From Acidocella aquatica (GTDB taxonomy: Bacteria; Pseudomonadota; Alphaproteobacteria; Acetobacterales; Acetobacteraceae): a stretch of 64,000 nt of DNA. The notes below the pieces were generated by a model that saw only the letters and a program-made list of their open reading frames with translations, did not search any database and was not told the origin of the DNA. Below are positions 1 to 64,000 of this stretch, piece after piece (positions within the stretch are counted from its first letter, which is position 1; every line of letters begins with the position of its first letter). Both the position numbers and the translations under genes were made by a program. The DNA lies in the NCBI RefSeq assembly GCF_030160635.1, contig NZ_BSOS01000065.1:1-64000 (forward strand). The letters run 5' to 3'.

Positions 1-192
1 ATCTCCTCGCGTAAAATGCCGAGAAAATTCTACTTATCAATCCCCTTAATGGCAGGGGGGATTACCAGCGGTCCAAAAGGAGTGCTGGCTAAAGCCGCAA
101 TGAACGACCTCCCGAACACGCCGGGGGAAGTTATTACTTTTGTTCGAGAATGGCGTCCCCGGCGGGATTCGAACCCACGGCCCCAGGATTAG
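1..192 (+). CDS. Open 3' frame fragment running into tRNA-Arg, unidentified
   Basis: A frame is open from the first base of the window to a TAG at 190-192. It contains an ATG at 16 that would give 58 residues. The stretch before the tRNA is clearly lower in GC than the rest of the window. The last ~15 codons simply translate the antisense of the tRNA (the familiar RRDSNPRP string), so that part is not evidence for a protein. I recognise no family. It may be the end of a mobile-element gene abutting the tRNA, or a chance frame. Confidence 0.2.
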   Translation: MSSRKMPRKFYLSIPLMAGGITSGPKGVLAKAAMNDLPNTPGEVITFVREWRPRRDSNPRPQD

Positions 193-227
193 GAATCCTG
201 TGCTCTATCCTGCTGAGCTACGGAGAC
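151..227 (-). tRNA. tRNA-Arg (anticodon CCT)
   Basis: The minus strand folds into a full cloverleaf. The acceptor GTCTCCG pairs with CGGGGAC, the D arm contains AGCTCAGC, the anticodon loop is TTCCTAA (anticodon CCT), the T arm is GTGGG-TTCGAAT-CCCGC, and the 3' CCA is encoded at 151-153. tRNA-Arg(CCT) is a common integration site for islands, and the DNA on its 3' side (bases 1-150) is AT-rich compared with the rest. Confidence 0.95.
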
Positions 228-457
228 TTATCAAGGCGTTAACTGGCTTCTGAAGCTCAAAATCCAGTTTTGGTGTGTACATGATGTTCACGGGTGGTCT
301 GGTGATGGCAGGCAAGGCGGTAGCAATGCGGTCTCTTTACCCTACCACTGAGGGCGAATCAAAGGTGAAGGTTTTAGCCGGTTCTCTACCTCCAGGTTCC
401 CGCAGGAGAGCCTGCAATCTGCCGCGGGTGGCGCGCACGGGCTGGTTTTTTGCGCCA

Positions 458-988
458 TCAGTCGTCTTCGTTTTCGCTGGAGGTGAGGTCGACCATCATT
501 TCCTCGGCGAGCCGTTCGAGGATTTTCTGGACGTCCTCAGTGGTGACGCTCCCGGGGACGCGCAGGCGCGCGGCGGCGCGGAACATGGTCTCGCCGGTGA
601 AGGGGGCGCTTTCAATGCCGCTGCTGAACTCTTCAATATTGGCGCCGAGCTGGCCCAGGGCGTGGGTGACGTCGCGCACAATCCCCGGACGGTCCTGGCC
701 GAGGAGTTCCAGGTCGAGGGTTCTGTAGCTGATTTCCGGTGGCGCGCTCGTGGTGCGTTCCACGGTGATCCGCAGCCCGGCTTCCTCCAGGCTGTGCAGG
801 GCGGCGGTGAGGCCAGGGGCATTGGCGTCGGGCACGCTGATAAGCACGATTCCGGCGAATTCACCCGCTAGGCGCGCCAGCCGGCTCTCCAGCCAGCTTC
901 CCTCGGCATCGGCGATTTTCTCGGAGATGGCGCTCACGAGGCCGGGTTTGTCGTGGGAAACGAATGTCAGCACGAGCGAAGTTGTCAC
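458..988 (-). CDS. GcvR-like tandem ACT-domain protein
   Basis: This 176-aa protein has two ACT domains, roughly residues 5-80 and 92-165. Each starts with the typical strand plus D-(K/R)-P-G turn (HDKPGLV near residue 12, QDRPGIV near 98). The architecture matches the glycine cleavage system repressor GcvR, an amino-acid-sensing regulator that works by protein contact rather than by DNA binding. The start is GTG at 988, chosen for a strong AGGAGGT Shine-Dalgarno six bases upstream. No gcv gene is visible nearby, so glycine as the ligand is family inference only. The C-terminus is acidic (ENEDD). Confidence 0.75.
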   Translation of the reverse strand: MTTSLVLTFVSHDKPGLVSAISEKIADAEGSWLESRLARLAGEFAGIVLISVPDANAPGLTAALHSLEEAGLRITVERTTSAPPEISYRTLDLELLGQDRPGIVRDVTHALGQLGANIEEFSSGIESAPFTGETMFRAAARLRVPGSVTTEDVQKILERLAEEMMVDLTSSENEDD

Positions 989-1097
989 GGCGCACCTCCT
1001 GGTTGTTTTGCTTCACGATACCATGAATGGCGGCCGCGGTGAACTCACCCGCCGCGCTGGTTGCGCGCGTGTTAAAATTGGCATTATCATGAATGGC

Positions 1098-2129
1098 ATG
1101 AAAACAATTTTCAGCGCCGACCACCTGTTGCACCAGAGTCCGGGCGAGTTGATCTTTGGCGAATTTTTGCCGGCTTTTGAAAAACCGGAGCGCGCCGAGC
1201 TGGTATTGGGGCGGGTGAAAGAGGTCGGGCTGGGCGAGATACGCCCGCCAGAGAGCTTCCCCGTGAGCGCGATCACCCGCGTGCATGCGCCCGGGCTGGT
1301 GGCCCTGCTGCAGAGCGCGCAGGCGGAGTGGGAGGGGTTGGGCCGCACTGGGGCGGCATATCCTTATACCTGGATGTCGCGCGGCATGCGCGAGGATCGT
1401 GTGCCCGCCGGGCTGGATGGGCGACTCGCGTATTACAGTTTTGACTGTGGCACGCCGATTACCAAAACCAGCTGGCAGGCGATCAAATCCTCCGTTGATG
1501 TCGCGTTGAGCGGGGTGGCGTTGCTCAATTCGGGTGAGCGCGGGGCATTCTCGCTCTGCCGCCCGCCCGGGCACCACGCCGGGGCTGACCATTACGGCGG
1601 ATATTGCTTCCTGAACAACGCCGCCATCGCCGCGCAAAAACTGCTGGACGATGGGGCGAAGCGGGTGGCGATCCTGGATGTGGATTACCACCACGGCAAC
1701 GGTACCCAGCAGATTTTCTACCGGCGTGACGATGTGCTGCTGGTCTCCCTGCATGGGCACCCGGACCAGGAATATCCATATCTGCTGGGCTGGGAGGATG
1801 AAATTGGCGCGGGCGCGGGGGAGGGGTTCAACCTGAACTTTCCGTTGCGCTGGGGCACGGCCTGGCCTGAATGGTCAGCCGCGCTGGAAGCCGGGTTGAA
1901 GCGCATCACCGCCTATGGCGCGGATGCTGTTGTCGTTTCGTTAGGGGTGGACACCTATAAGGACGACCCGATTTCCCACTTCCTGCTTGAACATGAGCAT
2001 TTCACGCAAATGGGCGCCCGCATCGCCAGCCTGCGCAAGCCGGTGCTCTTTGTGATGGAAGGCGGCTACGCCGTCGCGGAAATCGGCATCAACGCGGTGA
2101 ACGTGCTCACAGGTTTTGAGGGAGCCTGA
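1098..2129 (+). CDS. Histone deacetylase family (acetylpolyamine amidohydrolase-like)
   Basis: The 343-aa product belongs to the arginase/deacetylase fold family, zinc hydrolases that remove acetyl groups from lysine or polyamines. RPPGHH at 155-160 supplies the catalytic His pair. DVDYHHGNG at 194-202 supplies zinc ligands D196 and H198. A later GVDTYKDDP gives the third aspartate. The frame stays open far upstream, but that part is antisense to the GcvR-like gene. MKTIFSADH at 1098 is the usual family N-terminus, with a possible ATG three codons earlier at 1089. No clear Shine-Dalgarno was found. The substrate cannot be told from sequence. Confidence 0.85.
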   Translation: MKTIFSADHLLHQSPGELIFGEFLPAFEKPERAELVLGRVKEVGLGEIRPPESFPVSAITRVHAPGLVALLQSAQAEWEGLGRTGAAYPYTWMSRGMREDRVPAGLDGRLAYYSFDCGTPITKTSWQAIKSSVDVALSGVALLNSGERGAFSLCRPPGHHAGADHYGGYCFLNNAAIAAQKLLDDGAKRVAILDVDYHHGNGTQQIFYRRDDVLLVSLHGHPDQEYPYLLGWEDEIGAGAGEGFNLNFPLRWGTAWPEWSAALEAGLKRITAYGADAVVVSLGVDTYKDDPISHFLLEHEHFTQMGARIASLRKPVLFVMEGGYAVAEIGINAVNVLTGFEGA

Positions 2130-2157
2130 GGTTCACCGCGCTTTCGCCTATTGAATT

Positions 2158-2260
2158 AGAGCCTGATCGCTTTAGGTGTGATCAGGCTCTAGCCGTTTTT
2201 CTCAGGGCGATTCACGCTTTCGGCTCGCTCGGTTGAGCGAACCTCAAACGATCGCGCTTT
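2158..2260 (-). repeat. Dispersed 104-bp palindromic element, copy A
   Basis: This is one of seven related copies. In reference orientation each begins AGAGCGCGATCG, has a middle dyad (TTCGCTC...GAGCGAGCC), and ends in a perfect hairpin AGAGCCTGATCGC / GCGATCAGGCTCT flanked by CTAG. The ends form an imperfect inverted repeat (TAGAGC-NN-GATCG). This copy is inverted, so reading the plus strand gives the hairpin first and then TTTTT at 2196-2200. That is the layout of a rho-independent terminator for the deacetylase gene. Its other end supplies the TAA stop (2259-2261) of the convergent repeat-protein gene. I do not know a named family for it. Confidence 0.88.
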
Positions 2261-4607
2261 AATGGGTAAATAGATTGCCGTTCTGGGTCACGCTCGTCAG
2301 CCCGGAGAAGATGAGCTGCGTGCCGTCATTGAGGGTGACGTTGAGCGAACCGCCAACCGTGGTTTCGCTCTGCACGCTCAGATTACTGGCCAGTTTCAGG
2401 CTGCCCTTGAATGTCTGCAGAACATCAACGCCGCCGCCGCCGGTGATGGAGATAAGGTCGGTTCCAACCGCCGCGGTGAAGAAGGTCTCATTTCCGGCGG
2501 CTGAAACAAGGGTGTTGTTGCCACCGCTGCCGCCGATGAGAACGTCATTGGTGCCGCCCGCGGCAAACAGATCGCCGCCGCCGCTCCCGCCATTCAGGCT
2601 GTTATTCCCGCCAAACCCGCCATACACGATGTTAGCGGTGCTGGCGCCGCCCGACATGGTTATGGCGGCATTGCTGGCACCACCGAGGATGGTGCTGGAG
2701 GTGCCGCTGGTGCCGATGAAGGTTAGTTTTTCGATGGCGTTGCCGGAGTTGCCGCCGATATGCACCCCGGGAATATCGGTCAGCGTTACTGATGTGCTGG
2801 CGTTGGCGATGATGGTGTCCGCGGCAAGATTGGTTTCCTGCAGGGCGATAAGGTTGTTGGCGCCGTTATTGATGATGGTGTTGCCGCCATAGACCTGGTC
2901 GCCGGCGGTCACGGTGTCGTTGGCGCCGGAGAGGGTGACGGCATTGCCGCCGAACAGGGTGATCTGCGCCGTGCCCTGGGTTTGCAGCAAGCTGTCCAGG
3001 CCGCCCAGAGAATACAGGCCGCTCTGCACGGTGAATGCGTTTTGCGTAAGCTGGTTGGGGGTAAAATTGGTCTCATAGGTGTAGGGGCTGCTGTCGGAGA
3101 CTGTGTCCGATCCGCTCAGGTTGACCTGGTTGCCCGTGCCCATGAGCTGAAGGCTGATGTTCGATCCGGTGATGATGTTGTTGTTGGCCTGAACAACCAT
3201 CTGCGCGCCATTGGTGCCGTTGATGGTGTTATTATCGCTCATCGCGACGAAGCTGTTGTTGCCGGAAACATTGATGGCGCCGCCCTGCGTGTTCACGCCG
3301 CTGCCGGCCTCGAGGATAAAGAGGTTGCCGCTGCCGCTTTCGTTCAACGTATCCTGGTTGGCGGCATAAATAATTCCGGTATTGCCGTTGCCCGTCACGT
3401 TGAGCGTGTTCTTCGCGTTCACGAACTTGCCGGTCATGCCGTTATAGAGGTCATCGGAGCCAAAGTTGATGACCGACCCGCTGATGCTGTCCTGCGAAAT
3501 ATTCGAACGGTCGGTCACCTGCACGGTATCATTGCCGGTGATGTTCACGAGGCTCGCGGCGGAAATGGAGAAATGATTGCCGCCGATTGAGTCGTTTATG
3601 GTCTCGCCGGCATTGGCCGTGACGCTGGCATTGGTGCCCATGACATTGATGGTCATGGGGGAGGGAGGGTTGATGATATCGATGATGGACGAGCCATCGT
3701 TATAGACCGTGCCAACCGATGAGTTCCCCGAAAGCACAACGACCGCCGCCGGTGCCGAGGGGCTCACCGTTAGCCCGGCACTGGTGACGGCGGAAACGGT
3801 ATCGCCCGCACCCGAGGCGCTGACGGTTTCGCTGGTTCCCTGCGTGACCACGGATGACTGGCTGCCGCTGATGGAAATGGAATTATTGTAGCTCTGCGTG
3901 GAAACCGTGGTTTGCCCGCCGGAGGCGACGACGGTGTTGTTGTTGGTAAGGGAGGTAACGCTGGCGCCCGAACCGGTAATTGAGATCACGGCTCCCGGCG
4001 TTGTGTCGGTTCCCGCCGTTCCATTGCCATTGAGAAGATTATAGGGGATCGTTTGTCCCGGAATCGCTTCATTGACGAAGACGTTATTCTTGCCCGTATC
4101 GGTGATGCTTTTGGCAAGTACGGAGGTCACCGTGTCGTTATTGCCGTTGACCACGACATTGACGGCGCCAACGATAATATTCTCGTTGCTACCGTTGATC
4201 GTCATATTGCCGCCCAGATACAGGCTGTTGATCGTATTATAGGAGCCGTTGACGATCACATTCGCCGACTCAATTTTCTGGTTTGAAGCGATGGTGTTGT
4301 GGCTGCCGTTGATGGTGACCCCGCCGCCCTGAAACCCATAGTCCGCGACGATGTTGTAGTTGCCGCCTAGATAAAGACTGTCATAGCTCGAGGCGCCAAA
4401 TGAAGGGATGCCCGCGGTGATGGTGCTGTTGGAGCCCGTGACGCTGATGAGCCCGTTGCTCCCGCTCAGTTTGATGCCGACATCCGAGGCGCTGCTCAGG
4501 ACCGTATCGCCATCACCAGTGATCCCGACAGTGCCCGATTGCACGCTAATCGTTTTATAGCTGCCCGTGTAATAGGCCGACCCAGAAATAGTCACGATTG
4601 CGGTCAT
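2259..4607 (-). CDS. Large secreted beta-strand-repeat protein
   Basis: The 782-aa product is almost wholly built of short Asn/Gly/Ser/Thr/Val repeats (variants of NGSxNTI, SGSGDTV, NNTI), as in parallel beta-helix or RTX-like surface proteins. The C-terminal ~150 residues hold glycine-rich units such as GGSGGGDLFAAGG and GGSGGNNTL, reminiscent of RTX calcium-binding nonapeptides. The end (NGNLFTH) could be a type I secretion signal. There is no Sec signal peptide and no catalytic domain. The start is ATG 4607, chosen for a GGAG Shine-Dalgarno; a TTG at 4628 would add seven residues. No secretion genes lie beside it. Adhesin or matrix protein is a guess. Confidence 0.7.
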   Translation of the reverse strand: MTAIVTISGSAYYTGSYKTISVQSGTVGITGDGDTVLSSASDVGIKLSGSNGLISVTGSNSTITAGIPSFGASSYDSLYLGGNYNIVADYGFQGGGVTINGSHNTIASNQKIESANVIVNGSYNTINSLYLGGNMTINGSNENIIVGAVNVVVNGNNDTVTSVLAKSITDTGKNNVFVNEAIPGQTIPYNLLNGNGTAGTDTTPGAVISITGSGASVTSLTNNNTVVASGGQTTVSTQSYNNSISISGSQSSVVTQGTSETVSASGAGDTVSAVTSAGLTVSPSAPAAVVVLSGNSSVGTVYNDGSSIIDIINPPSPMTINVMGTNASVTANAGETINDSIGGNHFSISAASLVNITGNDTVQVTDRSNISQDSISGSVINFGSDDLYNGMTGKFVNAKNTLNVTGNGNTGIIYAANQDTLNESGSGNLFILEAGSGVNTQGGAINVSGNNSFVAMSDNNTINGTNGAQMVVQANNNIITGSNISLQLMGTGNQVNLSGSDTVSDSSPYTYETNFTPNQLTQNAFTVQSGLYSLGGLDSLLQTQGTAQITLFGGNAVTLSGANDTVTAGDQVYGGNTIINNGANNLIALQETNLAADTIIANASTSVTLTDIPGVHIGGNSGNAIEKLTFIGTSGTSSTILGGASNAAITMSGGASTANIVYGGFGGNNSLNGGSGGGDLFAAGGTNDVLIGGSGGNNTLVSAAGNETFFTAAVGTDLISITGGGGVDVLQTFKGSLKLASNLSVQSETTVGGSLNVTLNDGTQLIFSGLTSVTQNGNLFTH

Positions 4608-4662
4608 AACGGCTCCGTTCTTGGTCAAAGGCGATTGTTATTCAAGGTTGCATTGCAGCGTA

Positions 4663-4676
4663 AAATTACGTAATTT
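4663..4676. promoter_or_regulatory. 14-bp perfect palindrome in AT-rich divergent gap
   Basis: AAATTACGTAATTT is a perfect dyad 56 bases upstream of the repeat-protein start. It lies in the 280-base divergent gap shared with the iron alcohol dehydrogenase. The gap is strongly AT-rich for this genome and also holds an 8-bp stem-loop (TTTTGGGC/GCCCAAAA, 4763-4784). The position fits an operator, but no regulator is encoded next to it. Confidence 0.35.
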
Positions 4677-4887
4677 CTACCCAGAGTATATAAACACACA
4701 AGCAATATCACAGACAATTGAATTGAATAAGATGAATGAAAATTTAATAATTAAAGTTTAATTTTTGGGCTGTTCGGCCCAAAATGGGCTTGCAACAGCG
4801 GTCCGGGCTTGGGTTTTTCCATTTTTCCCATTGTGCGTTCACATTTTTTCGGTTGTTTAGGCGCAGAAACAGCACTCAGGCACCTCA

Positions 4888-6054
4888 ATGACGCCCATAT
4901 CCTTTCACGCGCCGCGGATTCTTGAAATTGGCGGCGGCGGCGTGGCCAAGGTTCCGGTGGTGCTGGCCCGGCTCGGTTTGGGGCGCCCGCTTATCGTCAC
5001 CGATCCATTCATGGTTGCCTCGGGCCTGCTGGAGCGCCTGACGCAGCCGTTGCGCGCGGCGGGGCTGGTGGTCGATGTGTTTTCCGAGACGGTGCCTGAG
5101 CCGACGGATATGATCGTGGAGGCGGGGGTCGCGCGGATTCGGCCGGAGCATGACTGCCTGCTGGCCTTTGGCGGGGGCTCGCCGATAGACACCGCCAAGG
5201 CCATGAGCATTTTGGCCAGCAGGGGCGGAAAAATGCGCGACTACAAGGCCCCGGCCCTGGCCGATTCGGGGAAACTCCCGCTTATCGCCATTCCGACCAC
5301 GGCGGGCACAGGCTCCGAGGTGACGCGCTTCACCGTGATTAGCGATGTTGAGCGCGATGAAAAAATGCTCATCGCCGGTTTGGGCGCGCTGCCGCTGGCG
5401 GCGATTGTTGACTACGAACTCACCTTTTCAATGCCCCCGCGTATCACCGCCGACACCGGGCTGGACAGTTTAACCCACGCTCTGGAGGCCTATGTTTCGC
5501 GCCGGGCCAATCCGCTCTCCGATGCGCTGGCCGAATCCGCCATGCGCCTGATCGGCGGCAATCTGCGTGCGGCGTTCCACGAGCCGCGCAATGCACAGGC
5601 CCGGGCCGCGATGATGCTGGGCGCGACACAGGCGGGGCTGGCGTTCTCCAACGCATCGGTTGCGCTGGTGCATGGCATGTCGCGCCCCATCGGCGCGCAT
5701 TTTCATGTGCCGCATGGGCTCTCCAACGCCATGCTGCTCCCGGCGGTTACGCGCTTTTCGCTGTCCGCGGCGCTGCCGCGTTATGCCCAGGCATCCCGGC
5801 TGGCGGGGTTTGCCGGGGCGGGGGATGATGATGCATCCGCGGGCGCAAAGCTGTTGGCGGGGCTGGAGGCGCTGAATACCGAGCTTGATGTGCCCACGCC
5901 GGTGCAATTTGGTATCCCCGCCGCCGCCTGGCACGCCAGGACGCATTTGATGGCCGAGCAGGCGCTGGCCTCGGGCAGCCCGCAGAACAACCCGAAAATT
6001 CCCGATGTGGCTGAGATGGTTGCCCTTTACAGCGGATTGGTCCCGCAAGGATAA
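4888..6054 (+). CDS. Iron-containing (group III) alcohol dehydrogenase
   Basis: The 388-aa protein has the family's typical length and layout. The N-terminal NAD(P)-binding part carries GGGSPID (95-101) and PTTAGTGSE (136-144). The C-terminal helical metal-binding part carries D193, H197, H262 and H276, the four expected iron ligands. It interconverts an alcohol and an aldehyde or ketone in the cytosol. The start is ATG 4888 after a modest CAGG. It is followed 36 bases later by an HpnG-like gene but shows no pathway context that fixes the substrate. An oxidoreductase of the maleylacetate reductase or 1,3-propanediol dehydrogenase type cannot be excluded. Confidence 0.88.
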   Translation: MTPISFHAPRILEIGGGGVAKVPVVLARLGLGRPLIVTDPFMVASGLLERLTQPLRAAGLVVDVFSETVPEPTDMIVEAGVARIRPEHDCLLAFGGGSPIDTAKAMSILASRGGKMRDYKAPALADSGKLPLIAIPTTAGTGSEVTRFTVISDVERDEKMLIAGLGALPLAAIVDYELTFSMPPRITADTGLDSLTHALEAYVSRRANPLSDALAESAMRLIGGNLRAAFHEPRNAQARAAMMLGATQAGLAFSNASVALVHGMSRPIGAHFHVPHGLSNAMLLPAVTRFSLSAALPRYAQASRLAGFAGAGDDDASAGAKLLAGLEALNTELDVPTPVQFGIPAAAWHARTHLMAEQALASGSPQNNPKIPDVAEMVALYSGLVPQG

Positions 6055-6089
6055 TTTCCGCCCCGGGTTCGTTGTGATAAACGCATGAT

Positions 6090-6728
6090 ATGAAACATAG
6101 CAAAATTGGGTTTGTGACCGGCCTGGCCGCCGAGGCGGGGTTATTGCGCCAGACAGGTTTTTCAGTCGCGGTGGGCGGCGGCACCCCCGAGGGTGCCTTG
6201 CGCGCGGCGGAGGAGCTGGTGGCTGGCGGGGCGCAGGCGCTGGTGAGCTTCGGCTTGGCCGGCGGGTTGCGGCCTGGCCTGTTGCCCGGAACAGTGCTGG
6301 TGCCCTCCGCCGTATTTGAGAGCGCGCAGACCTATACATGCGACACATGGTTGATGGAGCTGCTGGGCGGCTCGACCGGCCGGCCGATGCTGGCGGGGCA
6401 CCGGATCGCGGCTTCGGCCGGGGACAAGGCGCTGCTTTACCGCCGCGGCCGGGCCGATGCCATCGACCTTGAATCCGGTGCCGTTGCCCGTGCCGCCACG
6501 GCGCGGGGCATGCCCTTCGCGGTGTTGCGCGCGGTGGCGGACCCGGCGGAGCGCAATCTGCCCCGAGCCGCGCTGGCGGGGTTAAGGGATAACGGCGGGA
6601 TCGACCTGGCGCGCGTTCTGCTTTCCGTGCTGCGCCATCCTGGGCAAATTCCTGAACTGCTTGAAGTGGGCAGAGACGCGGCGCGCGCGCGGCGCGCGCT
6701 CGTTGCGCGGGTAAGGCGGATCAAATAG
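6090..6728 (+). CDS. hpnG: Nucleoside phosphorylase family, HpnG-like
   Basis: The 212-aa protein resembles the purine nucleosidase/phosphorylase fold. It has a Gly-rich N-terminal strand (GFVTGLAAEA), a central SFGLAGGL, and DLESGAVARAA near residue 128, equivalent to the active-site E-S-A region of MTA/SAH nucleosidases. The overall pattern is closest to HpnG, which removes adenine from adenosylhopane during hopanoid synthesis. No other hpn gene is in the window, so this assignment rests on the protein alone. A general nucleosidase is the alternative. Start ATG 6090. Confidence 0.6.
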   Translation: MKHSKIGFVTGLAAEAGLLRQTGFSVAVGGGTPEGALRAAEELVAGGAQALVSFGLAGGLRPGLLPGTVLVPSAVFESAQTYTCDTWLMELLGGSTGRPMLAGHRIAASAGDKALLYRRGRADAIDLESGAVARAATARGMPFAVLRAVADPAERNLPRAALAGLRDNGGIDLARVLLSVLRHPGQIPELLEVGRDAARARRALVARVRRIK

Positions 6729-6847
6729 AGGTGCTGGTTGCAATGTTTTACAATGCCGCCGGTTCGCCGCCCTAAACCTGCCTTAAATAGTGAGTATATT
6801 TGCTCTATAGCCGATGCTTACGGTCGAATATATTTAAGGAGTAACCA

Positions 6848-7042
6848 ATGTCTTTCCGAACCATGAAATTTTCGTCACGCACCCTGGTCAAGGTTGCCGC
6901 CGTGGTTCTCGCGAGCGTTTCCCTGGCTGGTTGCGTGTATTATCCGGGCGGCTACGGCTATGGCCCAGGCTATGCGGTGGCGCCGCCGGTTGGCGTGGTT
7001 GTCGGCGGCGGTTGGGGCTGGCACGGCGGAGATGACGATTAA
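6848..7042 (+). CDS. Small Gly/Tyr-rich lipoprotein
   Basis: This 64-aa protein starts 8 bases after AAGGAG, an excellent ribosome site. It has a basic N-terminus, a hydrophobic stretch (VVLASVSLAGC) and a lipobox LAGC, so Cys28 should be lipidated after signal peptidase II cleavage. The mature part is only ~37 residues: YYPGGYGYGPGY, a Pro/Val segment, GGGWGWHGG and an acidic DDD tail. I recognise no family. Small lipoproteins of this kind are often envelope-stress components, which is not shown here. Confidence 0.7.
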   Translation: MSFRTMKFSSRTLVKVAAVVLASVSLAGCVYYPGGYGYGPGYAVAPPVGVVVGGGWGWHGGDDD

Positions 7043-7044
7043 GG

Positions 7045-8034
7045 CTAACACCCAAGAAATCGCCGCGCGTTCTCCGTGCGCAGCAGGGTGAGTGTTTCTG
7101 GCGGCAGGCAAGCTGCCGCCAGAGCGCCAAGCGGATCGGCCTCCTGGATCTCAAAGGGGTAGTCCGTGCCGATCATCAATTGTGTCGCGCCGAATATATC
7201 CACGAGGTGGCGCAGGGTTGGCCCGTCATAGACCAGCGTATCATAATACAACCGCCGCGCGATTTTTACCGGTGATTCAGACATCAGCGTTTGTAACGGT
7301 TTGAGCGCCTGCCACCCGTGTTGCAGACGCGGCAGCACCGAGGCGAACGCGCCGCCGCCATGGCTGAAGGCGATTTTCAATCCGGGGAAGCGTGAGAGCA
7401 TGCCGCCGGTCATCAGGCCGGAAATCGCCAGCGCCGTCTCGGTGGGGAAGGCCGCCACAGCACCCAGCACCGGCGGGCCGATCAGCCGGTCTAGCCCCGA
7501 AGGCTGAAACGCGTGCACGAAAACGGCCGCGCCGAGGTTTTCCGCCGCGGCGAAAAATGGCGTGAAACGCGCATCGCCAATCGGCACACCGGCAATGTTG
7601 GTGCCGATTTCCACGCCACGGAACCGGCCGTCGCGCATCAAATCCCGCAAAGCGGTTGCGGCCAGGGCGGGGTCCTGCAGGGGCACCATGCCAAGGCCGG
7701 TGAAGCGCGCTGGGGCAACCTCCACCATGGCGCCGATGGTGTTGTTCACCACCGCCGCCATCGCCCGCGCATCATCGGCGCTGAACTTATACGAGAGCAG
7801 CTCCGGCATTGGCGAGAGCGCCTGCCGCTGGATGCCATGGCGGTCCATATCCGCCAGTCTTTCTGCCGCGATGGACGTGCAGGTTGGCACGGTGCGAAAG
7901 ATGCCGCCGCCGATCATCACATGCCGGTGCCCGCAGCCGGCCGGACAAATGGAAGGCCACGCCGCCTCGCCGGAATGCCCCGCATAGGCGGGGAACCCGG
8001 CGGGGACGATATGCGTGTGAATATCGGTGGCCAT
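7045..8034 (-). CDS. ACMSD-like amidohydrolase (decarboxylase) of the aromatic operon
   Basis: The 329-aa protein belongs to amidohydrolase family 2. It begins with a metal-binding DIHTH (H6, H8), has AFSHGGG near residue 225 and a late GTDYPF with the metal-binding aspartate. Relatives include aminocarboxymuconate-semialdehyde decarboxylase and other non-oxidative decarboxylases acting on ring-cleavage products. It is the last gene of the minus-strand aromatic operon, three bases after the hydrolase. I infer that it decarboxylates a carboxylated meta-cleavage product before or after hydrolysis. A hydrolase role is the alternative. Confidence 0.72.
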   Translation of the reverse strand: MATDIHTHIVPAGFPAYAGHSGEAAWPSICPAGCGHRHVMIGGGIFRTVPTCTSIAAERLADMDRHGIQRQALSPMPELLSYKFSADDARAMAAVVNNTIGAMVEVAPARFTGLGMVPLQDPALAATALRDLMRDGRFRGVEIGTNIAGVPIGDARFTPFFAAAENLGAAVFVHAFQPSGLDRLIGPPVLGAVAAFPTETALAISGLMTGGMLSRFPGLKIAFSHGGGAFASVLPRLQHGWQALKPLQTLMSESPVKIARRLYYDTLVYDGPTLRHLVDIFGATQLMIGTDYPFEIQEADPLGALAAACLPPETLTLLRTENARRFLGC

Positions 8035-8037
8035 GCT

Positions 8038-8862
8038 TCAGCCCGTGAAGAAGTCGCGTGTCAGACGGGTGAAGTCAGCGCTCTTTTCAATCTGCGTCCA
8101 GTGGCCGCATTGGCCGAACACATGCAGCTGCGCCTTGGGAATAAGGTTAAGGAGTCGCAACGAAGATTCCAGCGGCACCACGCGGTCCTCGCGGCCGTGG
8201 ATGAGCAGAACTTCCTTGTCCAGCGTGCGCAATTCGTCTTCGTCGCTGGCCAGCGCGTCCAGCCAGCGCTGGAAGGGGTGCGGAAACATGGTGCGGAAGG
8301 ATTCCTGAAATCCCGGGCGGATGCTGGCCTCATAGCGAAGCTGCGCCAGCTCGTCAGTGACGATGGAGCGGTCATAGGCGAAAATATCCAGCAGGTTGCG
8401 CATGGCCTCGAATGATGGCTCATAGCCCCAAACCGCGGCGAGGCCTGGTGTCACCTCCCACTTCACCCCGGCCGCCCCCATCAGGATGATCTTGCCGACC
8501 CGCTCTGGATATTGCAACGCGAATGCCAAGGAAATACCGCCGCCGAACGAATTGCCGACCAGGTCCGCGCGTTCGATCCCGAGCGTATCCATCAGGTCTT
8601 TCACCTGCCGCACCCAGGTCTCCTTGGTGTAGGAAATGTTTTCCGGGCGGTCAGTGTAACCAAAACCCACCATGTCGGGCGCGACCACGCGGAAATCGCG
8701 CGCGAGCTGCGGGATGATCAGGCGCCAGTTGGCCCAGGCGGTAACGCCCGGCCCCGAGCCGTGGATGAAAATGACGGGCTTGCCCTCACCCTGGATGTGA
8801 ACATTGGTGTTGTAGCCGCCGGTTTTGATGCTGTTTGCGATTTCCGGTGTGGTTGCGGTCAT
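8038..8862 (-). CDS. Meta-cleavage product alpha/beta hydrolase
   Basis: The 274-aa alpha/beta hydrolase has HGSGPGVTAWANW at 34-46 (oxyanion hole), nucleophile S105 in GNSFGG, an Asp in HGREDRVVP, and His in CGHWTQIE. This set is typical of the DmpD/XylF/BphD/CmtE group, which splits 2-hydroxy-6-oxo-dienoates into hydroxypentadienoate and a small acid. The start was set at ATG 8862 because MTATTPEIANS matches the family N-terminus. An ATG at 8910 would add 16 residues. It sits between the extradiol dioxygenase and the decarboxylase. Confidence 0.85.
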   Translation of the reverse strand: MTATTPEIANSIKTGGYNTNVHIQGEGKPVIFIHGSGPGVTAWANWRLIIPQLARDFRVVAPDMVGFGYTDRPENISYTKETWVRQVKDLMDTLGIERADLVGNSFGGGISLAFALQYPERVGKIILMGAAGVKWEVTPGLAAVWGYEPSFEAMRNLLDIFAYDRSIVTDELAQLRYEASIRPGFQESFRTMFPHPFQRWLDALASDEDELRTLDKEVLLIHGREDRVVPLESSLRLLNLIPKAQLHVFGQCGHWTQIEKSADFTRLTRDFFTG

Positions 8863-8914
8863 GTTTTTATAATCCCCAGTTGTTCGGATAAAAGCGCGTG
8901 GCCGCGCCATGATG

Positions 8915-9772
8915 TTAGACGCCCGGAATCAATCCGCCGGGTGTGGCCCCCCACATGCAGAAACTCAACGGTTCGCGCGTGAACTGGCGCGGGCGGTGCG
9001 TGGCCTCATCGGCGATTTCGCCAACGCCGCAGGAATATTCAAAGACCACGCCGTCAGGGCCTTTGAAATATAAAAACCGCGCGCCGGAAGTCGGGTGACG
9101 GCCGGGGCCGAATACGATGGGCACATTGTGTTCACGCAGGAAATAGTAAGAGCGCATCACGTCATCGACCTCGGCCACCTGATGGTTGATGTGCTGGATG
9201 CCGGGCTGGGCCGCCTGCACCAAAGCCAGCGTATGGTGAATGGCGTTGATGCGCATCAACGGAATATCGCCGATACGGTCGCTGACGCGGGCGTTGCAAA
9301 CCTGCGTCCAAAAAACCTCGTCGCGCACGGGGTCGGTGGAGTTCAGGCCGACATGGTTGAATCCGGTAATCCCCGCATCACGGCTTGGAAAATGCCGCCT
9401 GGCGCTGAGTTGCGGGCGGGTCACCAGCTCGATCTGGTTGCCGGTGGGATCGCGGAAGTTGATAAATTCGCTGACATATCGCGCCTGCGCCTCCGCCGCC
9501 GAACCACGGCGCACCTTGTGCCGCAATGCCTCCAGCGCGGCGGCGGCGGCGTCTAGCGCGGCGGTGTTTTCGACCTCGAAGCCGATGATCTGCTCCTCCG
9601 GCGCGCCCTCAAAATAGCATAGCGAATGTGCGCGCTGGTCGGAGCGAAGATAAAGCGCATCGCGGCGGCGCTCGCGCACTTCCAGGCCCAGCACGCCGGT
9701 TGCGAAAGTCTCGGCGGTAGCAAGGTCCGCGGTGCCGAGCCGGACATAGCTGAGGTCTTTCAGTTCGATCAT
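8915..9772 (-). CDS. Type I extradiol ring-cleavage dioxygenase
   Basis: The 285-aa protein has two VOC modules. The C-terminal one keeps the full Fe(II) triad: H140 (GFNHVGL), H197 (INHQV) and E245 (VFEYS). HH at 179-180 is near the substrate-acting histidine. Such enzymes open catechols next to the diol, producing the substrate of the downstream hydrolase. It overlaps the preceding VOC gene by four bases, so the pair is translationally coupled. From operon context the likely substrate is the 2,3-diol formed by the SDR at 11600-12364. Confidence 0.85.
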   Translation of the reverse strand: MIELKDLSYVRLGTADLATAETFATGVLGLEVRERRRDALYLRSDQRAHSLCYFEGAPEEQIIGFEVENTAALDAAAAALEALRHKVRRGSAAEAQARYVSEFINFRDPTGNQIELVTRPQLSARRHFPSRDAGITGFNHVGLNSTDPVRDEVFWTQVCNARVSDRIGDIPLMRINAIHHTLALVQAAQPGIQHINHQVAEVDDVMRSYYFLREHNVPIVFGPGRHPTSGARFLYFKGPDGVVFEYSCGVGEIADEATHRPRQFTREPLSFCMWGATPGGLIPGV

Positions 9773-10644
9773 GGCGTTTGCCTTTTTGCGTGGTGCGGGT
9801 TGAGTTCCGGCAGTTCGGTGCAGATGCTGCCCCAGGCGCAGAACGCCTCCGCCGCCAGGGCGAATTGCCGGGGCGCGCGCGGCGCCGCCGGGGCGGCCGG
9901 GTGAACGAAGCTCCAGGCAAGCGCGCCTGGCCCCGCGAAGCGCAGGAAGCTGGAACCGGAGACGGCCTCCAGCCCCGGGCCGTGTACAATACGGGTTTGT
10001 TGGGCTTCCAGCCGGTAATTGTGCTGCATCAGGTAGTCGAAATCCGCCACCCCGAAGCCGATATACAACAGCCCGGCACGGTCTGATGGATACAGCGCGA
10101 TGCGGTGATGCGCATCATCGAAGGCCAGATAAGTGATATCGCCAACCCGGCCGGCAACCCGCGCGCCGAGGAGGCTGGTCCATAGCCTGGTGTCGCGCGC
10201 CACATCCATACTGCGCAGGCCGATGCTGTGCAGGCCGGTGATGCCGCTGTCATGCGGCGGAAAAAAGCGGCTGGCCAAAAGCCGTGGGCGCAGCACAAGC
10301 TCCAGCGCATTGCCCGAGGCATCGCGCACCAGCAGCGCCTGCGCCACGCCGCGCTGTTCACAAAGCTCACGGTCCGCCCATGAACATATGAAACCCTCAC
10401 GGGGCAGGGCGGCGGCGATTGCCGCCAGCGCGGCTTCATCCGCCACTTCCAGCCCGAGGCCCTGTTGCGCCTCGGCGGTCAGCGCCAGGCTCCACGCCGG
10501 CGGGCCGCTGCGCCAGCGGATTTCGCCTGCCACGTCCCCCGCGCGCTGCAATCCGAGCGTCGCCTCGGCGAACTGCGCCGCCGCGGCGGCATCAGCCACC
10601 GGCACGCGCGCGTAGCACAGCGCTGCCAGCCTAGCCTGCGTCAT
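9769..10644 (-). CDS. VOC paralogue with lost metal ligands
   Basis: The 291-aa protein aligns almost without gaps to the downstream extradiol dioxygenase (GITGLHSIGLRS against GITGFNHVGLNS). Only H139 of the metal triad remains. The position of H197 is Phe197 (YIGFGV), and the position of E245 is Ser245 (LAWSFV). It should not bind iron in the usual way. It could be a structural partner, a substrate-binding protein or a decaying duplicate. The start is ATG 10644, with AGGA five bases upstream; an ATG two codons earlier is possible. It overlaps the TetR gene's end by 14 bases. Confidence 0.7.
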   Translation of the reverse strand: MTQARLAALCYARVPVADAAAAAQFAEATLGLQRAGDVAGEIRWRSGPPAWSLALTAEAQQGLGLEVADEAALAAIAAALPREGFICSWADRELCEQRGVAQALLVRDASGNALELVLRPRLLASRFFPPHDSGITGLHSIGLRSMDVARDTRLWTSLLGARVAGRVGDITYLAFDDAHHRIALYPSDRAGLLYIGFGVADFDYLMQHNYRLEAQQTRIVHGPGLEAVSGSSFLRFAGPGALAWSFVHPAAPAAPRAPRQFALAAEAFCAWGSICTELPELNPHHAKRQTP

Positions 10645-11287
10645 TGCCATCCTGCCTGTGTTTCTCGGCATAAAGCCGCACCATGCCGGCCCAGGTGGCA
10701 AAGCAGCGGTTCTGCCATTCGGTGTTGTCGTCCCACAGATTGCGTATTGAGTACCCGCGCACGATCGCCAGCGTCAGGCTGAGCAGTTCCGTGGCGATAT
10801 CCTGGGGGATGCCCGCCGCGATGAACGCCTGTTTCCATGCGGCTTCCACCGGCAGCCGCGCGCGTTGGCTGATGGCGAGCACCGCCGTGCGTAATTGCGA
10901 TGGCGGCTGGCTGGAGAGCACCAGATTCACCGCGACGAGAAAATATTCGCTGAAGAAAAATTCCTTGGCGTCTTCAATCACCATCTCGATCAGATCATGC
11001 GTTGAATCGCGTTGCGCCGCGCGCTGCCGGCTGGCCAGCATCTGGTTGTTGAAGGCATGTTCCACCAGCGCGATCACCAGCGTCTCCTTGGATTCGAAAT
11101 GATGCTGCAACGCGCCCTTGGAAACCCCGGCCTCCTCCGCGACATCAGCCGTACGCAACGCGGCGTAGCCCTTACGCACGGTCAGCCGTGTGGCGGCTTG
11201 CAGAATGCGCTGTTTGGTCTCCTCGCTTCGCTCCTCCTGCGTGCGCCGCTTGCGCGCCGGGGGTTCGTGCGTGTCAGGCGTCAACAT
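10631..11287 (-). CDS. TetR-family repressor, CymR-like
   Basis: The 218-aa TetR regulator has an N-terminal HTH (TADVAEEAGVSKGALQHHFESK) after a basic RKRRTQEER segment. From memory it resembles CymR, the cumate repressor, in RRTQ-ER, KGYA-R-ADV, the EFFF region and the late VRG--R-LW. It is encoded inside the operon it probably controls and starts within the last codons of the ferredoxin gene (14-base overlap). A dyad of CymR-operator size lies on the operon promoter at 14190-14215. The likely effector is the aromatic acid itself. Confidence 0.75.
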   Translation of the reverse strand: MLTPDTHEPPARKRRTQEERSEETKQRILQAATRLTVRKGYAALRTADVAEEAGVSKGALQHHFESKETLVIALVEHAFNNQMLASRQRAAQRDSTHDLIEMVIEDAKEFFFSEYFLVAVNLVLSSQPPSQLRTAVLAISQRARLPVEAAWKQAFIAAGIPQDIATELLSLTLAIVRGYSIRNLWDDNTEWQNRCFATWAGMVRLYAEKHRQDGNDAG

Positions 11288-11603
11288 GGAGCACACCATC
11301 AATCTCGCTGACCGTGTAAGTCAGCAGGTTCTTATTGCACGGTGTCGTCACCACCTCGCCGGTGGTCACGTCAAAACTGCCAAAATGCCAGCTGCATTCT
11401 ATGATGCAGCCGGTCAGAATGCCCTCCTCGGTGAGCGAGACCTCGCCATGCGTACACAGATCATCGGTCGCGTAGAATTTTCCATCGACGTTATAAATCG
11501 CAATCGCCCGCTCATCGGGCAACACCAATTTCTTCATTTCGCCCGGCGCCAGCGCGGCGGCCGTGAATGCAGCGAATGTGGTCAAGGCTCGGTTCTCCTT
11601 CAA
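11274..11603 (-). CDS. Rieske [2Fe-2S] ferredoxin of the dioxygenase
   Basis: The 109-aa protein carries the Rieske cluster motif C50-T-H52-G and C70-S-W-H73, so it should hold a [2Fe-2S] centre and pass electrons to the ring-hydroxylating oxygenase. Its length matches BphA3-type ferredoxins. It overlaps the end of the SDR gene by four bases and the start of the tetR gene by 14. No ferredoxin reductase is encoded in the operon, so electrons must come from a reductase elsewhere. Confidence 0.88.
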   Translation of the reverse strand: MKENRALTTFAAFTAAALAPGEMKKLVLPDERAIAIYNVDGKFYATDDLCTHGEVSLTEEGILTGCIIECSWHFGSFDVTTGEVVTTPCNKNLLTYTVSEIDGVLHVDA

Positions 11604-12364
11604 AGCATTGTACTGCCGCCATTAACGCTGATGACCTGCCCCGTCACGAAGCCCGCTTCAGGTGAGGCCAGATAGCTGACCATGGAGGCAACCTCGCTCA
11701 TTTCGGCCGCGCGGCCCATGGGGATGACGCTGATGAATTTTTTCGCCACCTCCGGCGCGCGGGCAATATACTCAGCCAGTTGCGGCGTATTCACCGCCGG
11801 GGGTGCCACGGTGTTGACGGTGATGCCATCGCCCGCGAACTCGCGCGCGAGCCCGGTGGTCAGCCCATGCACGCCGCCTTTGGCGGCATTATACGCGGCA
11901 TGTTCCCACAGGCCGTTGCGCACTGAATCCGCGCCCATGTTGATGATGCGGCCATAGCCCTGCGCCTTCATATGCGGCAGCGTCAGCCATGTGGCCCACA
12001 GCACGGTCCATAAATTGCGGTCGATGGTGGTGCGCAAGGTCTCGGGCGTATGCTCCAGAAACGGGCGGATCACGCCTCCGCCCGCGTTGTTGACCAGAAT
12101 GTCGATGCGCTCAAACCGCGCGATCGCGGCATTCACGGTCCGCTCCGCCACGTCCTGAAGCGAGAGATCTCCAGCCACGCTCACCGGTATGTGCGTCGGG
12201 TAGATGGTCAGGCGGCGGGCCGCGTCGGCCAGCCCGGCCTCGTCCATGTCGGCCAGCACGAGCTGCGCGCCATCGGCGGCAAGCCGCTGCGCGATAGCAT
12301 AGCCGATGCCGCGCGCCGCCCCGGTGACGATGGCGACATTCCCTGAAAGCTTCGCTGGACTCAT
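11600..12364 (-). CDS. SDR, cis-dihydrodiol dehydrogenase-like
   Basis: This 254-aa classical short-chain dehydrogenase has TGAARGIG at 14-21 for NAD(P), NNAGGG, and the YxxxK pair in AAYNAAKGG. It lies between the beta subunit and ferredoxin genes of the dioxygenase operon. The inferred reaction is oxidation of the cis-dihydrodiol made by the dioxygenase to a catechol, as done by BenD or CmtB. Family membership is certain and the substrate is inferred from neighbours. The spacing to the beta-subunit gene is ten bases. Confidence 0.85.
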   Translation of the reverse strand: MSPAKLSGNVAIVTGAARGIGYAIAQRLAADGAQLVLADMDEAGLADAARRLTIYPTHIPVSVAGDLSLQDVAERTVNAAIARFERIDILVNNAGGGVIRPFLEHTPETLRTTIDRNLWTVLWATWLTLPHMKAQGYGRIINMGADSVRNGLWEHAAYNAAKGGVHGLTTGLAREFAGDGITVNTVAPPAVNTPQLAEYIARAPEVAKKFISVIPMGRAAEMSEVASMVSYLASPEAGFVTGQVISVNGGSTML

Positions 12365-12374
12365 CGGCCGCCCC

Positions 12375-12869
12375 CTAAATGATGATGCTGATGCGGCATT
12401 GCGCGCGCAGCCCGTCGGAGGCCAGCATGGAGCGCTTCTCGCGGATTTTCAGCCCCGCGTCATCGCGCGCGAACTGGTAATAATGTGTGCCGAAATAGGT
12501 GTCGGTCACGGCATCCTTCGTGCGGTAGGTGATAAAGGCGGCGCTGGCGCTCAGGCTGTCTTCGCTCTGCGCCAAAATCCGCACGTTGCTGACCAGGCGC
12601 ATGGTTTTGGAGCGCGGGAATTCCACATGCGCGGTCCGCTTCATCAACCGCTTCACCCGCTCGCTCAGGCGGAAATGATCGTCGGCGATATAGAACAAAT
12701 TGTTCTCCGGCGAGGCCATGGGCGCCACGTCCGTCGAGGGCACATAATAAACGCCATCACCGGTGAACAGCGCCAGCCATTCCGGCAAGCGCCAGGTGTT
12801 CAGCAGCTCCGCCTCGGCGAACAGAAAATCTTCAATGTCGCTGCGTGTCAGCGGGGTTTTGTGGCTCAT
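12375..12869 (-). CDS. Ring-hydroxylating dioxygenase, beta subunit
   Basis: The 164-aa protein is a member of the small-subunit family (cystatin-like/SnoaL fold), which has a structural role in alpha3beta3 oxygenases. Recognisable segments are EAELLNTWRLPEWLALF, DGVYYVP and the NLFYIADDHFRLSERV region. The start was set at ATG 12869 because it overlaps the alpha subunit's TGA as ATGA, a coupling seen repeatedly in this operon. The longer frame only adds residues antisense to that junction. Confidence 0.88.
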   Translation of the reverse strand: MSHKTPLTRSDIEDFLFAEAELLNTWRLPEWLALFTGDGVYYVPSTDVAPMASPENNLFYIADDHFRLSERVKRLMKRTAHVEFPRSKTMRLVSNVRILAQSEDSLSASAAFITYRTKDAVTDTYFGTHYYQFARDDAGLKIREKRSMLASDGLRAQCRISIII

Positions 12870-14131
12870 GCTTGGTCTCCAAACAGGCGGCGGTTCCACT
12901 CGGTCCAGAATGAGCGTGTCTGCGCCTCATCATCATAGGCCGGGGTTTGCCTGCCCATGCCGCGGGAAATATCATTCCAAGGGGCTTCTCTCATGTTGCT
13001 GAACCCGGCCTGGCATTGCTCCAGCGCCTCGATGTCGTCGGGCGTGGCAAAGCCGCCTGGCCCGAGGAATTCAAGAAAATTATAGAGCCGCGCCTGGCGG
13101 TCGTCGGCATGCTCGCCTTGCGGCGCCAGCGCCCAGCCGTTCACCGCCATCAGGTCGGGGGCCTTGGGGTAGAAGGTCCGCACCGTCACCGCCATGATGT
13201 CGTTGACCACGAGGTTGGGGAAAATGACCAGATTGCGGTTGCTATGGGCAATGCGCTCAGCGCGCGCCTCGCCGTGGCGCTCCACGAGTTTCTGGTAGAT
13301 GGCATCGACGCGCGCCTTGCCCTCCTCGCCCCAGGCGGGAATCCACTGCGCGATCGGCCGGCCCCAGGGCGCCTTATATTCCACGACGCCATGGCCGTTG
13401 CCCAGCGCCCGGCCCGTACCGGAGAGCGCAATCGGCACCAGCCCGCCGGTGGTCGACTTCAGATAGTCCAGATAGGTCGCGTGGTTGGTTGCCGCGTGGT
13501 AGCCATCAAAACTGTTCTCGGCCAGCAGCTTCCAATTGGCGCGGATCGCATATTCCTGCGTGCCGCCGACAATGGCCATCCCCGCCTCCGAATGGTCGGC
13601 CACGAGTTCGAGATATTCCTTGGCGTTGCCAAGATAATCCTCAAGCGAAACGGCGTCCCTGTCGAAGTTCACGAACACAAATCCGCGAAAACACTCCAGC
13701 CGGGGCACATGTGTCATCTGCGTTTCCGGGCGCTGCTGGAAGTCCGGCTGATACGCATCCGCGCCGGGCAGGCCGCGCAGCGCGCCGTTGGTGCCGAAAA
13801 CCCAGCCATGGTAGAAGCACTGAAAGGTTTTCGCGACACCGGAACGTTCCCGGCAAACCTGCGCGCCACGGTGCGGGCAGGCGTTGAGCATGGCGTTGAG
13901 CTTGCCCTGGTTGTCGCGCGTGAACAGCAGGTTGCGCCCGCCGACCGCGCGGGTCAGGAACGCGCCAGGCTCGCGCAGCTCACTTTCGTGGCCCAAATAT
14001 AGCCAGCAATGGTCGAAAATACGGTCGTGCTCGGCCTGCAAAATGCCGGGATCAACAAAGTTGCGGCGCGCGACGTTGAATGTGCCTCGCGCGGTGTCGA
14101 TTTTCACGGCCGGGCCAATGGCATGCGGCAT
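12866..14131 (-). CDS. Rieske ring-hydroxylating dioxygenase, alpha subunit
   Basis: The 421-aa catalytic subunit has a Rieske centre C85-x-H87 and C105-x2-H108 (CPHRG, CFYHGW) and a mononuclear iron site in ENSFDGYHAATNH (D209, H212, H217). The C-terminal aspartate probably lies in PDDIEAL. It adds O2 across an aromatic ring to give a cis-dihydrodiol. The start is ATG 14131, behind AAGGAAGG. It is the first gene of the minus-strand operon. It appears closest to benzoate, cumate or anthranilate-type oxygenases, but the exact substrate is open. Confidence 0.9.
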   Translation of the reverse strand: MPHAIGPAVKIDTARGTFNVARRNFVDPGILQAEHDRIFDHCWLYLGHESELREPGAFLTRAVGGRNLLFTRDNQGKLNAMLNACPHRGAQVCRERSGVAKTFQCFYHGWVFGTNGALRGLPGADAYQPDFQQRPETQMTHVPRLECFRGFVFVNFDRDAVSLEDYLGNAKEYLELVADHSEAGMAIVGGTQEYAIRANWKLLAENSFDGYHAATNHATYLDYLKSTTGGLVPIALSGTGRALGNGHGVVEYKAPWGRPIAQWIPAWGEEGKARVDAIYQKLVERHGEARAERIAHSNRNLVIFPNLVVNDIMAVTVRTFYPKAPDLMAVNGWALAPQGEHADDRQARLYNFLEFLGPGGFATPDDIEALEQCQAGFSNMREAPWNDISRGMGRQTPAYDDEAQTRSFWTEWNRRLFGDQA

Positions 14132-14188
14132 GGGCGGTTCCTTCCTTGATTTTTTGTTCGTGGCGCCTGAGCGGTCCGCGGTTGTCGC

Positions 14189-14218
14189 TACATACAATCC
14201 ATCCGGATGGTATGTCAA
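14189..14218 (-). promoter_or_regulatory. Promoter with CymR-like operator for the aromatic operon
   Basis: On the minus strand a perfect -35 TTGACA (14218-14213) is followed after 18 bases by TATGTA (14194-14189) as the -10. Across them lies ACATAC-N14-GTATGT (14190-14215), a 26-bp site with the same arm pattern and length as the cumate operator ACAAAC-N14-GTTTGT as I remember it. A second, offset 12-bp perfect dyad, CCATCCGGATGG (14199-14210), lies inside. A repressor here would cover the promoter. The site is 58 bases from the alpha-subunit start. Confidence 0.65.
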
Positions 14219-14296
14219 TCGGGCAAAATTTAAACTTTACCGGGTCATACTGCCGCGCGCGGCCAGGCGCGGCCCCCGGCAAAAGTTTGGGAAGGT

Positions 14297-15178
14297 TCAG
14301 TCCGGCTGGATCAGCGCGCCAAACGCCGCCCCGGCGCGGCTGGGCGTGCGCTGTTTGTGGCGCAGCAGATGAAACGCGCGCTCGGGCAGGAGCAAATTCA
14401 CCTGCCGGAGCAACCCAGCCTCCAGGCTGGGGGCGGCGACGGAGGCGGAAAGCGCCGTGGCGCCCAGCCCGGCTTCCACCGCGCCGCGCACCGCCTCGTT
14501 GGAGGGCAGTTCAAGCGCCACGCGCAAATTGCTGATATTCAGGCCAAAGCCGGCCAGGGCATGTTCGAATTCCGAGCGCGTCCCCGAACCCGGCTCGCGC
14601 AGCACCCACTCGCTTTGCGTCAGTTGCGCCGGCTCCAGCTTTTCCACGCTGGCCCATGGGTGGTCCGGCCCCACGACGAGCACCATGCTGTCACGCGCGA
14701 CCTGCCGGCTCAACAGGCTCGGAGCCTCCACATTGCCTTCCACCAGCCCCATCTCGGCGATGCCCTCCAGCACCGCCCGCGCCACCTGGGTAGTGTTGCC
14801 CACGGTGAGTTCTATTTCGATGCCCGGATAGGCGCGCCGGAACGCCACCAGATGCCGGGGCAGCCAATAACTGGCGATGGTGTGGCTGGCCTGCACATGC
14901 AGCCGCCCGCGCGTGGCCCCGGCGAGGTCTTCCAACAGGGCCTGCGCGGCATCCGCCTGGGCCAGCACGGCGCGCGCCGCGCCCAGAAACTGCTCCCCCG
15001 CCTCGGTGAGCGCGATCCCCCGGCCGATCCGGTGAAATAATTTGGTGCCATGGCGTGCCTCCAGCGCGGCAATGGCGGCGCTCACGGCCGACTGCCCCAG
15101 CCCCAGTGCCGCCGCCGCCCTGGTGACATGCGCGCGCTCGGCCACGGCGATAAAAATACGTAGTTGTTCAAGGGTCAT
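14297..15178 (-). CDS. LysR-family regulator, YeiE/CbbR-like
   Basis: The 293-aa LysR-type regulator has an N-terminal winged HTH (VTRAAAALGLGQSAVSAAIAALE) and a LysR substrate domain containing VGNTTQVARAVLEGIAEMGLVEG, a signature of the YeiE/CbbR branch. The start is ATG 15178, behind GAGAGGAA. It is divergent from the TDT exporter gene (136-base gap). YeiE senses sulfite in enterobacteria and TDT proteins include the sulfite pump Ssu1, so joint control of sulfite efflux is a fair guess. It is also 165 bases upstream of, and parallel to, the dioxygenase operon, so a role there is possible. Confidence 0.8.
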   Translation of the reverse strand: MTLEQLRIFIAVAERAHVTRAAAALGLGQSAVSAAIAALEARHGTKLFHRIGRGIALTEAGEQFLGAARAVLAQADAAQALLEDLAGATRGRLHVQASHTIASYWLPRHLVAFRRAYPGIEIELTVGNTTQVARAVLEGIAEMGLVEGNVEAPSLLSRQVARDSMVLVVGPDHPWASVEKLEPAQLTQSEWVLREPGSGTRSEFEHALAGFGLNISNLRVALELPSNEAVRGAVEAGLGATALSASVAAPSLEAGLLRQVNLLLPERAFHLLRHKQRTPSRAGAAFGALIQPD

Positions 15179-15314
15179 GGCCGGTTCCTCTCGAAGCAAA
15201 AGCTTCAGCTCAACGCGAAATTAACCATTTAATTAGATTGAAACAATAAAAACATTCGGTTTTATTAAAGTAATCCAGCGCTGTATGGTCATTTTCAAAT
15301 CATTGAGGACCCTC

Positions 15315-16481
15315 ATGTCTTTCCATCTGTCCAAACCATTCTCGCACCACCCGCATCCGCGCGAAATCGTCAGGCAATTCACCCCGAACTGGTTTACCGT
15401 GACAATGGGAACCGGCGTGGTGTCGCTGGCGCTCAACCTCTTCCCGCTGCATCTGTCCTTGCTGCACCAGATCGCGGTTGGGCTGTGGCTGCTCAACATC
15501 CCGCTGTTTGTGCTCTGCACGGTGCTTTATCTGGCCCGCTGGATATTTTTCCCGCGCGATGCCATGCCGATTTTCACCCATTCGGTGATGCCGATGTTTC
15601 TGGGGGCGATCCCCATGGGGCTGGCGACGATCATCAACGGGTTTCTCGCCTTCGGAATTGCCCTGATCGGGTCGCGGGCGGTCGGCATCGCGCTCACGCT
15701 CTGGTGGATCGACGCGGCGCTGGCCATCGGTATCGGCCTTCTCGTGCCCTTCCTCATGTTCACCCGCCAGACGCATAGTTTTGAATCCATGACGGCGATC
15801 TGGCTGCTGCCGATTGTTCCCGCAGAAGTGACAGCGGCCAGCGGCGGGTTGCTGCTGGTGCATCTGGCCAGCCCCGTGGCCGCCGCGCATATGTTGTTTC
15901 TCAGTTATGTACTCTGGGCTTTTTCGGTGCCGCTGGCGTGCGGCGTGCTGGTGGTGCTGTTCCTGCGGATGGTGCTGCACAAATTGCCCAAGCGGGACAT
16001 GGCGGTTTCAAGCTGGCTGGCCCTGGGGCCGCTCGGCACTGGCGCCCTGGGCCTGCTGGTGCTGGGGCATGATGCGCCGGGTGTTCTGGCCGGGCTTGGC
16101 ATGGCCGACATCGGCGCCGTCGCGCATGGCCTGGGTATTTTCGGCGGGTTAGTGTTCTGGGGCTATGGCGCATGGTGGCTGTTCATGGCCGTGGGCATCA
16201 CCCTCACTTATCTGGATGAGGGCCTGCCCTTCAACATGGGCTGGTGGGGGTTCACCTTCCCGCTCGGCGTGTTCACTTTGGCCACGCTTAACCTTGGTGT
16301 GCAGACAGGCATGGGTTTCTTCACCGATTTTGGTGGATGCCTCGTGGTGGTTCTCGTTGGCTTCTGGATCATGGTTTCCGCCCGCACGCTGGCCGGCGGC
16401 TATCGCGGCTATCTGTTCGTCTCGCCCTGCCTCGCCAGCCGCAACGCGATGCTCTCGCCCGAGACGGGGTTGAACAGTTAG
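15315..16481 (+). CDS. TDT/SLAC1-family exporter (sulfite or tellurite type)
   Basis: This 388-aa membrane protein has about ten hydrophobic helices. It opens with FTPNWFTVTMGTGVVSLAL, the first-helix signature of the tellurite-resistance/dicarboxylate transporter family, which includes fungal Ssu1 sulfite efflux pumps and the TehA channel. The start was moved to ATG 15315, which has GAGGA six bases upstream. The divergent LysR regulator is its likely controller. The TAG stop is completed by the first base of repeat copy B. Confidence 0.82.
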   Translation: MSFHLSKPFSHHPHPREIVRQFTPNWFTVTMGTGVVSLALNLFPLHLSLLHQIAVGLWLLNIPLFVLCTVLYLARWIFFPRDAMPIFTHSVMPMFLGAIPMGLATIINGFLAFGIALIGSRAVGIALTLWWIDAALAIGIGLLVPFLMFTRQTHSFESMTAIWLLPIVPAEVTAASGGLLLVHLASPVAAAHMLFLSYVLWAFSVPLACGVLVVLFLRMVLHKLPKRDMAVSSWLALGPLGTGALGLLVLGHDAPGVLAGLGMADIGAVAHGLGIFGGLVFWGYGAWWLFMAVGITLTYLDEGLPFNMGWWGFTFPLGVFTLATLNLGVQTGMGFFTDFGGCLVVVLVGFWIMVSARTLAGGYRGYLFVSPCLASRNAMLSPETGLNS

Positions 16482-16584
16482 AGCGCGATCGTTTGAGGTT
16501 CGCTCAACCGAGCGAGCCGAAAGCGTGAATCGCCCTCAGAAAAACGGCTAGAGACTGATCGCACTTAAAGCGATCAGTCTCTAG
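16480..16584 (+). repeat. Dispersed 104-bp palindromic element, copy B
   Basis: This is a full-length copy in reference orientation. Its first bases complete the TAG stop (16479-16481) of the TDT gene. The 13-bp right-hand hairpin (AGACTGATCGC...GCGATCAGTCT variant) has compensating changes in both arms relative to other copies, so the pairing is conserved. Read on the minus strand, the hairpin is followed by TTTTT, placing a terminator after the zinc-type dehydrogenase gene. Confidence 0.9.
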
Positions 16585-16591
16585 CGCAATA

Positions 16592-16625
16592 GGTTCGAAT
16601 TGGCGCAGGAGCGCCAATTCGAACC
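16592..16625. terminator. Perfect 15-bp stem-loop between convergent genes
   Basis: GGTTCGAATTGGCGC (16592-16606) pairs perfectly with GCGCCAATTCGAACC (16611-16625) around a four-base loop. It lies directly beside repeat copy B in the gap between two convergent genes. There is no T-run on either side, so it is not a classic intrinsic terminator. A processing or transcript-end stability hairpin is as likely. Confidence 0.45.
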
Positions 16626-16647
16626 CGCTCCAAAAGCCCGCCGGCGC

Positions 16648-17658
16648 TCAGAAACCTTCGAGCACGATCTTGCCGCGAACCGAACCCGCTTCGATCGCGC
16701 CATGCGCGCGCTTCAGATTCGCCGCGTTGATCTTGCCATAGTTCTCGGTCATCGTGCTGCGCAGCGTGCCATTGTCGACCAGATGCGCAATGGCCTCCAG
16801 CGTGCGGTGCTGCGCGGTGATCTGGGGTGATTTCAAAATACCGCGAGCGAAAATATACTCCGTGTGCAAAGTGCCTGACTTTTTGATCAGCGCGGAAATA
16901 TCCAAGGCCGTGGCGTCAGATTCGATAATGCCGATGGCGCCTTCGGGGGCCAGCAGCTCGGTGAGTTTCTTGAAATGCTGCCGTTGATGCGTGACACAGA
17001 AAATATGTTCCGGCGCATTCAGGCTGAATTGCGAAAACTGCGTCGCCAGATCGTGCTGGTGGTTGAATACGTGGTGCGCGCCCAGGGCGCGGCACCAGTC
17101 GGCGGTTTCGGGGCGGGCGGCGGTGGCCACCACGGTGTGGCCGGTAAGCTGGGCGGCAAGCTGAATCGCCATTGAGCCGACGCCGCCAGCCCCGCCGACG
17201 ATAAGCAGTATGCCTCCGGCGGCGCGCGCGCGCGGCAGGTTGAAACGGTCGAACAACATTTCCCACGCGGTCAGCGCGGTTAGCGGCAGCGCCGCCGCCT
17301 GTGCGAAACCCAGGGATTTCGGCTTGTGGCCCACAATGCGGTCATCAACCAGATGAAACTCCGCATTCGTCCCCGGCCGCGTGGGCACGCCGGCATAATA
17401 AACCTCATCACCCACTGAAAAATGCTGAACCTCGGGGCCGATTTCGCGCACGATGCCCGCGGCATCAAACCCCAGCACACGCGGCTCACCCAAAGGCTCG
17501 CCGGAGAGGCGCAGTTTGGTGTCCACCGGATTAACCGAAACCGCTTTCACCTCCACCAACAGATCATGCCGCCGGGGAACGGGCATTGGCAGGTCGACAT
17601 CCTCCAGCGAGTCAAAGGCCGTAATGGGTTTTGAATGGGTAAAGGCGACAGCTTTCAC
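16648..17658 (-). CDS. Zinc-type alcohol dehydrogenase-like quinone oxidoreductase
   Basis: The 336-aa medium-chain dehydrogenase has a GroES-like N-terminal domain (VNPVDTKLR, GFDAAGIVREIG) and a Rossmann domain with VGGAGGVGSMAIQLA near residue 155. It lacks the usual catalytic and structural zinc cysteines, which places it with zeta-crystallin-type NADPH:quinone reductases or the related AdhFam1 group. The start is GTG 17658, with AAAGG upstream. It is a single-gene unit convergent with the TDT gene. Confidence 0.8.
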   Translation of the reverse strand: MKAVAFTHSKPITAFDSLEDVDLPMPVPRRHDLLVEVKAVSVNPVDTKLRLSGEPLGEPRVLGFDAAGIVREIGPEVQHFSVGDEVYYAGVPTRPGTNAEFHLVDDRIVGHKPKSLGFAQAAALPLTALTAWEMLFDRFNLPRARAAGGILLIVGGAGGVGSMAIQLAAQLTGHTVVATAARPETADWCRALGAHHVFNHQHDLATQFSQFSLNAPEHIFCVTHQRQHFKKLTELLAPEGAIGIIESDATALDISALIKKSGTLHTEYIFARGILKSPQITAQHRTLEAIAHLVDNGTLRSTMTENYGKINAANLKRAHGAIEAGSVRGKIVLEGF

Positions 17659-17696
17659 GACGCGGACCTTTCAGGTTTTTTTTTAAGTTAGTACCG

Positions 17697-18404
17697 TCAG
17701 CCGATCCTCAACAGTGCGGGACCATGCGTGCCCAGCCATGCGCTGGCGGCAATGCGGTGGGCGGTCAGTTGTTCGGTCAGCGCCCAGAACTGCCGCCCGT
17801 GGTTCATGTGGCGCAAATGCGCAACCTCATGCCCGACGACATAATCCTGCACGAATTCGGGCGCGCAGATCAGCCGCCAGCAGAAGGCCAGCGTGCCATC
17901 CGGCGCGCAGGAACCCCAGCGGGTGCGCGTGTCCTTCACCCGCACGCATCGGGGGGTAACCCCGGCATGCCGCGCCTTCTCGGCGGCGAGCGCGGTGAGC
18001 CGCTGGCGCGCCAGGCGGCGCAGGCAATCTGCCACGCGGCGGCTTAAAAATTCCGGTTCCCCGGTGACCAGGATTTCCCGCCCCTCAATCCACGCGCCGC
18101 CCCGCCCGGCGGGCACGGGGCGGATGACATGCTCAATCCCATGCACCGGCACCATCGCGCCAGGCAGGAAGGGCAGGGCGCGGGGCAGGGCGGCGAGTTT
18201 TTCCGCCACCCACGCCTCATGAGTCTGCAACAAGGCGAGGCCCGCCCGGCGTGAGGCGCGCGGCGGCAAGGTGATAACGATGCCGCCCTGCGCCGGGTCG
18301 ATCCGCAGGGAGATTTTCGCAGCACGCACCGAACGCCGGAACGCCACCGGCGCCAGCGCGCCCTGCACCGGCACCATCTCGGTGGTGAGCTCGTTGTTTT
18401 TCAT
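17697..18404 (-). CDS. YgjP-like M48-type zinc metallopeptidase (DUF45)
   Basis: The 235-aa protein has the zinc motif HEVAH in VVGHEVAHLRHMNHGRQFW near residue 195, and the RWGSC segment typical of the YgjP/DUF45 family. The start was set at ATG 18404, which overlaps the upstream TGA as ATGA. It is the last gene of the run that begins with the PadR-like regulator. The biological substrate of this family is unknown to me. Confidence 0.82.
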   Translation of the reverse strand: MKNNELTTEMVPVQGALAPVAFRRSVRAAKISLRIDPAQGGIVITLPPRASRRAGLALLQTHEAWVAEKLAALPRALPFLPGAMVPVHGIEHVIRPVPAGRGGAWIEGREILVTGEPEFLSRRVADCLRRLARQRLTALAAEKARHAGVTPRCVRVKDTRTRWGSCAPDGTLAFCWRLICAPEFVQDYVVGHEVAHLRHMNHGRQFWALTEQLTAHRIAASAWLGTHGPALLRIG

Positions 18405-18850
18405 CGCCGTACCCTGGGCAGCTTGCCGGGCCATTCGACGATATGGTGCTCCAGCGGCCCGGCGTCGCGCTCGCTCAGCGCCCGCCCGGCCACGCTGGCG
18501 CCGGCCTCGACAACACTTTCCGCCCGGCCCGTGATGAGCGGATGCCAGGGCGGCAGGTCCTTGCCTTCCCCCAGCCTTCGGTAGGCGCAGCTGGGCGGCA
18601 GCCAGTCAACGGTCTTCAGCTTCCTGGGCGTGAGCTGCACGCAATCGGGGATTTTGGTTCGCCGGTTGGCATAGTCCGAGCAACGGGAGGTGTTCAGGTC
18701 CAGCAGGCGGCAGGCGACATTGGTGAAGCTCACCTCATCGGTATCCTCATCGCGCAATTTATGCAGGCAGCAGCGCCCGCAGCCGTCGCAGAGCGACTCC
18801 CACTCCGCCTTGCTCATCTCCGCTAATGTCTTGGTGCGCCAGAAGGTCAT
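18401..18850 (-). CDS. YcgN-family cysteine-cluster protein
   Basis: The 149-aa protein carries CDGCGRCC near residue 21, plus CRLLDLNTSRC and later cysteines in IPDCVQL and PPSCAYR. This is the zinc/iron-binding pattern of the UPF0260/YcgN family, whose function is not established. It follows lpxL after 38 bases and overlaps the peptidase gene by four, so it appears to be transcribed with the lipid A genes. Confidence 0.85.
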   Translation of the reverse strand: MTFWRTKTLAEMSKAEWESLCDGCGRCCLHKLRDEDTDEVSFTNVACRLLDLNTSRCSDYANRRTKIPDCVQLTPRKLKTVDWLPPSCAYRRLGEGKDLPPWHPLITGRAESVVEAGASVAGRALSERDAGPLEHHIVEWPGKLPRVRR

Positions 18851-18888
18851 GCGCGCATCTTACCGCGTGGCGGGGCAATTGGCACCGG

Positions 18889-19812
18889 CTATTTGTACAA
18901 GGCTTTTGGCCAGCGGCGATGCAGCCAGAGCCAGGCGCCGGGCTTCTCGCGGATCCAGCGCTCCAGAATGCGGTTCATTTCGGCCGTCATGGCGGCCACG
19001 TCGGTGTCGCGGCCGCCGGTGTCAGGGGCGGTCATCGGCGGGTCGCAGATCACCTGCAGCCGCGCCGGGCCGATACGCACCACATGCACCGGCAGCACCG
19101 GGCATTTGAACTTGATCGCGAAGCTGGCCATGGCCGAGGCCGTCATCGCCGGAATGCCGAACAATGGCACGGAAATGCCGTTGTCGAGCTTCTGGTCGAC
19201 CAGCATGCCCAGATGCCCGCCGCGCGCCAGATGCGCATAGGCCTGCCGCGCCCCGGCGCCGCCCTTGGCGAACATGATGATCTTGCGGCCGAAATTGGCC
19301 TCGCGCAGGCGCAGGATGATATCATCCACCAGCTTGTTGCTGGCGGCGCGGTACATGAAGCCGATATCCACCCCGCGCGAGAACGCCGCCGGGGGAATGA
19401 TCTCCCAGTTGCCGATATGCCCGGTGAAAAAAATCGCCGGGCCGCCCTTGGCCAGCGCCGGGGCGACATGCTCCTCCCAGCCGGTGACGATATAGCCCGG
19501 GCCGGATTCGCTTTGGTGCAGCTCGCCGATGCGGGTGAGTTCCGCCACGGTCTGGCCGAGGTTGTCCCATACCTCGCCGATGATCTTGCGGCGCTGCGCG
19601 GCGTCCAGCTCGGGCATCGCCATGCGTAGGTTTTTATCGGCGATTTTCGAGACCGGGATGAGCGGCCCAAGCACGCGCGCCACGCCGCCCGCGATTCGGG
19701 CCGAGGTGGCGGGTGCCAGGTTGCGCAACAGGCCGAGCACGCCGCGCACCAGCAGCGCCTCGGCGCGGTGCGCCAGTTTCACCTCGCGGTGCGCCAGCTT
19801 CACCTCACTCAT
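18889..19812 (-). CDS. lpxL: Lipid A biosynthesis lauroyl-type acyltransferase
   Basis: The 307-aa protein is an LpxL/HtrB-family acyltransferase. It has the HxxxxE motif in FTGHIGNWE near residue 134 and a late LWLHRRWP. It adds a secondary acyl chain to Kdo2-lipid IVA at the inner membrane. The start was set at ATG 19812, overlapping lpxK's TGA by four bases. The N-terminus contains a fresh seven-residue duplication (VKLAHRE VKLAHRA), encoded by two adjacent 21-bp units at 19765-19785 and 19786-19806 that differ at one base. Confidence 0.85.
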   Translation of the reverse strand: MSEVKLAHREVKLAHRAEALLVRGVLGLLRNLAPATSARIAGGVARVLGPLIPVSKIADKNLRMAMPELDAAQRRKIIGEVWDNLGQTVAELTRIGELHQSESGPGYIVTGWEEHVAPALAKGGPAIFFTGHIGNWEIIPPAAFSRGVDIGFMYRAASNKLVDDIILRLREANFGRKIIMFAKGGAGARQAYAHLARGGHLGMLVDQKLDNGISVPLFGIPAMTASAMASFAIKFKCPVLPVHVVRIGPARLQVICDPPMTAPDTGGRDTDVAAMTAEMNRILERWIREKPGAWLWLHRRWPKALYK

Positions 19813-20750
19813 TTCAACAAAGCCTCCAACGCCGCCTCGTTCTCCCATTGCAGGCGCACACTCACCAGCAGACTTGCCGCGCGCAGCCGCGGCGGCAGTT
19901 TCACGTAATCCTTCGCGGTCGTCACCAGAGTTGCCCCCAGCTCCGCCGCCTCATTCAGCAGCCGTGCCGAATCGAGCGCAGTGTATACATGATGATCGGG
20001 GAAGGCATGGGTGGCCGCAATATCCGCGCCCAGCGAGAGCACCGAGCGGAAAAATTTCTCCGGCCGTCCGATCCCGGCATAGGCGATCACCCGTCGGCGG
20101 CTCAGGCTCCGCGCGCAATCGGGCACCAGCGCGGCGCGCAACACCGGCAGGCCGGGCGGCAGAGCGGCCAGGGCGCCGGTTTCATCAGCGCCTATGAGCA
20201 CCGCCGCCTGGCAGCGCGCGGCGGCGCTGGCCACGGGTTCGCGCAGGGGGCCCGCCGGCAGCAGCATGCCATTGCCAAAGCCATACCCGCCGTCGACCAC
20301 CAATACGGAGAGGGTTTTCACCAGCGAGGGGTTTTGCAGCCCATCGTCCATCACCACCACGGCGGCGCCCTCGGCCAGCGCCAGCTTGGCCCCGGCGGCG
20401 CGGTCGCGCGCCACGATGGTGGGGGCGGCGGCGGCAAGCAGCAGCGCCTCGTCTCCCACATCGGCGGCGGTGTGGACGGAGGGATCCACCAGGACCGGCC
20501 CAGCCAGCCGTCCGCCGTAGCCGCGCGTGAGCGCGAAGGCGGGGCCTTTCAGCCGGGAGAGGAAATCCAGCACCACCGTGGTTTTGCCCGCCCCGCCCGC
20601 CCCGGCGTTGCCGGCGCAGATGATCTTGATGCCGGGGTTGAACCCGGCCTTGCCAACGCGCCGGGCGGTGAGCATGGCGGTGATGGCGCCAAGCGGGCTG
20701 AGCGCATAGGCCAGAATGCCGCGTTTGGCCCAGAAGGCGGGCGTTTTCAT
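19809..20750 (-). CDS. lpxK: Tetraacyldisaccharide 4'-kinase
   Basis: The 313-aa LpxK phosphorylates the 4' position of the lipid A disaccharide. It has a P-loop-like NAGAGGAGKTT near residue 48, RGYGG near 75, and MDDGLQNP near 134, all family hallmarks. The C-terminal FPDHHVYT and TTAKDYVKL are also typical. It lies between waaA and lpxL with four-base overlaps on both sides, a coupled lipid A assembly unit. Confidence 0.92.
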   Translation of the reverse strand: MKTPAFWAKRGILAYALSPLGAITAMLTARRVGKAGFNPGIKIICAGNAGAGGAGKTTVVLDFLSRLKGPAFALTRGYGGRLAGPVLVDPSVHTAADVGDEALLLAAAAPTIVARDRAAGAKLALAEGAAVVVMDDGLQNPSLVKTLSVLVVDGGYGFGNGMLLPAGPLREPVASAAARCQAAVLIGADETGALAALPPGLPVLRAALVPDCARSLSRRRVIAYAGIGRPEKFFRSVLSLGADIAATHAFPDHHVYTALDSARLLNEAAELGATLVTTAKDYVKLPPRLRAASLLVSVRLQWENEAALEALLK

Positions 20751-21976
20751 GGTATGGCGGCCAGGATCAACCCGGCTAGCCGGGCGGGCAGGTTCTCCGC
20801 CGCGTCGAACGCCGCCTGCGCGGCGGCTCCGGCGGCTTGCGCGGCGGCGGGGTTGTCCAGCCAGGCCCGCGCGGCGGCGGCGAGGCCGGGAGCATCCGCC
20901 ACCTCCACCAATGCGCCCGCGTCGCGCAGCCGGGCGGCGGCCTCGACAAAATTCTCATTATGCGGCCCGGTGATGACCGGGCGGGCCAGCAGCGCGGGTT
21001 CGATGACGTTGTGCCCGCCAAAACCCGCCAGCGAATTGCCGATAAAGGCGAACGGCGCGGCGCGGAAAAACAGCCCGAGTTCGCCCAGCGTATCCGCCAC
21101 ATAGATTTTTCCCGGCCGCGGGGCCTCGCGCAGGCTGCGGCGCGGCGCGGCGGCCAGGGCGGCCACTTCCGCGCCACGCTCGGGGTGGCGCGGGGCGATG
21201 ATGGTGACCAAATCTGGATGGGCTTCCAGCAAGGCTTCATGCGCCTGCAGGACGAGAATTTCCTCACCGGGATGCGTGCTGGCGGCAAGCCACACCGGGC
21301 CGGGGATCTCGCGGCGCAGCGTGGCCAGGGCGGCGGCCTCCACCGGAAGTTTGGGGGCAAAGAATTTCAGATTGCCCCATTCGAGCACATTGCCCACGCC
21401 AAGGCCGCGCAGATTGGCGGCATCGCCCGGCGATTGCGCGTGAACGGCGCGAAACCCGCCAAGCAGACGCATGGCCAGAGGCGGCAGCCACCGCCATTTG
21501 GCGGCCGAACGGGCGGAGATGCGCGCGTTGATGAGCAGGCGCGGGATGCCCCTGGCGTCGCAGGCGGTGAGCATTCCCGGCCAGATTTCACTCTCCACGA
21601 ACACCGCCGCCTCCGGCCGCCAGTGATCCAGAAAACGCCTCACCCAAACGGGATGATCCAGCGGCACGAACTGGTGGCGGGCAAAGCCGGGCAGGCGTCC
21701 GGCCGCGAGCCTGGCGGAGGTGAGGGTGCCGGTGGTGAGCAGAACCTGCGCCCGCCCCGCCAGCGCGCGGATCACCGGGAGGACCGACATCGTCTCCCCC
21801 ACGCTGGCGGCGTGGAACCAGACGAGCGTTCCCTCAGGGCGGGGCAGGGAGGCAATGCCGAAACGCTCACTCAGGCGGGCCGGGTCTTCCTTGCCCTTGC
21901 TCACCCGGCGCGCAAGCATACGGCGCAGCGCCGGTGCGGCGAGGCGCATGGCGGCGTTGTAGGAGGGCAGGATCAT
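20747..21976 (-). CDS. waaA: 3-deoxy-D-manno-octulosonic acid (Kdo) transferase
   Basis: The 409-aa GT30 enzyme transfers Kdo to lipid IVA. Family signatures are WFHAASVGE (53-61, with the catalytic Glu), FVESEIWPGML near 128 and the C-terminal FIGNSLAGFGGHNVIEPA with GPHNENF. It overlaps both the DUF374 acyltransferase gene and lpxK by four bases. Confidence 0.92.
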   Translation of the reverse strand: MILPSYNAAMRLAAPALRRMLARRVSKGKEDPARLSERFGIASLPRPEGTLVWFHAASVGETMSVLPVIRALAGRAQVLLTTGTLTSARLAAGRLPGFARHQFVPLDHPVWVRRFLDHWRPEAAVFVESEIWPGMLTACDARGIPRLLINARISARSAAKWRWLPPLAMRLLGGFRAVHAQSPGDAANLRGLGVGNVLEWGNLKFFAPKLPVEAAALATLRREIPGPVWLAASTHPGEEILVLQAHEALLEAHPDLVTIIAPRHPERGAEVAALAAAPRRSLREAPRPGKIYVADTLGELGLFFRAAPFAFIGNSLAGFGGHNVIEPALLARPVITGPHNENFVEAAARLRDAGALVEVADAPGLAAAARAWLDNPAAAQAAGAAAQAAFDAAENLPARLAGLILAAIP

Positions 21977-22671
21977 AGCAGCTCCGCCGCGCGGTCCATC
22001 ACGGCGTTAAGCGCGGCGGTGACGGCGGGAACACCCGCCGGCCAGTCATCCCGCGCAACGGTAATCGGCGCGCCGCAGACCAGGGCGCCACGGCCAAAGG
22101 GCAGCGGCAGGCGCATTTTGTCCCAGGAGTCGAGGGTTTTGGCGCGCGAGGTGAGGGCGCCGCAGGGCAGGATCTGCGCCCCGCTGAGGCTGGCAAGCTG
22201 GGCGACGCCGGGAGCTGCAACACGCCGCGGGCCGCGCGGGCCGTCAGGCGTGAGGCCCACATGCATGCCATTGGAAAGGGCCTTGATGAGCCCGCGCAAC
22301 CCCGCCGCGCCGCCGCGCGAGGAGGAGCCAGAAACCAGGGCGATGCCCATATGCTGCACCGCCTGGCCGATGAGCTGGCCGTCACGGTGCTGGCTGGCCA
22401 GCACCACGGCCGGGCGGGTCATCCCCAGGCGTTTGGCGCGCAGCCAGAAAATGGGCATCGAAGGGAGCGATTCGTGCCAAAACACCACGATGAGAGGCTT
22501 GTCCCCCGCCATCAGGCGCAGATGCGACTCGCCCTCCACCCGCCAGCGCAGCGTGCGCGCGACCAGGGTGAGGTAACGCGCGGCAGCCCAGGCGATGAAC
22601 GCCTGGGCAGGGGCGGATTGGTAGAACTTCTTCACAAACGCGGCGGTAGCATTAAGCGGCTGTAACGCCAA
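21973..22671 (-). CDS. DUF374 lysophospholipid acyltransferase-like protein
   Basis: The 232-aa protein has the DUF374 pattern: VFWHESLPSMP near residue 64, ASQHRDGQLIG near 92, and GLTPDGPRGPRR near 138. These resemble PlsC-type acyltransferase motifs. In many alphaproteobacteria this gene precedes waaA, and a lipid A or Kdo-lipid acyl modification has been proposed. It follows the PadR-like gene after 24 bases and overlaps waaA by four. Confidence 0.8.
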   Translation of the reverse strand: MALQPLNATAAFVKKFYQSAPAQAFIAWAAARYLTLVARTLRWRVEGESHLRLMAGDKPLIVVFWHESLPSMPIFWLRAKRLGMTRPAVVLASQHRDGQLIGQAVQHMGIALVSGSSSRGGAAGLRGLIKALSNGMHVGLTPDGPRGPRRVAAPGVAQLASLSGAQILPCGALTSRAKTLDSWDKMRLPLPFGRGALVCGAPITVARDDWPAGVPAVTAALNAVMDRAAELL

Positions 22672-22695
22672 CCGGGGCGGCCCGCCCCAGGCGCT

Positions 22696-23292
22696 CTACA
22701 GATCCTCGATCTGGCGGGCCGTGCCGTCCAGCAGGTCGGCGATCCTGCGGATCGTGCCGCTGGCCCGGTCGGTGTTTTCCAGCTTCAGCCGCAGCGCCGT
22801 GCGCAGGTTTTCCATCGCCCTTATCACTGGTGGCGCCATCTCGCGCGGTTGCGCCGCCGCGATGCGCGCCAGCAGCGAGTCCACGGCCGGTTGCGCCTCG
22901 GCGAGGCTGGCTTTGCCCTCCGGGGTGATCGAGAACAGCTTGCGGCTGCCCTCGGCGGCGCTCGCCACCTGGCCAAGCTCGTCGAGCATCATCAGCGTCG
23001 GGTAGATCACCCCGGGGCTCGGCGCATAGGCGCCCCCGGAGAGATCCTCGATCGCCTTGATGATCTCATAGCCATGCCGGGGCTTCTCGTTGATGAGATG
23101 CAGCACCAGCAGGCGCAGGTCGCCATGTTCGAGCAACCGGGCCATGCGCCCGCCGCGCCCGTGCCGGGGGCCGTGCATGCCGCCGCCGCGCATGCCGTGG
23201 CCGCCGCCTTCCTGGTCCGGGTGCCGGGCGAAACGGCGTTCGCCGCCGCAACGGGCGCCCTGGTTAGATTGGTCTTGATTACAAAATCGCAT
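22696..23292 (-). CDS. yqjI: PadR-family regulator, YqjI-like, with His/Gly-rich N-terminus
   Basis: The 198-aa protein has a ~50-residue N-terminal extension rich in His, Gly and Cys (GHGMRGGGMHGPRHGRGG), then a PadR winged helix (LRLLVLHLINEKPRHGYEIIKAIEDL, PSPGVIYPTLMMLDE). The layout and core closely resemble E. coli YqjI, a nickel-responsive repressor. AAGGAG precedes the ATG. It heads the lipid A gene run, and a near-perfect 36-bp dyad lies 15 bases upstream, suggesting autorepression with possible effects on the downstream genes. Nickel as the ligand is family inference. Confidence 0.8.
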   Translation of the reverse strand: MRFCNQDQSNQGARCGGERRFARHPDQEGGGHGMRGGGMHGPRHGRGGRMARLLEHGDLRLLVLHLINEKPRHGYEIIKAIEDLSGGAYAPSPGVIYPTLMMLDELGQVASAAEGSRKLFSITPEGKASLAEAQPAVDSLLARIAAAQPREMAPPVIRAMENLRTALRLKLENTDRASGTIRRIADLLDGTARQIEDL

Positions 23293-23306
23293 ATGTCTTC
23301 TCCTTG

Positions 23307-23342
23307 TTAGACTGTATTTAGATATATCTAATTACAGTCTAA
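23307..23342. promoter_or_regulatory. 36-bp nearly perfect dyad, PadR/YqjI operator
   Basis: The arms TTAGACTGTA (23307-23316) and TACAGTCTAA (23333-23342) flank a central 14-bp palindrome, TTAGATATATCTAA (23318-23331). Only the pair 23317/23332 fails to match, so 34 of 36 bases are symmetrical. It is AT-rich in a GC-rich genome and sits 15 bases before the PadR start codon, where it would overlap the promoter or transcription start. Confidence 0.75.
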
Positions 23343-23380
23343 GTCAAGGGTAAACTTGCTGCGTCCACAAAACAGGGAGG

Positions 23381-23400
23381 ATTCCCGCTTTCGCGGGAAT
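23381..23400 (-). terminator. Stem-loop after rlmN
   Basis: ATTCCCGC-TTTC-GCGGGAAT is a perfect 8-bp stem with a four-base loop, 22 bases beyond the rlmN stop. The same sequence type (TTCCCGC/GCGGGAA) occurs as an intergenic repeat in many proteobacteria. A weak T-containing tract (TGTTTTG) follows on the minus strand. Confidence 0.45.
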
Positions 23401-23422
23401 GACGCCGGTTCTCGCGCCGGCT

Positions 23423-24580
23423 CTAAGCCGCCGGTTGCACCAGGGATTTAAGCTGCCCGCACGCCGCCAGAATATCCTGCCCGCGCGGGGTGCGGATAGG
23501 CGAGGCGTAGCCTGCGTCCATCACGATGCTGGCGAATTTCTTCAGCGCGGCCGGGGTTGAGGATTCGTAGGTGCTGCCCGGCCAGGGGTTGAAGGGGATC
23601 AGGTTCACCTTCGCGGGCAGCCCCGCGATGAGATAGACCAGCGCCCTCGCATCGGTCTCGGAATCGTTGATGCCCTTGAGCATGATGTATTCAAAGGTGA
23701 TGCGCCTTGCGTTGGAGGCGCCGGGGTAGCGCTTGCAGGCGGCTATAAGGTCCTTGATCGGGTATTTGCGGTTCAGCGGCACCAGCTCGTCGCGCAGATC
23801 GTCACGCACGGCATGCAGCGATACGGCGAGGTTGACGCCGAGTTCCGCCCCGGCCTTGTCCATCATGGGGATAACGCCGGAGGTGGAGAGGGTGATGCGC
23901 CGGCGCGACAGGCCGATGCCCTCGCCGTCCATCACGATCTTCATGGCCTTGGCGACGTTCTCGTAATTATACAGCGGCTCGCCCATGCCCATCAGCACGA
24001 TGGTGGAGAGCAGGCGCGGGGTTTCACCCTTGGGGCTGGGCCACTCCTTATAGGCATCGCGCGCGGCCATGAACTGGCCGACGATTTCCGCCGAGGAGAG
24101 GTTGCGCGCGAGTTTTTGTGTGCCGGTGTGGCAGAACCGGCAGGAGAGGGTGCAGCCGACCTGGCTGGAGATGCATACGGCGCCGCGGTCTTCCTGCCGG
24201 TCGGGGATATAGACGGTCTCGACCTTCTCATTATCGCGGAAATTGAAGAGGAATTTGCGGGTTTCGTCCTTGGAGAGCTGGTCCAGCGCCACTTCCGGGC
24301 GGCTGACGATAAAGTGCTGGGCGAATTTCTCCTGCAACGGCCGCGCGATGCTGCTCATGGCGGAAAACTCGCGCACGCCTTGATGATAGATCCAGTGCCA
24401 GAGCTGTTTGGCGCGGAAGGGGGCCTCGCCCACCTCGGCCACGGCGGCGAGCAGCTCCTCGCGCGAGAGGCCCACAAGGTCGCGCCGGCCATCGGGCAAG
24501 ATGTTGCCCGGCGGCGGAAACAATGCGGCCTTGGCGAGGATGCGCTCGGCGTCAGCGGCGGTGAGATCAGTTAAGGACAT
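23423..24580 (-). CDS. rlmN: Dual-specificity rRNA/tRNA A2-methyltransferase RlmN
   Basis: The 385-aa radical SAM enzyme methylates C2 of A2503 in 23S rRNA and A37 in some tRNAs. The 4Fe-4S motif is C143-TLS-C147-RF-C150. C136, seven residues upstream, and a late Cys in LAACGQLK are the expected catalytic cysteines. VLMGMGEPLYNYENV and FNPWPGS are family signatures. It follows the IalB-like gene with a ten-base overlap. Confidence 0.95.
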   Translation of the reverse strand: MSLTDLTAADAERILAKAALFPPPGNILPDGRRDLVGLSREELLAAVAEVGEAPFRAKQLWHWIYHQGVREFSAMSSIARPLQEKFAQHFIVSRPEVALDQLSKDETRKFLFNFRDNEKVETVYIPDRQEDRGAVCISSQVGCTLSCRFCHTGTQKLARNLSSAEIVGQFMAARDAYKEWPSPKGETPRLLSTIVLMGMGEPLYNYENVAKAMKIVMDGEGIGLSRRRITLSTSGVIPMMDKAGAELGVNLAVSLHAVRDDLRDELVPLNRKYPIKDLIAACKRYPGASNARRITFEYIMLKGINDSETDARALVYLIAGLPAKVNLIPFNPWPGSTYESSTPAALKKFASIVMDAGYASPIRTPRGQDILAACGQLKSLVQPAA

Positions 24581-25065
24581 GCTTTGACAATCGCGTTATA
24601 GGCGCCGGAAAAGCCGGTGAGGGAAAAATCATCCGTCACCGGATGGCCGTGCGGGCCGGTGGAAATGGCTTCCGCGGCGGCGCCGTTCTTAAAGGCGGCA
24701 ACGGTCTCGCCCCCCGAGGCCGTGAAGGCGGTGCCGCCCTGGGTGTAAAAATCAACCTTGGTGGTGCCGATGGCAAGGGTCACGCTCGGCTTGGCCGGGT
24801 AGGTGTAACCGGCGCTGAGCGTTACCTCGTCGCGGCTGCCGGTACGCTCGGTCACGGTGAGCATCACCGGCCCCCGCGACTTCCAGCTCGGCTTGGAGGT
24901 TTGCGCCGTGGTGAAGGCGTAGCATATTTTGGCGCTGCCGGTGCCGTAGGCCGCGGCCGTCCAATCGCCGAATTTGCCGCCATTGCCGCCCAGCGCCACC
25001 GGGCCGTCAGCCGCGGCGGCGATCGCTGGGATGAGAAAAATGAGTGCTGCACCGAGGTATTTCAT
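24571..25065 (-). CDS. IalB-like (invasion-associated locus B) periplasmic protein
   Basis: The 164-aa protein has a signal peptide (MKYLGAALIFLIPAIAAAA) and then the IalB-type beta fold: GKFGDWTAAAYGTGSAKICYAFT near the N-terminus and a repeat of VxLxIGTTKVDFYTQGGTAF. The C-terminal cysteine pairs plausibly with the Cys in KICY. IalB homologues are widespread in non-pathogenic alphaproteobacteria and their role is unclear. ATG 25065 was chosen because it starts the signal peptide; ATG 25077 is also possible. Confidence 0.65.
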   Translation of the reverse strand: MKYLGAALIFLIPAIAAAADGPVALGGNGGKFGDWTAAAYGTGSAKICYAFTTAQTSKPSWKSRGPVMLTVTERTGSRDEVTLSAGYTYPAKPSVTLAIGTTKVDFYTQGGTAFTASGGETVAAFKNGAAAEAISTGPHGHPVTDDFSLTGFSGAYNAIVKACP

Positions 25066-25150
25066 GACGCCTGACATAGCGTATGCACCCCCCGCGTCAC
25101 AAGCACGCAAACGCATGCAAACCGGCGCGGCTGCTACCCGCAAAACACTT

Positions 25151-25254
25151 AGAGCCTGATCGCTTTAAGTGCGATCAGGTTCTAGCCATTTTTCTGAGGG
25201 CGATTCACGCTTTCGGCTCGCTCAGGCGAGCGAACCTCAAACGATCGCACTCTA
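25151..25254 (-). repeat. Dispersed 104-bp palindromic element, copy C
   Basis: This is a full-length inverted copy between the 5' end of the IalB-like gene and the 3' end of the DUF445 gene. It is the only complete copy that does not supply a stop codon: the DUF445 TAG lies eight bases away at 25262-25264. It is also the only one whose hairpin-T5 direction does not face an adjacent gene's 3' end. Confidence 0.88.
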
Positions 25255-25261
25255 AGGCGGC

Positions 25262-26527
25262 CTAATGCCCGCCACCGGGCAGGGCCATGGCGGCCAGGCT
25301 GATGAGCGCCCCCAGGATGAAACCGACCAGCGTGCCGTTGACGCGGATATATTGCAGGTCCTTGCCCACCCGCAGTTCCAGCTTGTCTGTGATGGTCGCG
25401 GTATCCCACGCGCCGACGACGCGGCCGATAAACGCGGCGAGCTCCGCCTGCGCGGCGGGGAGCAGGTTGAGCACCACGGTTTCCACGGCGGCGTTGACCC
25501 GTGCGCGTGCTGTTTCGTCCTTGCCGAGGATTTCTCCCAGCGAGGCCAGCGCGCTCTCGATCACGCTGACGGAGCGGCCATGCGGCAGGGCGGCATCGGT
25601 CTCCAGCGCGCGGCGCAGCCTGGCCCACACATCCCAGGCCCAGGCCTGCACCGTCTCATGCGCCAGCACGCCCTGCATCGCCCGGCCAAGCTCGGCGGCG
25701 CGGGCGGGGTCGGTTTCCAGCCGCGTGATCTCGAAACGGACCCATTCGTCGAAGGCGTCGCGCATCTCGGAACTATCCGGGCTGACGCGCTCCAGCTCGG
25801 CGTTGACGGCGGTGAGCACCCGTTTGGCCACCGTGGCGCCAAGCGCCCAGCCAACCAGCCGCCCCCCCTGTTCGCGCACCCGCTCCTTGATGGCGGCCTG
25901 CAAAACCTCTTCCCGCGCCACAAGGGTTTCCTTCAACTGGTTCAGGATAAACGAAAACACCTCCTGGTGCCGCCCACCCTCCACCAGCCCGCCCAAAGCG
26001 CGCGCCACGACCACGCCGGCCGCCCTGCCGCCGATCAGCTTGGGCAGCAGCCGGGCCAGCAGGCGCCGGGCGCGGCCGTCCTCAATGCTCGCCAGCAGCT
26101 TGGGCAACATGCCCGCCAGCGCCTCGGCGGCGGGGCGGGTGGCGGTGGGCTCGGTCAGGAACTGGCGGAGAATTCCCGGAGAATCCAGGTTGCCGAGGAA
26201 TTTGCGGATATCCGTCTCGGTGAACACATGGTTGGCGACAAAACGGCCCAGCGCGTTGCCCAGGCGCTCCTTCTGCGCCGGGATGATGGCGGTGTGGGGA
26301 ATTGGCAGGCCCAGCGGGTGGCGAAACAGCGCGGTGACGGCAAACCAGTCCGCCACGCCGCCGATGAACCCGGCCTTGGCGGCATCGCGCAGCAGGGTGG
26401 TCCACGGGCCGGGCGGCAGGGCGTAGCTGGCGGCGGCGAGGGCCGCCATGAGCCCCAGCAGCGCGGAGGCGAAAAGCTTGTGGCGTTTGAGGGAGGCGCG
26501 TAGCGGGGCGTCCGGATCAGTGGTCAT
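25262..26527 (-). CDS. DUF445 membrane protein
   Basis: The 421-aa product has a TM helix near the N-terminus (FASALLGLMAALAAASYAL), then KAGFIGGVADWFAVTALFRHPLGLPIPHTAIIP, the DUF445/YjiN signature. A long helical region and a C-terminal TM segment (LVGFILGALISLAAMAL) complete it. The family function is unknown. ATG 26527 was chosen at MTTDPDAPLRAS; the frame extends further upstream without a convincing ribosome site. Confidence 0.82.
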   Translation of the reverse strand: MTTDPDAPLRASLKRHKLFASALLGLMAALAAASYALPPGPWTTLLRDAAKAGFIGGVADWFAVTALFRHPLGLPIPHTAIIPAQKERLGNALGRFVANHVFTETDIRKFLGNLDSPGILRQFLTEPTATRPAAEALAGMLPKLLASIEDGRARRLLARLLPKLIGGRAAGVVVARALGGLVEGGRHQEVFSFILNQLKETLVAREEVLQAAIKERVREQGGRLVGWALGATVAKRVLTAVNAELERVSPDSSEMRDAFDEWVRFEITRLETDPARAAELGRAMQGVLAHETVQAWAWDVWARLRRALETDAALPHGRSVSVIESALASLGEILGKDETARARVNAAVETVVLNLLPAAQAELAAFIGRVVGAWDTATITDKLELRVGKDLQYIRVNGTLVGFILGALISLAAMALPGGGH

Positions 26528-26681
26528 CCTTGCAGCGTACAAGGCGGGGGCGATGCCGTGCAATACACGCATTTTTTGTTGCTTTTCAGGGGCGTTCGGG
26601 CGCAGAATTGCGAACGGAGATGATCCAGAAAGTCCCGCCGCGAGAAAACGGGATGGCTTCGAAGTTTCGAGGTACAAGGCA

Positions 26682-26846
26682 ATGAATATAAAAGATTTAG
26701 AGACTGTAAACGTGCAGCCTTCGCCAAGCAGGAGGCGGCGGTCTTCCCGGCAGGTTTCCAATCCGACCTTTGCCGAGGCATTGTTCGGCGTGGTGTGCGT
26801 TGTGGGCGTGTTCGGGGTGCTCGCGCTGCTCTACTCCTTTAGGTAG
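26682..26846 (+). CDS. Small single-TM protein
   Basis: The 54-aa frame begins at ATG 26682, with GAGG about 12 bases upstream. The first half is polar and basic (PSPSRRRRSS). The second half is one hydrophobic helix (FAEALFGVVCVVGVFGVLALLYSF). This positive-inside layout suggests a small inner-membrane protein with a cytoplasmic N-terminus. It lies 56 bases before, and parallel to, the MBL hydrolase gene. I recognise no family. Confidence 0.45.
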   Translation: MNIKDLETVNVQPSPSRRRRSSRQVSNPTFAEALFGVVCVVGVFGVLALLYSFR

Positions 26847-26902
26847 CTGGCAGGTAACTGGTTGCCGTTTACAGGGGGCGTGTTTGCGGGGCATGATGAA
26901 AC

Positions 26903-27850
26903 ATGCCTTTTTTAACAGAACCGGAGCCGCAACGCGGCGTCCCGATTTTCGTCTTGCCGGGTATCCGGCGTGTGGTTGCCCGCAATCCCAGCGTCATGAC
27001 CTATCAGGGGACCAATACCTACCTCATCGAGGTGGATGACGGCCTGGTGGTGCTCGACCCAGGGCCGAAGGATATGGAGCATGTGCGCGAGGTTATCGAG
27101 GCGGCGGGCAGCACCCCGATCCGCCATATCGTGCTCACACATACCCATAGCGACCATTGGGGCGCGGCGGCGGCGCTGGCGCAGGCCACCGGGGCGCCGG
27201 TCGCCGGCTACAAAATCAGCGAAAAACCAGGTTTCACCCCCGATCTCGGGCTGGACCACGGCGAGGTGATTGCCGGGCTCACGGCTCTGCACACGCCGGG
27301 CCATGCGGCGGATCATCTCTGCTTTGAGCATTTCCTGCCCGACGGCACCAAAATCCTGTTCAGCGGCGACCATGTGATGTCCTGGTCGTCCTCCATCGTC
27401 AGCCCGCCAGATGGCGACATGCTGGACTACTACCGCTCCCTGGAGTTGCTGCTGGCGCGCGACGAGGTGTTCTACCTGAGCGGCCACGGCCCCCTATTGG
27501 CGGACCCGCGCGCCCTGGTGCGGGAATTGCTGGCACACCGCCAGTTCCGCGAGCGGACCATTCTGGCCGAGCTGGAACAGCAGGACTGGGTGGTCGCGGC
27601 ACTCTCGGCCAAGCTCTATGACAAAACCGATCCGTTCCTGAAAGCCGCGGCGCAGCGCAACGTGCTGGCGCATATGCTCAAGCTGAAGGCGGAAGGCTAT
27701 GTCGAGGAGCATGAGCCGGATACCACGCCCCACCCCGATACGCTGATCATCACGCCACCGCCCGGCGTGCAGGATGAGAGCGGCGGCGAATTCGCCACCA
27801 TGCGCGCCGACGCCCTGCGCCGCTTCGGCATGGTGGCCGCGCGGGCCTGA
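26903..27850 (+). CDS. MBL-fold hydrolase, LACTB2-like
   Basis: The 315-aa metallo-beta-lactamase fold protein has THTHSDHWG near residue 80 (HxHxDH metal site), HTPGHAADH near 132, SGDHVMSW near 154 and SGHGPL near 195, giving a full binuclear zinc site. The extra C-terminal winged helix (KLYDKTDPFLKAAAQRNVLAHMLKL) is as in LACTB2-type enzymes, which include nucleases and thioesterases. The substrate is not evident. Start ATG 26903. Confidence 0.85.
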   Translation: MPFLTEPEPQRGVPIFVLPGIRRVVARNPSVMTYQGTNTYLIEVDDGLVVLDPGPKDMEHVREVIEAAGSTPIRHIVLTHTHSDHWGAAAALAQATGAPVAGYKISEKPGFTPDLGLDHGEVIAGLTALHTPGHAADHLCFEHFLPDGTKILFSGDHVMSWSSSIVSPPDGDMLDYYRSLELLLARDEVFYLSGHGPLLADPRALVRELLAHRQFRERTILAELEQQDWVVAALSAKLYDKTDPFLKAAAQRNVLAHMLKLKAEGYVEEHEPDTTPHPDTLIITPPPGVQDESGGEFATMRADALRRFGMVAARA

Positions 27851-27854
27851 TATC

Positions 27855-27960
27855 AGAGCGCGATCGTTTGAGGTTCGCTCAACCGAGCGAGCCGAAAGCG
27901 TGAATCGCCTTCGGAAAAAATGGCTAGAGCGCGATCGCACTTAAAGCGATCAGGCTCTAG
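27855..27960 (+). repeat. Dispersed 104-bp palindromic element, copy D
   Basis: This is a full-length copy filling the whole gap between the convergent MBL and ABC-exporter genes. Its terminal CTAG supplies the ABC gene's TAG stop (27957-27959 on the minus strand). The hairpin followed by TTTTT-like bases faces the ABC transcript. The second hairpin arm start reads AGAGCGCGATCGC instead of AGAGCCTGATCGC. Confidence 0.88.
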
Positions 27961-29711
27961 GCATCCACCTCCGCCAGCCCCCTCCCGGCCAGGGCCAGAT
28001 GGCGCTGGCCGGGAATGATGCCGCCATGATGGCTGATGGCAACGATGGTGGTGCCGGATAGTTTTTCACGCAGCACCGCCTGGATTTTTTCCACGGCCGC
28101 GGCATCCAGCGCTGAGATGGCTTCGTCGAGGAACAGCCAGTCCGGCTGGGCGATGATGGCGCGCGCAATCGCAAGGCGCTGCTGTTCGCCACCCGAGAGG
28201 ATGAGGCTCCAGTTTTCAGTCTCGCCCAGCCGGGGGGCAAGACGTTCCAACCCTACATCAGCGAGCGCGGCGCGGACGGTATCATCCGTGACATCCTGTT
28301 CGGCTCCCGGATAGGTGACGGTGCGCTTCAGGCTGCCCAGCGGGAAGTAGGGTTTTTGTGGCAGAAACAGCAGGCTGCCCTTTGGCGGCGTGATGCTGCC
28401 CTGGCCAAACGGCCAGATGCCGGCGATGGCGCGGAACAACGTGGATTTACCGGCCCCCGAGGCGCCGGTGAGGAGAACCGGCTCACCGGGCCGCAGGGTG
28501 AGGCTGGCGTGGTCCAACAGGCAGCGGCCGTCAGGCAGGGTGAGGGTGAGGCCGTTAAGCGTGAGCATGGCCCCCGGCGCGCCCACCTGCGGCCCGGCGG
28601 CGGCGGCGATGCGCGCGGCCGCCACGGCTTCGCGGAAGCCGTAAAGACGCGAGACGGTGGCGCGCCATGTCACCAAATTCGGGTAGGAGGTGACAAACCA
28701 GGAGAGCGCCCCCTGCACCTGCCCGAACACCATGGGAATCTGGCTCAGGCCGCCAAGGCCGATGGCTTTGGCGAAATAGCGCGGCAAAATGACGACCAGC
28801 GGAAAGATGTTGGCGATCTGCGTGAAGCCGATGGTGAAGAAGTTCAGCAGCTTGGTCCGGCGCATGATGGCCCAGAAATTATCCCGCACCGCCTGAAAGC
28901 GCTCGCCCAGCGTGGCCCGCTCGTCAGCCTCGCCGCGGTAGAGCGCGATGGCCTCCGGGTTTTCGCGCACGCGCACCAGGCTATAACGGAAATCGGCCTC
29001 CAGCCGCTGCTGGTTGAAGGCGAGCGGCACCAGCTTGCGCCCGATGAGCTGGGTGAACAGCGTGCCGGCGGCGGAATACAATATGGCGACCCAGACCATA
29101 TAGCCGGGAATGGTGAAGCCGAAGAGCTTGACCGAGCCGGAGATCTCGTAAAGCACGAAGACGAAGCTGAACAGCGTCACCACATTGGTGATGAAATCCA
29201 TGCCCAGCGAGAGGCTGTTGGCCGTGAAATCGCGCAGATCCTCCGAAATCCGCTGGTCCGGGTTGTCAATGATGGCGCTGCGGCTCTGGCTCAGGCTGAT
29301 GTTGTAATAAGCGCGCTCGGAGAGCCAGTTCTCGACATAATGCGTCGTCAGCCACTGCCGCCATTTAATTTGCAACATCTGGTTGAGGTAGAAGGCGTAG
29401 ACCGCGATGAGGATATACACCACCACCAGCTCCGCGAAGCCCGGCATGGGGTAGCGCGCGCCTTTGATGGTGAGCAGCGGGTAATACAGCAGGTCGACCA
29501 CGGTCTTTTGGTCATAGACCTGGATGGCGTTGAAGAAATCATTGTTCCAATAGGTCAGCACCACGTTCAGCCCGACCAGCAGCAGGTTGAGCCCGATAAC
29601 CGCGCCCAGCAGAACAAACGCGGCCCAGCGCTCCTCCGAGCCGAAATACGGTTTGGCCAGGCTCCAGGCCTCACCCAACCCGGTGATGAAGTTGGTCATG
29701 GTGTGGCGCAT
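27957..29711 (-). CDS. SbmA/BacA-YddA-type ABC transporter (fused permease and ATPase)
   Basis: The 584-aa protein has six TM helices in the first ~330 residues, with the SbmA/BacA-like segments NDFFNAIQVYD, RWRQWL-like KWRQWLTTHYVENWL and DNPDQRISEDL. It then has an ABC ATPase: Walker A GASGAGKST, signature LSGGEQQR, Walker B WLFLDEA, and a switch His in ISHHG. Relatives (YddA, BclA, ABCD types) move peptides, vitamins or very long acyl chains. The gene starts immediately after the DUF3253 gene's stop. ATG 29699 is an alternative start. Confidence 0.85.
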   Translation of the reverse strand: MRHTMTNFITGLGEAWSLAKPYFGSEERWAAFVLLGAVIGLNLLLVGLNVVLTYWNNDFFNAIQVYDQKTVVDLLYYPLLTIKGARYPMPGFAELVVVYILIAVYAFYLNQMLQIKWRQWLTTHYVENWLSERAYYNISLSQSRSAIIDNPDQRISEDLRDFTANSLSLGMDFITNVVTLFSFVFVLYEISGSVKLFGFTIPGYMVWVAILYSAAGTLFTQLIGRKLVPLAFNQQRLEADFRYSLVRVRENPEAIALYRGEADERATLGERFQAVRDNFWAIMRRTKLLNFFTIGFTQIANIFPLVVILPRYFAKAIGLGGLSQIPMVFGQVQGALSWFVTSYPNLVTWRATVSRLYGFREAVAAARIAAAAGPQVGAPGAMLTLNGLTLTLPDGRCLLDHASLTLRPGEPVLLTGASGAGKSTLFRAIAGIWPFGQGSITPPKGSLLFLPQKPYFPLGSLKRTVTYPGAEQDVTDDTVRAALADVGLERLAPRLGETENWSLILSGGEQQRLAIARAIIAQPDWLFLDEAISALDAAAVEKIQAVLREKLSGTTIVAISHHGGIIPGQRHLALAGRGLAEVDA

Positions 29712-29712
29712 G

Positions 29713-29976
29713 TTATTGTGCCTGTGTCAGGCGCAGGCGGATCACGCCGCGCGCTTCCGCCGGGGGAACCGGCTTGCCCTTGCGCAGGAGTTCAATGACC
29801 CCGGCCTTGGCCAGGCGCTGCGCGGCGAGGCGGATGGGCGAGAGGCTGGCCCGCCATGCCTCGCCCGGCGGGTTGCCGGCCAGGGCGCGGGCGGCTTCGG
29901 TGGGCGAGATGGATTTTTGCGCGCCCTTGCCAGTCAGCAGGGAGAGAATCGCTTGTTCGGCGGGGTCTGAGCTCAT
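29713..29976 (-). CDS. DUF3253 small protein
   Basis: The 87-aa protein matches the DUF3253 pattern: an ISPTEAARALAG helix, WRASLSPIRLAAQRLAKAGVIELLRKGKPV resembling a winged helix, then RGVIRLRL. It probably has an HTH-like fold, but no function is known to me. It directly precedes the ABC exporter gene on the same strand, so they are likely cotranscribed. Start ATG 29976. Confidence 0.7.
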   Translation of the reverse strand: MSSDPAEQAILSLLTGKGAQKSISPTEAARALAGNPPGEAWRASLSPIRLAAQRLAKAGVIELLRKGKPVPPAEARGVIRLRLTQAQ

Positions 29977-30084
29977 GTTTTGGCTTATGCCCAAAGCCGG
30001 GGCGAAGCGAAAGGCGGTTGCGGTTTTTTAAGGTTTTACTGGGTATTTCCAGCGGGCCGTTTCGCGTTAAGTGCGATTGCGCTT

Positions 30085-30190
30085 TAGAGTGCGATCGTTT
30101 GAGGCTTGCTCAACCGAGCGAGCCGAAAGCGTGAAGCGCCATCAGAAAAACGGCTAAAGCCTGATCGCACTTAAAGCGATCAGGCTTTAG
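30085..30190 (+). repeat. Dispersed 104-bp palindromic element, copy E
   Basis: This full-length copy lies in the gap upstream of the DUF3253 gene and supplies the TAA stop of the EAL gene (30187-30189, minus strand). Both hairpin arms carry the same change (AAAGCC / GGCTTT), keeping the pairing. Just before it (30065-30085) a short stretch ending GCGCTTTAG looks like a decayed piece of a second right-hand hairpin. Confidence 0.87.
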
Positions 30191-31068
30191 CCCGCGGCGA
30201 GCATGGCGGAGATTTCAGCGGCGGCGACCGGCTGGCTGAAATAGGGGCCTTGGCCCTCATCGCAACCGATTTCGCTCAACAATACCAGTTGCTCCTCGCT
30301 CTCCACGCCGTCAGCCAGCACCGTGCAGCCCAGGGCCTGCCCGGCCTTTATCGCGGCCTGCACGATGGCGGTGCCCGAGGGGCCTTCACCGAGGTTTTGG
30401 GTCAGCGAGCGGTCCAGCCGCAGGGTGGTGATCGGCAGGCGCTTCAGCGCGCTCAGGCTGGCATAGCCGGTGCCAAAATTGTTGAGCGCCAGCCGCACGC
30501 CGAGGCTTTGCAGGGCTTTCAGCGCAAATACGGTGTCGTCGTTTTCATCGATCAGCATGGCCTCGGTCAGCTCCAGCTCCAGCTGCTCGGGCGGCAGGCC
30601 CGAGGCGCTGAGTGACTCCAGAAGCTGGCGGATCAACCTTCCGCTCTGCACATGGCGCTGGGAGAGGGTGAGGGCCACCGAGAGATTGCCCGGCCAGCCT
30701 GCTGCTTCCACGCATGCCTGTTGCAGCATCCAGCCGCCGATGTCGTTGATGACATCCGAGCGTTCGGCGATGGGCATGAAATGCGAGGCGGCGATGAGGC
30801 CGCGGCGGCTGTGCCGCAGGCGGATAATGGCCTCGGCCCCGCGGATAAAGCCCGATTGCAGCGAAATCAGCGGCTGGTACTGTAGCATGAGGCCGCCGGT
30901 GGCCAGAGCCTGGCGCACCCGCTGGGTGATGCGCCGCCGCTCGGTGATCTCACGCCGCGCGGTGCGCTGGCGCAACTCGCGCGCCGAATGCGGGGCGGGG
31001 GCTTCGGCGAGCGGAGCTAGCTCCTCTGCCGAACTTGCCTCAGCGGCGATTTTTGATGCGGGCGGCAT
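30187..31068 (-). CDS. Degenerate EAL-domain protein
   Basis: The 293-aa protein has an EAL fold from residue ~50 but many catalytic positions are changed. The signature is EAI (79-81). The metal-binding pair before FGTGYASL is N196-N197 instead of D-D. The later lysine is R217. EGVET reads DGVES. The Asn of the usual VN(I/L)S segment is lost (VALTLS). E169 and Q273 remain. It is unlikely to hydrolyse c-di-GMP and may instead bind it or a partner. The first 45 residues are Ala/Pro/Glu-rich. It stands alone. Confidence 0.8.
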   Translation of the reverse strand: MPPASKIAAEASSAEELAPLAEAPAPHSARELRQRTARREITERRRITQRVRQALATGGLMLQYQPLISLQSGFIRGAEAIIRLRHSRRGLIAASHFMPIAERSDVINDIGGWMLQQACVEAAGWPGNLSVALTLSQRHVQSGRLIRQLLESLSASGLPPEQLELELTEAMLIDENDDTVFALKALQSLGVRLALNNFGTGYASLSALKRLPITTLRLDRSLTQNLGEGPSGTAIVQAAIKAGQALGCTVLADGVESEEQLVLLSEIGCDEGQGPYFSQPVAAAEISAMLAAG

Positions 31069-31210
31069 GGGAGGTAATGCAGGTCATGCGGGGAAACTGA
31101 CCGCAGAAAGTTAATGCGCAGAAAATGCTATTTTTATAAATTTAGGCAAAGTTTCTCAGGAAGTTGCGACAGCGCTGCAAGGAAAAAGCGCGGCCAGGAA
31201 TAAGCGCTGC

Positions 31211-32434
31211 CTAAGCCGTGGGTAGGTCTGCGTGACCCTTAAGCGGCAGCAATGCCCGTGCCAGACCGGCGAAGCTGGGCCCGGTGCCATAATGCCGGCT
31301 GATATAGGCAAGGGCGGCGCCTGGCGGCGGCGGCGCCGATAGTTGCTTCACGATGGCGCGCGCAAAATGGTCAGCCGCCTTGGCCTCGATGAAGGGGCTG
31401 GCCGCATCGGGCGCAAAACCGTTCAGGCTGGCGGGGGTGGCGATGGTGAACAACCCGTGGCGGGCATAGTCCAATAGTTTGATCTTGAGGCCAGAGCCGA
31501 CCCGCAGCGGCGCGATGGCAAGGCTGGCGCGGTGCAGCAGCGGCGATATATCGTCCACCCGGCCGAGGCGCGTCACGCCCTCGGGCAGGCCGCGCAAAGC
31601 CGGACCGCAATCGCCGATCAGGTCCAGGGTGATCCCCTGGCCGCGCAGGCGGGGCCAGACTTCGGTGAAGAACCAGCGCAGCCCGTCGAGATTGGGCAGC
31701 GAGGCGCTGCCGATGAAAACCAGCCGCCGGGGCAGCTTCTCAATCCCGGGCGGGGCGGGCGCGGGGCTGGCTGGCATGGGGAGTAAAAATATGTCTCGCG
31801 CCGGGCACATGTCCGCGAAGATTTTTGCTTCGTCGGGCTGGATGGCGGCGATATGGCGCGCCCTGCCGGCCAGCGCGGTTTCCTCCTCGCGGCTCAGCTG
31901 CGCCGGCTGCACGCGATAACCGGCGCTACGCAGCGCCCGGTGGCGGCGGTGGAACAGGTCATGCGTGATCAGCACGCTGTTCAGCCCGCTCAGGCCCGGG
32001 GCGGCGAGCACCGGGGCGCGGAAGATCGTGTCGAGCAAGAGAACATCCGGCCGGGAGCGGGCGGCGTGGCGGGCGCACCAGGCGGCGTCGGCGGCGGAGG
32101 TGAAGCTGCCGAGCACGGCATCGGCGCCATGCCGCGCGGCGCGGATTTTGGCCGCCAGCGTGGCGGGCAGACGCCGCAGCAGCGCACGCGCCACGCTGCG
32201 CACGATAACGCGCGGAGAAACCGCCACCACATAGCCGCCAAAACCGCGGACATGCGGCCCGGCGACTGGCGCCAGAGCATAGCCCTCCACCGGCCTGGGC
32301 AGCCGGTGCCCGACCAGCAAAATCTCAACCTCATGCCCCAGGCCTTGCAGCCATTCGATAATCGCGAAGTTCAACGCCAGATGCCCGGCGGTGCCGGGCC
32401 TTGGCAGCTCATCGGTGATGAAGGCTACGCGCAT
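31211..32434 (-). CDS. Glycosyltransferase (GT4/GT1-like, GT-B fold)
   Basis: The 407-aa protein has the GT-B pattern. Its N-terminus is MRVAFITDELPRPGTAGHLA and the acceptor domain includes THDLFHRRHRAL. The C-terminal donor domain has FIGSASLPNLDGLRWFF, LIGDCGPALRGLPEGVTRLGRVDD and APLRVGSGLKIKLLDYA, where the conserved Glu region should lie. It likely acts on polysaccharide or envelope glycans. The start is ATG 32434; a longer frame would overlap grxD. It is last in the purine-bolA-grxD run. Confidence 0.8.
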   Translation of the reverse strand: MRVAFITDELPRPGTAGHLALNFAIIEWLQGLGHEVEILLVGHRLPRPVEGYALAPVAGPHVRGFGGYVVAVSPRVIVRSVARALLRRLPATLAAKIRAARHGADAVLGSFTSAADAAWCARHAARSRPDVLLLDTIFRAPVLAAPGLSGLNSVLITHDLFHRRHRALRSAGYRVQPAQLSREEETALAGRARHIAAIQPDEAKIFADMCPARDIFLLPMPASPAPAPPGIEKLPRRLVFIGSASLPNLDGLRWFFTEVWPRLRGQGITLDLIGDCGPALRGLPEGVTRLGRVDDISPLLHRASLAIAPLRVGSGLKIKLLDYARHGLFTIATPASLNGFAPDAASPFIEAKAADHFARAIVKQLSAPPPPGAALAYISRHYGTGPSFAGLARALLPLKGHADLPTA

Positions 32435-32477
32435 TGCGCCAGGGTGGTGCGCCAGGGCCGCGTGCCGGGGCGGCGCG

Positions 32478-32816
32478 TCAGGCGGCGTTGTCTTGCGCGA
32501 TGCCTTTTTCATTCAACAGGGCTTCCAGCTCGCCGCTCTGATACATCTCGGTCACGATGTCGCAGCCGCCGATGAACTCGCCCTGGATATAGAGCTGAGG
32601 AATGGTCGGCCAGTTGCTGAAGCTCTTGATGCTGTCGCGGATTTCTGGATTTTCCAGCACGTTGACGGTCTTGAACGCAACGCCCGCATGCTTGAGGATT
32701 TGCACGACACGCGCCGAGAACCCGCATTGCGGAAACATCGGCGTGCCCTTCATGAAGAGCGCAACGGGAGCGGAGTCGATAAACGACTGGATTTCGGCGA
32801 AAACGGGGTCGGTCAT
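32478..32816 (-). CDS. grxD: Monothiol glutaredoxin (Grx4/GrxD)
   Basis: The 112-aa protein has the CGFS active site in [16 protein letters not shown] (C31), MKGTP upstream, and the glutathione-contacting WPTIPQLY and GGCDIV. Such proteins carry a [2Fe-2S] cluster with glutathione and pass it to targets or to BolA. It follows the BolA gene after 15 bases, so the two partners are co-encoded. Confidence 0.95.
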
Positions 32817-32831
32817 GGGGCGTAAATTTCC

Positions 32832-33065
32832 TTAATCGGGGGCGGCGGTTTGCAGGGCCAAAGCGTGGAGCGCGCCACCCATGTTGCCCTGCAGGGCGGC
32901 ATAGACCATCTGGTGCTGGCGCACGCGCGATACACCGCGAAACGCCTCGGAGATGACAGTGGCGGCGAAATGGTCATTATCGCCCGCCAGATCCTCGATC
33001 GTGATGACGGCATCCGGAAACGCGGATTTGATCAGGGCTTCGATTTCACTAGCAGGCATGGCCAT
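32832..33065 (-). CDS. BolA/IbaG-family protein
   Basis: The 77-aa BolA-like protein has DNDHFAATVISEAFRGVSRVRQHQMVYAAL, containing the cluster-ligand His and the RxxxHxxVY segment. It is expected to form a [2Fe-2S] heterodimer with the GrxD encoded next. It follows purL after 12 bases. The short form resembles IbaG more than full BolA. Confidence 0.9.
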   Translation of the reverse strand: MAMPASEIEALIKSAFPDAVITIEDLAGDNDHFAATVISEAFRGVSRVRQHQMVYAALQGNMGGALHALALQTAAPD

Positions 33066-33077
33066 GTTTTGTATCCT

Positions 33078-35245
<2,168 letters not shown>

Positions 35246-35249
<4 letters not shown>

Positions 35250-35905
35250 GCGGCCGCCAGTGAGTCAAAAAGTGGTTTGCCGTCGGTGCCGCCCATCAGC
35301 GGGTCCACCAGGTCTTCGGGGTGCGGCATCAGGCCGAGAACGCGCAAATTGGGGGAATACACCCCGGCGATGGCGCGCGCCGAGCCGTTGCGGTTTTCGT
35401 CATGGTAGCGGAAGGCAACCAGGCCTTCGCCCTCCAGCCGGTCCAGCGTCGCCTCGTCAGCGGTGTAATTGCCGTCGCCATGCGCCATCGGGGCGCGGAA
35501 AACCTCGCCCTTGGCGTATTTGGCGGTGAATACCGTGTCGTTGCGCTCCACCTTCAGCATTGTGTCCATGGAGAGAAACCGCAAGCCCGCGTTGCGCAGC
35601 AGCGCGCCAGGGAGCAGGCCGGTTTCGGTGAGGATCTGGAAGCCGTTGCACACGCCCAGTACATAACCGCCGCGTTCGGCATGGTCGCGCACCGCGCGCA
35701 TCACCGGGCTTTGCGCCGCCATGGCGCCGCAGCGCAGATAATCGCCAAAGGAGAATCCGCCGGGGATGATGACGAGATCAAGCCCGGTGAGATCGGTCTC
35801 CTTGTGCCAGACGATCCTGGGCTCTGTGCCAAAGCTCTGGCGCACCGCGAGCACCATGTCGCGCTCGCGGTTGATGCCGGGGAAAAGAAGAATACCAGCT
35901 CGCAT
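35246..35905 (-). CDS. purQ: Phosphoribosylformylglycinamidine synthase, glutaminase subunit
   Basis: The 219-aa class I glutamine amidotransferase has GVCNGFQIL near residue 84 (nucleophile Cys86), a [10 protein letters not shown] oxyanion region near 52, and LMPHPE near 198 with the catalytic His and Glu. It hydrolyses glutamine and channels ammonia to PurL. It is co-encoded with purS (53-base gap) and purL (overlap). Confidence 0.97.
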
Positions 35906-35958
35906 CGTTTTGCTCCTACCCAGCGGGCGGGGTAATGTAAAACCTTAAAATCAACCGC

Positions 35959-36201
35959 TTAAACGGCGATCTCCACCTTGAAGCTCTCAATGACCATGTT
36001 GGCCAGGAGTTTTTTGGCCATCTCCTCGGCCGCGGCCTTGGCGGCGGCGGGGTCGGTTTCCGCCAGCTCCAGCTCGATGATCTTCCCGGCCCGGACCTCG
36101 CCAACCTGGGCAAAGCCCAGATTGTTCAGCGCATGGCCGATGGCCTTGCCCTGCGGGTCCAGCACGCCGGCCTTCAGCATGACGGTAACGACAGCCTTCA
36201 T
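35959..36201 (-). CDS. purS: Phosphoribosylformylglycinamidine synthase, PurS subunit
   Basis: The 80-aa PurS bridges PurL and PurQ and is required with the small-type PurL. It shows the family pattern [30 protein letters not shown] and [11 protein letters not shown]. The start is ATG 36201, which overlaps the purC TGA as ATGA. Longer readings of this frame run antisense into the purC end and were ignored. Confidence 0.95.
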
Positions 36202-36962
36202 TGCATCATCTCCGGGCCCTTCATGTCGCGCGTGCCGGCTTCGGGCAGAATCCCGAGGCGGCGGGCAACCTCCTGATACGCTTCCTCGATCTTGCCAAGG
36301 TCGCGGCGGAAGCGGTCCTTGTCCATCTTCTCGTTGGTTTTGGCGTCCCACAGGCGGCAATTATCCGGGCTGATCTCGTCGGCCAGGACGATTCGCATGT
36401 CCTCATTCTCAAACAGGCGGCCAAATTCAATCTTGAAATCGACCAGCGTGATGCCGACACCCAGGAACAGCCCGGTGAGGAAATCGTTGATGCGCAGGGT
36501 GAGGTGCACAATATCGTCCATGTCCGGCGGGGTGGCCCAGCCGAAGGCGGTGATATGTTCCTCGGCCACCATCGGGTCGTTGAGCTGGTCGTTTTTGTAG
36601 TAATACTCCACGATCGAGCGCGGCAGGCGCGTACCCTCGGGGATGCCAAGGCGCTGCGAGAGGCTACCCGCGGCGATGTTGCGGACCACCACCTCGATTG
36701 GGATAATCTCAACCTCTTTAATAAGTTGCTCGCGCATGTTGAGGCGGCGGATGAAGTGCGTGGGGATATTGATTTCCGCCAGCTTGAGCATCAGGAATTC
36801 GCTGATACGGTTGTTCAGCACCCCCTTGCCGGTGATGGTGCCCTTTTTCTGGGCATTGAACGCCGTGGCGTCATCCTTGAAATATTGCACGAGGGTTCCG
36901 GGTTCGGGACCTTCGAACAGAATTTTTGCTTTGCCTTCATAGAGCTGCCGGCGGCGTGCCAT
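36198..36962 (-). CDS. purC: SAICAR synthetase
   Basis: The 254-aa enzyme ligates aspartate to CAIR. Signatures are [15 protein letters not shown] at the N-terminus, [28 protein letters not shown] near 94, LVDFKIEFG near 175, and [13 protein letters not shown] near 195. It is the first gene of the purC-S-Q-L-bolA-grxD operon on the minus strand. The divergent gap to the diguanylate cyclase is 143 bases. Confidence 0.97.
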
Positions 36963-37105
36963 AGGGAATACCTTCAGAGTTTTAACAGGAGCGGTCTATA
37001 CCAACCAACCGCGGCGAGCGCCATGGCCGCCGCCGCATGGATGATGCGCCCCCGGGGTTGTTGTTCGCTCTTTAAGCTTTTCATGAGACGTTCCGGCTCA
37101 ACCTC

Positions 37106-38071
37106 ATGACAGAACTGATCCATACCGTTGCCGACCTTACCGATCTGCGGAACAAGGATGTTCTTGAGGCAGCCCTGGCGCGGGTGATTTTTGAGCTGGC
37201 CGAGGCGTCGAGCCTGTCAATCTGGCGGGTGGTGAACGAGGGGGCGGAGATCAAACTGCGCGAGCGTGTGTCGCTGCCCGCGCGCGAAGGCCAGAGCGAG
37301 GAGATCGGCCTTGATGAAGCGCGGCAGGAATGGCGCGATTGCCATGCCGGGCGGCGTTATATCTACTGCCCGCGCGATCAGGGCGGGTTGTGCCGTCATG
37401 TTTTTCCACTCTGTAATGAACGTGAGGTCATCGGGCTGCTGGAAATTCTGCGGCCCTCAAAGCTGGAGGGAGTCCAGGCGCATACGGTCCATGGATTGCT
37501 GCGTGTATACCGCAACCATCTGGGGTTGCTGGATTATGGCGACCGCGATGAGCTGACCGGCCTGCTCAACCGGCGGACCTTCGGCACCTATTTCAAGCAG
37601 ATCACCGCCGAGAATAACGTGCATGCGGTCATCGCGGTGGTGGATGTCGATTTTTTCAAGCGGATCAATGACCAGTTTGGCCACCCCTATGGCGATGAGG
37701 TGCTGATCTTGCTGGCGCGGTTGATGAGTGAATATTTCGCCGGGATCGAAGGCATTTTCCGCTTTGGCGGCGAAGAATTCCTGCTGGTTTTGCCCGAGAC
37801 AACGCAGGAGGAAGCCTGGGTGGCGCTCGATGCTTTCCGCGCCGCGGTCGCGGAGGCCGCGTTTCCGCAGGTCGGGCGGGTGACGGTGAGCATTGGCTTT
37901 AGCAAGATCGAGCCGGATGACAGCGGCGCGGCAGCCTTTGGCCGCGCCGACGAGGCGCTGTATCTGGCCAAACACAGCGGCCGCAACCGGGTGAAATGCT
38001 ATGAGGAGCTGGTGCTGGAGGGATACCTCGCCGGAACCAGGCATTCAGGCGGCGAGATCGAGTTATTTTAG
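37106..38071 (+). CDS. Diguanylate cyclase with N-terminal GAF-like domain
   Basis: The 321-aa protein has an N-terminal ~140-residue GAF-like sensor with several Cys/His (GRRYIYCPRDQGGLCRHVFPLC, 82-103), possibly a ligand or redox site, and a C-terminal GGDEF domain. DELTGLLNRR (148-157), DVDFFKRINDQFGH and GGEEF (221-225) are intact, so c-di-GMP synthesis is expected. The position where the RxxD inhibitory site would lie reads AGIE, so product inhibition is probably absent. Its TAG stop is formed by repeat copy F. Confidence 0.88.
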   Translation: MTELIHTVADLTDLRNKDVLEAALARVIFELAEASSLSIWRVVNEGAEIKLRERVSLPAREGQSEEIGLDEARQEWRDCHAGRRYIYCPRDQGGLCRHVFPLCNEREVIGLLEILRPSKLEGVQAHTVHGLLRVYRNHLGLLDYGDRDELTGLLNRRTFGTYFKQITAENNVHAVIAVVDVDFFKRINDQFGHPYGDEVLILLARLMSEYFAGIEGIFRFGGEEFLLVLPETTQEEAWVALDAFRAAVAEAAFPQVGRVTVSIGFSKIEPDDSGAAAFGRADEALYLAKHSGRNRVKCYEELVLEGYLAGTRHSGGEIELF

Positions 38072-38170
38072 CGCGATCGTTTGAGGTTCGCTCAACCGAG
38101 CGCCGAAAGCGTGAATCGCCCTCAGAAAAATGGCCGGAGCCTGATCACACTTAAAGCGACCAGGCTCCGG
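38069..38170 (+). repeat. Dispersed 104-bp palindromic element, copy F
   Basis: This copy has a slightly shortened middle dyad: the GAGC after the CCGAGC is missing at 38098-38104. The hairpin arms carry matched changes (CCGGAGCCTG / CAGGCTCCGG). It supplies the TAG stop of the diguanylate cyclase gene (38069-38071) and its hairpin-T5 direction faces the convergent old yellow enzyme gene. Confidence 0.85.
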
Positions 38171-38218
38171 CGCCGGCTGAAAATGGGGGCGGCGCTCAAA
38201 ACGCCGCCCCCCCCAACC

Positions 38219-39283
38219 TTACGCGAGCGCCGATTCCATTGCGGGATAATCAGTATAGCCATGCGGGCTCGACCCATAAAACGTCGAGGCATCCGGCTCA
38301 TTGAGCGTGGCGCCGCGCTTGAAGCGCTCCACCAGATCGGGATTGGCGATAAAGAGCTTGCCCCAGGCGATAGCATCAGCATCGCCGGCGGCCAGTGTGG
38401 CCTGCGCGGTTTCCAGGGTGAAGTTCTCATTGGCGATGTAGATGCCGCCGAAAATTTTCTTCAGGCGCGGCCCGAGCGAATCCGGCCCCTGATATTCACG
38501 GGCGCAGATGAAGGCGAGGCCGCGGTCGGCCAGTTCCGCCGCAACATAGCTGAAGGTGGCCACGGGGTCGGAATCGCCGGCGCCGTTGCCGTCCATCCGC
38601 GGCGCCAGATGCATGCCCACCAGGTCGGCCTCCCACACGGAGGTGACAGCATCGGTGACTTCCAGCATCAGCCGCGCGCGATTTTTGATCGAGCCGCCGT
38701 AGTCATCGGTGCGCTGGTTGCTGCCGTCCTGCAAAAACTGGTCGAGCAGATAACCGTTGGCGCCATGGATTTCCACGCCGTCAAACCCGGCCATCTGCGC
38801 GTTCATCGCCGCCTTGCGGTAGGCTTCCACGATACCGGGGATCTCCTCAATATCCAGCGCGCGGGGCGTGACATAATCCTGCTTGGGGCGAACCAGGGCG
38901 ACATGCCCCGTCGCGGCGATGGCGCTGGGGGCGACCGGGAGTTCGCCGTTCAGGAACAGCGGCGCCGAAATACGGCCGACATGCCAAAGCTGGGCAAAAA
39001 TCCGCCCGCCGGCCTGATGCACCGCATTGGTGACGAGTTTCCAGCCCTTCACCTGCTCATCGGACCACAGGCCCGGCGTATCGGCGTAGCCAACACCCTG
39101 CGGCGATACTGAAGTCGCCTCGGAAATAATCAGCCCCGCGGTGGCGCGCTGCGCATAATATTCGGCCATCAGCGCATTGGGCACACGCTCGGGCCCGGCG
39201 TGGGCGCGGGTGAGGGGGGCCATGATGATACGGTTGGGCAGCGTGAGGCCGCCGAGGTTCAACGGGTCGAACAATGAGGGCAT
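38219..39283 (-). CDS. Old yellow enzyme family alkene reductase (NemA-like)
   Basis: The 354-aa flavoprotein has a TIM-barrel signature: LFDPLNLGGLTLPNRIIMAPLTR at the N-terminus, an HVGRIS region, and GFDGVEIHGANGYLLDQFLQDGSNQRTDDYGGS with the substrate-binding His-Gly-Ala-Asn. It reduces activated C=C or nitro compounds with NAD(P)H. The start was set at ATG 39283, with AAAGGA seven bases upstream. It is convergent with the diguanylate cyclase gene. Confidence 0.9.
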   Translation of the reverse strand: MPSLFDPLNLGGLTLPNRIIMAPLTRAHAGPERVPNALMAEYYAQRATAGLIISEATSVSPQGVGYADTPGLWSDEQVKGWKLVTNAVHQAGGRIFAQLWHVGRISAPLFLNGELPVAPSAIAATGHVALVRPKQDYVTPRALDIEEIPGIVEAYRKAAMNAQMAGFDGVEIHGANGYLLDQFLQDGSNQRTDDYGGSIKNRARLMLEVTDAVTSVWEADLVGMHLAPRMDGNGAGDSDPVATFSYVAAELADRGLAFICAREYQGPDSLGPRLKKIFGGIYIANENFTLETAQATLAAGDADAIAWGKLFIANPDLVERFKRGATLNEPDASTFYGSSPHGYTDYPAMESALA

Positions 39284-39382
39284 AATAAGTCCTTTAGTGG
39301 TTTGGATTGGGCTATATGTAGTTGGCTGTGTGCGTTGCACAATAAGCAGGGCCAGGCATGGCGGCATTGCGGGCGGATAATC

Positions 39383-39574
39383 TCAGCTGATCTTGGGTGT
39401 GCTCCGCCCGGAGCGGGTGATGACCACAACGCCGTCGCCCGGCTCGATGACCGTGGCGGGCGACGGGCGGGTGAGCGTTTCGCCGTTCTTGCGGTTGATG
39501 GCGATGACAAACAGGCCGCCGGCCGCCTCCTGCTCGACTTTTCCGATGCTGCTGCCCGCCAGCGGACTGTCGGG
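39383..39574 (-). pseudogene. Orphaned RCK-C (TrkA-C) tail of the K+ channel, beyond an in-frame TAG
   Basis: Directly after the channel's TAG (39575-39577) the same frame continues for 63 codons to TGA at 39383-39385. It reads PDSPLAGSSIGKVEQEAAGG, then a hydrophobic FVIAINRKNGE, then a segment ending VIEPGDGVVVITRSG. This is the standard TrkA-C/RCK C-lobe that should follow the upstream NAD-binding lobe. There is no start codon with a ribosome site, so it is either lost or made only by readthrough. Confidence 0.75.
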
Positions 39575-40405
39575 CTATACCGCCATCACTTCAAGTTCCA
39601 GCCCCAGCGTGCGCAGCCCCGCCCCCAGCGCGCGCATGCGCCTGGTGTCGTCGGTGAAGCGCGAGGTCTGCGGGAAGAGGATCAGCTGCGCGATGCGCTC
39701 GGCGCCGATATGCGTGGGCTCCACCACCGAACTTGCCCCGGCATGCAGCAATTTGCCCTTGGTGTTGGGCGAGACGCCGCGCGCGATGATCTCCAGGTCC
39801 TTGTTCAGGCTGCGCGCCGTGAGGGTGATGAACACGTTCACCGCATCGTTGGGCACCACCGTGGCCAGGGCCCGCGCACGGTGCACCCCGGCCTCTTCCA
39901 GCACGCTCTCGGTGGTTGCGTCGCCCTGCCAGGTGGGAAACCCATGCGCCGCCGCCTGCGCCAGCCGTGCTTCGTCGAGGTCAACGATGACGAACTGCGC
40001 CTCACCCGCCCGCAACTCCTCCGCCAGCGCCTCGCCGATCCGCCCATAGCCGCAGATAATCACATGGCCGGACATTTTCTCGATCTGCGTTTTCATCCGC
40101 TTGGTTCCGAACAATTGCTGAATTTGCGTATAGGTGAAGGCCTGCACCAGCGCGCCGGTGAGGAAAATAACGCCCGTGCTGCCCAGCACGATGGTGCCGA
40201 TGGTGATCGCGCGCAGCTCTGGCGAATGGATCGGGTGGACCTCTTCATAGCCGACGGTGAAGACGGTGATGATGACGAAATAAAACGCATCCGCCAGGTT
40301 CCAGCCCGCCAGCACATAGGCAAGCGTGGCCAGCGCCGTGATGGCGAGCATGTAGAGCAGCCCGGCGATCAGGTTGCGCCAGGGGCCGGAGGGCAGGCGG
40401 TTCAA
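39575..40405 (-). CDS. Two-TM potassium channel with RCK domain, truncated by amber codon
   Basis: The 276-aa reading has TM1 (LLYMLAITALATLAYVLAG), a pore loop with TVFTVGYEEV (Glu where GYG channels have the second Gly), TM2, and a TrkA-N Rossmann lobe (GHVIICGYGRIGEALAEEL). It ends at TAG in the middle of the link to the RCK C-lobe, which lies downstream in frame. The only start is TTG at 40405, placed at the edge of the gltA terminator and without a Shine-Dalgarno; a later ATG falls inside TM1. All of this suggests a weakly expressed or decaying gene. Confidence 0.65.
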   Translation of the reverse strand: MNRLPSGPWRNLIAGLLYMLAITALATLAYVLAGWNLADAFYFVIITVFTVGYEEVHPIHSPELRAITIGTIVLGSTGVIFLTGALVQAFTYTQIQQLFGTKRMKTQIEKMSGHVIICGYGRIGEALAEELRAGEAQFVIVDLDEARLAQAAAHGFPTWQGDATTESVLEEAGVHRARALATVVPNDAVNVFITLTARSLNKDLEIIARGVSPNTKGKLLHAGASSVVEPTHIGAERIAQLILFPQTSRFTDDTRRMRALGAGLRTLGLELEVMAV

Positions 40406-40440
40406 TAAAAAAAAGCCAAGGAAGTTTCCCCCCTTGGCCC
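40406..40440 (-). terminator. Rho-independent terminator of gltA
   Basis: On the minus strand GGCCAAGG pairs with CCTTGGC around a GGGGAAACTT loop, followed by a run of eight T (40407-40414). It lies 24 bases after the citrate synthase stop and ends where the K+ channel frame begins. Confidence 0.85.
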
Positions 40441-40463
40441 TTGCGCGTGAGCGGAGCCTGGCA

Positions 40464-41777
40464 TCAGCCCCGCTGGTCGATTGGTGTGTAGTCGCGGGTG
40501 GCGGCGCCGGTATAAATCTGGCGCGGCCGGCCGATGCGCTGCTGCGGGTCCTCGATCATTTCCATCCACTGGCTGATCCACCCGACAGTGCGGGCCAGCG
40601 CGAAGATGGGGGTGAACATGGTGGTGGGGAAGCCCATGGCCTTCAGGATGATGCCCGAATAGAAATCAACATTCGGGTAGAGCTTGCGCGAGACGAAGTA
40701 TTCATCCTCCAGCGCGATCTTTTCCAGCTCCATGGCGAGGTCGAGCATCGGCTCGTCCTTGATACCCAGCGCCTCGAGCACCTCGTAGCAGGTCTGCTGC
40801 ATGATCTTGGCGCGCGGGTCAAAGTTTTTGTAAACCCGGTGGCCGAAGCCCATGAGCTTCACATGGCTGTTCTTGTCCTTCACCTGCGCGATGAAGGCCG
40901 GGATGTTGTCCTTATGGCCGATCTCGGCGAGCATTTTCAGCACGGCCTCGTTGGCGCCGCCATGCGCGGGGCCCCAGAGCGAGGCGATGCCGGCGGCGAT
41001 GCAGGCGAACGGGTTGGCGCCGGTGGAGCCGGCCAGGCGCACCGTGGAGGTGGAGGCATTCTGCTCATGGTCGGCATGGAGGATCAAAATCCGGTCCATC
41101 GCGCGGGTCAGGATCGGGTTCTGCGTATACGGTTCAGCCGGCACGGCATGGAACATATGCAGGAAGTTTTCCGAGTAATTCAGGTCGTTGCGCGGATAAA
41201 CGAAGGGCTGCCCGGCGTTGTATTTATGCGCCCAGGCGGTGATGGTCGGGATTTTCGCGATCATGCGGTAGGCGCTGATCTCGCGCTGGCGCGGGTCCTG
41301 GGTATCGATGCTGTCAGGATAGAAGGCGGACATCGCGCCAACGACCGAGCAGAGCATCGCCATGGGGTGCGCATCGCGGCGGAAACCGTCCCAGAAGCGG
41401 CGGATCTGCTCATGCAGCATGGTGTGGCGGGTGACGCCGTTGGTGAACACGCCCAGCTCGGCCGTATTCGGCAAATTGCCGAACAGGAGCAGATAGGCGA
41501 CCTCGAGGAAGGTGGATTTTTCAGCCAGCTGCTCGATCGGGTAGCCGCGATAGAGCAGAATACCGGCATCGCCATCAATATAGGTGATGGAGCTTTCACA
41601 GGAGGCCGTGGCGCCATAGCTGGGGTCGAAGGTGAAAACGCCGAGTTCGCCTTGGAGCTTGCGGATATCGACGCAGGCCGGGCCAAGCGAGCCTGCCAGC
41701 ACGGGCAGGGGCGCTGATTTACCATCATAGCTCAGCGTTGCGGTGCCGACCTGCTTGCTGGTTACGGAGTGAGGCAT
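40464..41777 (-). CDS. gltA: Citrate synthase, type II
   Basis: The 437-aa enzyme condenses acetyl-CoA and oxaloacetate. It has the long N-terminal domain of NADH-sensitive type II synthases ([29 protein letters not shown] near residue 60), [14 protein letters not shown] near 235, [15 protein letters not shown] near 265, and [14 protein letters not shown] near 312. AGAAGG lies upstream of the ATG. It is monocistronic with a strong terminator. Confidence 0.97.
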
Positions 41778-41961
41778 GCGGATTCACCTTCTGATTGGTT
41801 CGAGGGGCTGTTCGAATAATAGTCTGGCATGGCGCGGACTAAGAGAGCGTTATTAAATCATGGGTCACATGTAAAGGCAGGCGCTCGCGGTTGCAGCATT
41901 CCGCCTGCATTGCTGTTCTGCCCCAGGCGTAGGGCGTCCCTCGTTTCAGACGGTATCCACC

Positions 41962-42483
41962 TCAGACGATATCCGCCGGCTTGATAAAGCGTTGCAGGGT
42001 TGCGCCATGCGCGCCCAGGCGCCGCCAGGGGGTGGAGACCAGGAATTCCGCCAATGCGGCGGTGGGGAAGCCGTCGTTCAGGCGCACCAGATCAGGCTGC
42101 GAGCTGGCCGGGCCGGAAATCGCCAGCGCCAGATCGTGCAACCCCGGATTATGCCCGATCACCAGCGCGCTGCGCACGGTCTCCGGCAGATCGCGCAGCA
42201 GATCGCGTATCCGGTTCGGCGAGGCCATATATAAAACGGGCAGGGAATCGATATTGGGCCATTCATCCCACACCCCGGCGGCTTCCAGCGCTTCGAAGGT
42301 CTGCTGTGTGCGCAATGCCGTGGAAACAAGCACGACATCGGGCGCCAGCCCCGCCTTGCGCATGGCCGTGGCAATGGCGGTGGCGGCCTGCCTGCCGGCG
42401 TCGGTCAACGGCCGGTCGTGGTCCGAGGGGGCGGCGTTTGCTGGGGCCGCTTTGGCGTGACGGAGTAAAATCAGTTGATGCAT
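41962..42483 (-). CDS. SixA-like histidine phosphatase
   Basis: The 173-aa protein has the RHA phosphatase motif LILLRHAKAAP at the N-terminus (His9) and VIGHNPGLHDLAL near residue 110 with the second catalytic His. Its length and layout match SixA, which removes phosphate from phosphohistidine in phosphorelay proteins. The start is ATG 42483; an earlier start lacks family support. It stands alone upstream of gltA on the same strand. Confidence 0.82.
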   Translation of the reverse strand: MHQLILLRHAKAAPANAAPSDHDRPLTDAGRQAATAIATAMRKAGLAPDVVLVSTALRTQQTFEALEAAGVWDEWPNIDSLPVLYMASPNRIRDLLRDLPETVRSALVIGHNPGLHDLALAISGPASSQPDLVRLNDGFPTAALAEFLVSTPWRRLGAHGATLQRFIKPADIV

Positions 42484-42691
42484 AAGAGTATTCTGCCACG
42501 CCACGTTATGGATGTCGCCCCTCCGCGGGAACTGATCCAAGTTTCATCGTTCATCGTATATTAATGCAAGCTGAAACGCTCAGCCGTTAGATCAACATGC
42601 GATTGGATTGACCCGGAAGGTTCAAGCTAACCGCATGAAACCAATTGTTAAAACATGACCGGACGAGATGAGCCAAGAGGCGGGAGCGACG

Positions 42692-43363
42692 ATGCAAAGG
42701 CGGCGGTTTTTAGCGGGAACAGCGGCATTGGCCGTGGCGGGGCCGGCATTGGCCGACGGGCTGCCTGTGCCTCCGGGCAACAGCATGGCCTTCCGGGTGC
42801 TGCGCAACGGCGCGCCGATCGGTGAGCATCACCTGAATTTTTCCGGGAACGGCGATGCTCTGGTGGTGGATATCAACATCGCCCTGCTAGTCACCTTCGC
42901 CGGGATTCCTCTGTTCCGCTATGGCGCCGCCGTGCGGGAGCATTGGTCGGGCGGCGTGTTCCAGGGCCTGGAGAGCCAGGTGAACGACAACGGCACGCGC
43001 CTTGAAGTGCATGCGCGCAAGGTGGCGGCTGGTTATGATGTCGCGGGGGTCAACCACAACAACCCGGCCAAAAGCTACCCTGAGTATACCGCTCCGCCCA
43101 ACACCATGCCCTTAACCTACTGGAACAAGGCGATGCTGACAGGCACGCTCCTCAACATCCAGACCGCGCATTGCTACCCGGCTGTTGTGAATTCACCAGG
43201 CTGGAACAATTTGCCCACCGCCGGGCAAGAGGTCATCACGGCGCAGCGCTTCGATCTCACCGGCAAACTGCATCTAAGCGTCTGGTACGACGGGTTTTCC
43301 CAGTGGTCTGGCCTGGCCTTCCATATCAGCGGCAACGAGAGCTATGAAAAATTCATCACCTGA
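42692..43363 (+). CDS. Tat-exported DUF6134-like protein
   Basis: The 223-aa protein begins MQRRRFLAGTAALAVAGPALA, a twin-arginine-type signal with an ALA cleavage site. The mature part (MAFRVLRNGAPIGEHHLNF, then beta-rich segments up to QWSGLAFHISG) matches the DUF6134 family, whose function I do not know. The start at 42692 has GGGAG six bases upstream; ATG 42668 would add eight residues. It is divergent from SixA. Confidence 0.65.
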   Translation: MQRRRFLAGTAALAVAGPALADGLPVPPGNSMAFRVLRNGAPIGEHHLNFSGNGDALVVDINIALLVTFAGIPLFRYGAAVREHWSGGVFQGLESQVNDNGTRLEVHARKVAAGYDVAGVNHNNPAKSYPEYTAPPNTMPLTYWNKAMLTGTLLNIQTAHCYPAVVNSPGWNNLPTAGQEVITAQRFDLTGKLHLSVWYDGFSQWSGLAFHISGNESYEKFIT

Positions 43364-43375
43364 AGCCGGTAAAGC

Positions 43376-43663
43376 TCAGCCCAGGCCGGCCTGCTTCTCG
43401 GGATGGCGCAGATGCCAAAGCCGTTCATGCGCGGCGACCAGGCTTTCGATGGTTTTGCGGCGGTTGGCGTCGGGCGGCACGGTGCGGCGTGTCAGCATGG
43501 TTTCCAGAATCCGCAGCAACTGCTCGGCGATCTCATAATCGCCCTGGTCGCAGGCATGGTGAAAGGCAATCAGAATCTTATCCGACAGCCTGCGGCTATA
43601 TCGCGGAACAGCCGCGCCTGATTTGATCTGGGACTCGATTTCGTCCTCTGGTACACTTGCCAT
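43376..43663 (-). CDS. Small conserved-looking helical protein, unknown function
   Basis: The 95-aa protein is mostly helical and charged. DKILIAFHHACDQGDYEIAEQLLRILETML resembles a TPR-like helical pair, followed by RRTVPPDANRRKTIESLVAAHERLWHLRH. I have the impression of a common alphaproteobacterial small protein, but I cannot name it. It is convergent with the Tat-exported protein (12-base gap). Start ATG 43663. The 247-base gap upstream holds no gene I can support. Confidence 0.6.
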   Translation of the reverse strand: MASVPEDEIESQIKSGAAVPRYSRRLSDKILIAFHHACDQGDYEIAEQLLRILETMLTRRTVPPDANRRKTIESLVAAHERLWHLRHPEKQAGLG

Positions 43664-43910
43664 GATGCGTTTAGTCCAATGTAAAGCCGCCACCCACTAT
43701 TCCACGAAGCACACCTGGTTTAACCTTAGTATAACCGTTTAGCCGTAGTCTAACCATGCGCGCCGAACGCGGTCACTCCGTCGAATGCTCGTTGTTAACT
43801 TATACCACGGTATTAGGCCATGCAAAAAACGCACAACTCTTCGCGAGTTGGTAGAAAAGCGCTGTAAACAAACAACCTTAAATGGCAAACCGTGGTGCAA
43901 CGGCTTGGTT

Positions 43911-44936
43911 TTATTGCACCGGCAAACTGCTGGCGGACTCGGCAGCGCCGAACTCGGCGAAGGCATCCTCCCAGCTCCCGGTGGTTGACGCCTTGCTGTA
44001 TTCGGTGGAGCGGTTCTCGAAAAAATTCGCGTGTTCCACCGCGTTCAGCATCTCGTCCAGCCAGGGCAGGGGGTTCTTGTCGACATGGAAGAGCGCGTTG
44101 AGCCCGAGCTGCGTCAGCCGGCGGTCGGCGATGTAGCGGATATAGCGCTTCACCTCATCCGCCGTCAGCCCTTCCACCGCGCCCAGCTCGAAGGCGAGGT
44201 CGATGAAGGCGTCCTCATGGTCGACGATGGTGGCGCAGGTCAAATACAGGTCCCGCCGCAGCTCCTCGGTCCAGATTTCCGGGTTTTCCTGCACGAAGGT
44301 GCGAAACAGCTTGATGATCGACTCGCAATGCAGTGATTCGTCACGCACCGACCAGGTGATGATCTGCCCCATGCCCTTCATTTTATTGAAGCGCGGGAAG
44401 TTGAGCAGAATCGCGAACGAGGCGAACAACTGCAGCCCCTCGGTGAAGGCGCCGAACGCCGCCAGGGTTTTCGCGATATTATGCTTATCGGAGACCGAGA
44501 AGCCGTGCATGAAGTCGTATTTGTCCTTCATCTCCTTATACTTAAGGAACGCGGTGTATTCGACCTCGGGCATCCCCACGGTATCGAGCAGATGCGAATA
44601 CGCGGCGATGTGGATGGTCTCGATGTTCGAGAACGCCGAGAGCATCATCAGCACCTCGGTGGGTTTGAACACCTGGGAATACTGCTTCATGTAGCAGTTG
44701 TTCACCTCGACATCCGCCTGCGTGAAAAAGCGGAAAATCTGCGTCAGCAGATTGCGCTCGGCCAGGGTCAGGTTCTTGTGCCAGTCCTTCACATCATCGG
44801 CGAGCGGCACTTCCTCGGGCAGCCAATGCACGCGCTGCTGCGTCAGCCAGGCGTCATAGGCCCAGGGGTAGCGGAACGGCTTGTAGACCGGATTCTCAGT
44901 CAGCAGGTCGATCTTCAGAGGCAGGTTTTCGCTCAT
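43911..44936 (-). CDS. nrdB: Ribonucleotide reductase class Ia, beta subunit
   Basis: The 341-aa R2 protein has diiron ligands in FFTQADVEVNN, SNIETIHIAAYSHL (with the radical Tyr expected at AAYSH) and WSVRDESLHCESIIKLF. The C-terminal tail is needed for docking on NrdA. It follows nrdA after 117 bases filled with hairpins, in the same direction. It has no ATP-cone. Confidence 0.95.
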   Translation of the reverse strand: MSENLPLKIDLLTENPVYKPFRYPWAYDAWLTQQRVHWLPEEVPLADDVKDWHKNLTLAERNLLTQIFRFFTQADVEVNNCYMKQYSQVFKPTEVLMMLSAFSNIETIHIAAYSHLLDTVGMPEVEYTAFLKYKEMKDKYDFMHGFSVSDKHNIAKTLAAFGAFTEGLQLFASFAILLNFPRFNKMKGMGQIITWSVRDESLHCESIIKLFRTFVQENPEIWTEELRRDLYLTCATIVDHEDAFIDLAFELGAVEGLTADEVKRYIRYIADRRLTQLGLNALFHVDKNPLPWLDEMLNAVEHANFFENRSTEYSKASTTGSWEDAFAEFGAAESASSLPVQ

Positions 44937-44966
44937 AATTTAGGCCTTTAATCTCTATTTGTGCTG

Positions 44967-45035
44967 CCAAGGGGCGCGGCCCCTTGGATCCCCACCAGGG
45001 CGCCGCCCTGGACCCGCTGGGGCCACTGACCCCAG
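44967..45035. repeat. Three consecutive GC-rich stem-loops between nrdA and nrdB
   Basis: There are three hairpins in a row. The first is CCAAGGGGC/GCCCCTTGG with a three-base loop (44967-44987). The second is CCAGGGC/GCCCTGG with a three-base loop (44995-45011). The third is CTGGGG/CCCCAG with a seven-base loop (45017-45035). This block resembles a REP-type intergenic sequence I associate with Rhodospirillales. It occupies the nrdA-nrdB intercistronic region and could protect the upstream mRNA or set the subunit ratio. Confidence 0.7.
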
Positions 45036-45053
45036 ACCCCGATCAGGTTTTTG

Positions 45054-46928
45054 CTACTGGCAGGCCAGGCATTCCTCATAATTCGTCGAGGCGGGTGCCT
45101 GCACCCCAGGCGCCGCCTCCACCGGAATCCCGGTGAACTCATCCGGCCGCACCGCCTTCTCAGACACCGTATCCGCCCGCTGGATCGACAGCGACCGGCA
45201 GTAATACAATGATTTCACGCCTTTTTTCCACGCCTGATAATGATACTGATGCAGGTCGCGCTTGTTCACATTGGCCGGCACGAAAATATTGATCGACTGG
45301 CTCTGGCAGATATAGGGCGTGCGGTCGGCCGCGTGTTCGATAATCCAGCGCTGGTCCAGCTCGAAGGCGGTCTTGTACACATCCTTCTCATGCTGGCTCA
45401 GGAAGTCCAGATGCTGCACGCTGCCCTTGGTGGTGGTGATGGAGGACCACGTCTCATCATCATCGCGCCCATATTTCTCCAGCAGCTTCTGCAGCGGCCG
45501 GTTGCGCACGGTAAAGCTGCCCGAGAGAGTCTTCTGCAGAAACACATTGGCCGCGATCGGTTCAATCCCCGGCGAGGTATTGCCGGTGATGATCGAGATG
45601 GAGGCGGTCGGCGCAATCGCGATCTTGTGCGAGAAGCGTTCCATGACGCCGTATTCCTCGGCATCCGGGCAGGCGCCGCGCTCTTGCGCCAGTTTCTTCG
45701 ACGCCGCATCAGCTCCGGCGCGCAAGTGTTTGAACATCTTCACATTCCACACTTTCGCCATCACGCTTTCCCACGGCACGTTCTGGTCCTGCAGGAAGGA
45801 GTGGAACCCCATCACGCCAAGGCCGACCGAGCGCTCGCGCATGGCGGCGTATTTCGCCTTCTCCATCAGGTCCGGCGCCTTGTCGATGAAATCCTGCAAT
45901 ACATTGTCGAGGAAGCGCATGATGTCCTCGATGAACATCTCCTCCTTGTGCCACTCGAACCAGGTCTCCAGGTTCACCGAGGAGAGGCAGCACACCGCCG
46001 TGCGCTGCTTGCCATGCTGGTCCAGCCCGGTCGGCAGGGTTATCTCGGCGCAGAGGTTGGAGGTTTTAACCTCCAGCCCGGCCAGCTTGTGGTGCTCGGG
46101 GCGCGCGTTGTTCACATGGTCGGAGAACACCAGATACGGCTCGCCGGTCTCAATCCGCGCGGTGAGGATTCGCACCCAGAGGGCGCGCGCGGAGATGCTG
46201 CGCACATGCGCGCGGTCCTTCGGCGAGGTGAGCACCCATTCGGAATCGGTTTCCACCGCGCGCATGAACGCATCCGAGATCAAAATGCCGTGATGCAGGT
46301 TGAGCGCCTTGCGGTTGGGGTCGCCCCCGGTCGGGCGGCGGATTTCGATGAACTCCTCGATCTCGGGGTGCCACACAGGCAGATACACCGCCGCCGAGCC
46401 GCGCCGCAGCGAGCCCTGGGAGATGGCCAGCGTCAGGCTGTCCATCACGCGGATGAACGGCACAACGCCGGAGGTCTTGCCGTTCTGGCCGACCTTCTCG
46501 CCAATCGAGCGCAGATTGCCCCAATAGGAGCCGATGCCCCCGCCCTTGGAGGCGAGCCATACGTTCTCGTTCCAAAGCCCCACGATGCCCTCCAGCGAGT
46601 CGGAGGCTTCATTGAGGAAGCAGGAAATCGGCAACCCGCGCTCCGTGCCGCCGTTGGAGAGCACGGGGGTGGCCGGCATGAACCACATTTTGCTGATGTA
46701 GTCGTAGAGCCGCTGCGCATGCGCGGCATTGTCGCCGTAATAGGAGGCTACGCGGGCGAACAGATCCTGGTAGCCTTCGCCGGGGAGCAGATAACGGTCA
46801 TCCAGCGTGGCGCGGCCAAAGTCGGTCAGCAGCGAATCGCGGGAGCGGTCGATATGCACCTGGTGCCGCCCGCGCATTTGTACACCGTCATCGAGCAGCA
46901 CAGCCTCAGGCTTTGTCATCATGTTCAT
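45054..46928 (-). CDS. nrdA: Ribonucleotide reductase class Ia, alpha subunit
   Basis: The 624-aa catalytic subunit has SNGGTERGLPISCF with the substrate-side cysteine, KTSNLCAEITLP with the active-site Asn/Cys/Glu, GNTSPGIEP, a late YYCRSLS radical-transfer region, and the terminal CLACQ redox pair. It is about 140 residues shorter than E. coli NrdA and lacks the N-terminal ATP-cone, so dATP inhibition through that module should be absent. Tandem NrdR boxes lie 50-96 bases upstream. Confidence 0.95.
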   Translation of the reverse strand: MNMMTKPEAVLLDDGVQMRGRHQVHIDRSRDSLLTDFGRATLDDRYLLPGEGYQDLFARVASYYGDNAAHAQRLYDYISKMWFMPATPVLSNGGTERGLPISCFLNEASDSLEGIVGLWNENVWLASKGGGIGSYWGNLRSIGEKVGQNGKTSGVVPFIRVMDSLTLAISQGSLRRGSAAVYLPVWHPEIEEFIEIRRPTGGDPNRKALNLHHGILISDAFMRAVETDSEWVLTSPKDRAHVRSISARALWVRILTARIETGEPYLVFSDHVNNARPEHHKLAGLEVKTSNLCAEITLPTGLDQHGKQRTAVCCLSSVNLETWFEWHKEEMFIEDIMRFLDNVLQDFIDKAPDLMEKAKYAAMRERSVGLGVMGFHSFLQDQNVPWESVMAKVWNVKMFKHLRAGADAASKKLAQERGACPDAEEYGVMERFSHKIAIAPTASISIITGNTSPGIEPIAANVFLQKTLSGSFTVRNRPLQKLLEKYGRDDDETWSSITTTKGSVQHLDFLSQHEKDVYKTAFELDQRWIIEHAADRTPYICQSQSINIFVPANVNKRDLHQYHYQAWKKGVKSLYYCRSLSIQRADTVSEKAVRPDEFTGIPVEAAPGVQAPASTNYEECLACQ

Positions 46929-46977
46929 ATTGTCAGACCCCGATGTTCTACTCTGGAACGCATTATCCTAGGACGCC

Positions 46978-46993
46978 AAACTACATCTTGTGG
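46978..46993 (-). promoter_or_regulatory. NrdR box 1 upstream of nrdA
   Basis: The minus-strand 16-mer CCACAAGATGTAGTTT agrees with the core of the NrdR box (C-w-A-n-A-T-n-T-w-G) at all ten core positions. With the second box 31 bases away it forms the usual pair, three helical turns apart, through which NrdR represses ribonucleotide reductase operons. Confidence 0.65.
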
Positions 46994-47008
46994 AGTATAA
47001 AGCAATCG

Positions 47009-47024
47009 ATAACTACATCTGTCC
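47009..47024 (-). promoter_or_regulatory. NrdR box 2 upstream of nrdA
   Basis: The minus-strand 16-mer GGACAGATGTAGTTAT shares AGATGTAGTT with box 1 and is offset by 31 bases. It is weaker at the left core positions. The spacing of paired 16-mers is the main support. Confidence 0.55.
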
Positions 47025-47179
47025 GCAGGAGTTTTTTTTAAGACTCGCGTTTCCGCCGAGTCCCGGCGGTGCCAAAAAGCCTTTCCCTGGAAACCGTTAC
47101 CCCAATATGGGGCGCCGCCGTCGCCCATAACATAACGATACATTGTGCCGACTCCACATGGACGGGGTATCTCCAAAAC

Positions 47180-48544
47180 ATGACGGCGGCGAAAACTTAT
47201 ACGCATGAGGAAATTCTCCCCGTCATCCGTGGCGTGGCCTTGTGCATTCTGCTCGCGGCGCTGGACCAGACCATTATCGTCCCCGCCGTGCCGCGCATGG
47301 CGCGCGATCTGGGCGGCGGGCCTCACATCGCCTGGATCATCTCCGCCTATCTGCTCACCGGCACCGCCGCCACGCCGATCTTCGGGCGGCTGTCTGACAT
47401 CTACGGGCGGCGGCGGCTGATGCAGCCGGCGATCCTCGTGTTCGCCGCCGCCTCGCTGGGCTGCGCGGCGGCAACGCATTTCTGGGAAATCGCGCTCTGG
47501 CGGGCGGTGCAGGGCATCGGCGGGGCGGGCCTCATGGTCATCGCCCAGACGGCGATCGCCGATGTCGCACCGCCGCGCGAGCGTGGCCGCTATCAGATAT
47601 ATATGAGCGGCATGTGGGGCATCGCCAGCATCGCCGGGCCGATGCTCGGCGGCGCGCTGACCGACAGCCTCTCCTGGCGCGGCATCTTCTGGATCAACCT
47701 GCCCCTCTGCGCCCTGGCCTGGGTGTTCAGCGGCCGGGCGCTGCGCCGCCTGCCGCCGCATGCTGGCGCTGGCCAGCGCATAGACTTCCTCGGCGCCGCC
47801 CTGCTGGTGTGCGCCATCACCGCCTGGCTGGTGCTCGCGGCTTCCGGCGGGCGCGATTTTCCCTGGGACTCGCGGGCAACGCTGATCCTGGTGGCATCCG
47901 GGGTGGTTTTCACCGGGCTCACCGCCTGGGTGGAGCACCACGCCCCCGCGCCGATGCTCCCGCTGCGCCTGTTCGCCAACGCCACGGTGCTGGGCGGGTT
48001 GTTGCTCTCGGCCACCAACTCGCTATGCACCTTCGGCGGCTCGCTGCTGCTGCCGCTGTTCTTTCAATACATAAAACACACCAGCGCCGCTGTCTCGGGC
48101 CTCTACACCACGCCCTTTCTGCTGGCCTTTGTCATACTCTCTTATATAGGCGGCAAAATCTCCCGCGCCCTGGGCCGCACCAAACCCACCATGCTGGCGG
48201 CCCTGGCGCTATGCGCGCTGGGGCTGGGGCTTCTGGCGACCATGGGGGCATCAACGCCGCTGTTACTGTGCGAGGCATACAGCGTGCTGCTCGGCGGCGG
48301 CATCGGCTTGGTGCAACCCAACATCACGGTGGCCATCCAGAACGCGGCGCAGCGCGGCGATGTCGGCATCGCCACCGGCTGCATGCTGCTCTTTCGCGCC
48401 ATCGGCGGCGCGTTTGGCGCCACGCTGGCGGCGGTCATGCTGCTGGCGCACGGTTTTGGCGCGGGGTTTGGCGCCTGCGCGCTGGTGGCGCTGCTGGCGG
48501 TGGGCATCGCCGCTGTGATGCGCGACGCGCTGCTCCGCTCGTAG
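47180..48544 (+). CDS. MFS drug-efflux transporter (DHA2, EmrB/QacA type)
   Basis: The 454-aa membrane protein has about 14 hydrophobic segments. It has the motif C-like LAALDQTIIVPAVPRMARDLG in TM1, motif A GRLSDIYGRRRLM between TM2 and TM3, and GGALTDSLSWRGIFWINLP in TM5. Such proteins expel hydrophobic compounds using the proton gradient. The start was set at ATG 47180, and the reading further upstream overlaps the nrdA control region. No adjacent adaptor or outer membrane channel gene is present. Confidence 0.85.
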   Translation: MTAAKTYTHEEILPVIRGVALCILLAALDQTIIVPAVPRMARDLGGGPHIAWIISAYLLTGTAATPIFGRLSDIYGRRRLMQPAILVFAAASLGCAAATHFWEIALWRAVQGIGGAGLMVIAQTAIADVAPPRERGRYQIYMSGMWGIASIAGPMLGGALTDSLSWRGIFWINLPLCALAWVFSGRALRRLPPHAGAGQRIDFLGAALLVCAITAWLVLAASGGRDFPWDSRATLILVASGVVFTGLTAWVEHHAPAPMLPLRLFANATVLGGLLLSATNSLCTFGGSLLLPLFFQYIKHTSAAVSGLYTTPFLLAFVILSYIGGKISRALGRTKPTMLAALALCALGLGLLATMGASTPLLLCEAYSVLLGGGIGLVQPNITVAIQNAAQRGDVGIATGCMLLFRAIGGAFGATLAAVMLLAHGFGAGFGACALVALLAVGIAAVMRDALLRS

Positions 48545-48572
48545 CGCGGCATGCGCGTTGTTTAATACGCCG

Positions 48573-49298
48573 CTACAGGTTTAACCCGGCGCCCTGGCGG
48601 AGCACGGCATCGGCCGCCGGGGTGATCCCCGCCGCGTCATGCAGCGCCAGCCCCTGCAACACGCGGTCCGGGCTTTTGGCGCCCCGGCGCGCCGCGATGA
48701 TGACAATCTTCGCCGGCTCGCCCGCCCGCGGCCAGAGCGGAAACAAGCTGATCGCGCCGCACCCCGCCCCGCGCAGCGCCGCCCCGGCGGCGGCGAAGGA
48801 GGCGGCGGGCAAAATCAGTGTGATGCTCCCGCGCGGGCGCAAAACGCGGGTGAGCGAGTTGATCCAGCCTTCAAGCAACCCCGGCCCGGCCTGATGCGCC
48901 AGCGCGCGCCGTGCATCCGGCGAGGCGGTGTTATGCGCGCTGAACCAGGGCGGGTTGGCCATCACATGGCCGAACGCATGGCTGGGGAAGGGCAGGTGCA
49001 TGGCGTCGCCCCGGATACAGGCATTATCCGCGAACCCGTTCGCCCGGAAATTCTCATTGGCCAGGCGGGCGAGGGCAGGCTCGTACTCGATGCCCACGCC
49101 CCGCACCCCCGGCACCCGCGCGGCCATGCACAACAGAGCCGCCCCCGCGCCGGTTCCGGCCTCCAAAACCAGCTCCCCCGCCCGCGCCGGCACGGCGGCG
49201 GCCATCAGCACCGGCTCAAACCCCGTGCGATGCCCCGTGGCAAGTTGCCGGTAAGCCACGCGCCCGCCCAATAATCCGCCAGAGGTGATCTCATTCAT
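48573..49298 (-). CDS. TrmN6-like tRNA/small-molecule N6-adenine methyltransferase
   Basis: The 241-aa SAM methyltransferase has motif I VLEAGTGAGAALLCMAAR near residue 45 and the adenine-N6 signature NPPW (in VMANPPWFSAHN) near 118. The family includes TrmN6/YfiC, which methylates A37 of tRNA-Val. The start was set at ATG 49298. It is divergent from the polyprenyl synthase gene, a common arrangement in alphaproteobacteria. Confidence 0.8.
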   Translation of the reverse strand: MNEITSGGLLGGRVAYRQLATGHRTGFEPVLMAAAVPARAGELVLEAGTGAGAALLCMAARVPGVRGVGIEYEPALARLANENFRANGFADNACIRGDAMHLPFPSHAFGHVMANPPWFSAHNTASPDARRALAHQAGPGLLEGWINSLTRVLRPRGSITLILPAASFAAAGAALRGAGCGAISLFPLWPRAGEPAKIVIIAARRGAKSPDRVLQGLALHDAAGITPAADAVLRQGAGLNL

Positions 49299-49377
49299 GC
49301 CGCGCGCCTTGACCCTTTTTTCCGTCCGCCCGATATGGAGGTAACGTAAACCAAGCTCCCAGGTTAGGCCTAAAAAA

Positions 49378-50379
49378 TTGGATGGTGCGACGCCTTTGAC
49401 GACCAACGCTTTAGGCCGGCTCACAGCCATGCTGGAGCCCGAACTTCTGGCCACCAACCAGGCGATCATCGCCCGGATGGATAGCCCCGTTGCCCTGATC
49501 CCCCAGCTGGCCGCGCATCTCGTCGCGGCGGGCGGCAAGCGGCTGCGCCCGCTGCTCACCCTGGCGGCCGCCAAGCTCTGCGGCTACGAGGGCGCGCGCC
49601 AGATCAAGCTCGCCGCCTGTGTCGAGTTCATCCACACCGCCACCCTGCTGCATGACGATGTGGTTGACGAATCCGTGCTGCGGCGCGGCTTTGCCAGCGC
49701 CAACGCGGTGTTCGGCAACAAGGCCTCGGTGCTGGTGGGTGATTTCCTCTTTGCCCGCGCCTTTGAGCTGATGGTCGAGGACGGTTCGCTGGAGGTGCTG
49801 CGCATCCTGTGCAGCGCGTCCGCCACCATCGCCGAGGGCGAGGTGCTGCAATTAACCACGCAGAACGACCTCTCCACCACCGAGCAGAAATATTTTGACG
49901 TGATCCGCGGCAAGACCGCGGCGCTTTTCGCGGCGGCCTGCGAGGTTGGCGGCGTGATCGCGCAGCGCCCGGCGGCGCAAACCGCGGCCCTGGCGCAATT
50001 TGGCATGGACCTGGGCATGGCCTTCCAACTGGTGGACGACGCGCTGGACTACGCCGCCGACGAGGCCGAGCTTGGCAAAACCGTGGGTGACGATTTCCGC
50101 GAAGGCAAGCTCACCTATCCGGTGCTGCTGGCCATCGCCGGGGCGGATGCGCGGGAGCTGGAATTCTGGACCCGCACCATCGGCGAGGGCGAACAATCCG
50201 AGACCGACCTCGCCACCGCCCTGGCCTTCATGCAGCGCCACAACGCCACCCAGCGCAGCATCGCCCGGGCCGATGCCTTCGTCGAATCCGCCTGCGCGGC
50301 GCTGGCGGCCTTCCCGGAAAGCCCGATGCGCACCGCGCTGGAAGATGTCGCCCGCTACACTACCGCGCGGCGGTTCTGA
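49378..50379 (+). CDS. ispB: Polyprenyl diphosphate synthase (octaprenyl/decaprenyl type)
   Basis: The 333-aa long-chain trans-prenyl synthase has the first Asp-rich motif HDDVVDES near residue 98, GKTAALF near 175, and the second LVDDALDY near 220. It makes the side chain of ubiquinone. A small-residue environment before the first motif suits a long product. Start TTG 49378 follows a weak leader; ATG 49429 is possible. Repeat copy G follows its stop. Confidence 0.9.
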   Translation: MDGATPLTTNALGRLTAMLEPELLATNQAIIARMDSPVALIPQLAAHLVAAGGKRLRPLLTLAAAKLCGYEGARQIKLAACVEFIHTATLLHDDVVDESVLRRGFASANAVFGNKASVLVGDFLFARAFELMVEDGSLEVLRILCSASATIAEGEVLQLTTQNDLSTTEQKYFDVIRGKTAALFAAACEVGGVIAQRPAAQTAALAQFGMDLGMAFQLVDDALDYAADEAELGKTVGDDFREGKLTYPVLLAIAGADARELEFWTRTIGEGEQSETDLATALAFMQRHNATQRSIARADAFVESACAALAAFPESPMRTALEDVARYTTARRF

Positions 50380-50382
50380 GGC

Positions 50383-50457
50383 GCTAGCGATTTTTCTGAG
50401 GGCGATTCACGCTTTCGGCTCGCCCGGTTGAGCGAACCTCAAACAATCGCGCTCTAG
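50383..50457 (-). repeat. Dispersed palindromic element, copy G (left module only)
   Basis: This inverted copy contains only the left ~70 bases of the element. It ends exactly at the internal CTAG junction, and the 34-bp right hairpin is absent. It fills the gap between the convergent ispB and yajC genes and supplies yajC's TAG (50454-50456). The clean break shows that the element is modular. Confidence 0.87.
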
Positions 50458-50792
50458 CTCTTGTCGTTCGCCGCCACGGGCGCCAGCACCGAGGTGATGG
50501 TCGAGCGCACGATGCTCACGGTGACATTCGGGGCAATTTCCACTTCCACCTGATCGGCGCCGTCAACCGCCTTTTTCACCAGCCCGACGATCCCCCCCGC
50601 GGTGACAACCTTGTCGCCGCGCTTGATCGTGGCCAGCCGCGCCTTCAGCTGCTTCTGCTGCTTCTGCGAGGGCATGATGAGCAAAACATAAAAAACGCCA
50701 AACATCAGCACCAGCGGCGCGAACTGGAGAATCGTGCTGTAGCTGCTGGCCCCACCCGAGGCGGTCTGCGCGAAGGCCGAAGTGATAAACAT
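50454..50792 (-). CDS. yajC: Sec translocase accessory subunit YajC
   Basis: The 112-aa protein has a short periplasmic N-terminus, one TM helix (LQFAPLVLMFGVFYVLLIMPSQKQQKQ), and a cytoplasmic beta domain with IKRGDKVVTAGGIVGLV. It associates with SecDF. No secD is seen downstream within the window on this strand, so the usual neighbour is missing here. Confidence 0.93.
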   Translation of the reverse strand: MFITSAFAQTASGGASSYSTILQFAPLVLMFGVFYVLLIMPSQKQQKQLKARLATIKRGDKVVTAGGIVGLVKKAVDGADQVEVEIAPNVTVSIVRSTITSVLAPVAANDKS

Positions 50793-50883
50793 GTCTGCTC
50801 CTGTTTGCGTTCAGTTGCGGCGGACCATAGGTTGCGGCGCGATCCAGTCAACTGGCGCGCCAAAACAACCGGGAGACCGCCGA

Positions 50884-51732
50884 ATGGACGACACATTGCT
50901 CCGCCGCATTGCCGAGGCGCTGGAGCGCCTTGCCCCGCCCGTGCCGGTTCCGCCGGACCTGGGGGCGGCGGAGGCGTTCGTATGGCACCCGGAGCGGCTG
51001 ACGCTGGCCCCGGTGCCCAAGGTCGCCCGGGTGGAGCTGACCCTGCTGCAGGGCATTGACCAGCAGAAGGGCATATTGCTGGAAAACACTCAGCGATTCG
51101 CAGCCGGCCTGCCGGCCAACAACGCCATGCTGTGGGGCGCGCGCGGCATGGGCAAATCCTCGCTGGTGAAGGCCGTGCACGCCCAGGTGAACAAGGAACG
51201 ACCCGATTCGCTGGCGCTGATCGAGATCCACCGCGAGGACATCCGCACCCTGCCGGTATTGCTGAACGTGCTGCGCGGGCAGGCGCGCCGGTGCATCATC
51301 CTGTGCGATGATCTCTCCTTCGAGCGCGAGGATGCCGACTACAAGGCGCTGAAATCGGTGCTGGACGGCGGGATCGAGGGGCGGCCAAGCAATGTCCTGT
51401 TCTACGCCACCTCGAATCGGAGGCACCTGATGCCGCGCGACATGACCGAAAATGAACGCGCCGTGGCGATTCACCCCGGCGAGGCGGTGGAGGAGAAAGT
51501 CTCCCTCTCCGACCGATTCGGCCTATGGCTTGGCTTCCATAACAGCGGCCAGGACATTTTTTTCGCCATGGTCGAGGGTTACGCCGCCGCCTACAACCTG
51601 CCGGTCACCACCCAGGCGCTGCACGCGGCGGCGGTGGAGTGGTCAGTGACGCGGGGAGGGCGCTCCGGCCGGGTCGCCTGGCAGTTTATCCAGGATATCG
51701 CAGGCCGCCTGGGTGTCCGCCTGGAAAGCTAG
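50884..51732 (+). CDS. DUF815 AAA-type ATP-binding protein
   Basis: The 282-aa protein has Walker A MLWGARGMGKSSLVKA near residue 80, Walker B-like CIILCDDLSFE near 140, and the ATSNRRHLMPRDM sensor region, typical of the DUF815 family. Its function is unknown. The start was set at ATG 50884 (MDDTLLRRIAEAL); the longer frame runs into the divergent yajC start. It is followed by a strong stem-loop. Confidence 0.85.
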   Translation: MDDTLLRRIAEALERLAPPVPVPPDLGAAEAFVWHPERLTLAPVPKVARVELTLLQGIDQQKGILLENTQRFAAGLPANNAMLWGARGMGKSSLVKAVHAQVNKERPDSLALIEIHREDIRTLPVLLNVLRGQARRCIILCDDLSFEREDADYKALKSVLDGGIEGRPSNVLFYATSNRRHLMPRDMTENERAVAIHPGEAVEEKVSLSDRFGLWLGFHNSGQDIFFAMVEGYAAAYNLPVTTQALHAAAVEWSVTRGGRSGRVAWQFIQDIAGRLGVRLES

Positions 51733-51763
51733 AGAAAACCCCCCATGATTTGTATGGGGGGTT
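51731..51763 (-). terminator. Stem-loop terminator between DUF815 gene and tRNA-Asn
   Basis: AACCCCCCAT (51737-51746) pairs with ATGGGGGGTT (51754-51763) around a seven-base loop. On the minus strand the stem is followed by TTCTCT, so it can end the tRNA-Asn transcript. On the plus strand it follows the DUF815 stop and may act on both. Confidence 0.6.
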
Positions 51764-51789
51764 GTGCTTGCGGCGTTTTTGAAGGGGGC

Positions 51790-51865
51790 TGGCTCCCGAA
51801 GTAGGACTCGAACCTACGACCGAGCGATTAACAGTCGCTTGCTCTACCAACTGAGCTATTCGGGA
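51790..51865 (-). tRNA. tRNA-Asn (anticodon GTT)
   Basis: The minus strand has a complete cloverleaf. The acceptor is TCCCGAA/TTCGGGA, the D arm is TAGCTCAGTTGGTAGAGCA, the anticodon loop is CTGTTAA (GTT), the T loop is TTCGAGT, and the 3' CCA is encoded at 51790-51792. Confidence 0.95.
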
Positions 51866-51953
51866 CCAGTGGGGGCGCTATAGCCAAACCTGCGCGCGGG
51901 TGCAAGGCGCCCGGTTGATTTCATTTTCCACCTACCTTACACACGGGCCAGAC

Positions 51954-52040
51954 GCGGGCGTGGTGGAACTGGTAGACGCGCCGGACTCAAAATCCGGTTC
52001 TGGTGACAGAGTGTCGGTTCGATTCCGACCGCCCGCACCA
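51954..52040 (+). tRNA. tRNA-Leu (anticodon CAA)
   Basis: This 87-base class II tRNA starts GCGGGCG and ends CGCCCGC plus ACCA. The anticodon loop is CTCAAAA (CAA). A long variable arm (TTCTGGTGACAGAG) confirms Leu. The 3' end faces the choline-catabolism region, so it is a possible island attachment site. The 199 bases after it hold no gene. Confidence 0.95.
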
Positions 52041-52239
52041 CCTCTTCAGGATGGATCGTTAAGCGGCCTCAAAGGCCCTTAAGAGCAATGAAGCGTGAGG
52101 CGGCGGCGCCATAGCGGCTCGTCCAGCCTAATGTGCGCCAGCCTAACGTGCGATAGTCACGGATCCAGGCGGTTTCTCGAATAAGCACATCCCCAATGCC
52201 CGGGCATTCACAAAGCATCGCCAGCCGGTGGCTTGCCGT

Positions 52240-53067
52240 TCATGCGGGTGAAATCAGGAAATTGATGAACATGTTGAACAATTCAGACTGGCTGGAGATC
52301 TGCAACCGGTCGTAGATCGCCTTCCTGTGGATTTTGACAGTCCCTTCAGTGATGCCAAGCCGCAGGCTGATGGAATGGTTGCTGTGCCCGCGCAGGATTA
52401 ATTGCACGATCAGCCTTTGCCGCTCGGTCAGGCGATCCGCCGCGAAACGCCCGAAGGCCAGTTCCATCGCCTCGCCCTGGATTGACCAGGTTCGCCGCAT
52501 CGCCGCGCCCTGGACGGTGGTGATGTACTTCCACTGCTGGGCGAGAATAAAGCGGACCATCGGTTCAATGGCCGCCAGGCGGGCAAATTCAGGCTCTGAA
52601 AACGGCGGGCTGCCATTGCTGCGCATGAGCGAGTAGGTGGCCATGAAACCGGCTTCCAGCGGCACGAAAAAACCGATTTCCTCGGCGAGCGAGCCTGTTT
52701 GCATCGAAATGCAAGGATGCACCGCGGGCGAATGATAATATTCGCTGCTGAAATAATTATCCGGCGCGAGCGCCGCCATGCGGTACAGCCCAGGCAGAAT
52801 CTGGTTTGAGCAGGCAAGGTAGAAGGGGTCCAGCAGATAGGTTCCGCGCATATACGCCTCGAGCGCGCTTTGCGTGGCGGTATTCTTCAAGCCATCATGG
52901 AGCAGGATCGGCTCGCGGCCGTCTGGATAGGCGAAGGCCACTGAAATGTCGAAGGGAACGACGCGCCCCATGGCCGCCTCCAGCCGCGCCAGCACATCGC
53001 TGCCATCCGCCTGTTGCAGAATACCGGCAAGATCACGGTTCCAGAGCGTCCATGTTCCACTATCCAT
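52240..53067 (-). CDS. LuxR-type regulator
   Basis: The 275-aa protein has an N-terminal sensor of unknown type (~200 residues) and a C-terminal GerE HTH (LTERQRLIVQLILRGHSNHSISLRLGITEGTVKIHRKAIYDRL). The start is ATG 53067, preceded by AGGTGG. It is divergent from the APC permease gene, which it probably controls. A 16-bp dyad lies immediately upstream of the start. It does not resemble acyl-homoserine-lactone receptors in the N-terminal part. Confidence 0.8.
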   Translation of the reverse strand: MDSGTWTLWNRDLAGILQQADGSDVLARLEAAMGRVVPFDISVAFAYPDGREPILLHDGLKNTATQSALEAYMRGTYLLDPFYLACSNQILPGLYRMAALAPDNYFSSEYYHSPAVHPCISMQTGSLAEEIGFFVPLEAGFMATYSLMRSNGSPPFSEPEFARLAAIEPMVRFILAQQWKYITTVQGAAMRRTWSIQGEAMELAFGRFAADRLTERQRLIVQLILRGHSNHSISLRLGITEGTVKIHRKAIYDRLQISSQSELFNMFINFLISPA

Positions 53068-53076
53068 ACGGCCACC

Positions 53077-53092
53077 TATCCCATTTGGGATA
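53077..53092. promoter_or_regulatory. 16-bp dyad at the luxR 5' end
   Basis: TATCCCA-TT-TGGGATA is a perfect 7-bp inverted repeat ten bases before the luxR start codon, touching the Shine-Dalgarno region. LuxR-type proteins bind dyads of this size, so autorepression, or control of the divergent permease 140 bases away, is plausible. Confidence 0.5.
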
Positions 53093-53231
53093 TTTACCCA
53101 GCCCATGGTGTTTCTGCAAACATGAAGCCTCGGGGATTAAAAACCAGAAACAACAGGCGATTCAACCAAGCCGCGCTCTGAACGAGCGTTTCTACTGGTG
53201 TGCTTCATGAGTGTTATGAGGGGAGATTGTT

Positions 53232-54782
53232 ATGGAACAAGGCGTTGAGGTGGCTATTCTCGATAATGACAAGCAAATTCTTCATCAGATGGGATATGCA
53301 CAGGAATTGTCGCGCCGCATGCGGACATTTCAAAATTTCGCTGTGTCCTTCTCCATCATCTGCATTGTCTCTGGCGGGCTGAACTCCTTCGGCCAGGGCA
53401 TTGGCAGCGTCGGCGGCGCCGCGATTGGCCTCGGCTGGCCGCTCAGCTGCCTGTTTTCGCTGTTCTTTGCCATCGCCATGGGCCAGATCGGTTCAGCCTA
53501 CCCCACCGCCGGCGGTTTATACCATTGGGGCTCCATTCTCGGTGGCCGCTTTGTCGGCTGGGTCACCGCCTGGTTCAATCTTGTCGGCCTGCTCACCGTG
53601 CTGGCCGCCATCAATGTCGGAACCTATCTCTATCTGGTCGGCTCAATTGCCCCTTATTTCGGGATAGATACCGCAGCCCTCACGCCGGCCACGCCAACGC
53701 CTTACAGCATCGCGGTGCAGGTCGCGGTGGTCGGCATCATCACGGCAAGCCAGGGGCTGTTCAACCATCTCGGTATCCGCCTGACCTCAAAGCTTACGGA
53801 CCTCTCAGGCTACCTGATTTTCGCCAGCGCGATTGCTCTTACCGTCACGCTTCTGCTTTGCGCATCTCATATTGATTTGTCGCGGCTTTGGACATTCACT
53901 AACTACAGCGGCGACGCTGGCGGCGGCGTCTGGCCGAAGACCAGCAATATGGGTTATCTCTTTCTGCTCGGGTTTCTCTTGCCGGCCTACACCGTCACGG
54001 GGTTTGATGCTTCGGCGCACACCGCCGAAGAGACGATTGATGCCGCGCGGGCGATTCCCCGTGGCATGATCCACTCCGTCGTCTGGTCCGGGCTGTTTGG
54101 CTGGATCATGCTCTCGGCCGTCATTCTGGCGGCGCCTGATATGAAGACCGCGGCCTCCCAGGGGTTCGGCGCGTTTTTCTGGATCATGAACGTGGTGCCT
54201 CCAGCGTGGAAGCTGGTGCTGTTCGTCGCCATTGCCATCGCGCAATATCTCTGTGGCCTGGCCACGGTTACCTCGGCAAGCCGCATGGTCTTTGCCTTTT
54301 CGCGGGATGGCGGGCTGCCGGGCTCTAAATTCCTGCGCCGGGTCAGCGCCAAATACCGCACCCCGGTGCATGCCATCTGGATGGTGTCCATCCTCTCCGT
54401 CGCCTTCACAATCTACGCGCCGGTTTACACGACCATTGCCGCGGTCTGCGTTATCTTCCTCTATATCTCTTATTTGTTGCCGATCATCGCGGGCCTGATC
54501 GCCTATCGGCGCAGCTGGACGGTAATGGGCCCGTTCGATGTGGGTAAAATGTATCCGGTCTTCGCCATCCTTGCGATCATCGGTGCGGCGGTGCTGCTTT
54601 ATATCGGTGTGCAACCGCCCAACCAACAGGCGTTGACCGTCACCTTGGGCGTTATCGGCCTCACGGTTATCGTCTGGTTCGGCATTGAACGCCGGCGCTT
54701 CCAGGGGCCGCCGGTGGGCGATATGATCAAGCGCCGCCAAATGGAAATCAAGGCCGCCGAGGCCGCGGTAGGGGAGGTCTGA
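53232..54782 (+). CDS. APC-superfamily amino acid/amine permease
   Basis: The 516-aa membrane protein has about 12 TM helices and belongs to the amino acid-choline-GABA branch: FAVSFSIICIVSGGLNSFG in TM1, MGQIGSAYPTAGGLYHW in TM2-3, and GFDASAHTAEETIDAARAIPRGM near residue 258, a signature of that branch. GGGGAG precedes the ATG. The gene ends overlapping the region of the SDR start (TGAGGTG), so the two are coupled. Substrate from context: an amine or amino acid linked to choline metabolism. Confidence 0.82.
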   Translation: MEQGVEVAILDNDKQILHQMGYAQELSRRMRTFQNFAVSFSIICIVSGGLNSFGQGIGSVGGAAIGLGWPLSCLFSLFFAIAMGQIGSAYPTAGGLYHWGSILGGRFVGWVTAWFNLVGLLTVLAAINVGTYLYLVGSIAPYFGIDTAALTPATPTPYSIAVQVAVVGIITASQGLFNHLGIRLTSKLTDLSGYLIFASAIALTVTLLLCASHIDLSRLWTFTNYSGDAGGGVWPKTSNMGYLFLLGFLLPAYTVTGFDASAHTAEETIDAARAIPRGMIHSVVWSGLFGWIMLSAVILAAPDMKTAASQGFGAFFWIMNVVPPAWKLVLFVAIAIAQYLCGLATVTSASRMVFAFSRDGGLPGSKFLRRVSAKYRTPVHAIWMVSILSVAFTIYAPVYTTIAAVCVIFLYISYLLPIIAGLIAYRRSWTVMGPFDVGKMYPVFAILAIIGAAVLLYIGVQPPNQQALTVTLGVIGLTVIVWFGIERRRFQGPPVGDMIKRRQMEIKAAEAAVGEV

Positions 54783-54783
54783 G

Positions 54784-55536
54784 GTGGCGGGCAGGCTGGC
54801 GGGTAAAACTGCCATCATCACGGGCGGCGCCGGAGGATGTGGCGCCGCCGCCGTCCGCCTGTTCGTGGCGGAAGGTGCGCGGGTGGGCATCATCGACCGC
54901 GATGAAGCCCAGGGCAAGGCGCTGGCGGCGGAAACCGGCGCTGTGTTCGCGCAGGCTGATGTCTCCGATGAGGCGCAGGTTATCGCCGCTGTGAGCAATC
55001 TCAATGCGTCCCTCGGCCCGGCGAACGTGCTGTTCAATCATGCGGGAACGCTGATCGTAAAACCGTTCCTGGATATAACGGCAACGGAATGGGACTGGCT
55101 GATGGCCGTGAACGTGAAAAGCATGTTCCTCGTCACCCGCGCGGTCCTCCCCGGCATGATCGCCGCGGGCGGAGGCTCCATCGTTTGCACCTCATCAATC
55201 TCCGCCGTGGCGGCCACCCCGATGGAGGTGCTCTACGACACCACGAAAGGCGCCTGCCACATGTTTGCACGCGCCATCGCTGTGGAGTTCCGGGACAGAA
55301 ATATCCGCTGCAATGCGGTCTGCCCCGGCTTCATCCGCACGCCGCACGGCATGCGGGAGGTAAGAGATTTGCAGGCGCTGGGCGTTGATGTTTCAGAGGC
55401 CGCGCTGGCCGCGCAGCAGGGGCGCATGTGCGAACCCGAGGAAGTCGCCCGCGCCGTGCTGTTTCTCGCCTCGGATGATAGTTCCTTCGTGAATGGAACG
55501 CAGTTGTTCGTGGATAATTGCTTTACCGCGGTGTGA
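54784..55536 (+). CDS. Short-chain dehydrogenase/reductase
   Basis: This 250-aa classical SDR has ITGGAGGCGAAA near residue 13 (TGxxxGxG variant), NHAG near 83 (Asn-Asn replaced by Asn-His), the catalytic Ser in TSSISA and YDTTKGA with YxxxK. The start is GTG 54784, one base after the permease stop. The substrate is unknown. Cotranscription with the permease suggests it oxidises the imported compound or a product. Confidence 0.82.
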   Translation: MAGRLAGKTAIITGGAGGCGAAAVRLFVAEGARVGIIDRDEAQGKALAAETGAVFAQADVSDEAQVIAAVSNLNASLGPANVLFNHAGTLIVKPFLDITATEWDWLMAVNVKSMFLVTRAVLPGMIAAGGGSIVCTSSISAVAATPMEVLYDTTKGACHMFARAIAVEFRDRNIRCNAVCPGFIRTPHGMREVRDLQALGVDVSEAALAAQQGRMCEPEEVARAVLFLASDDSSFVNGTQLFVDNCFTAV

Positions 55537-55650
55537 ACGGCGGGGAGGCGGGTATATGCCGTCAATCAGATAACAATACCGCCTGTTGATTACTGATCGC
55601 CCGAGGGGGGAGGCGATTCCCCCTCAGGACCACGCAACATCATTTTTCTC

Positions 55651-55701
55651 AAAAACCCCCTGTCATCCCGCGGGTTATCTACCCCGGGGGATGGCGGGGG
55701 G
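55651..55701 (-). terminator. Intrinsic terminator of the fdhA transcript
   Basis: A 14-bp stem with two G-T pairs (55656-55669 with 55688-55701) encloses a loop containing a smaller GGGT/ACCC stem. On the minus strand it is followed directly by TTTTT (55655-55651). It begins nine bases after the formaldehyde dehydrogenase stop. Confidence 0.75.
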
Positions 55702-55710
55702 ATGCAACAT

Positions 55711-56910
55711 TCATGCGGCCGTAAGCATGTTGTGCGGATCGATCACGAATTTCTTCGGCGCGCCGGCATCGAACTCGGCATAGCCCTTGGGGGCGTCGTC
55801 AAGCGAAATGATCTGCACGCCGACGATATCGGCGATCTTGATGCGGTCCCATAAAATCGCCTGCATCAGCGCGCGATTATACTTAAGCACCGGGGTCTGG
55901 CCGGTGTAGAAGCTGTGCGATTTGGCCCAGCCGAGGCCAAAGCGGATGCTCAGCGCCCCCTGTCTGGCGGCTTTGTCGGCGGCGCCCGGGTCGTCAGTGA
56001 CGTAGAGGCCGGGAAAGCTGATCTTGCCGGCCGGGCGCGTCACGTTCATCAGCGAATTCAGCACGGTGGCCGGGGCCTCGTGCTGTGCGCCGTCATGGCC
56101 GTGGCCGCGTGCCTCGAAGCCGACCGCATCGATGGCGCAATCAACTTCGTCAGTGCCCAATATCTGCGCGATCTGCTCCGAGAGCGAGGCATCCTTGGAG
56201 AGGTCCACCGTTTGGAAGCCCACCTTGGCGGCGTGGACCAGGCGCACCGGGTTGACATCGCCGACGATAACCACGGCCGCGCCGAGCAACTGCGCAGAGG
56301 CCGCCGCCGCCAGGCCGACCGGGCCGGCGCCCGCGACATAGACCGTGCTGCCAGGGCCGACACCAGCCGTCACCGCGCCATGGAAGCCGGTGGGCAGAAT
56401 ATCGGAGAGGCAGGTCAGGTCACGGATTTTGGCCATGGCCTGCGCCCGGTCGGGGAATTTCAGCAGGTTGAAGTCAGCATAGGGCACCATGACATATTCA
56501 GCCTGCCCGCCGATCCAGTCGCCCATGTCAACATAGCCATACGCGCCGCCCGCGCGCGCCGGGTTGACCGTGAGGCAGACGTTGCTGTGCTGCTCCTTGC
56601 AGGAGCGGCAGCGCCCGCAGGCGACGTTGAAGGGAACCGAGACGAGATCGCCCTTTTGCAGGGTCTCCACATCGCGGCCCACCTCGATCACCTCGCCGGT
56701 GATCTCATGGCCGAGGATCAACCCCGCCTGCGCCGTGGTGCGCCCGCGCACCATGTGCTGGTCGGAGCCGCAGATGTTGGTGGAAACGACCTTGAGAATG
56801 ACGCCATGTTCCGCCCGGCGCCCGCGCGGGTCTTCCAGCTTGGGGAAGGGGATTTTCTGGACTTCGACTTTTCCTTGGGCGATGTAAGCAACGCCTCTGT
56901 TACCTGTCAT
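55711..56910 (-). CDS. fdhA: Glutathione-independent formaldehyde dehydrogenase
   Basis: The 399-aa zinc-containing medium-chain dehydrogenase has catalytic zinc Cys in NICGSDQHMVRGR near residue 47, GHEITGEV, structural zinc cysteines in CGRCRSCKEQHSNVC (98-112), and a Rossmann fold with AGAGPVGLAAAASAQLLGA. The start MTGNRGVAYIAQGKVEV and overall layout match Pseudomonas FdhA, which turns formaldehyde into formate with NAD+. It is next to glyA and a choline transporter, so it would remove the formaldehyde released by betaine demethylation. Confidence 0.88.
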   Translation of the reverse strand: MTGNRGVAYIAQGKVEVQKIPFPKLEDPRGRRAEHGVILKVVSTNICGSDQHMVRGRTTAQAGLILGHEITGEVIEVGRDVETLQKGDLVSVPFNVACGRCRSCKEQHSNVCLTVNPARAGGAYGYVDMGDWIGGQAEYVMVPYADFNLLKFPDRAQAMAKIRDLTCLSDILPTGFHGAVTAGVGPGSTVYVAGAGPVGLAAAASAQLLGAAVVIVGDVNPVRLVHAAKVGFQTVDLSKDASLSEQIAQILGTDEVDCAIDAVGFEARGHGHDGAQHEAPATVLNSLMNVTRPAGKISFPGLYVTDDPGAADKAARQGALSIRFGLGWAKSHSFYTGQTPVLKYNRALMQAILWDRIKIADIVGVQIISLDDAPKGYAEFDAGAPKKFVIDPHNMLTAA

Positions 56911-56959
56911 GTGACCTCCTGATTATTGTACTGGATAGCGGGGCGGGTGCCCCTGCCGG

Positions 56960-58261
56960 TTAACGCGGGTAGATGGGAAAGCGGGCGCACAGCGCGTGGA
57001 CCTGCGCGGCGACCGAGGCTTCAACGGCGGCGTTGGTGCCGTCGTTGGAATGGGCGAGGCCCTCGACCACCTGGTTGATCAGCAGCCCGACCTCGCGGAA
57101 CTCAGCGACGCCGAAGCCGCGCGAGGTGGCGGCCGGGGTGCCCAGGCGGATGCCGGAGGTGATGAAAGGCTTTTCCGGATCGAAGGGGATCGCGTTTTTA
57201 TTGGCCGTGATATGCGCGCGCTCCAGGCTGGCTTCAGTGTTTTTGCCGGTCACGCGTTTGGGCCGCAGATCGACGAGCATCAGGTGGCTGTCGGTGCCGC
57301 CGGAGAAAATATCGAGACCTTCGCCGGCCAGGGTTGCCGCCAGCGCCTTGGCATTCTCGACCACAGCCTTTTGATAAACGCGAAACGATGGTTGCAGCGC
57401 CTCGCCGAAGGCCACCGCCTTGGCGGCGATGACATGCATCAGCGGGCCGCCCTGCAGCCCGGGGAAAATCGCGGAATTGATCTTTTTGGCGATGTCCTCA
57501 TGGTTGGTGAGCACCATGCCGCCGCGCGGGCCGCGCAGGGTTTTATGCGTGGTGGTGGTGACCACATGCGCGTGCTCCATCGGCGATGGATAAATACCGG
57601 CCGCGACCAGCCCGGCGAAATGCGCCATGTCCACCATGAAATAGGCGCCGATTTCATCAGCGACGGCGCGGATGCGGGCAAAATCGATGAAACGCGGATA
57701 GGCCGAGCCGCCCGCGATGATCAGCTTGGGCTTGTGCGCGCGCGCGAGGGATTCCAATTCTTCATAGTCGAGCAGGCCATCTTCACGGCGCACGCCGTAT
57801 TGCACGGCGTTGAACCACTTGCCGGACATGTTGGGCGCGGCGCCATGGGTGAGATGCCCGCCGGCGGCCAGCGACATGCCGAGAATGGTATCGCCCGGCT
57901 TGATGAGAGCAAGAAACACCGACTGGTTGGCTTGGCTGCCGGAGTTGGCCTGCACATTGGCGAAACCCGCGTTGAACAGTTTCTTCGCGCGCTCGATCGC
58001 CAGGGTCTCGGCCAGGTCCGCCGGGCCGCAGCCGCCGTAATAGCGCTTGCCGGGGTAGCCCTCGGCGTATTTATTGGTGAGCACCGAACCCTGCGCCGCC
58101 AGCACCGCGGCCGAGACGATGTTCTCCGAGGCGATCAACTCAATGCCATCCTGCTCACGGCGCAGCTCGGCGTTGAGGATGCCGGCAATTTCAGAGTCAG
58201 CCTGCACGAGCGGGGCCGAAAAGAAGTGCTCCAACTCTTGGGTGGGGTAAGATGTCGTCAT
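56960..58261 (-). CDS. glyA: Serine hydroxymethyltransferase
   Basis: The 433-aa PLP enzyme interconverts serine and glycine with folate C1 units. It has [13 protein letters not shown] near residue 67, the PLP lysine in [16 protein letters not shown] near 236, and [10 protein letters not shown] near 364. It lies between choV and fdhA on the same strand (49 and 74 bases), matching the glyA-fdhA pairing in betaine-sarcosine pathways. Whether it is also the housekeeping copy cannot be told from this window. Confidence 0.95.
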
Positions 58262-58335
58262 GACGAGAGGTTCAACTCCAGGTTAAAGGCAAATTTCAGA
58301 CACACCGGTGGCGTCTGGCGCCGCGGAAGGAAATG

Positions 58336-59565
58336 CTAAACAGCGGCCGGGACGGCGTGTGTTCTTCTGTTTTTTCCAGATATGGCCTGCAAAATATCCT
58401 TGATCCGGCAGATGCCGACGATTTTTCCGTTGTCATGGATAAGGGCCGGACGGTCGGATATTTGTTGTGCGTTCACAACCTGCTTCAGCGGCATTTCAAG
58501 CGGCACACAGGCAATAAAATCCTCCGGCGCGCCAGGAAAATTCTCCCCCTCCGCATAGGCAAAAGGAATGGTCCGGCCGCCGCAGGTTACGCTCTGCAGC
58601 CTGTCCTCGCGGTCGATCTCAAGGGTGTAGTCTGCGCCGCAGTGGAATGCGATGCTGTTCCCCTGGCGGGCGAAATCGCCAAGCGGGAGCATGACGGAGG
58701 AGGCGGTAAGCGCATTGAGCGGGTTCATGTGCTGGACGAACTCGGCCACATAATCGTTCTTCGGCCGCAGGATAATATCTTCCGGCCGGCCCGTCTGCAC
58801 AATGCGCCCGCCTTCGAGGATGGAGATGTGGTTGCCGATTTTGAGCGCTTCATCCAGGTCATGGCTGACAAAGAGGATGGTTTTCTTCAGCCGTTTTTGC
58901 AGTGAGAGCAGCTCATCCTGCAGTTTGGTGCGGATCAGCGGGTCAAGCGCCGAGAAGGGTTCGTCCATCAGCAGAATATCAGCATCGGTCGCCAGCGCGC
59001 GGGCCAGGCCGACACGTTGCTGCATGCCGCCTGAAAGTTCGCTGACATAGCGATCAGCCCATTGCGTCAGCCCGACCAGTTCGAGTTTTTCATCAACAGC
59101 CGCCTTGTAGTCGCGCGGTTTGAGCCGGCGCAGTTCCAGGCCGAAGCCGACATTCTCGCGCACGGTCTTCCATGGCAGCAGCGCGAATTGTTGAAACACC
59201 ATGGCCACGCTCTCGGTGCGCAGCTTGCGCAGCATCGCGGCGCTGGGCTGGGCGGCATCGAGCATGCCATCCTTGTGCTGCACGAGAATCTGCCCGCTGG
59301 TGACCTGGTTCAACCCGTTCACAGCCCGCAGAAGCGTGGTCTTGCCGGAGCCGGAGAGGCCCATGAGCACGGCGATTTCGCCTTTTTCAACCGTGAGGTT
59401 GGCGTTGCCGACACCCAGCACCGCCTTGGTCGAGGCGATGATCTCGGCCCGGCTCTTGCCCTGGCGGATTTCCTCTATAACCTTCGCCGCCTTGATACGG
59501 TCAGATTTTCTGTTGCTGACGCCAAAGACGATATTAACGTCGATAAACTGGATGGCGATGCTCAT
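58336..59565 (-). CDS. choV: Choline/glycine betaine ABC transporter ATPase
   Basis: The 409-aa ProV-type ATPase has Walker A MGLSGSGKTTLLRA near residue 70, signature LSGGMQQRVGLARAL near 173 and Walker B ILLMDEPFSALDP. It is followed by C-terminal CBS-like segments (LKQVVNAQQISDRPALIHDNGKIVGICRI). The N-terminal NVVFGV-like extension is characteristic of quaternary-amine uptake systems. Its start overlaps the permease gene by four bases. Confidence 0.9.
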   Translation of the reverse strand: MSIAIQFIDVNIVFGVSNRKSDRIKAAKVIEEIRQGKSRAEIIASTKAVLGVGNANLTVEKGEIAVLMGLSGSGKTTLLRAVNGLNQVTSGQILVQHKDGMLDAAQPSAAMLRKLRTESVAMVFQQFALLPWKTVRENVGFGLELRRLKPRDYKAAVDEKLELVGLTQWADRYVSELSGGMQQRVGLARALATDADILLMDEPFSALDPLIRTKLQDELLSLQKRLKKTILFVSHDLDEALKIGNHISILEGGRIVQTGRPEDIILRPKNDYVAEFVQHMNPLNALTASSVMLPLGDFARQGNSIAFHCGADYTLEIDREDRLQSVTCGGRTIPFAYAEGENFPGAPEDFIACVPLEMPLKQVVNAQQISDRPALIHDNGKIVGICRIKDILQAISGKNRRTHAVPAAV

Positions 59566-60464
59566 GATTGACTCGTCTTATCTTCAGAGGGACGGAATAC
59601 ACGGTCGAGGATGATCGCGAGAATGACGATGGCAAGGCCGGATGTGAAACCCTCACCGATCTGGACGGTTTCCATGGCGTCGACCACCGGTTCACCCAAT
59701 CCGCCCGCGCCGACGAGTGCGGTGATCACCACCATCGAGAGGCTGAGCATGATAACCTGGGTAAGCCCGGCAAGGATCATCGGCCGGGCGGCGCGCAGTT
59801 CAACCTTCAGCAGGAGCTGGGTCTTCGTCGCGCCGAAAGCCTGCCCGGCCTCGATCAGCGGGCGGGGCACGGAGGAAATGCCCAGATAGGTCAGACGTAT
59901 CGGCGTGGGCAACACGAAGACGATGGTGGAGATAAGGCCAGGCACGGTGCCCAGGCCGAAGAGCACCAGCGTGGGGATGAGGTAGACGAAGGTTGGCAGC
60001 GTCTGCATGAGGTCAAGCACCGGATGCAGGATGCGATAAAGCCAGGGGCGGTGCGCCGCGGCGATGCCGATGGGCACGCCGATGAGCATGCAGAAAAATG
60101 TGGCGTAGAGGATCAGCGCCAATGTCAATACGGTATCAGACCAATACCCCTGGTTCATCACAAACACCAGGGATAGGCCGACAAACAGCGCGAGCTTCCA
60201 GGATTTGCGCGTAAACCACACCGCGGCGACGAATATGCCGATCAGCAGCGGGCCCGGTATATCAAGCAGGAGGTTTGCTGTGTTGTCCAGCAGAAAGCCG
60301 AGGCCGTCGGAAATGACGTTGAAAAAACCGGCGGCGTTGGTTTTGATAAAGTTGATGTACCAGATGGCCCACGGGCCGACGGGTATCTGATTTGCCGTAA
60401 TCCATGTTTCCAACGCGTTCAAGGTATCGGCCTCCATAGCATCCATAAACCCCATGTGCTGCAC
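59562..60464 (-). CDS. choW: Choline/glycine betaine ABC transporter permease
   Basis: The ~300-aa ProW-type permease has about six to seven TM helices and the coupling-loop signature EAGQAFGATKTQLLLKVELRAARPMI, followed by ALVGAGGLGEPV. The N-terminus has a polar segment and an amphipathic part as in ProW. Several starts are possible (GTG 60464, ATG 60455 or 60446) and none has a clear ribosome site. It lies between choV (overlap) and choX (73-base gap). Confidence 0.88.
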   Translation of the reverse strand: MQHMGFMDAMEADTLNALETWITANQIPVGPWAIWYINFIKTNAAGFFNVISDGLGFLLDNTANLLLDIPGPLLIGIFVAAVWFTRKSWKLALFVGLSLVFVMNQGYWSDTVLTLALILYATFFCMLIGVPIGIAAAHRPWLYRILHPVLDLMQTLPTFVYLIPTLVLFGLGTVPGLISTIVFVLPTPIRLTYLGISSVPRPLIEAGQAFGATKTQLLLKVELRAARPMILAGLTQVIMLSLSMVVITALVGAGGLGEPVVDAMETVQIGEGFTSGLAIVILAIILDRVFRPSEDKTSQS

Positions 60465-60537
60465 GCAACGAGGGCGGTTTAAGTCAATAGCACCGCGAGG
60501 TCAGCGCCAGGCGCGCTGGCGCCAACCTCGCGCACGC

Positions 60538-61503
60538 TCAGTTAGCCAGTGCGCTGGTGACAGCCGCAAGCCCCGGCTGGCCTGTGGTGGTGACCACGTT
60601 GGCAAGCTCGGCCTGCACCCATGCCGGGTTGGCCTTCAACCAGGTCTTGGCGACGTCATCGGCCTTCTCGCCTTTGATCTGGATGGCATACATCATCGTG
60701 TTTTCAGCATCGATCGGCAAGTTGAAATTCTTCAGCATGGTGCCGACATTCGGGCACTGCGCCGCATAGCCGTGCCGGGTGTTGATGTAGATTTTGGCAG
60801 CGCCCTCATTGGGGCCGAAGAATTCATGACCACCGCTCAGGTATTGCAGGCTGTAGGTCACGTTCATCGGCTCCGGCTCCCAGCCGAGGAAGACAATCGC
60901 CTTCTTCTGCGGATACAGCCGTGAGACCTCGGAGAGCATACCGGCCTCGCTCGACTGCACGAGGTGGAATTTGCCCAGGCCGAACTTGTTCTCCTGAATC
61001 ATCTTCAGGATATGCTCGTTGCCGTCGTTGCCCGGCTCGATGCCGTAGATGTTGTAGTTGAGCTGCGCGCCGAACTTCTGGATGTCTGCGAAGGATTTCA
61101 GGCCTTCGTTATAGAGATAGGTCGGCACCACGAGGGTATATTTGGCGCCGGTCAGGTCGGGGCCCATCACATCGATTGTGCCGGCCTTCTCATAGGGGGC
61201 GGTGATGGAATCCATCGAGGGCGTCCAGTCATCCAGGAAAATATCAAGCTGGTTGTTCTGCAACCCGGCGTAGGCGACCTCTTCGGCGAAGAGGGTGCTC
61301 TTGGGGGTGTAGCCCAGCGCCGTCAGGATATTCGAGAACACGGCGTTCTGCACTTCATTGTCGGTCCAGCCGATATCGGCCATGCGGACCGCCTGGCAGG
61401 ATTGCGGGTCGGTGGCGGCATGGGCGGCCGTGGTGGGGGCGGCGGCGAGGCCCAGGCAAAGAAAACCTGCGGCGAGCGTTGGGGCGAGGGATGTTTTTTT
61501 CAT
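60538..61503 (-). CDS. choX: Choline ABC transporter substrate-binding protein
   Basis: The 321-aa periplasmic protein has a Sec signal (MKKTSLAPTLAAGFLCLGLAAAPTTAAHA) and an OpuAC/ChoX-type domain: MADIGWTDNEVQNAV near the mature N-terminus, DIFLDDWTPSM near 95, and FLGWEPEPMNVTY near 205 with aromatic residues for the quaternary amine. The start was set at ATG 61503, with AAGGA seven bases upstream. It is divergent from the betI-betB frame, so choline import and oxidation share one control region. Confidence 0.88.
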   Translation of the reverse strand: MKKTSLAPTLAAGFLCLGLAAAPTTAAHAATDPQSCQAVRMADIGWTDNEVQNAVFSNILTALGYTPKSTLFAEEVAYAGLQNNQLDIFLDDWTPSMDSITAPYEKAGTIDVMGPDLTGAKYTLVVPTYLYNEGLKSFADIQKFGAQLNYNIYGIEPGNDGNEHILKMIQENKFGLGKFHLVQSSEAGMLSEVSRLYPQKKAIVFLGWEPEPMNVTYSLQYLSGGHEFFGPNEGAAKIYINTRHGYAAQCPNVGTMLKNFNLPIDAENTMMYAIQIKGEKADDVAKTWLKANPAWVQAELANVVTTTGQPGLAAVTSALAN

Positions 61504-61874
61504 GAAGCGTCCTTTCAATCGGAGTGGGAAATAAGCAGTCTTGGCCTCGGGTCTGGTGCCGCGTGTTTAGCCGGACTAGGCAGTTCAATCGGGATTAAAT
61601 AGCCGTTCAAGTAAGATTTGTGTCCTTAAAGCGAAAATACCGATAGTCCGGCTTTTTTGTTTTTCTCTTCTGTTCTTAGCCTTGCAAGCCCTATCATCGG
61701 CATTCGGGCGATACTTACTTGTGTGATTCCGACGCATGGCTTGAATGAAATGGGGGAATGCGACGAAAAAGGGGCGGATAAAAATTTTTACTTTTTTTGT
61801 TGATTGGTTGTTCAATTACGTGTTTTCTGTCGGAAAGCAAACAAGCAAAAACTTCGCGGCTGCCGCGTGAAATC
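61504..61874. promoter_or_regulatory. Divergent control region between choX and betI-betB
   Basis: This gap of about 370 bases holds no convincing gene and is AT-richer than average. Candidate signals are the dyad-like ATTGGTTGTTCAAT at 61803-61816, which resembles BetI sites (ATTG...CAAT) as I recall them, and two copies of TTCAATCGG (61514-61522 and 61587-61595) on the choX side. Promoters could not be fixed. Confidence 0.45.
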
Positions 61875-63983
61875 ATGATAGGGGTCATCACCATTACTAC
61901 ATTAGTCCACCAAAACAACGGCTCAACCGAAGATTCCCGGCGCGGGCAGATTATTGAGGCGGCGATAGATACCATCGCCGAGCTTGGTTATGTGGGGACC
62001 ACGCTGGCGCAGATCGCGGCCCGCGGGGGTGTCTCGGCGCCGCTGATCTCGCATTATTTTCAGGACAAAAACGGCCTGATGGAGGCTGTGTTTCGCAAGC
62101 TGGTGCAGCGCGTGGCGCGTGGTGTGGTGGTGCGCCAGGGGCGGGCGCAAACGCCGCGCGCGCGGATTCAGGCGGTGATTGACGCCAATCTGGCGCCGGA
62201 GGAGTTTGACAGCCGCACCGGCATTGCCTGGCTGGCTTTTTGGGGGCAGGTGATACATGTGCCGCAATTCCGCCGGGTGCAGGTGGTGTATCAGAGCCGG
62301 ATTCTCAGCAATCTGCGCCATGCGCTGCGTCCGCTCGTGCCGGCGCATGAGGTGGCTGAAACGGCGGCGATGATCGCGGCGATGATCGATGGGGTGTGGC
62401 TGCGGGCGACCTTGTCGGACTGGAGCGAGACGAACAGCGATTCGGCCCGGCTGATGGTGAGCCATCTGGTGGATATGGCGCTCGCCGCCGCGCAGGGAAA
62501 AATGCAGATTTTGCAGCGCGCCACGGGGCAGGTGCAAAAAAACTTCATCAATGGCGGGTTCGTCAATGCGGCCGGAGGGGAGACTTTCGAGACGCGCAAC
62601 CCGGCGACCGGGGCGGTGCTGAGCACGGTGGAAATTGCCGGCGCGCCTGAGATTGAGCAGGCGGTGGCGGCGGCGCGGGCGGGCCAGCGCATTTGGGCGC
62701 GGATGACCGGCGCGCAGCGCGGGCGCGTGTTGAACGAGGCGGCGCGGCTGCTGCGGGCGAAGAACGGCGAACTCGCCCTGCTCGAGACGCTCGACACCGG
62801 CAAGCCGATTCAGGAGACCAGCGTTGTCGATGTTGCCTCCGGCGCTGACTGCCTGGAATATTTCGCAGGCATCGCCAGCGGCCTTGCCGGCGAGCAGGTG
62901 GACCTCGGTCCCGCCGCCTTTGGCTATACAAGGCGTGAGCCGCTGGGGATTGTGGCTGGCATCGGCGCATGGAACTACCCGCTGCAGATCGCCTGCTGGA
63001 AGGCCGCCCCCGCGCTGGCCTGCGGCAACGCGATGATCTTCAAACCCGCCGAGATGACGCCGCTCACCGCGCTCAGGCTGGCGGAAATTTTCAAGGAGGC
63101 AGGCCTGCCCGATGGGGTTTTCAACGTGGTGCAAGGTTTCGCGGCCACCGGGCGGATGCTGACGCAGCATCCCGGCATCCATAAAATCTCCCTCACCGGC
63201 GAGGTTGGCACCGGCCGCGCGGTGATGGCCGACGCTGCCGCGTCACTCAAGCATGTGACCTTGGAACTGGGGGGCAAGTCGCCGCTGCTGGTGTTTGAGG
63301 ACGCCGATCTCGACAATGCGGTCTCCGGCGCGCTGCTGGCGAATTTTTATTCCGCTGGTGAAGTCTGCTCAAACGGAACGCGCGTGTTCGTGCATGAGCA
63401 GGTGCGCGATGAATTCCTGCGGCGCCTCAAGCTGCGCACCGAGGCGATGCGCGTGGGCGATCCGCTGGACCCGGCGACGCAAGTGGGCGCGCTGATCTCA
63501 CCGGCGCATATGAACAAGGTGCTCTCCTATATCGAGGCCGGAAAGGCCGAAGGCGCGACACTGGTGACCGGCGGCGCTCGCGCCCTGGCCGGGGCGCTGG
63601 CGCAGGGCTGCTTCGTGGAGCCAACGATCTTCGCTGATTGCCACGATGAGATGAAGATCGTGCGCGAGGAGATTTTCGGCCCCGTGATGTGCGTGTTGAG
63701 CTTCCGCGACGAGGACGAGGCCGTGGCCCGGGCGAATGCGACACGCTTTGGCCTCTCGGCCGGGGTGTTCACGCAGGATCTGACGCGCGCGCACCGGGTG
63801 ATTGCGAATCTCGAGGCGGGCACCTGCTGGATCAATCATTTCAACGTCACGCCGATCGAGCTTCCCTTCGGCGGCGTCAAGCAGTCCGGCCTGGGCCGGG
63901 AGAACGGCAAGGCCGCGATCGAGCATTATACGCAGATCAAGAGCGTCTACGTGGCGCTCGAAAAAATCGACGCCCCTTACTGA
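61875..63983 (+). CDS. betB: BetI-BetB fusion: TetR repressor joined to betaine aldehyde dehydrogenase
   Basis: One open frame of 702 codons encodes two complete proteins. Residues ~18-205 are a BetI-type TetR regulator, with [29 protein letters not shown] and the BetI-specific [10 protein letters not shown] and DGVWLRA. Residues ~222-702 are BetB, with GAWNYP, Glu464 in LELGGKS and nucleophile Cys498 in SAGEVCSNG. No stop separates them and the linker is about 15 residues. An internal ATG (62502, residue 210) with GGGA upstream would give a 493-aa BetB of normal size, so separate BetB may also be made. A frame start at TTG 61797 is less likely. Confidence 0.85.
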
Positions 63984-64000
63984 GCATTTTTAGGATCTTG

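Follow-up and report, generated by a model that had tools for sequence, protein, structure and literature searches.

Repressors of the TetR family are mostly described as stand-alone dimers, and the known betaine aldehyde dehydrogenases (BetB) are tetramers. In the separate betI-betB-betA operon found on plasmids of Pantoea and Pseudoalteromonas, the gene order is equal to that of the locus described here, with betI and betB as separate CDSs. In Ruegeria pomeroyi, BetI1 protects the palindrome ATTGACG-CGTCAAT, which fits the betI box consensus (passages of PMC12442346). Repressor-enzyme fusions are already known in kind. To our knowledge, the closest functional precedent for the protein presented below is PutA, whose N-terminal DNA-binding domain is a ribbon-helix-helix. 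According to passages of PMC9132996, PutA couples an aldehyde dehydrogenase with an N-terminal repressor of its own pathway. Searches of titles and abstracts in the open-licence PMC literature identified no description of a BetI-BetB fusion among the matches listed, and in PMC7824335, as far as 12 of its 16 uses of "fused" go, the word describes methyltransferases or a solute.

In the window, the whole 64-kb stretch of Acidocella aquatica DNA that was analyzed, translation identified one uninterrupted frame of 702 codons plus a stop at positions 61875 to 63983 of the plus strand, on a contig of 273,929 bases. Pfam placed three domains on the 702-amino-acid product and no others, all above their cut-offs. 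These were the helix-turn-helix domain TetR_N (residues 26 to 72; positions 61950 to 62090, plus strand), the BetI-type C-terminal ligand/dimer domain TetR_C_6 (residues 94 to 203; 62154 to 62483, plus strand), and Aldedh (residues 230 to 691). The NCBIfam betaine-aldehyde dehydrogenase model PRK13252 matched residues 219 to 702, encoded by the BetB part of the gene (62529 to 63980, plus strand), at 807 bits (cut-off, 593), and TIGR01804 gave 699 bits for the same half (cut-off, 668.6). Taken alone, the BetI half scored 181 bits with the BetI model PRK00767 (cut-off, 118) and 190.5 bits with TIGR03384, narrowly below the cut-off of 201.3; the fused proteins of 14 of 21 carrier genomes reached this last value and those of the other 7 fell below it. 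The gene encodes one protein, here named BetIB, in which a complete BetI repressor is joined to a complete betaine aldehyde dehydrogenase, BetB. The initial annotation had proposed exactly such a continuous frame, and the 702 stop-free codons with model matches to both halves bear it out. A chance run-on from BetI into BetB was ruled out, as both domains are complete and conserved.

BetIB resembles BetI in pairing TetR_N with TetR_C_6, in scoring above the PRK00767 cut-off, in having a predicted operator of the betI-box type, and in lying next to betA. It differs in that the repressor is joined to BetB in one polypeptide and, for the window copy, in the TIGR03384 score. The likeness to BetB extends from both NCBIfam scores to the conserved catalytic residues and to the structures PDB 6wsa, 2wme, and 3r31, which share 57 to 60% identity with BetIB over the Foldseek alignments; what sets BetIB apart is its N-terminal repressor, together with the loss of the first strand motif of BetB itself in most of the fused relatives examined. 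As in PutA, an aldehyde dehydrogenase is fused to an N-terminal repressor, and the architecture and predicted operator of BetIB would fit repression of its own operon. The parts are different, however. PutA binds DNA with another domain and also contains a proline dehydrogenase domain. Pfam identified neither in BetIB, which carries TetR_N as part of a TetR repressor equipped with a ligand domain and has no second enzyme domain. An AlphaFold2 model of the BetIB monomer, built from a 69-row alignment (mean pLDDT, 86; pTM, 0.71; low confidence at residues 1 to 15 and 660 to 666), contained the complete TetR helix set. The 50 Foldseek matches listed for this model were all aldehyde dehydrogenases, with betaine aldehyde dehydrogenases on top, and none of these 50 carried both halves.

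An assembly or sequencing error masking a stop codon or frameshift, a caveat raised in the initial annotation, could in principle produce such a frame. Many carriers of the fusion are metagenome bins, and the genome of the window (4,032,656 bases) is in 137 contigs. However, copies of the gene sharing 98, 97, and 95% identity were found in three other genomes of the same genus with no stop in any, a recurrence that makes a hidden stop very unlikely. The same open junction is present in four same-genus assemblies, out of 38 genomes in the genus sample and none with a stop, as well as in two complete plasmids and isolates of several genera. In the family sample 17 of 29 genomes with a close BetB have it, and a wider scan found it in 73 of 80 loci. 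An error was thus rejected and can be given next to no probability.

The initial annotation had suggested looking for the fusion elsewhere in the family, where it turned out to be the commonest arrangement among the sampled genomes with a close BetB. Among 299 family genomes searched, 29 had a close BetB (E value of 1e−160 or better); all 29 loci were opened and 17 were fused, although in one of these (L196) the frame covers BetI incompletely. The 12 unfused loci comprised 5 with a same-strand betI and 7 that showed no betI, 2 of the latter (L197 and L199) being at contig starts. In the class sample, at least 3 of 48 matching genomes carried the fusion (385 genomes searched; 31 of the 48 loci opened), and in the phylum sample at least 5 of 110 did so (398 genomes searched; 30 loci opened). 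The family, class, and phylum counts all refer to genomes matching the whole query at a set E value.

When public genomes were scanned for the BetI half, with patterns derived by aligning seven BetI sequences (six fused, one unfused), 80 loci were obtained, of which 73 read stop-free from BetI into BetB; this ratio is not a prevalence, because the patterns are biased towards fused-like BetI. None of the 80 had a stop at the end of BetI. Among the remaining seven, the contig runs out ahead of BetB in five, and two (L106 and L119) continue stop-free past the end of BetI and go out of frame further on. In 68 of the 73 fused loci, over 640 residues of the frame are present, while L085, L093, L118, L135, and L137 are incomplete but reach BetB. 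L044 and L089 have the same junction and are very likely one gene, and both were kept in the counts over 73 rows and 75 upstream stretches given below; the near copies L071 and L073 were both kept in the 73-row counts. L044 and L073 were left out of the 71-row counts and L106 out of the unfused sets. Judged by their record titles, the carriers range from isolates of Aureimonas, Bosea, Kaistia, Ancylobacter, and Methylobrevis, several of these genera belonging to the order Hyphomicrobiales, to many metagenome-assembled genomes named Caulobacterales, Steroidobacteraceae, or Gammaproteobacteria. On two complete plasmids of Komagataeibacter saccharivorans, a single CDS (676 and 692 amino acids by coordinates) spans both halves and is annotated as betB only. 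The statement in the initial annotation that BetI and BetB are separate genes elsewhere was therefore too narrow, while the single-frame fusion on which it remarked is real. A recent event in a single genome was ruled out by the 73 loci, the 17 family genomes, and the clade in the BetB tree described next.

In a tree built from the BetB part alone (62 rows), 34 fused and 3 unfused sequences (L051, L059, and L160) fell on one side and 25 unfused sequences on the other, with support of 100/89 from a bootstrap that had yet to settle. A quick tree of 103 rows likewise gave a single clade for the fused rows, which also took in L051 and L059, L059 being a long branch of unsure placement. The unfused L051 (G163) and L059 (G375) had no betI in the fetched loci. 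L160 (G680) is sister to the fused L161 (G710), with support of 98/93; its Met lies directly before the conserved NPAT motif, and it is short like its fused neighbors. With no betI in its fetched locus either, L160 looks like a later loss of the BetI half.

The fused or unfused label needs four changes on the 62-row tree, which is what one gain and three losses would give. Repeated independent fusions of an operon with its genes already in frame would be another way to arrive at this number, and none of 200 bootstrap trees needs just one change. The raw material for such events exists: in the unfused L045, L047, and L049, just a few codons separate betI from an in-frame betB, so that losing one stop can fuse them, and in L045 and L072 the two genes share one frame with a stop between. 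Loss of the stops between such neighbors could have made the fusion, whether once or several times. Against repeated fusion, all 34 fused rows fall in one clade of 37, and no betI was seen in the fetched loci of its three unfused members, as expected of losses. We consider repeated fusion unlikely, and a single origin with losses appears to be the simplest account of the tree.

Both halves of BetIB retain their key residues and are under purifying selection. In all 73 aligned fused rows, the helix-turn-helix region keeps R22, G38, L44, R50, L57, H60, F62, and K65 unvarying, and W119, W123, and Y139 of the ligand/dimer domain are unvarying in the 69-row alignment. The catalytic cysteine C498, assigned by alignment (codon at 63366 to 63368, plus strand), is conserved in 73 of 73 rows together with E464, N367, K390, and a further glutamate, E599; the catalytic roles of these five residues are assumed from aldehyde dehydrogenase enzymology. 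Nei-Gojobori dN/dS ratios among the four Acidocella copies were 0.10 to 0.17 for BetI and 0.03 to 0.07 for BetB. In all 21 carrier genomes the best BetI match was the fused protein itself, the next match to the BetI model in any of them reaching 122 bits, and the fused protein was also the single BetB above the cut-off, one genome having a second dehydrogenase below it. No other close BetI or BetB was therefore identified in the 21 genomes; most carrier genomes are drafts, and how far the fused gene is the only copy depends on how complete they are.

A putative betI-box operator lies in front of the gene at 61800 to 61816 (ATTGAACAACCAATCAA on the minus strand), with zero mismatches to the fused-family consensus. 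It is the sole site in the genome at zero mismatches, and none was found at one mismatch. At two mismatches there were 47 sites, compared with 25 for a control pattern, which does not make a convincing betI-box regulon; a looser degenerate operator pattern returned one further genomic site, on contig C46. A simple scan found no sigma-70 promoter at the operator site. No RNA elements were identified at the fusion locus, the matches in the window at gathering thresholds being three tRNAs elsewhere.

Across the fused genes, the operator core ATTG-N6-CAAT was searched for within 250 bp upstream, allowing one mismatch at most (7-of-8). It was found in 55 of 75 upstream stretches, where 6.9 were expected from dinucleotide shuffles, and in 14 of 852 control stretches, which lie downstream of the BetI start and are mostly coding; L009, L073, and L126 had too little upstream sequence and were left out of the 75. 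The 55 sites, three of which are near copies from Acidocella, gave the consensus ATTGAACA-NN-CA-N-TCAA, which includes positions outside the search pattern. All 13 unfused betI genes scored like the fused ones, the box of L063 being a poor palindrome that may be due to chance. At the 7-of-8 match within 250 bp, the core was absent in 20 of the 75 fused loci, and it was also absent in 2 of the 3 fused loci added from the phylum sample (L158 and L161). Within the family sample, 10 of 17 fused loci had it, including the window, and some others have a diverged box by eye. Overall, a BetI-type operator core precedes most fused genes and is the predicted binding site of their product.

These results bear on whether the BetI half is a passive leftover, with the protein working as a plain BetB that carries an N-terminal appendage. 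Such a protein would fit the stronger constraint on BetB than on BetI, the fused loci that have no good operator core, and the three BetBs of the fused clade that have no adjoining BetI. A leftover would not be expected, however, to show clear purifying selection on its BetI half or to hold residues of the helix-turn-helix and ligand domain unvarying over 69 to 73 rows. Conservation of operator positions that were not part of the search pattern also argues against it, as does the lack of another close BetI in 21 of 21 carrier genomes. A passive BetI half is accordingly quite improbable.

The junction comprises residues 204 to 229 (62484 to 62561, plus strand), a gap of 26 residues between TetR_C_6, ending at 203, and Aldedh, starting at 230. 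According to the AlphaFold2 model, the final TetR helix spans residues 188 to 216 and the N-terminal strand of BetB begins at 223, leaving a short modeled hinge. Pairs of the four Acidocella copies differ by zero or one replacement changes in the junction. The initial annotation had pointed to an in-frame ATG at 62502 to 62504 (plus strand) as a possible start of a free BetB; its position and the 493-residue product are as claimed, the ATG being residue 210. A GGGA at 62495 to 62498 ends just 3 nucleotides upstream, which is a short spacing for a ribosome site, and the ATG has no clear Shine-Dalgarno sequence. All four Acidocella genes keep the equivalent ATG, preceded by CCGCGCAGGG with the spacer AAAA, GAAA, or CAAA, and all four also keep the N-terminal strand of BetB.

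Outside Acidocella this ATG is not conserved across the fused family. A survey of start codons from a dozen residues ahead of the junction to its end, over the 73 aligned fused rows, found an ATG with a clear Shine-Dalgarno sequence in 4 rows and an ATG without one in 22. A further 40 rows had GTG or TTG only, 4 of these with a clear Shine-Dalgarno sequence, and 7 had no start codon in the stretch covered. By pattern, the N-terminal strand motif of BetB was absent from 50 of 71 fused proteins, or from 49 when the variant form in L130 is accepted as the motif. A linker, often Ala/Pro-rich, takes its place, so a restart that yields an ordinary BetB would hardly be possible in those proteins. The motif was present in 25 of 30 unfused BetBs, 4 of the 5 misses failing just an over-strict pattern (IHG).

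Two products per gene, namely, full-length BetIB and a free BetB started internally at ATG 62502, with free enzyme exceeding repressor, would be in keeping with the ATG behind CCGCGCAGGG and the strand retained in Acidocella, with the 21 of 71 fused proteins that retain the strand by pattern (L130 in variant form), and with the rows, 4 with ATG and 4 with GTG or TTG, that have a clear Shine-Dalgarno sequence. The remaining 65 of 73 rows have no clear Shine-Dalgarno start in the stretch covered, 7 of them lacking any start codon there, and this, the loss of the strand in about 50 of 71 proteins, and the 3-nucleotide spacing of the GGGA in the window make dual production doubtful. A general internal start for BetB across the fused family was unsupported. 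The retained ATG and strand make a second product possible in Acidocella, and the free BetB of the initial annotation may thus hold for that genus; it does not appear to be a shared design of the fused family. It could also be that BetIB is cleaved after synthesis.

The surroundings of the fusion read as a choline-use locus. A divergent open reading frame for a ProX-like ABC substrate-binding protein lies at 60538 to 61518 on the minus strand, with homologues near other fused genes, and is followed by proW-like (59562 to 60464) and proV-like (58336 to 59565) frames; these three names are presumptive and were given by resemblance. ProX-, ProW-, and ProV-like genes were identified in 40, 37, and 40 of 71 fused loci, respectively, in loci that differ in length. 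No BCCT-type betT-like gene was found in the same 71 loci with one query from Pantoea. The next gene after the fusion encodes a betA-like GMC oxidoreductase that starts on the plus strand at GTG 64000 or ATG 64003 and extends past the end of the window (L043:12001-13665). Among fused loci with more than 600 bp downstream, betA lies within 500 bp downstream in 67 of 68, the sole exception being Kaistia terrae (L149). Downstream of the betA-like gene are genes with sarcosine oxidase subunit domains.

Positions 53232 to 61518 of the window and L043:12001-19501 together resemble a choline-to-serine catabolic island, five of its genes being assigned by Pfam and the rest by eye. These are genes for an amino acid permease, an SDR, and proteins resembling a Zn-dehydrogenase, serine hydroxymethyltransferase, and ProXWV, together with betIB, betA, sarcosine oxidase-like subunits, and the start of a serine dehydratase-like gene.

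Taken together, BetIB is likely to be a self-regulating, choline-responsive repressor-dehydrogenase that follows the logic of PutA with other parts, DNA binding and the response to choline being predicted properties. Without choline, BetI dimers of BetIB would occupy the operator and hold down betIB-betA. Choline bound by TetR_C_6 would then alter the binding of BetIB to its operator, and the operon would be expressed. In E. coli, choline stimulates the formation of BetI-DNA complexes (introduction of PMC12442346), so simple release of BetIB from DNA is not certain. Each new repressor would arrive as an equimolar BetB subunit and the two activities would rise and fall together, so the operon would carry its own brake at a fixed 1:1 ratio. 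Once choline had been consumed by BetA and BetIB, repression would return. If the BetB halves form a tetramer, two repressor dimers would be gathered in one particle. The initial annotation had proposed that fusion ties the repressor to the enzyme, and the link holds in that one mRNA and one polypeptide carry both, behind a predicted BetI-type operator.

A bolder and considerably less probable proposal is that BetIB acts as a trigger enzyme, in which the dehydrogenase would signal through the continuous last TetR helix to the repressor whether it has bound NAD+ or betaine aldehyde or has formed a tetramer. If so, choline would share control of the operator with the flux through the final step, and BetIB would be a second, independently evolved switch of the PutA type, derived from a TetR repressor.

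The fusion may explain bet clusters that seemingly have no betI, as on the K. saccharivorans plasmids, where the annotation gives betB only. A table in PMC7824335, as far as its entries for Acidiphilium cryptum and A. multivorum go, lists both species with proXWVbetBA and no betI, and the betB genes of these species may be fused likewise. As a widespread fusion of a TetR repressor to an enzyme that keeps its operator, ligand domain, and catalytic residues, BetIB would offer a natural test of how fixed 1:1 expression of repressor and enzyme affects induction, and also of whether information on the state of an enzyme can reach the promoter of its gene through the enzyme itself.
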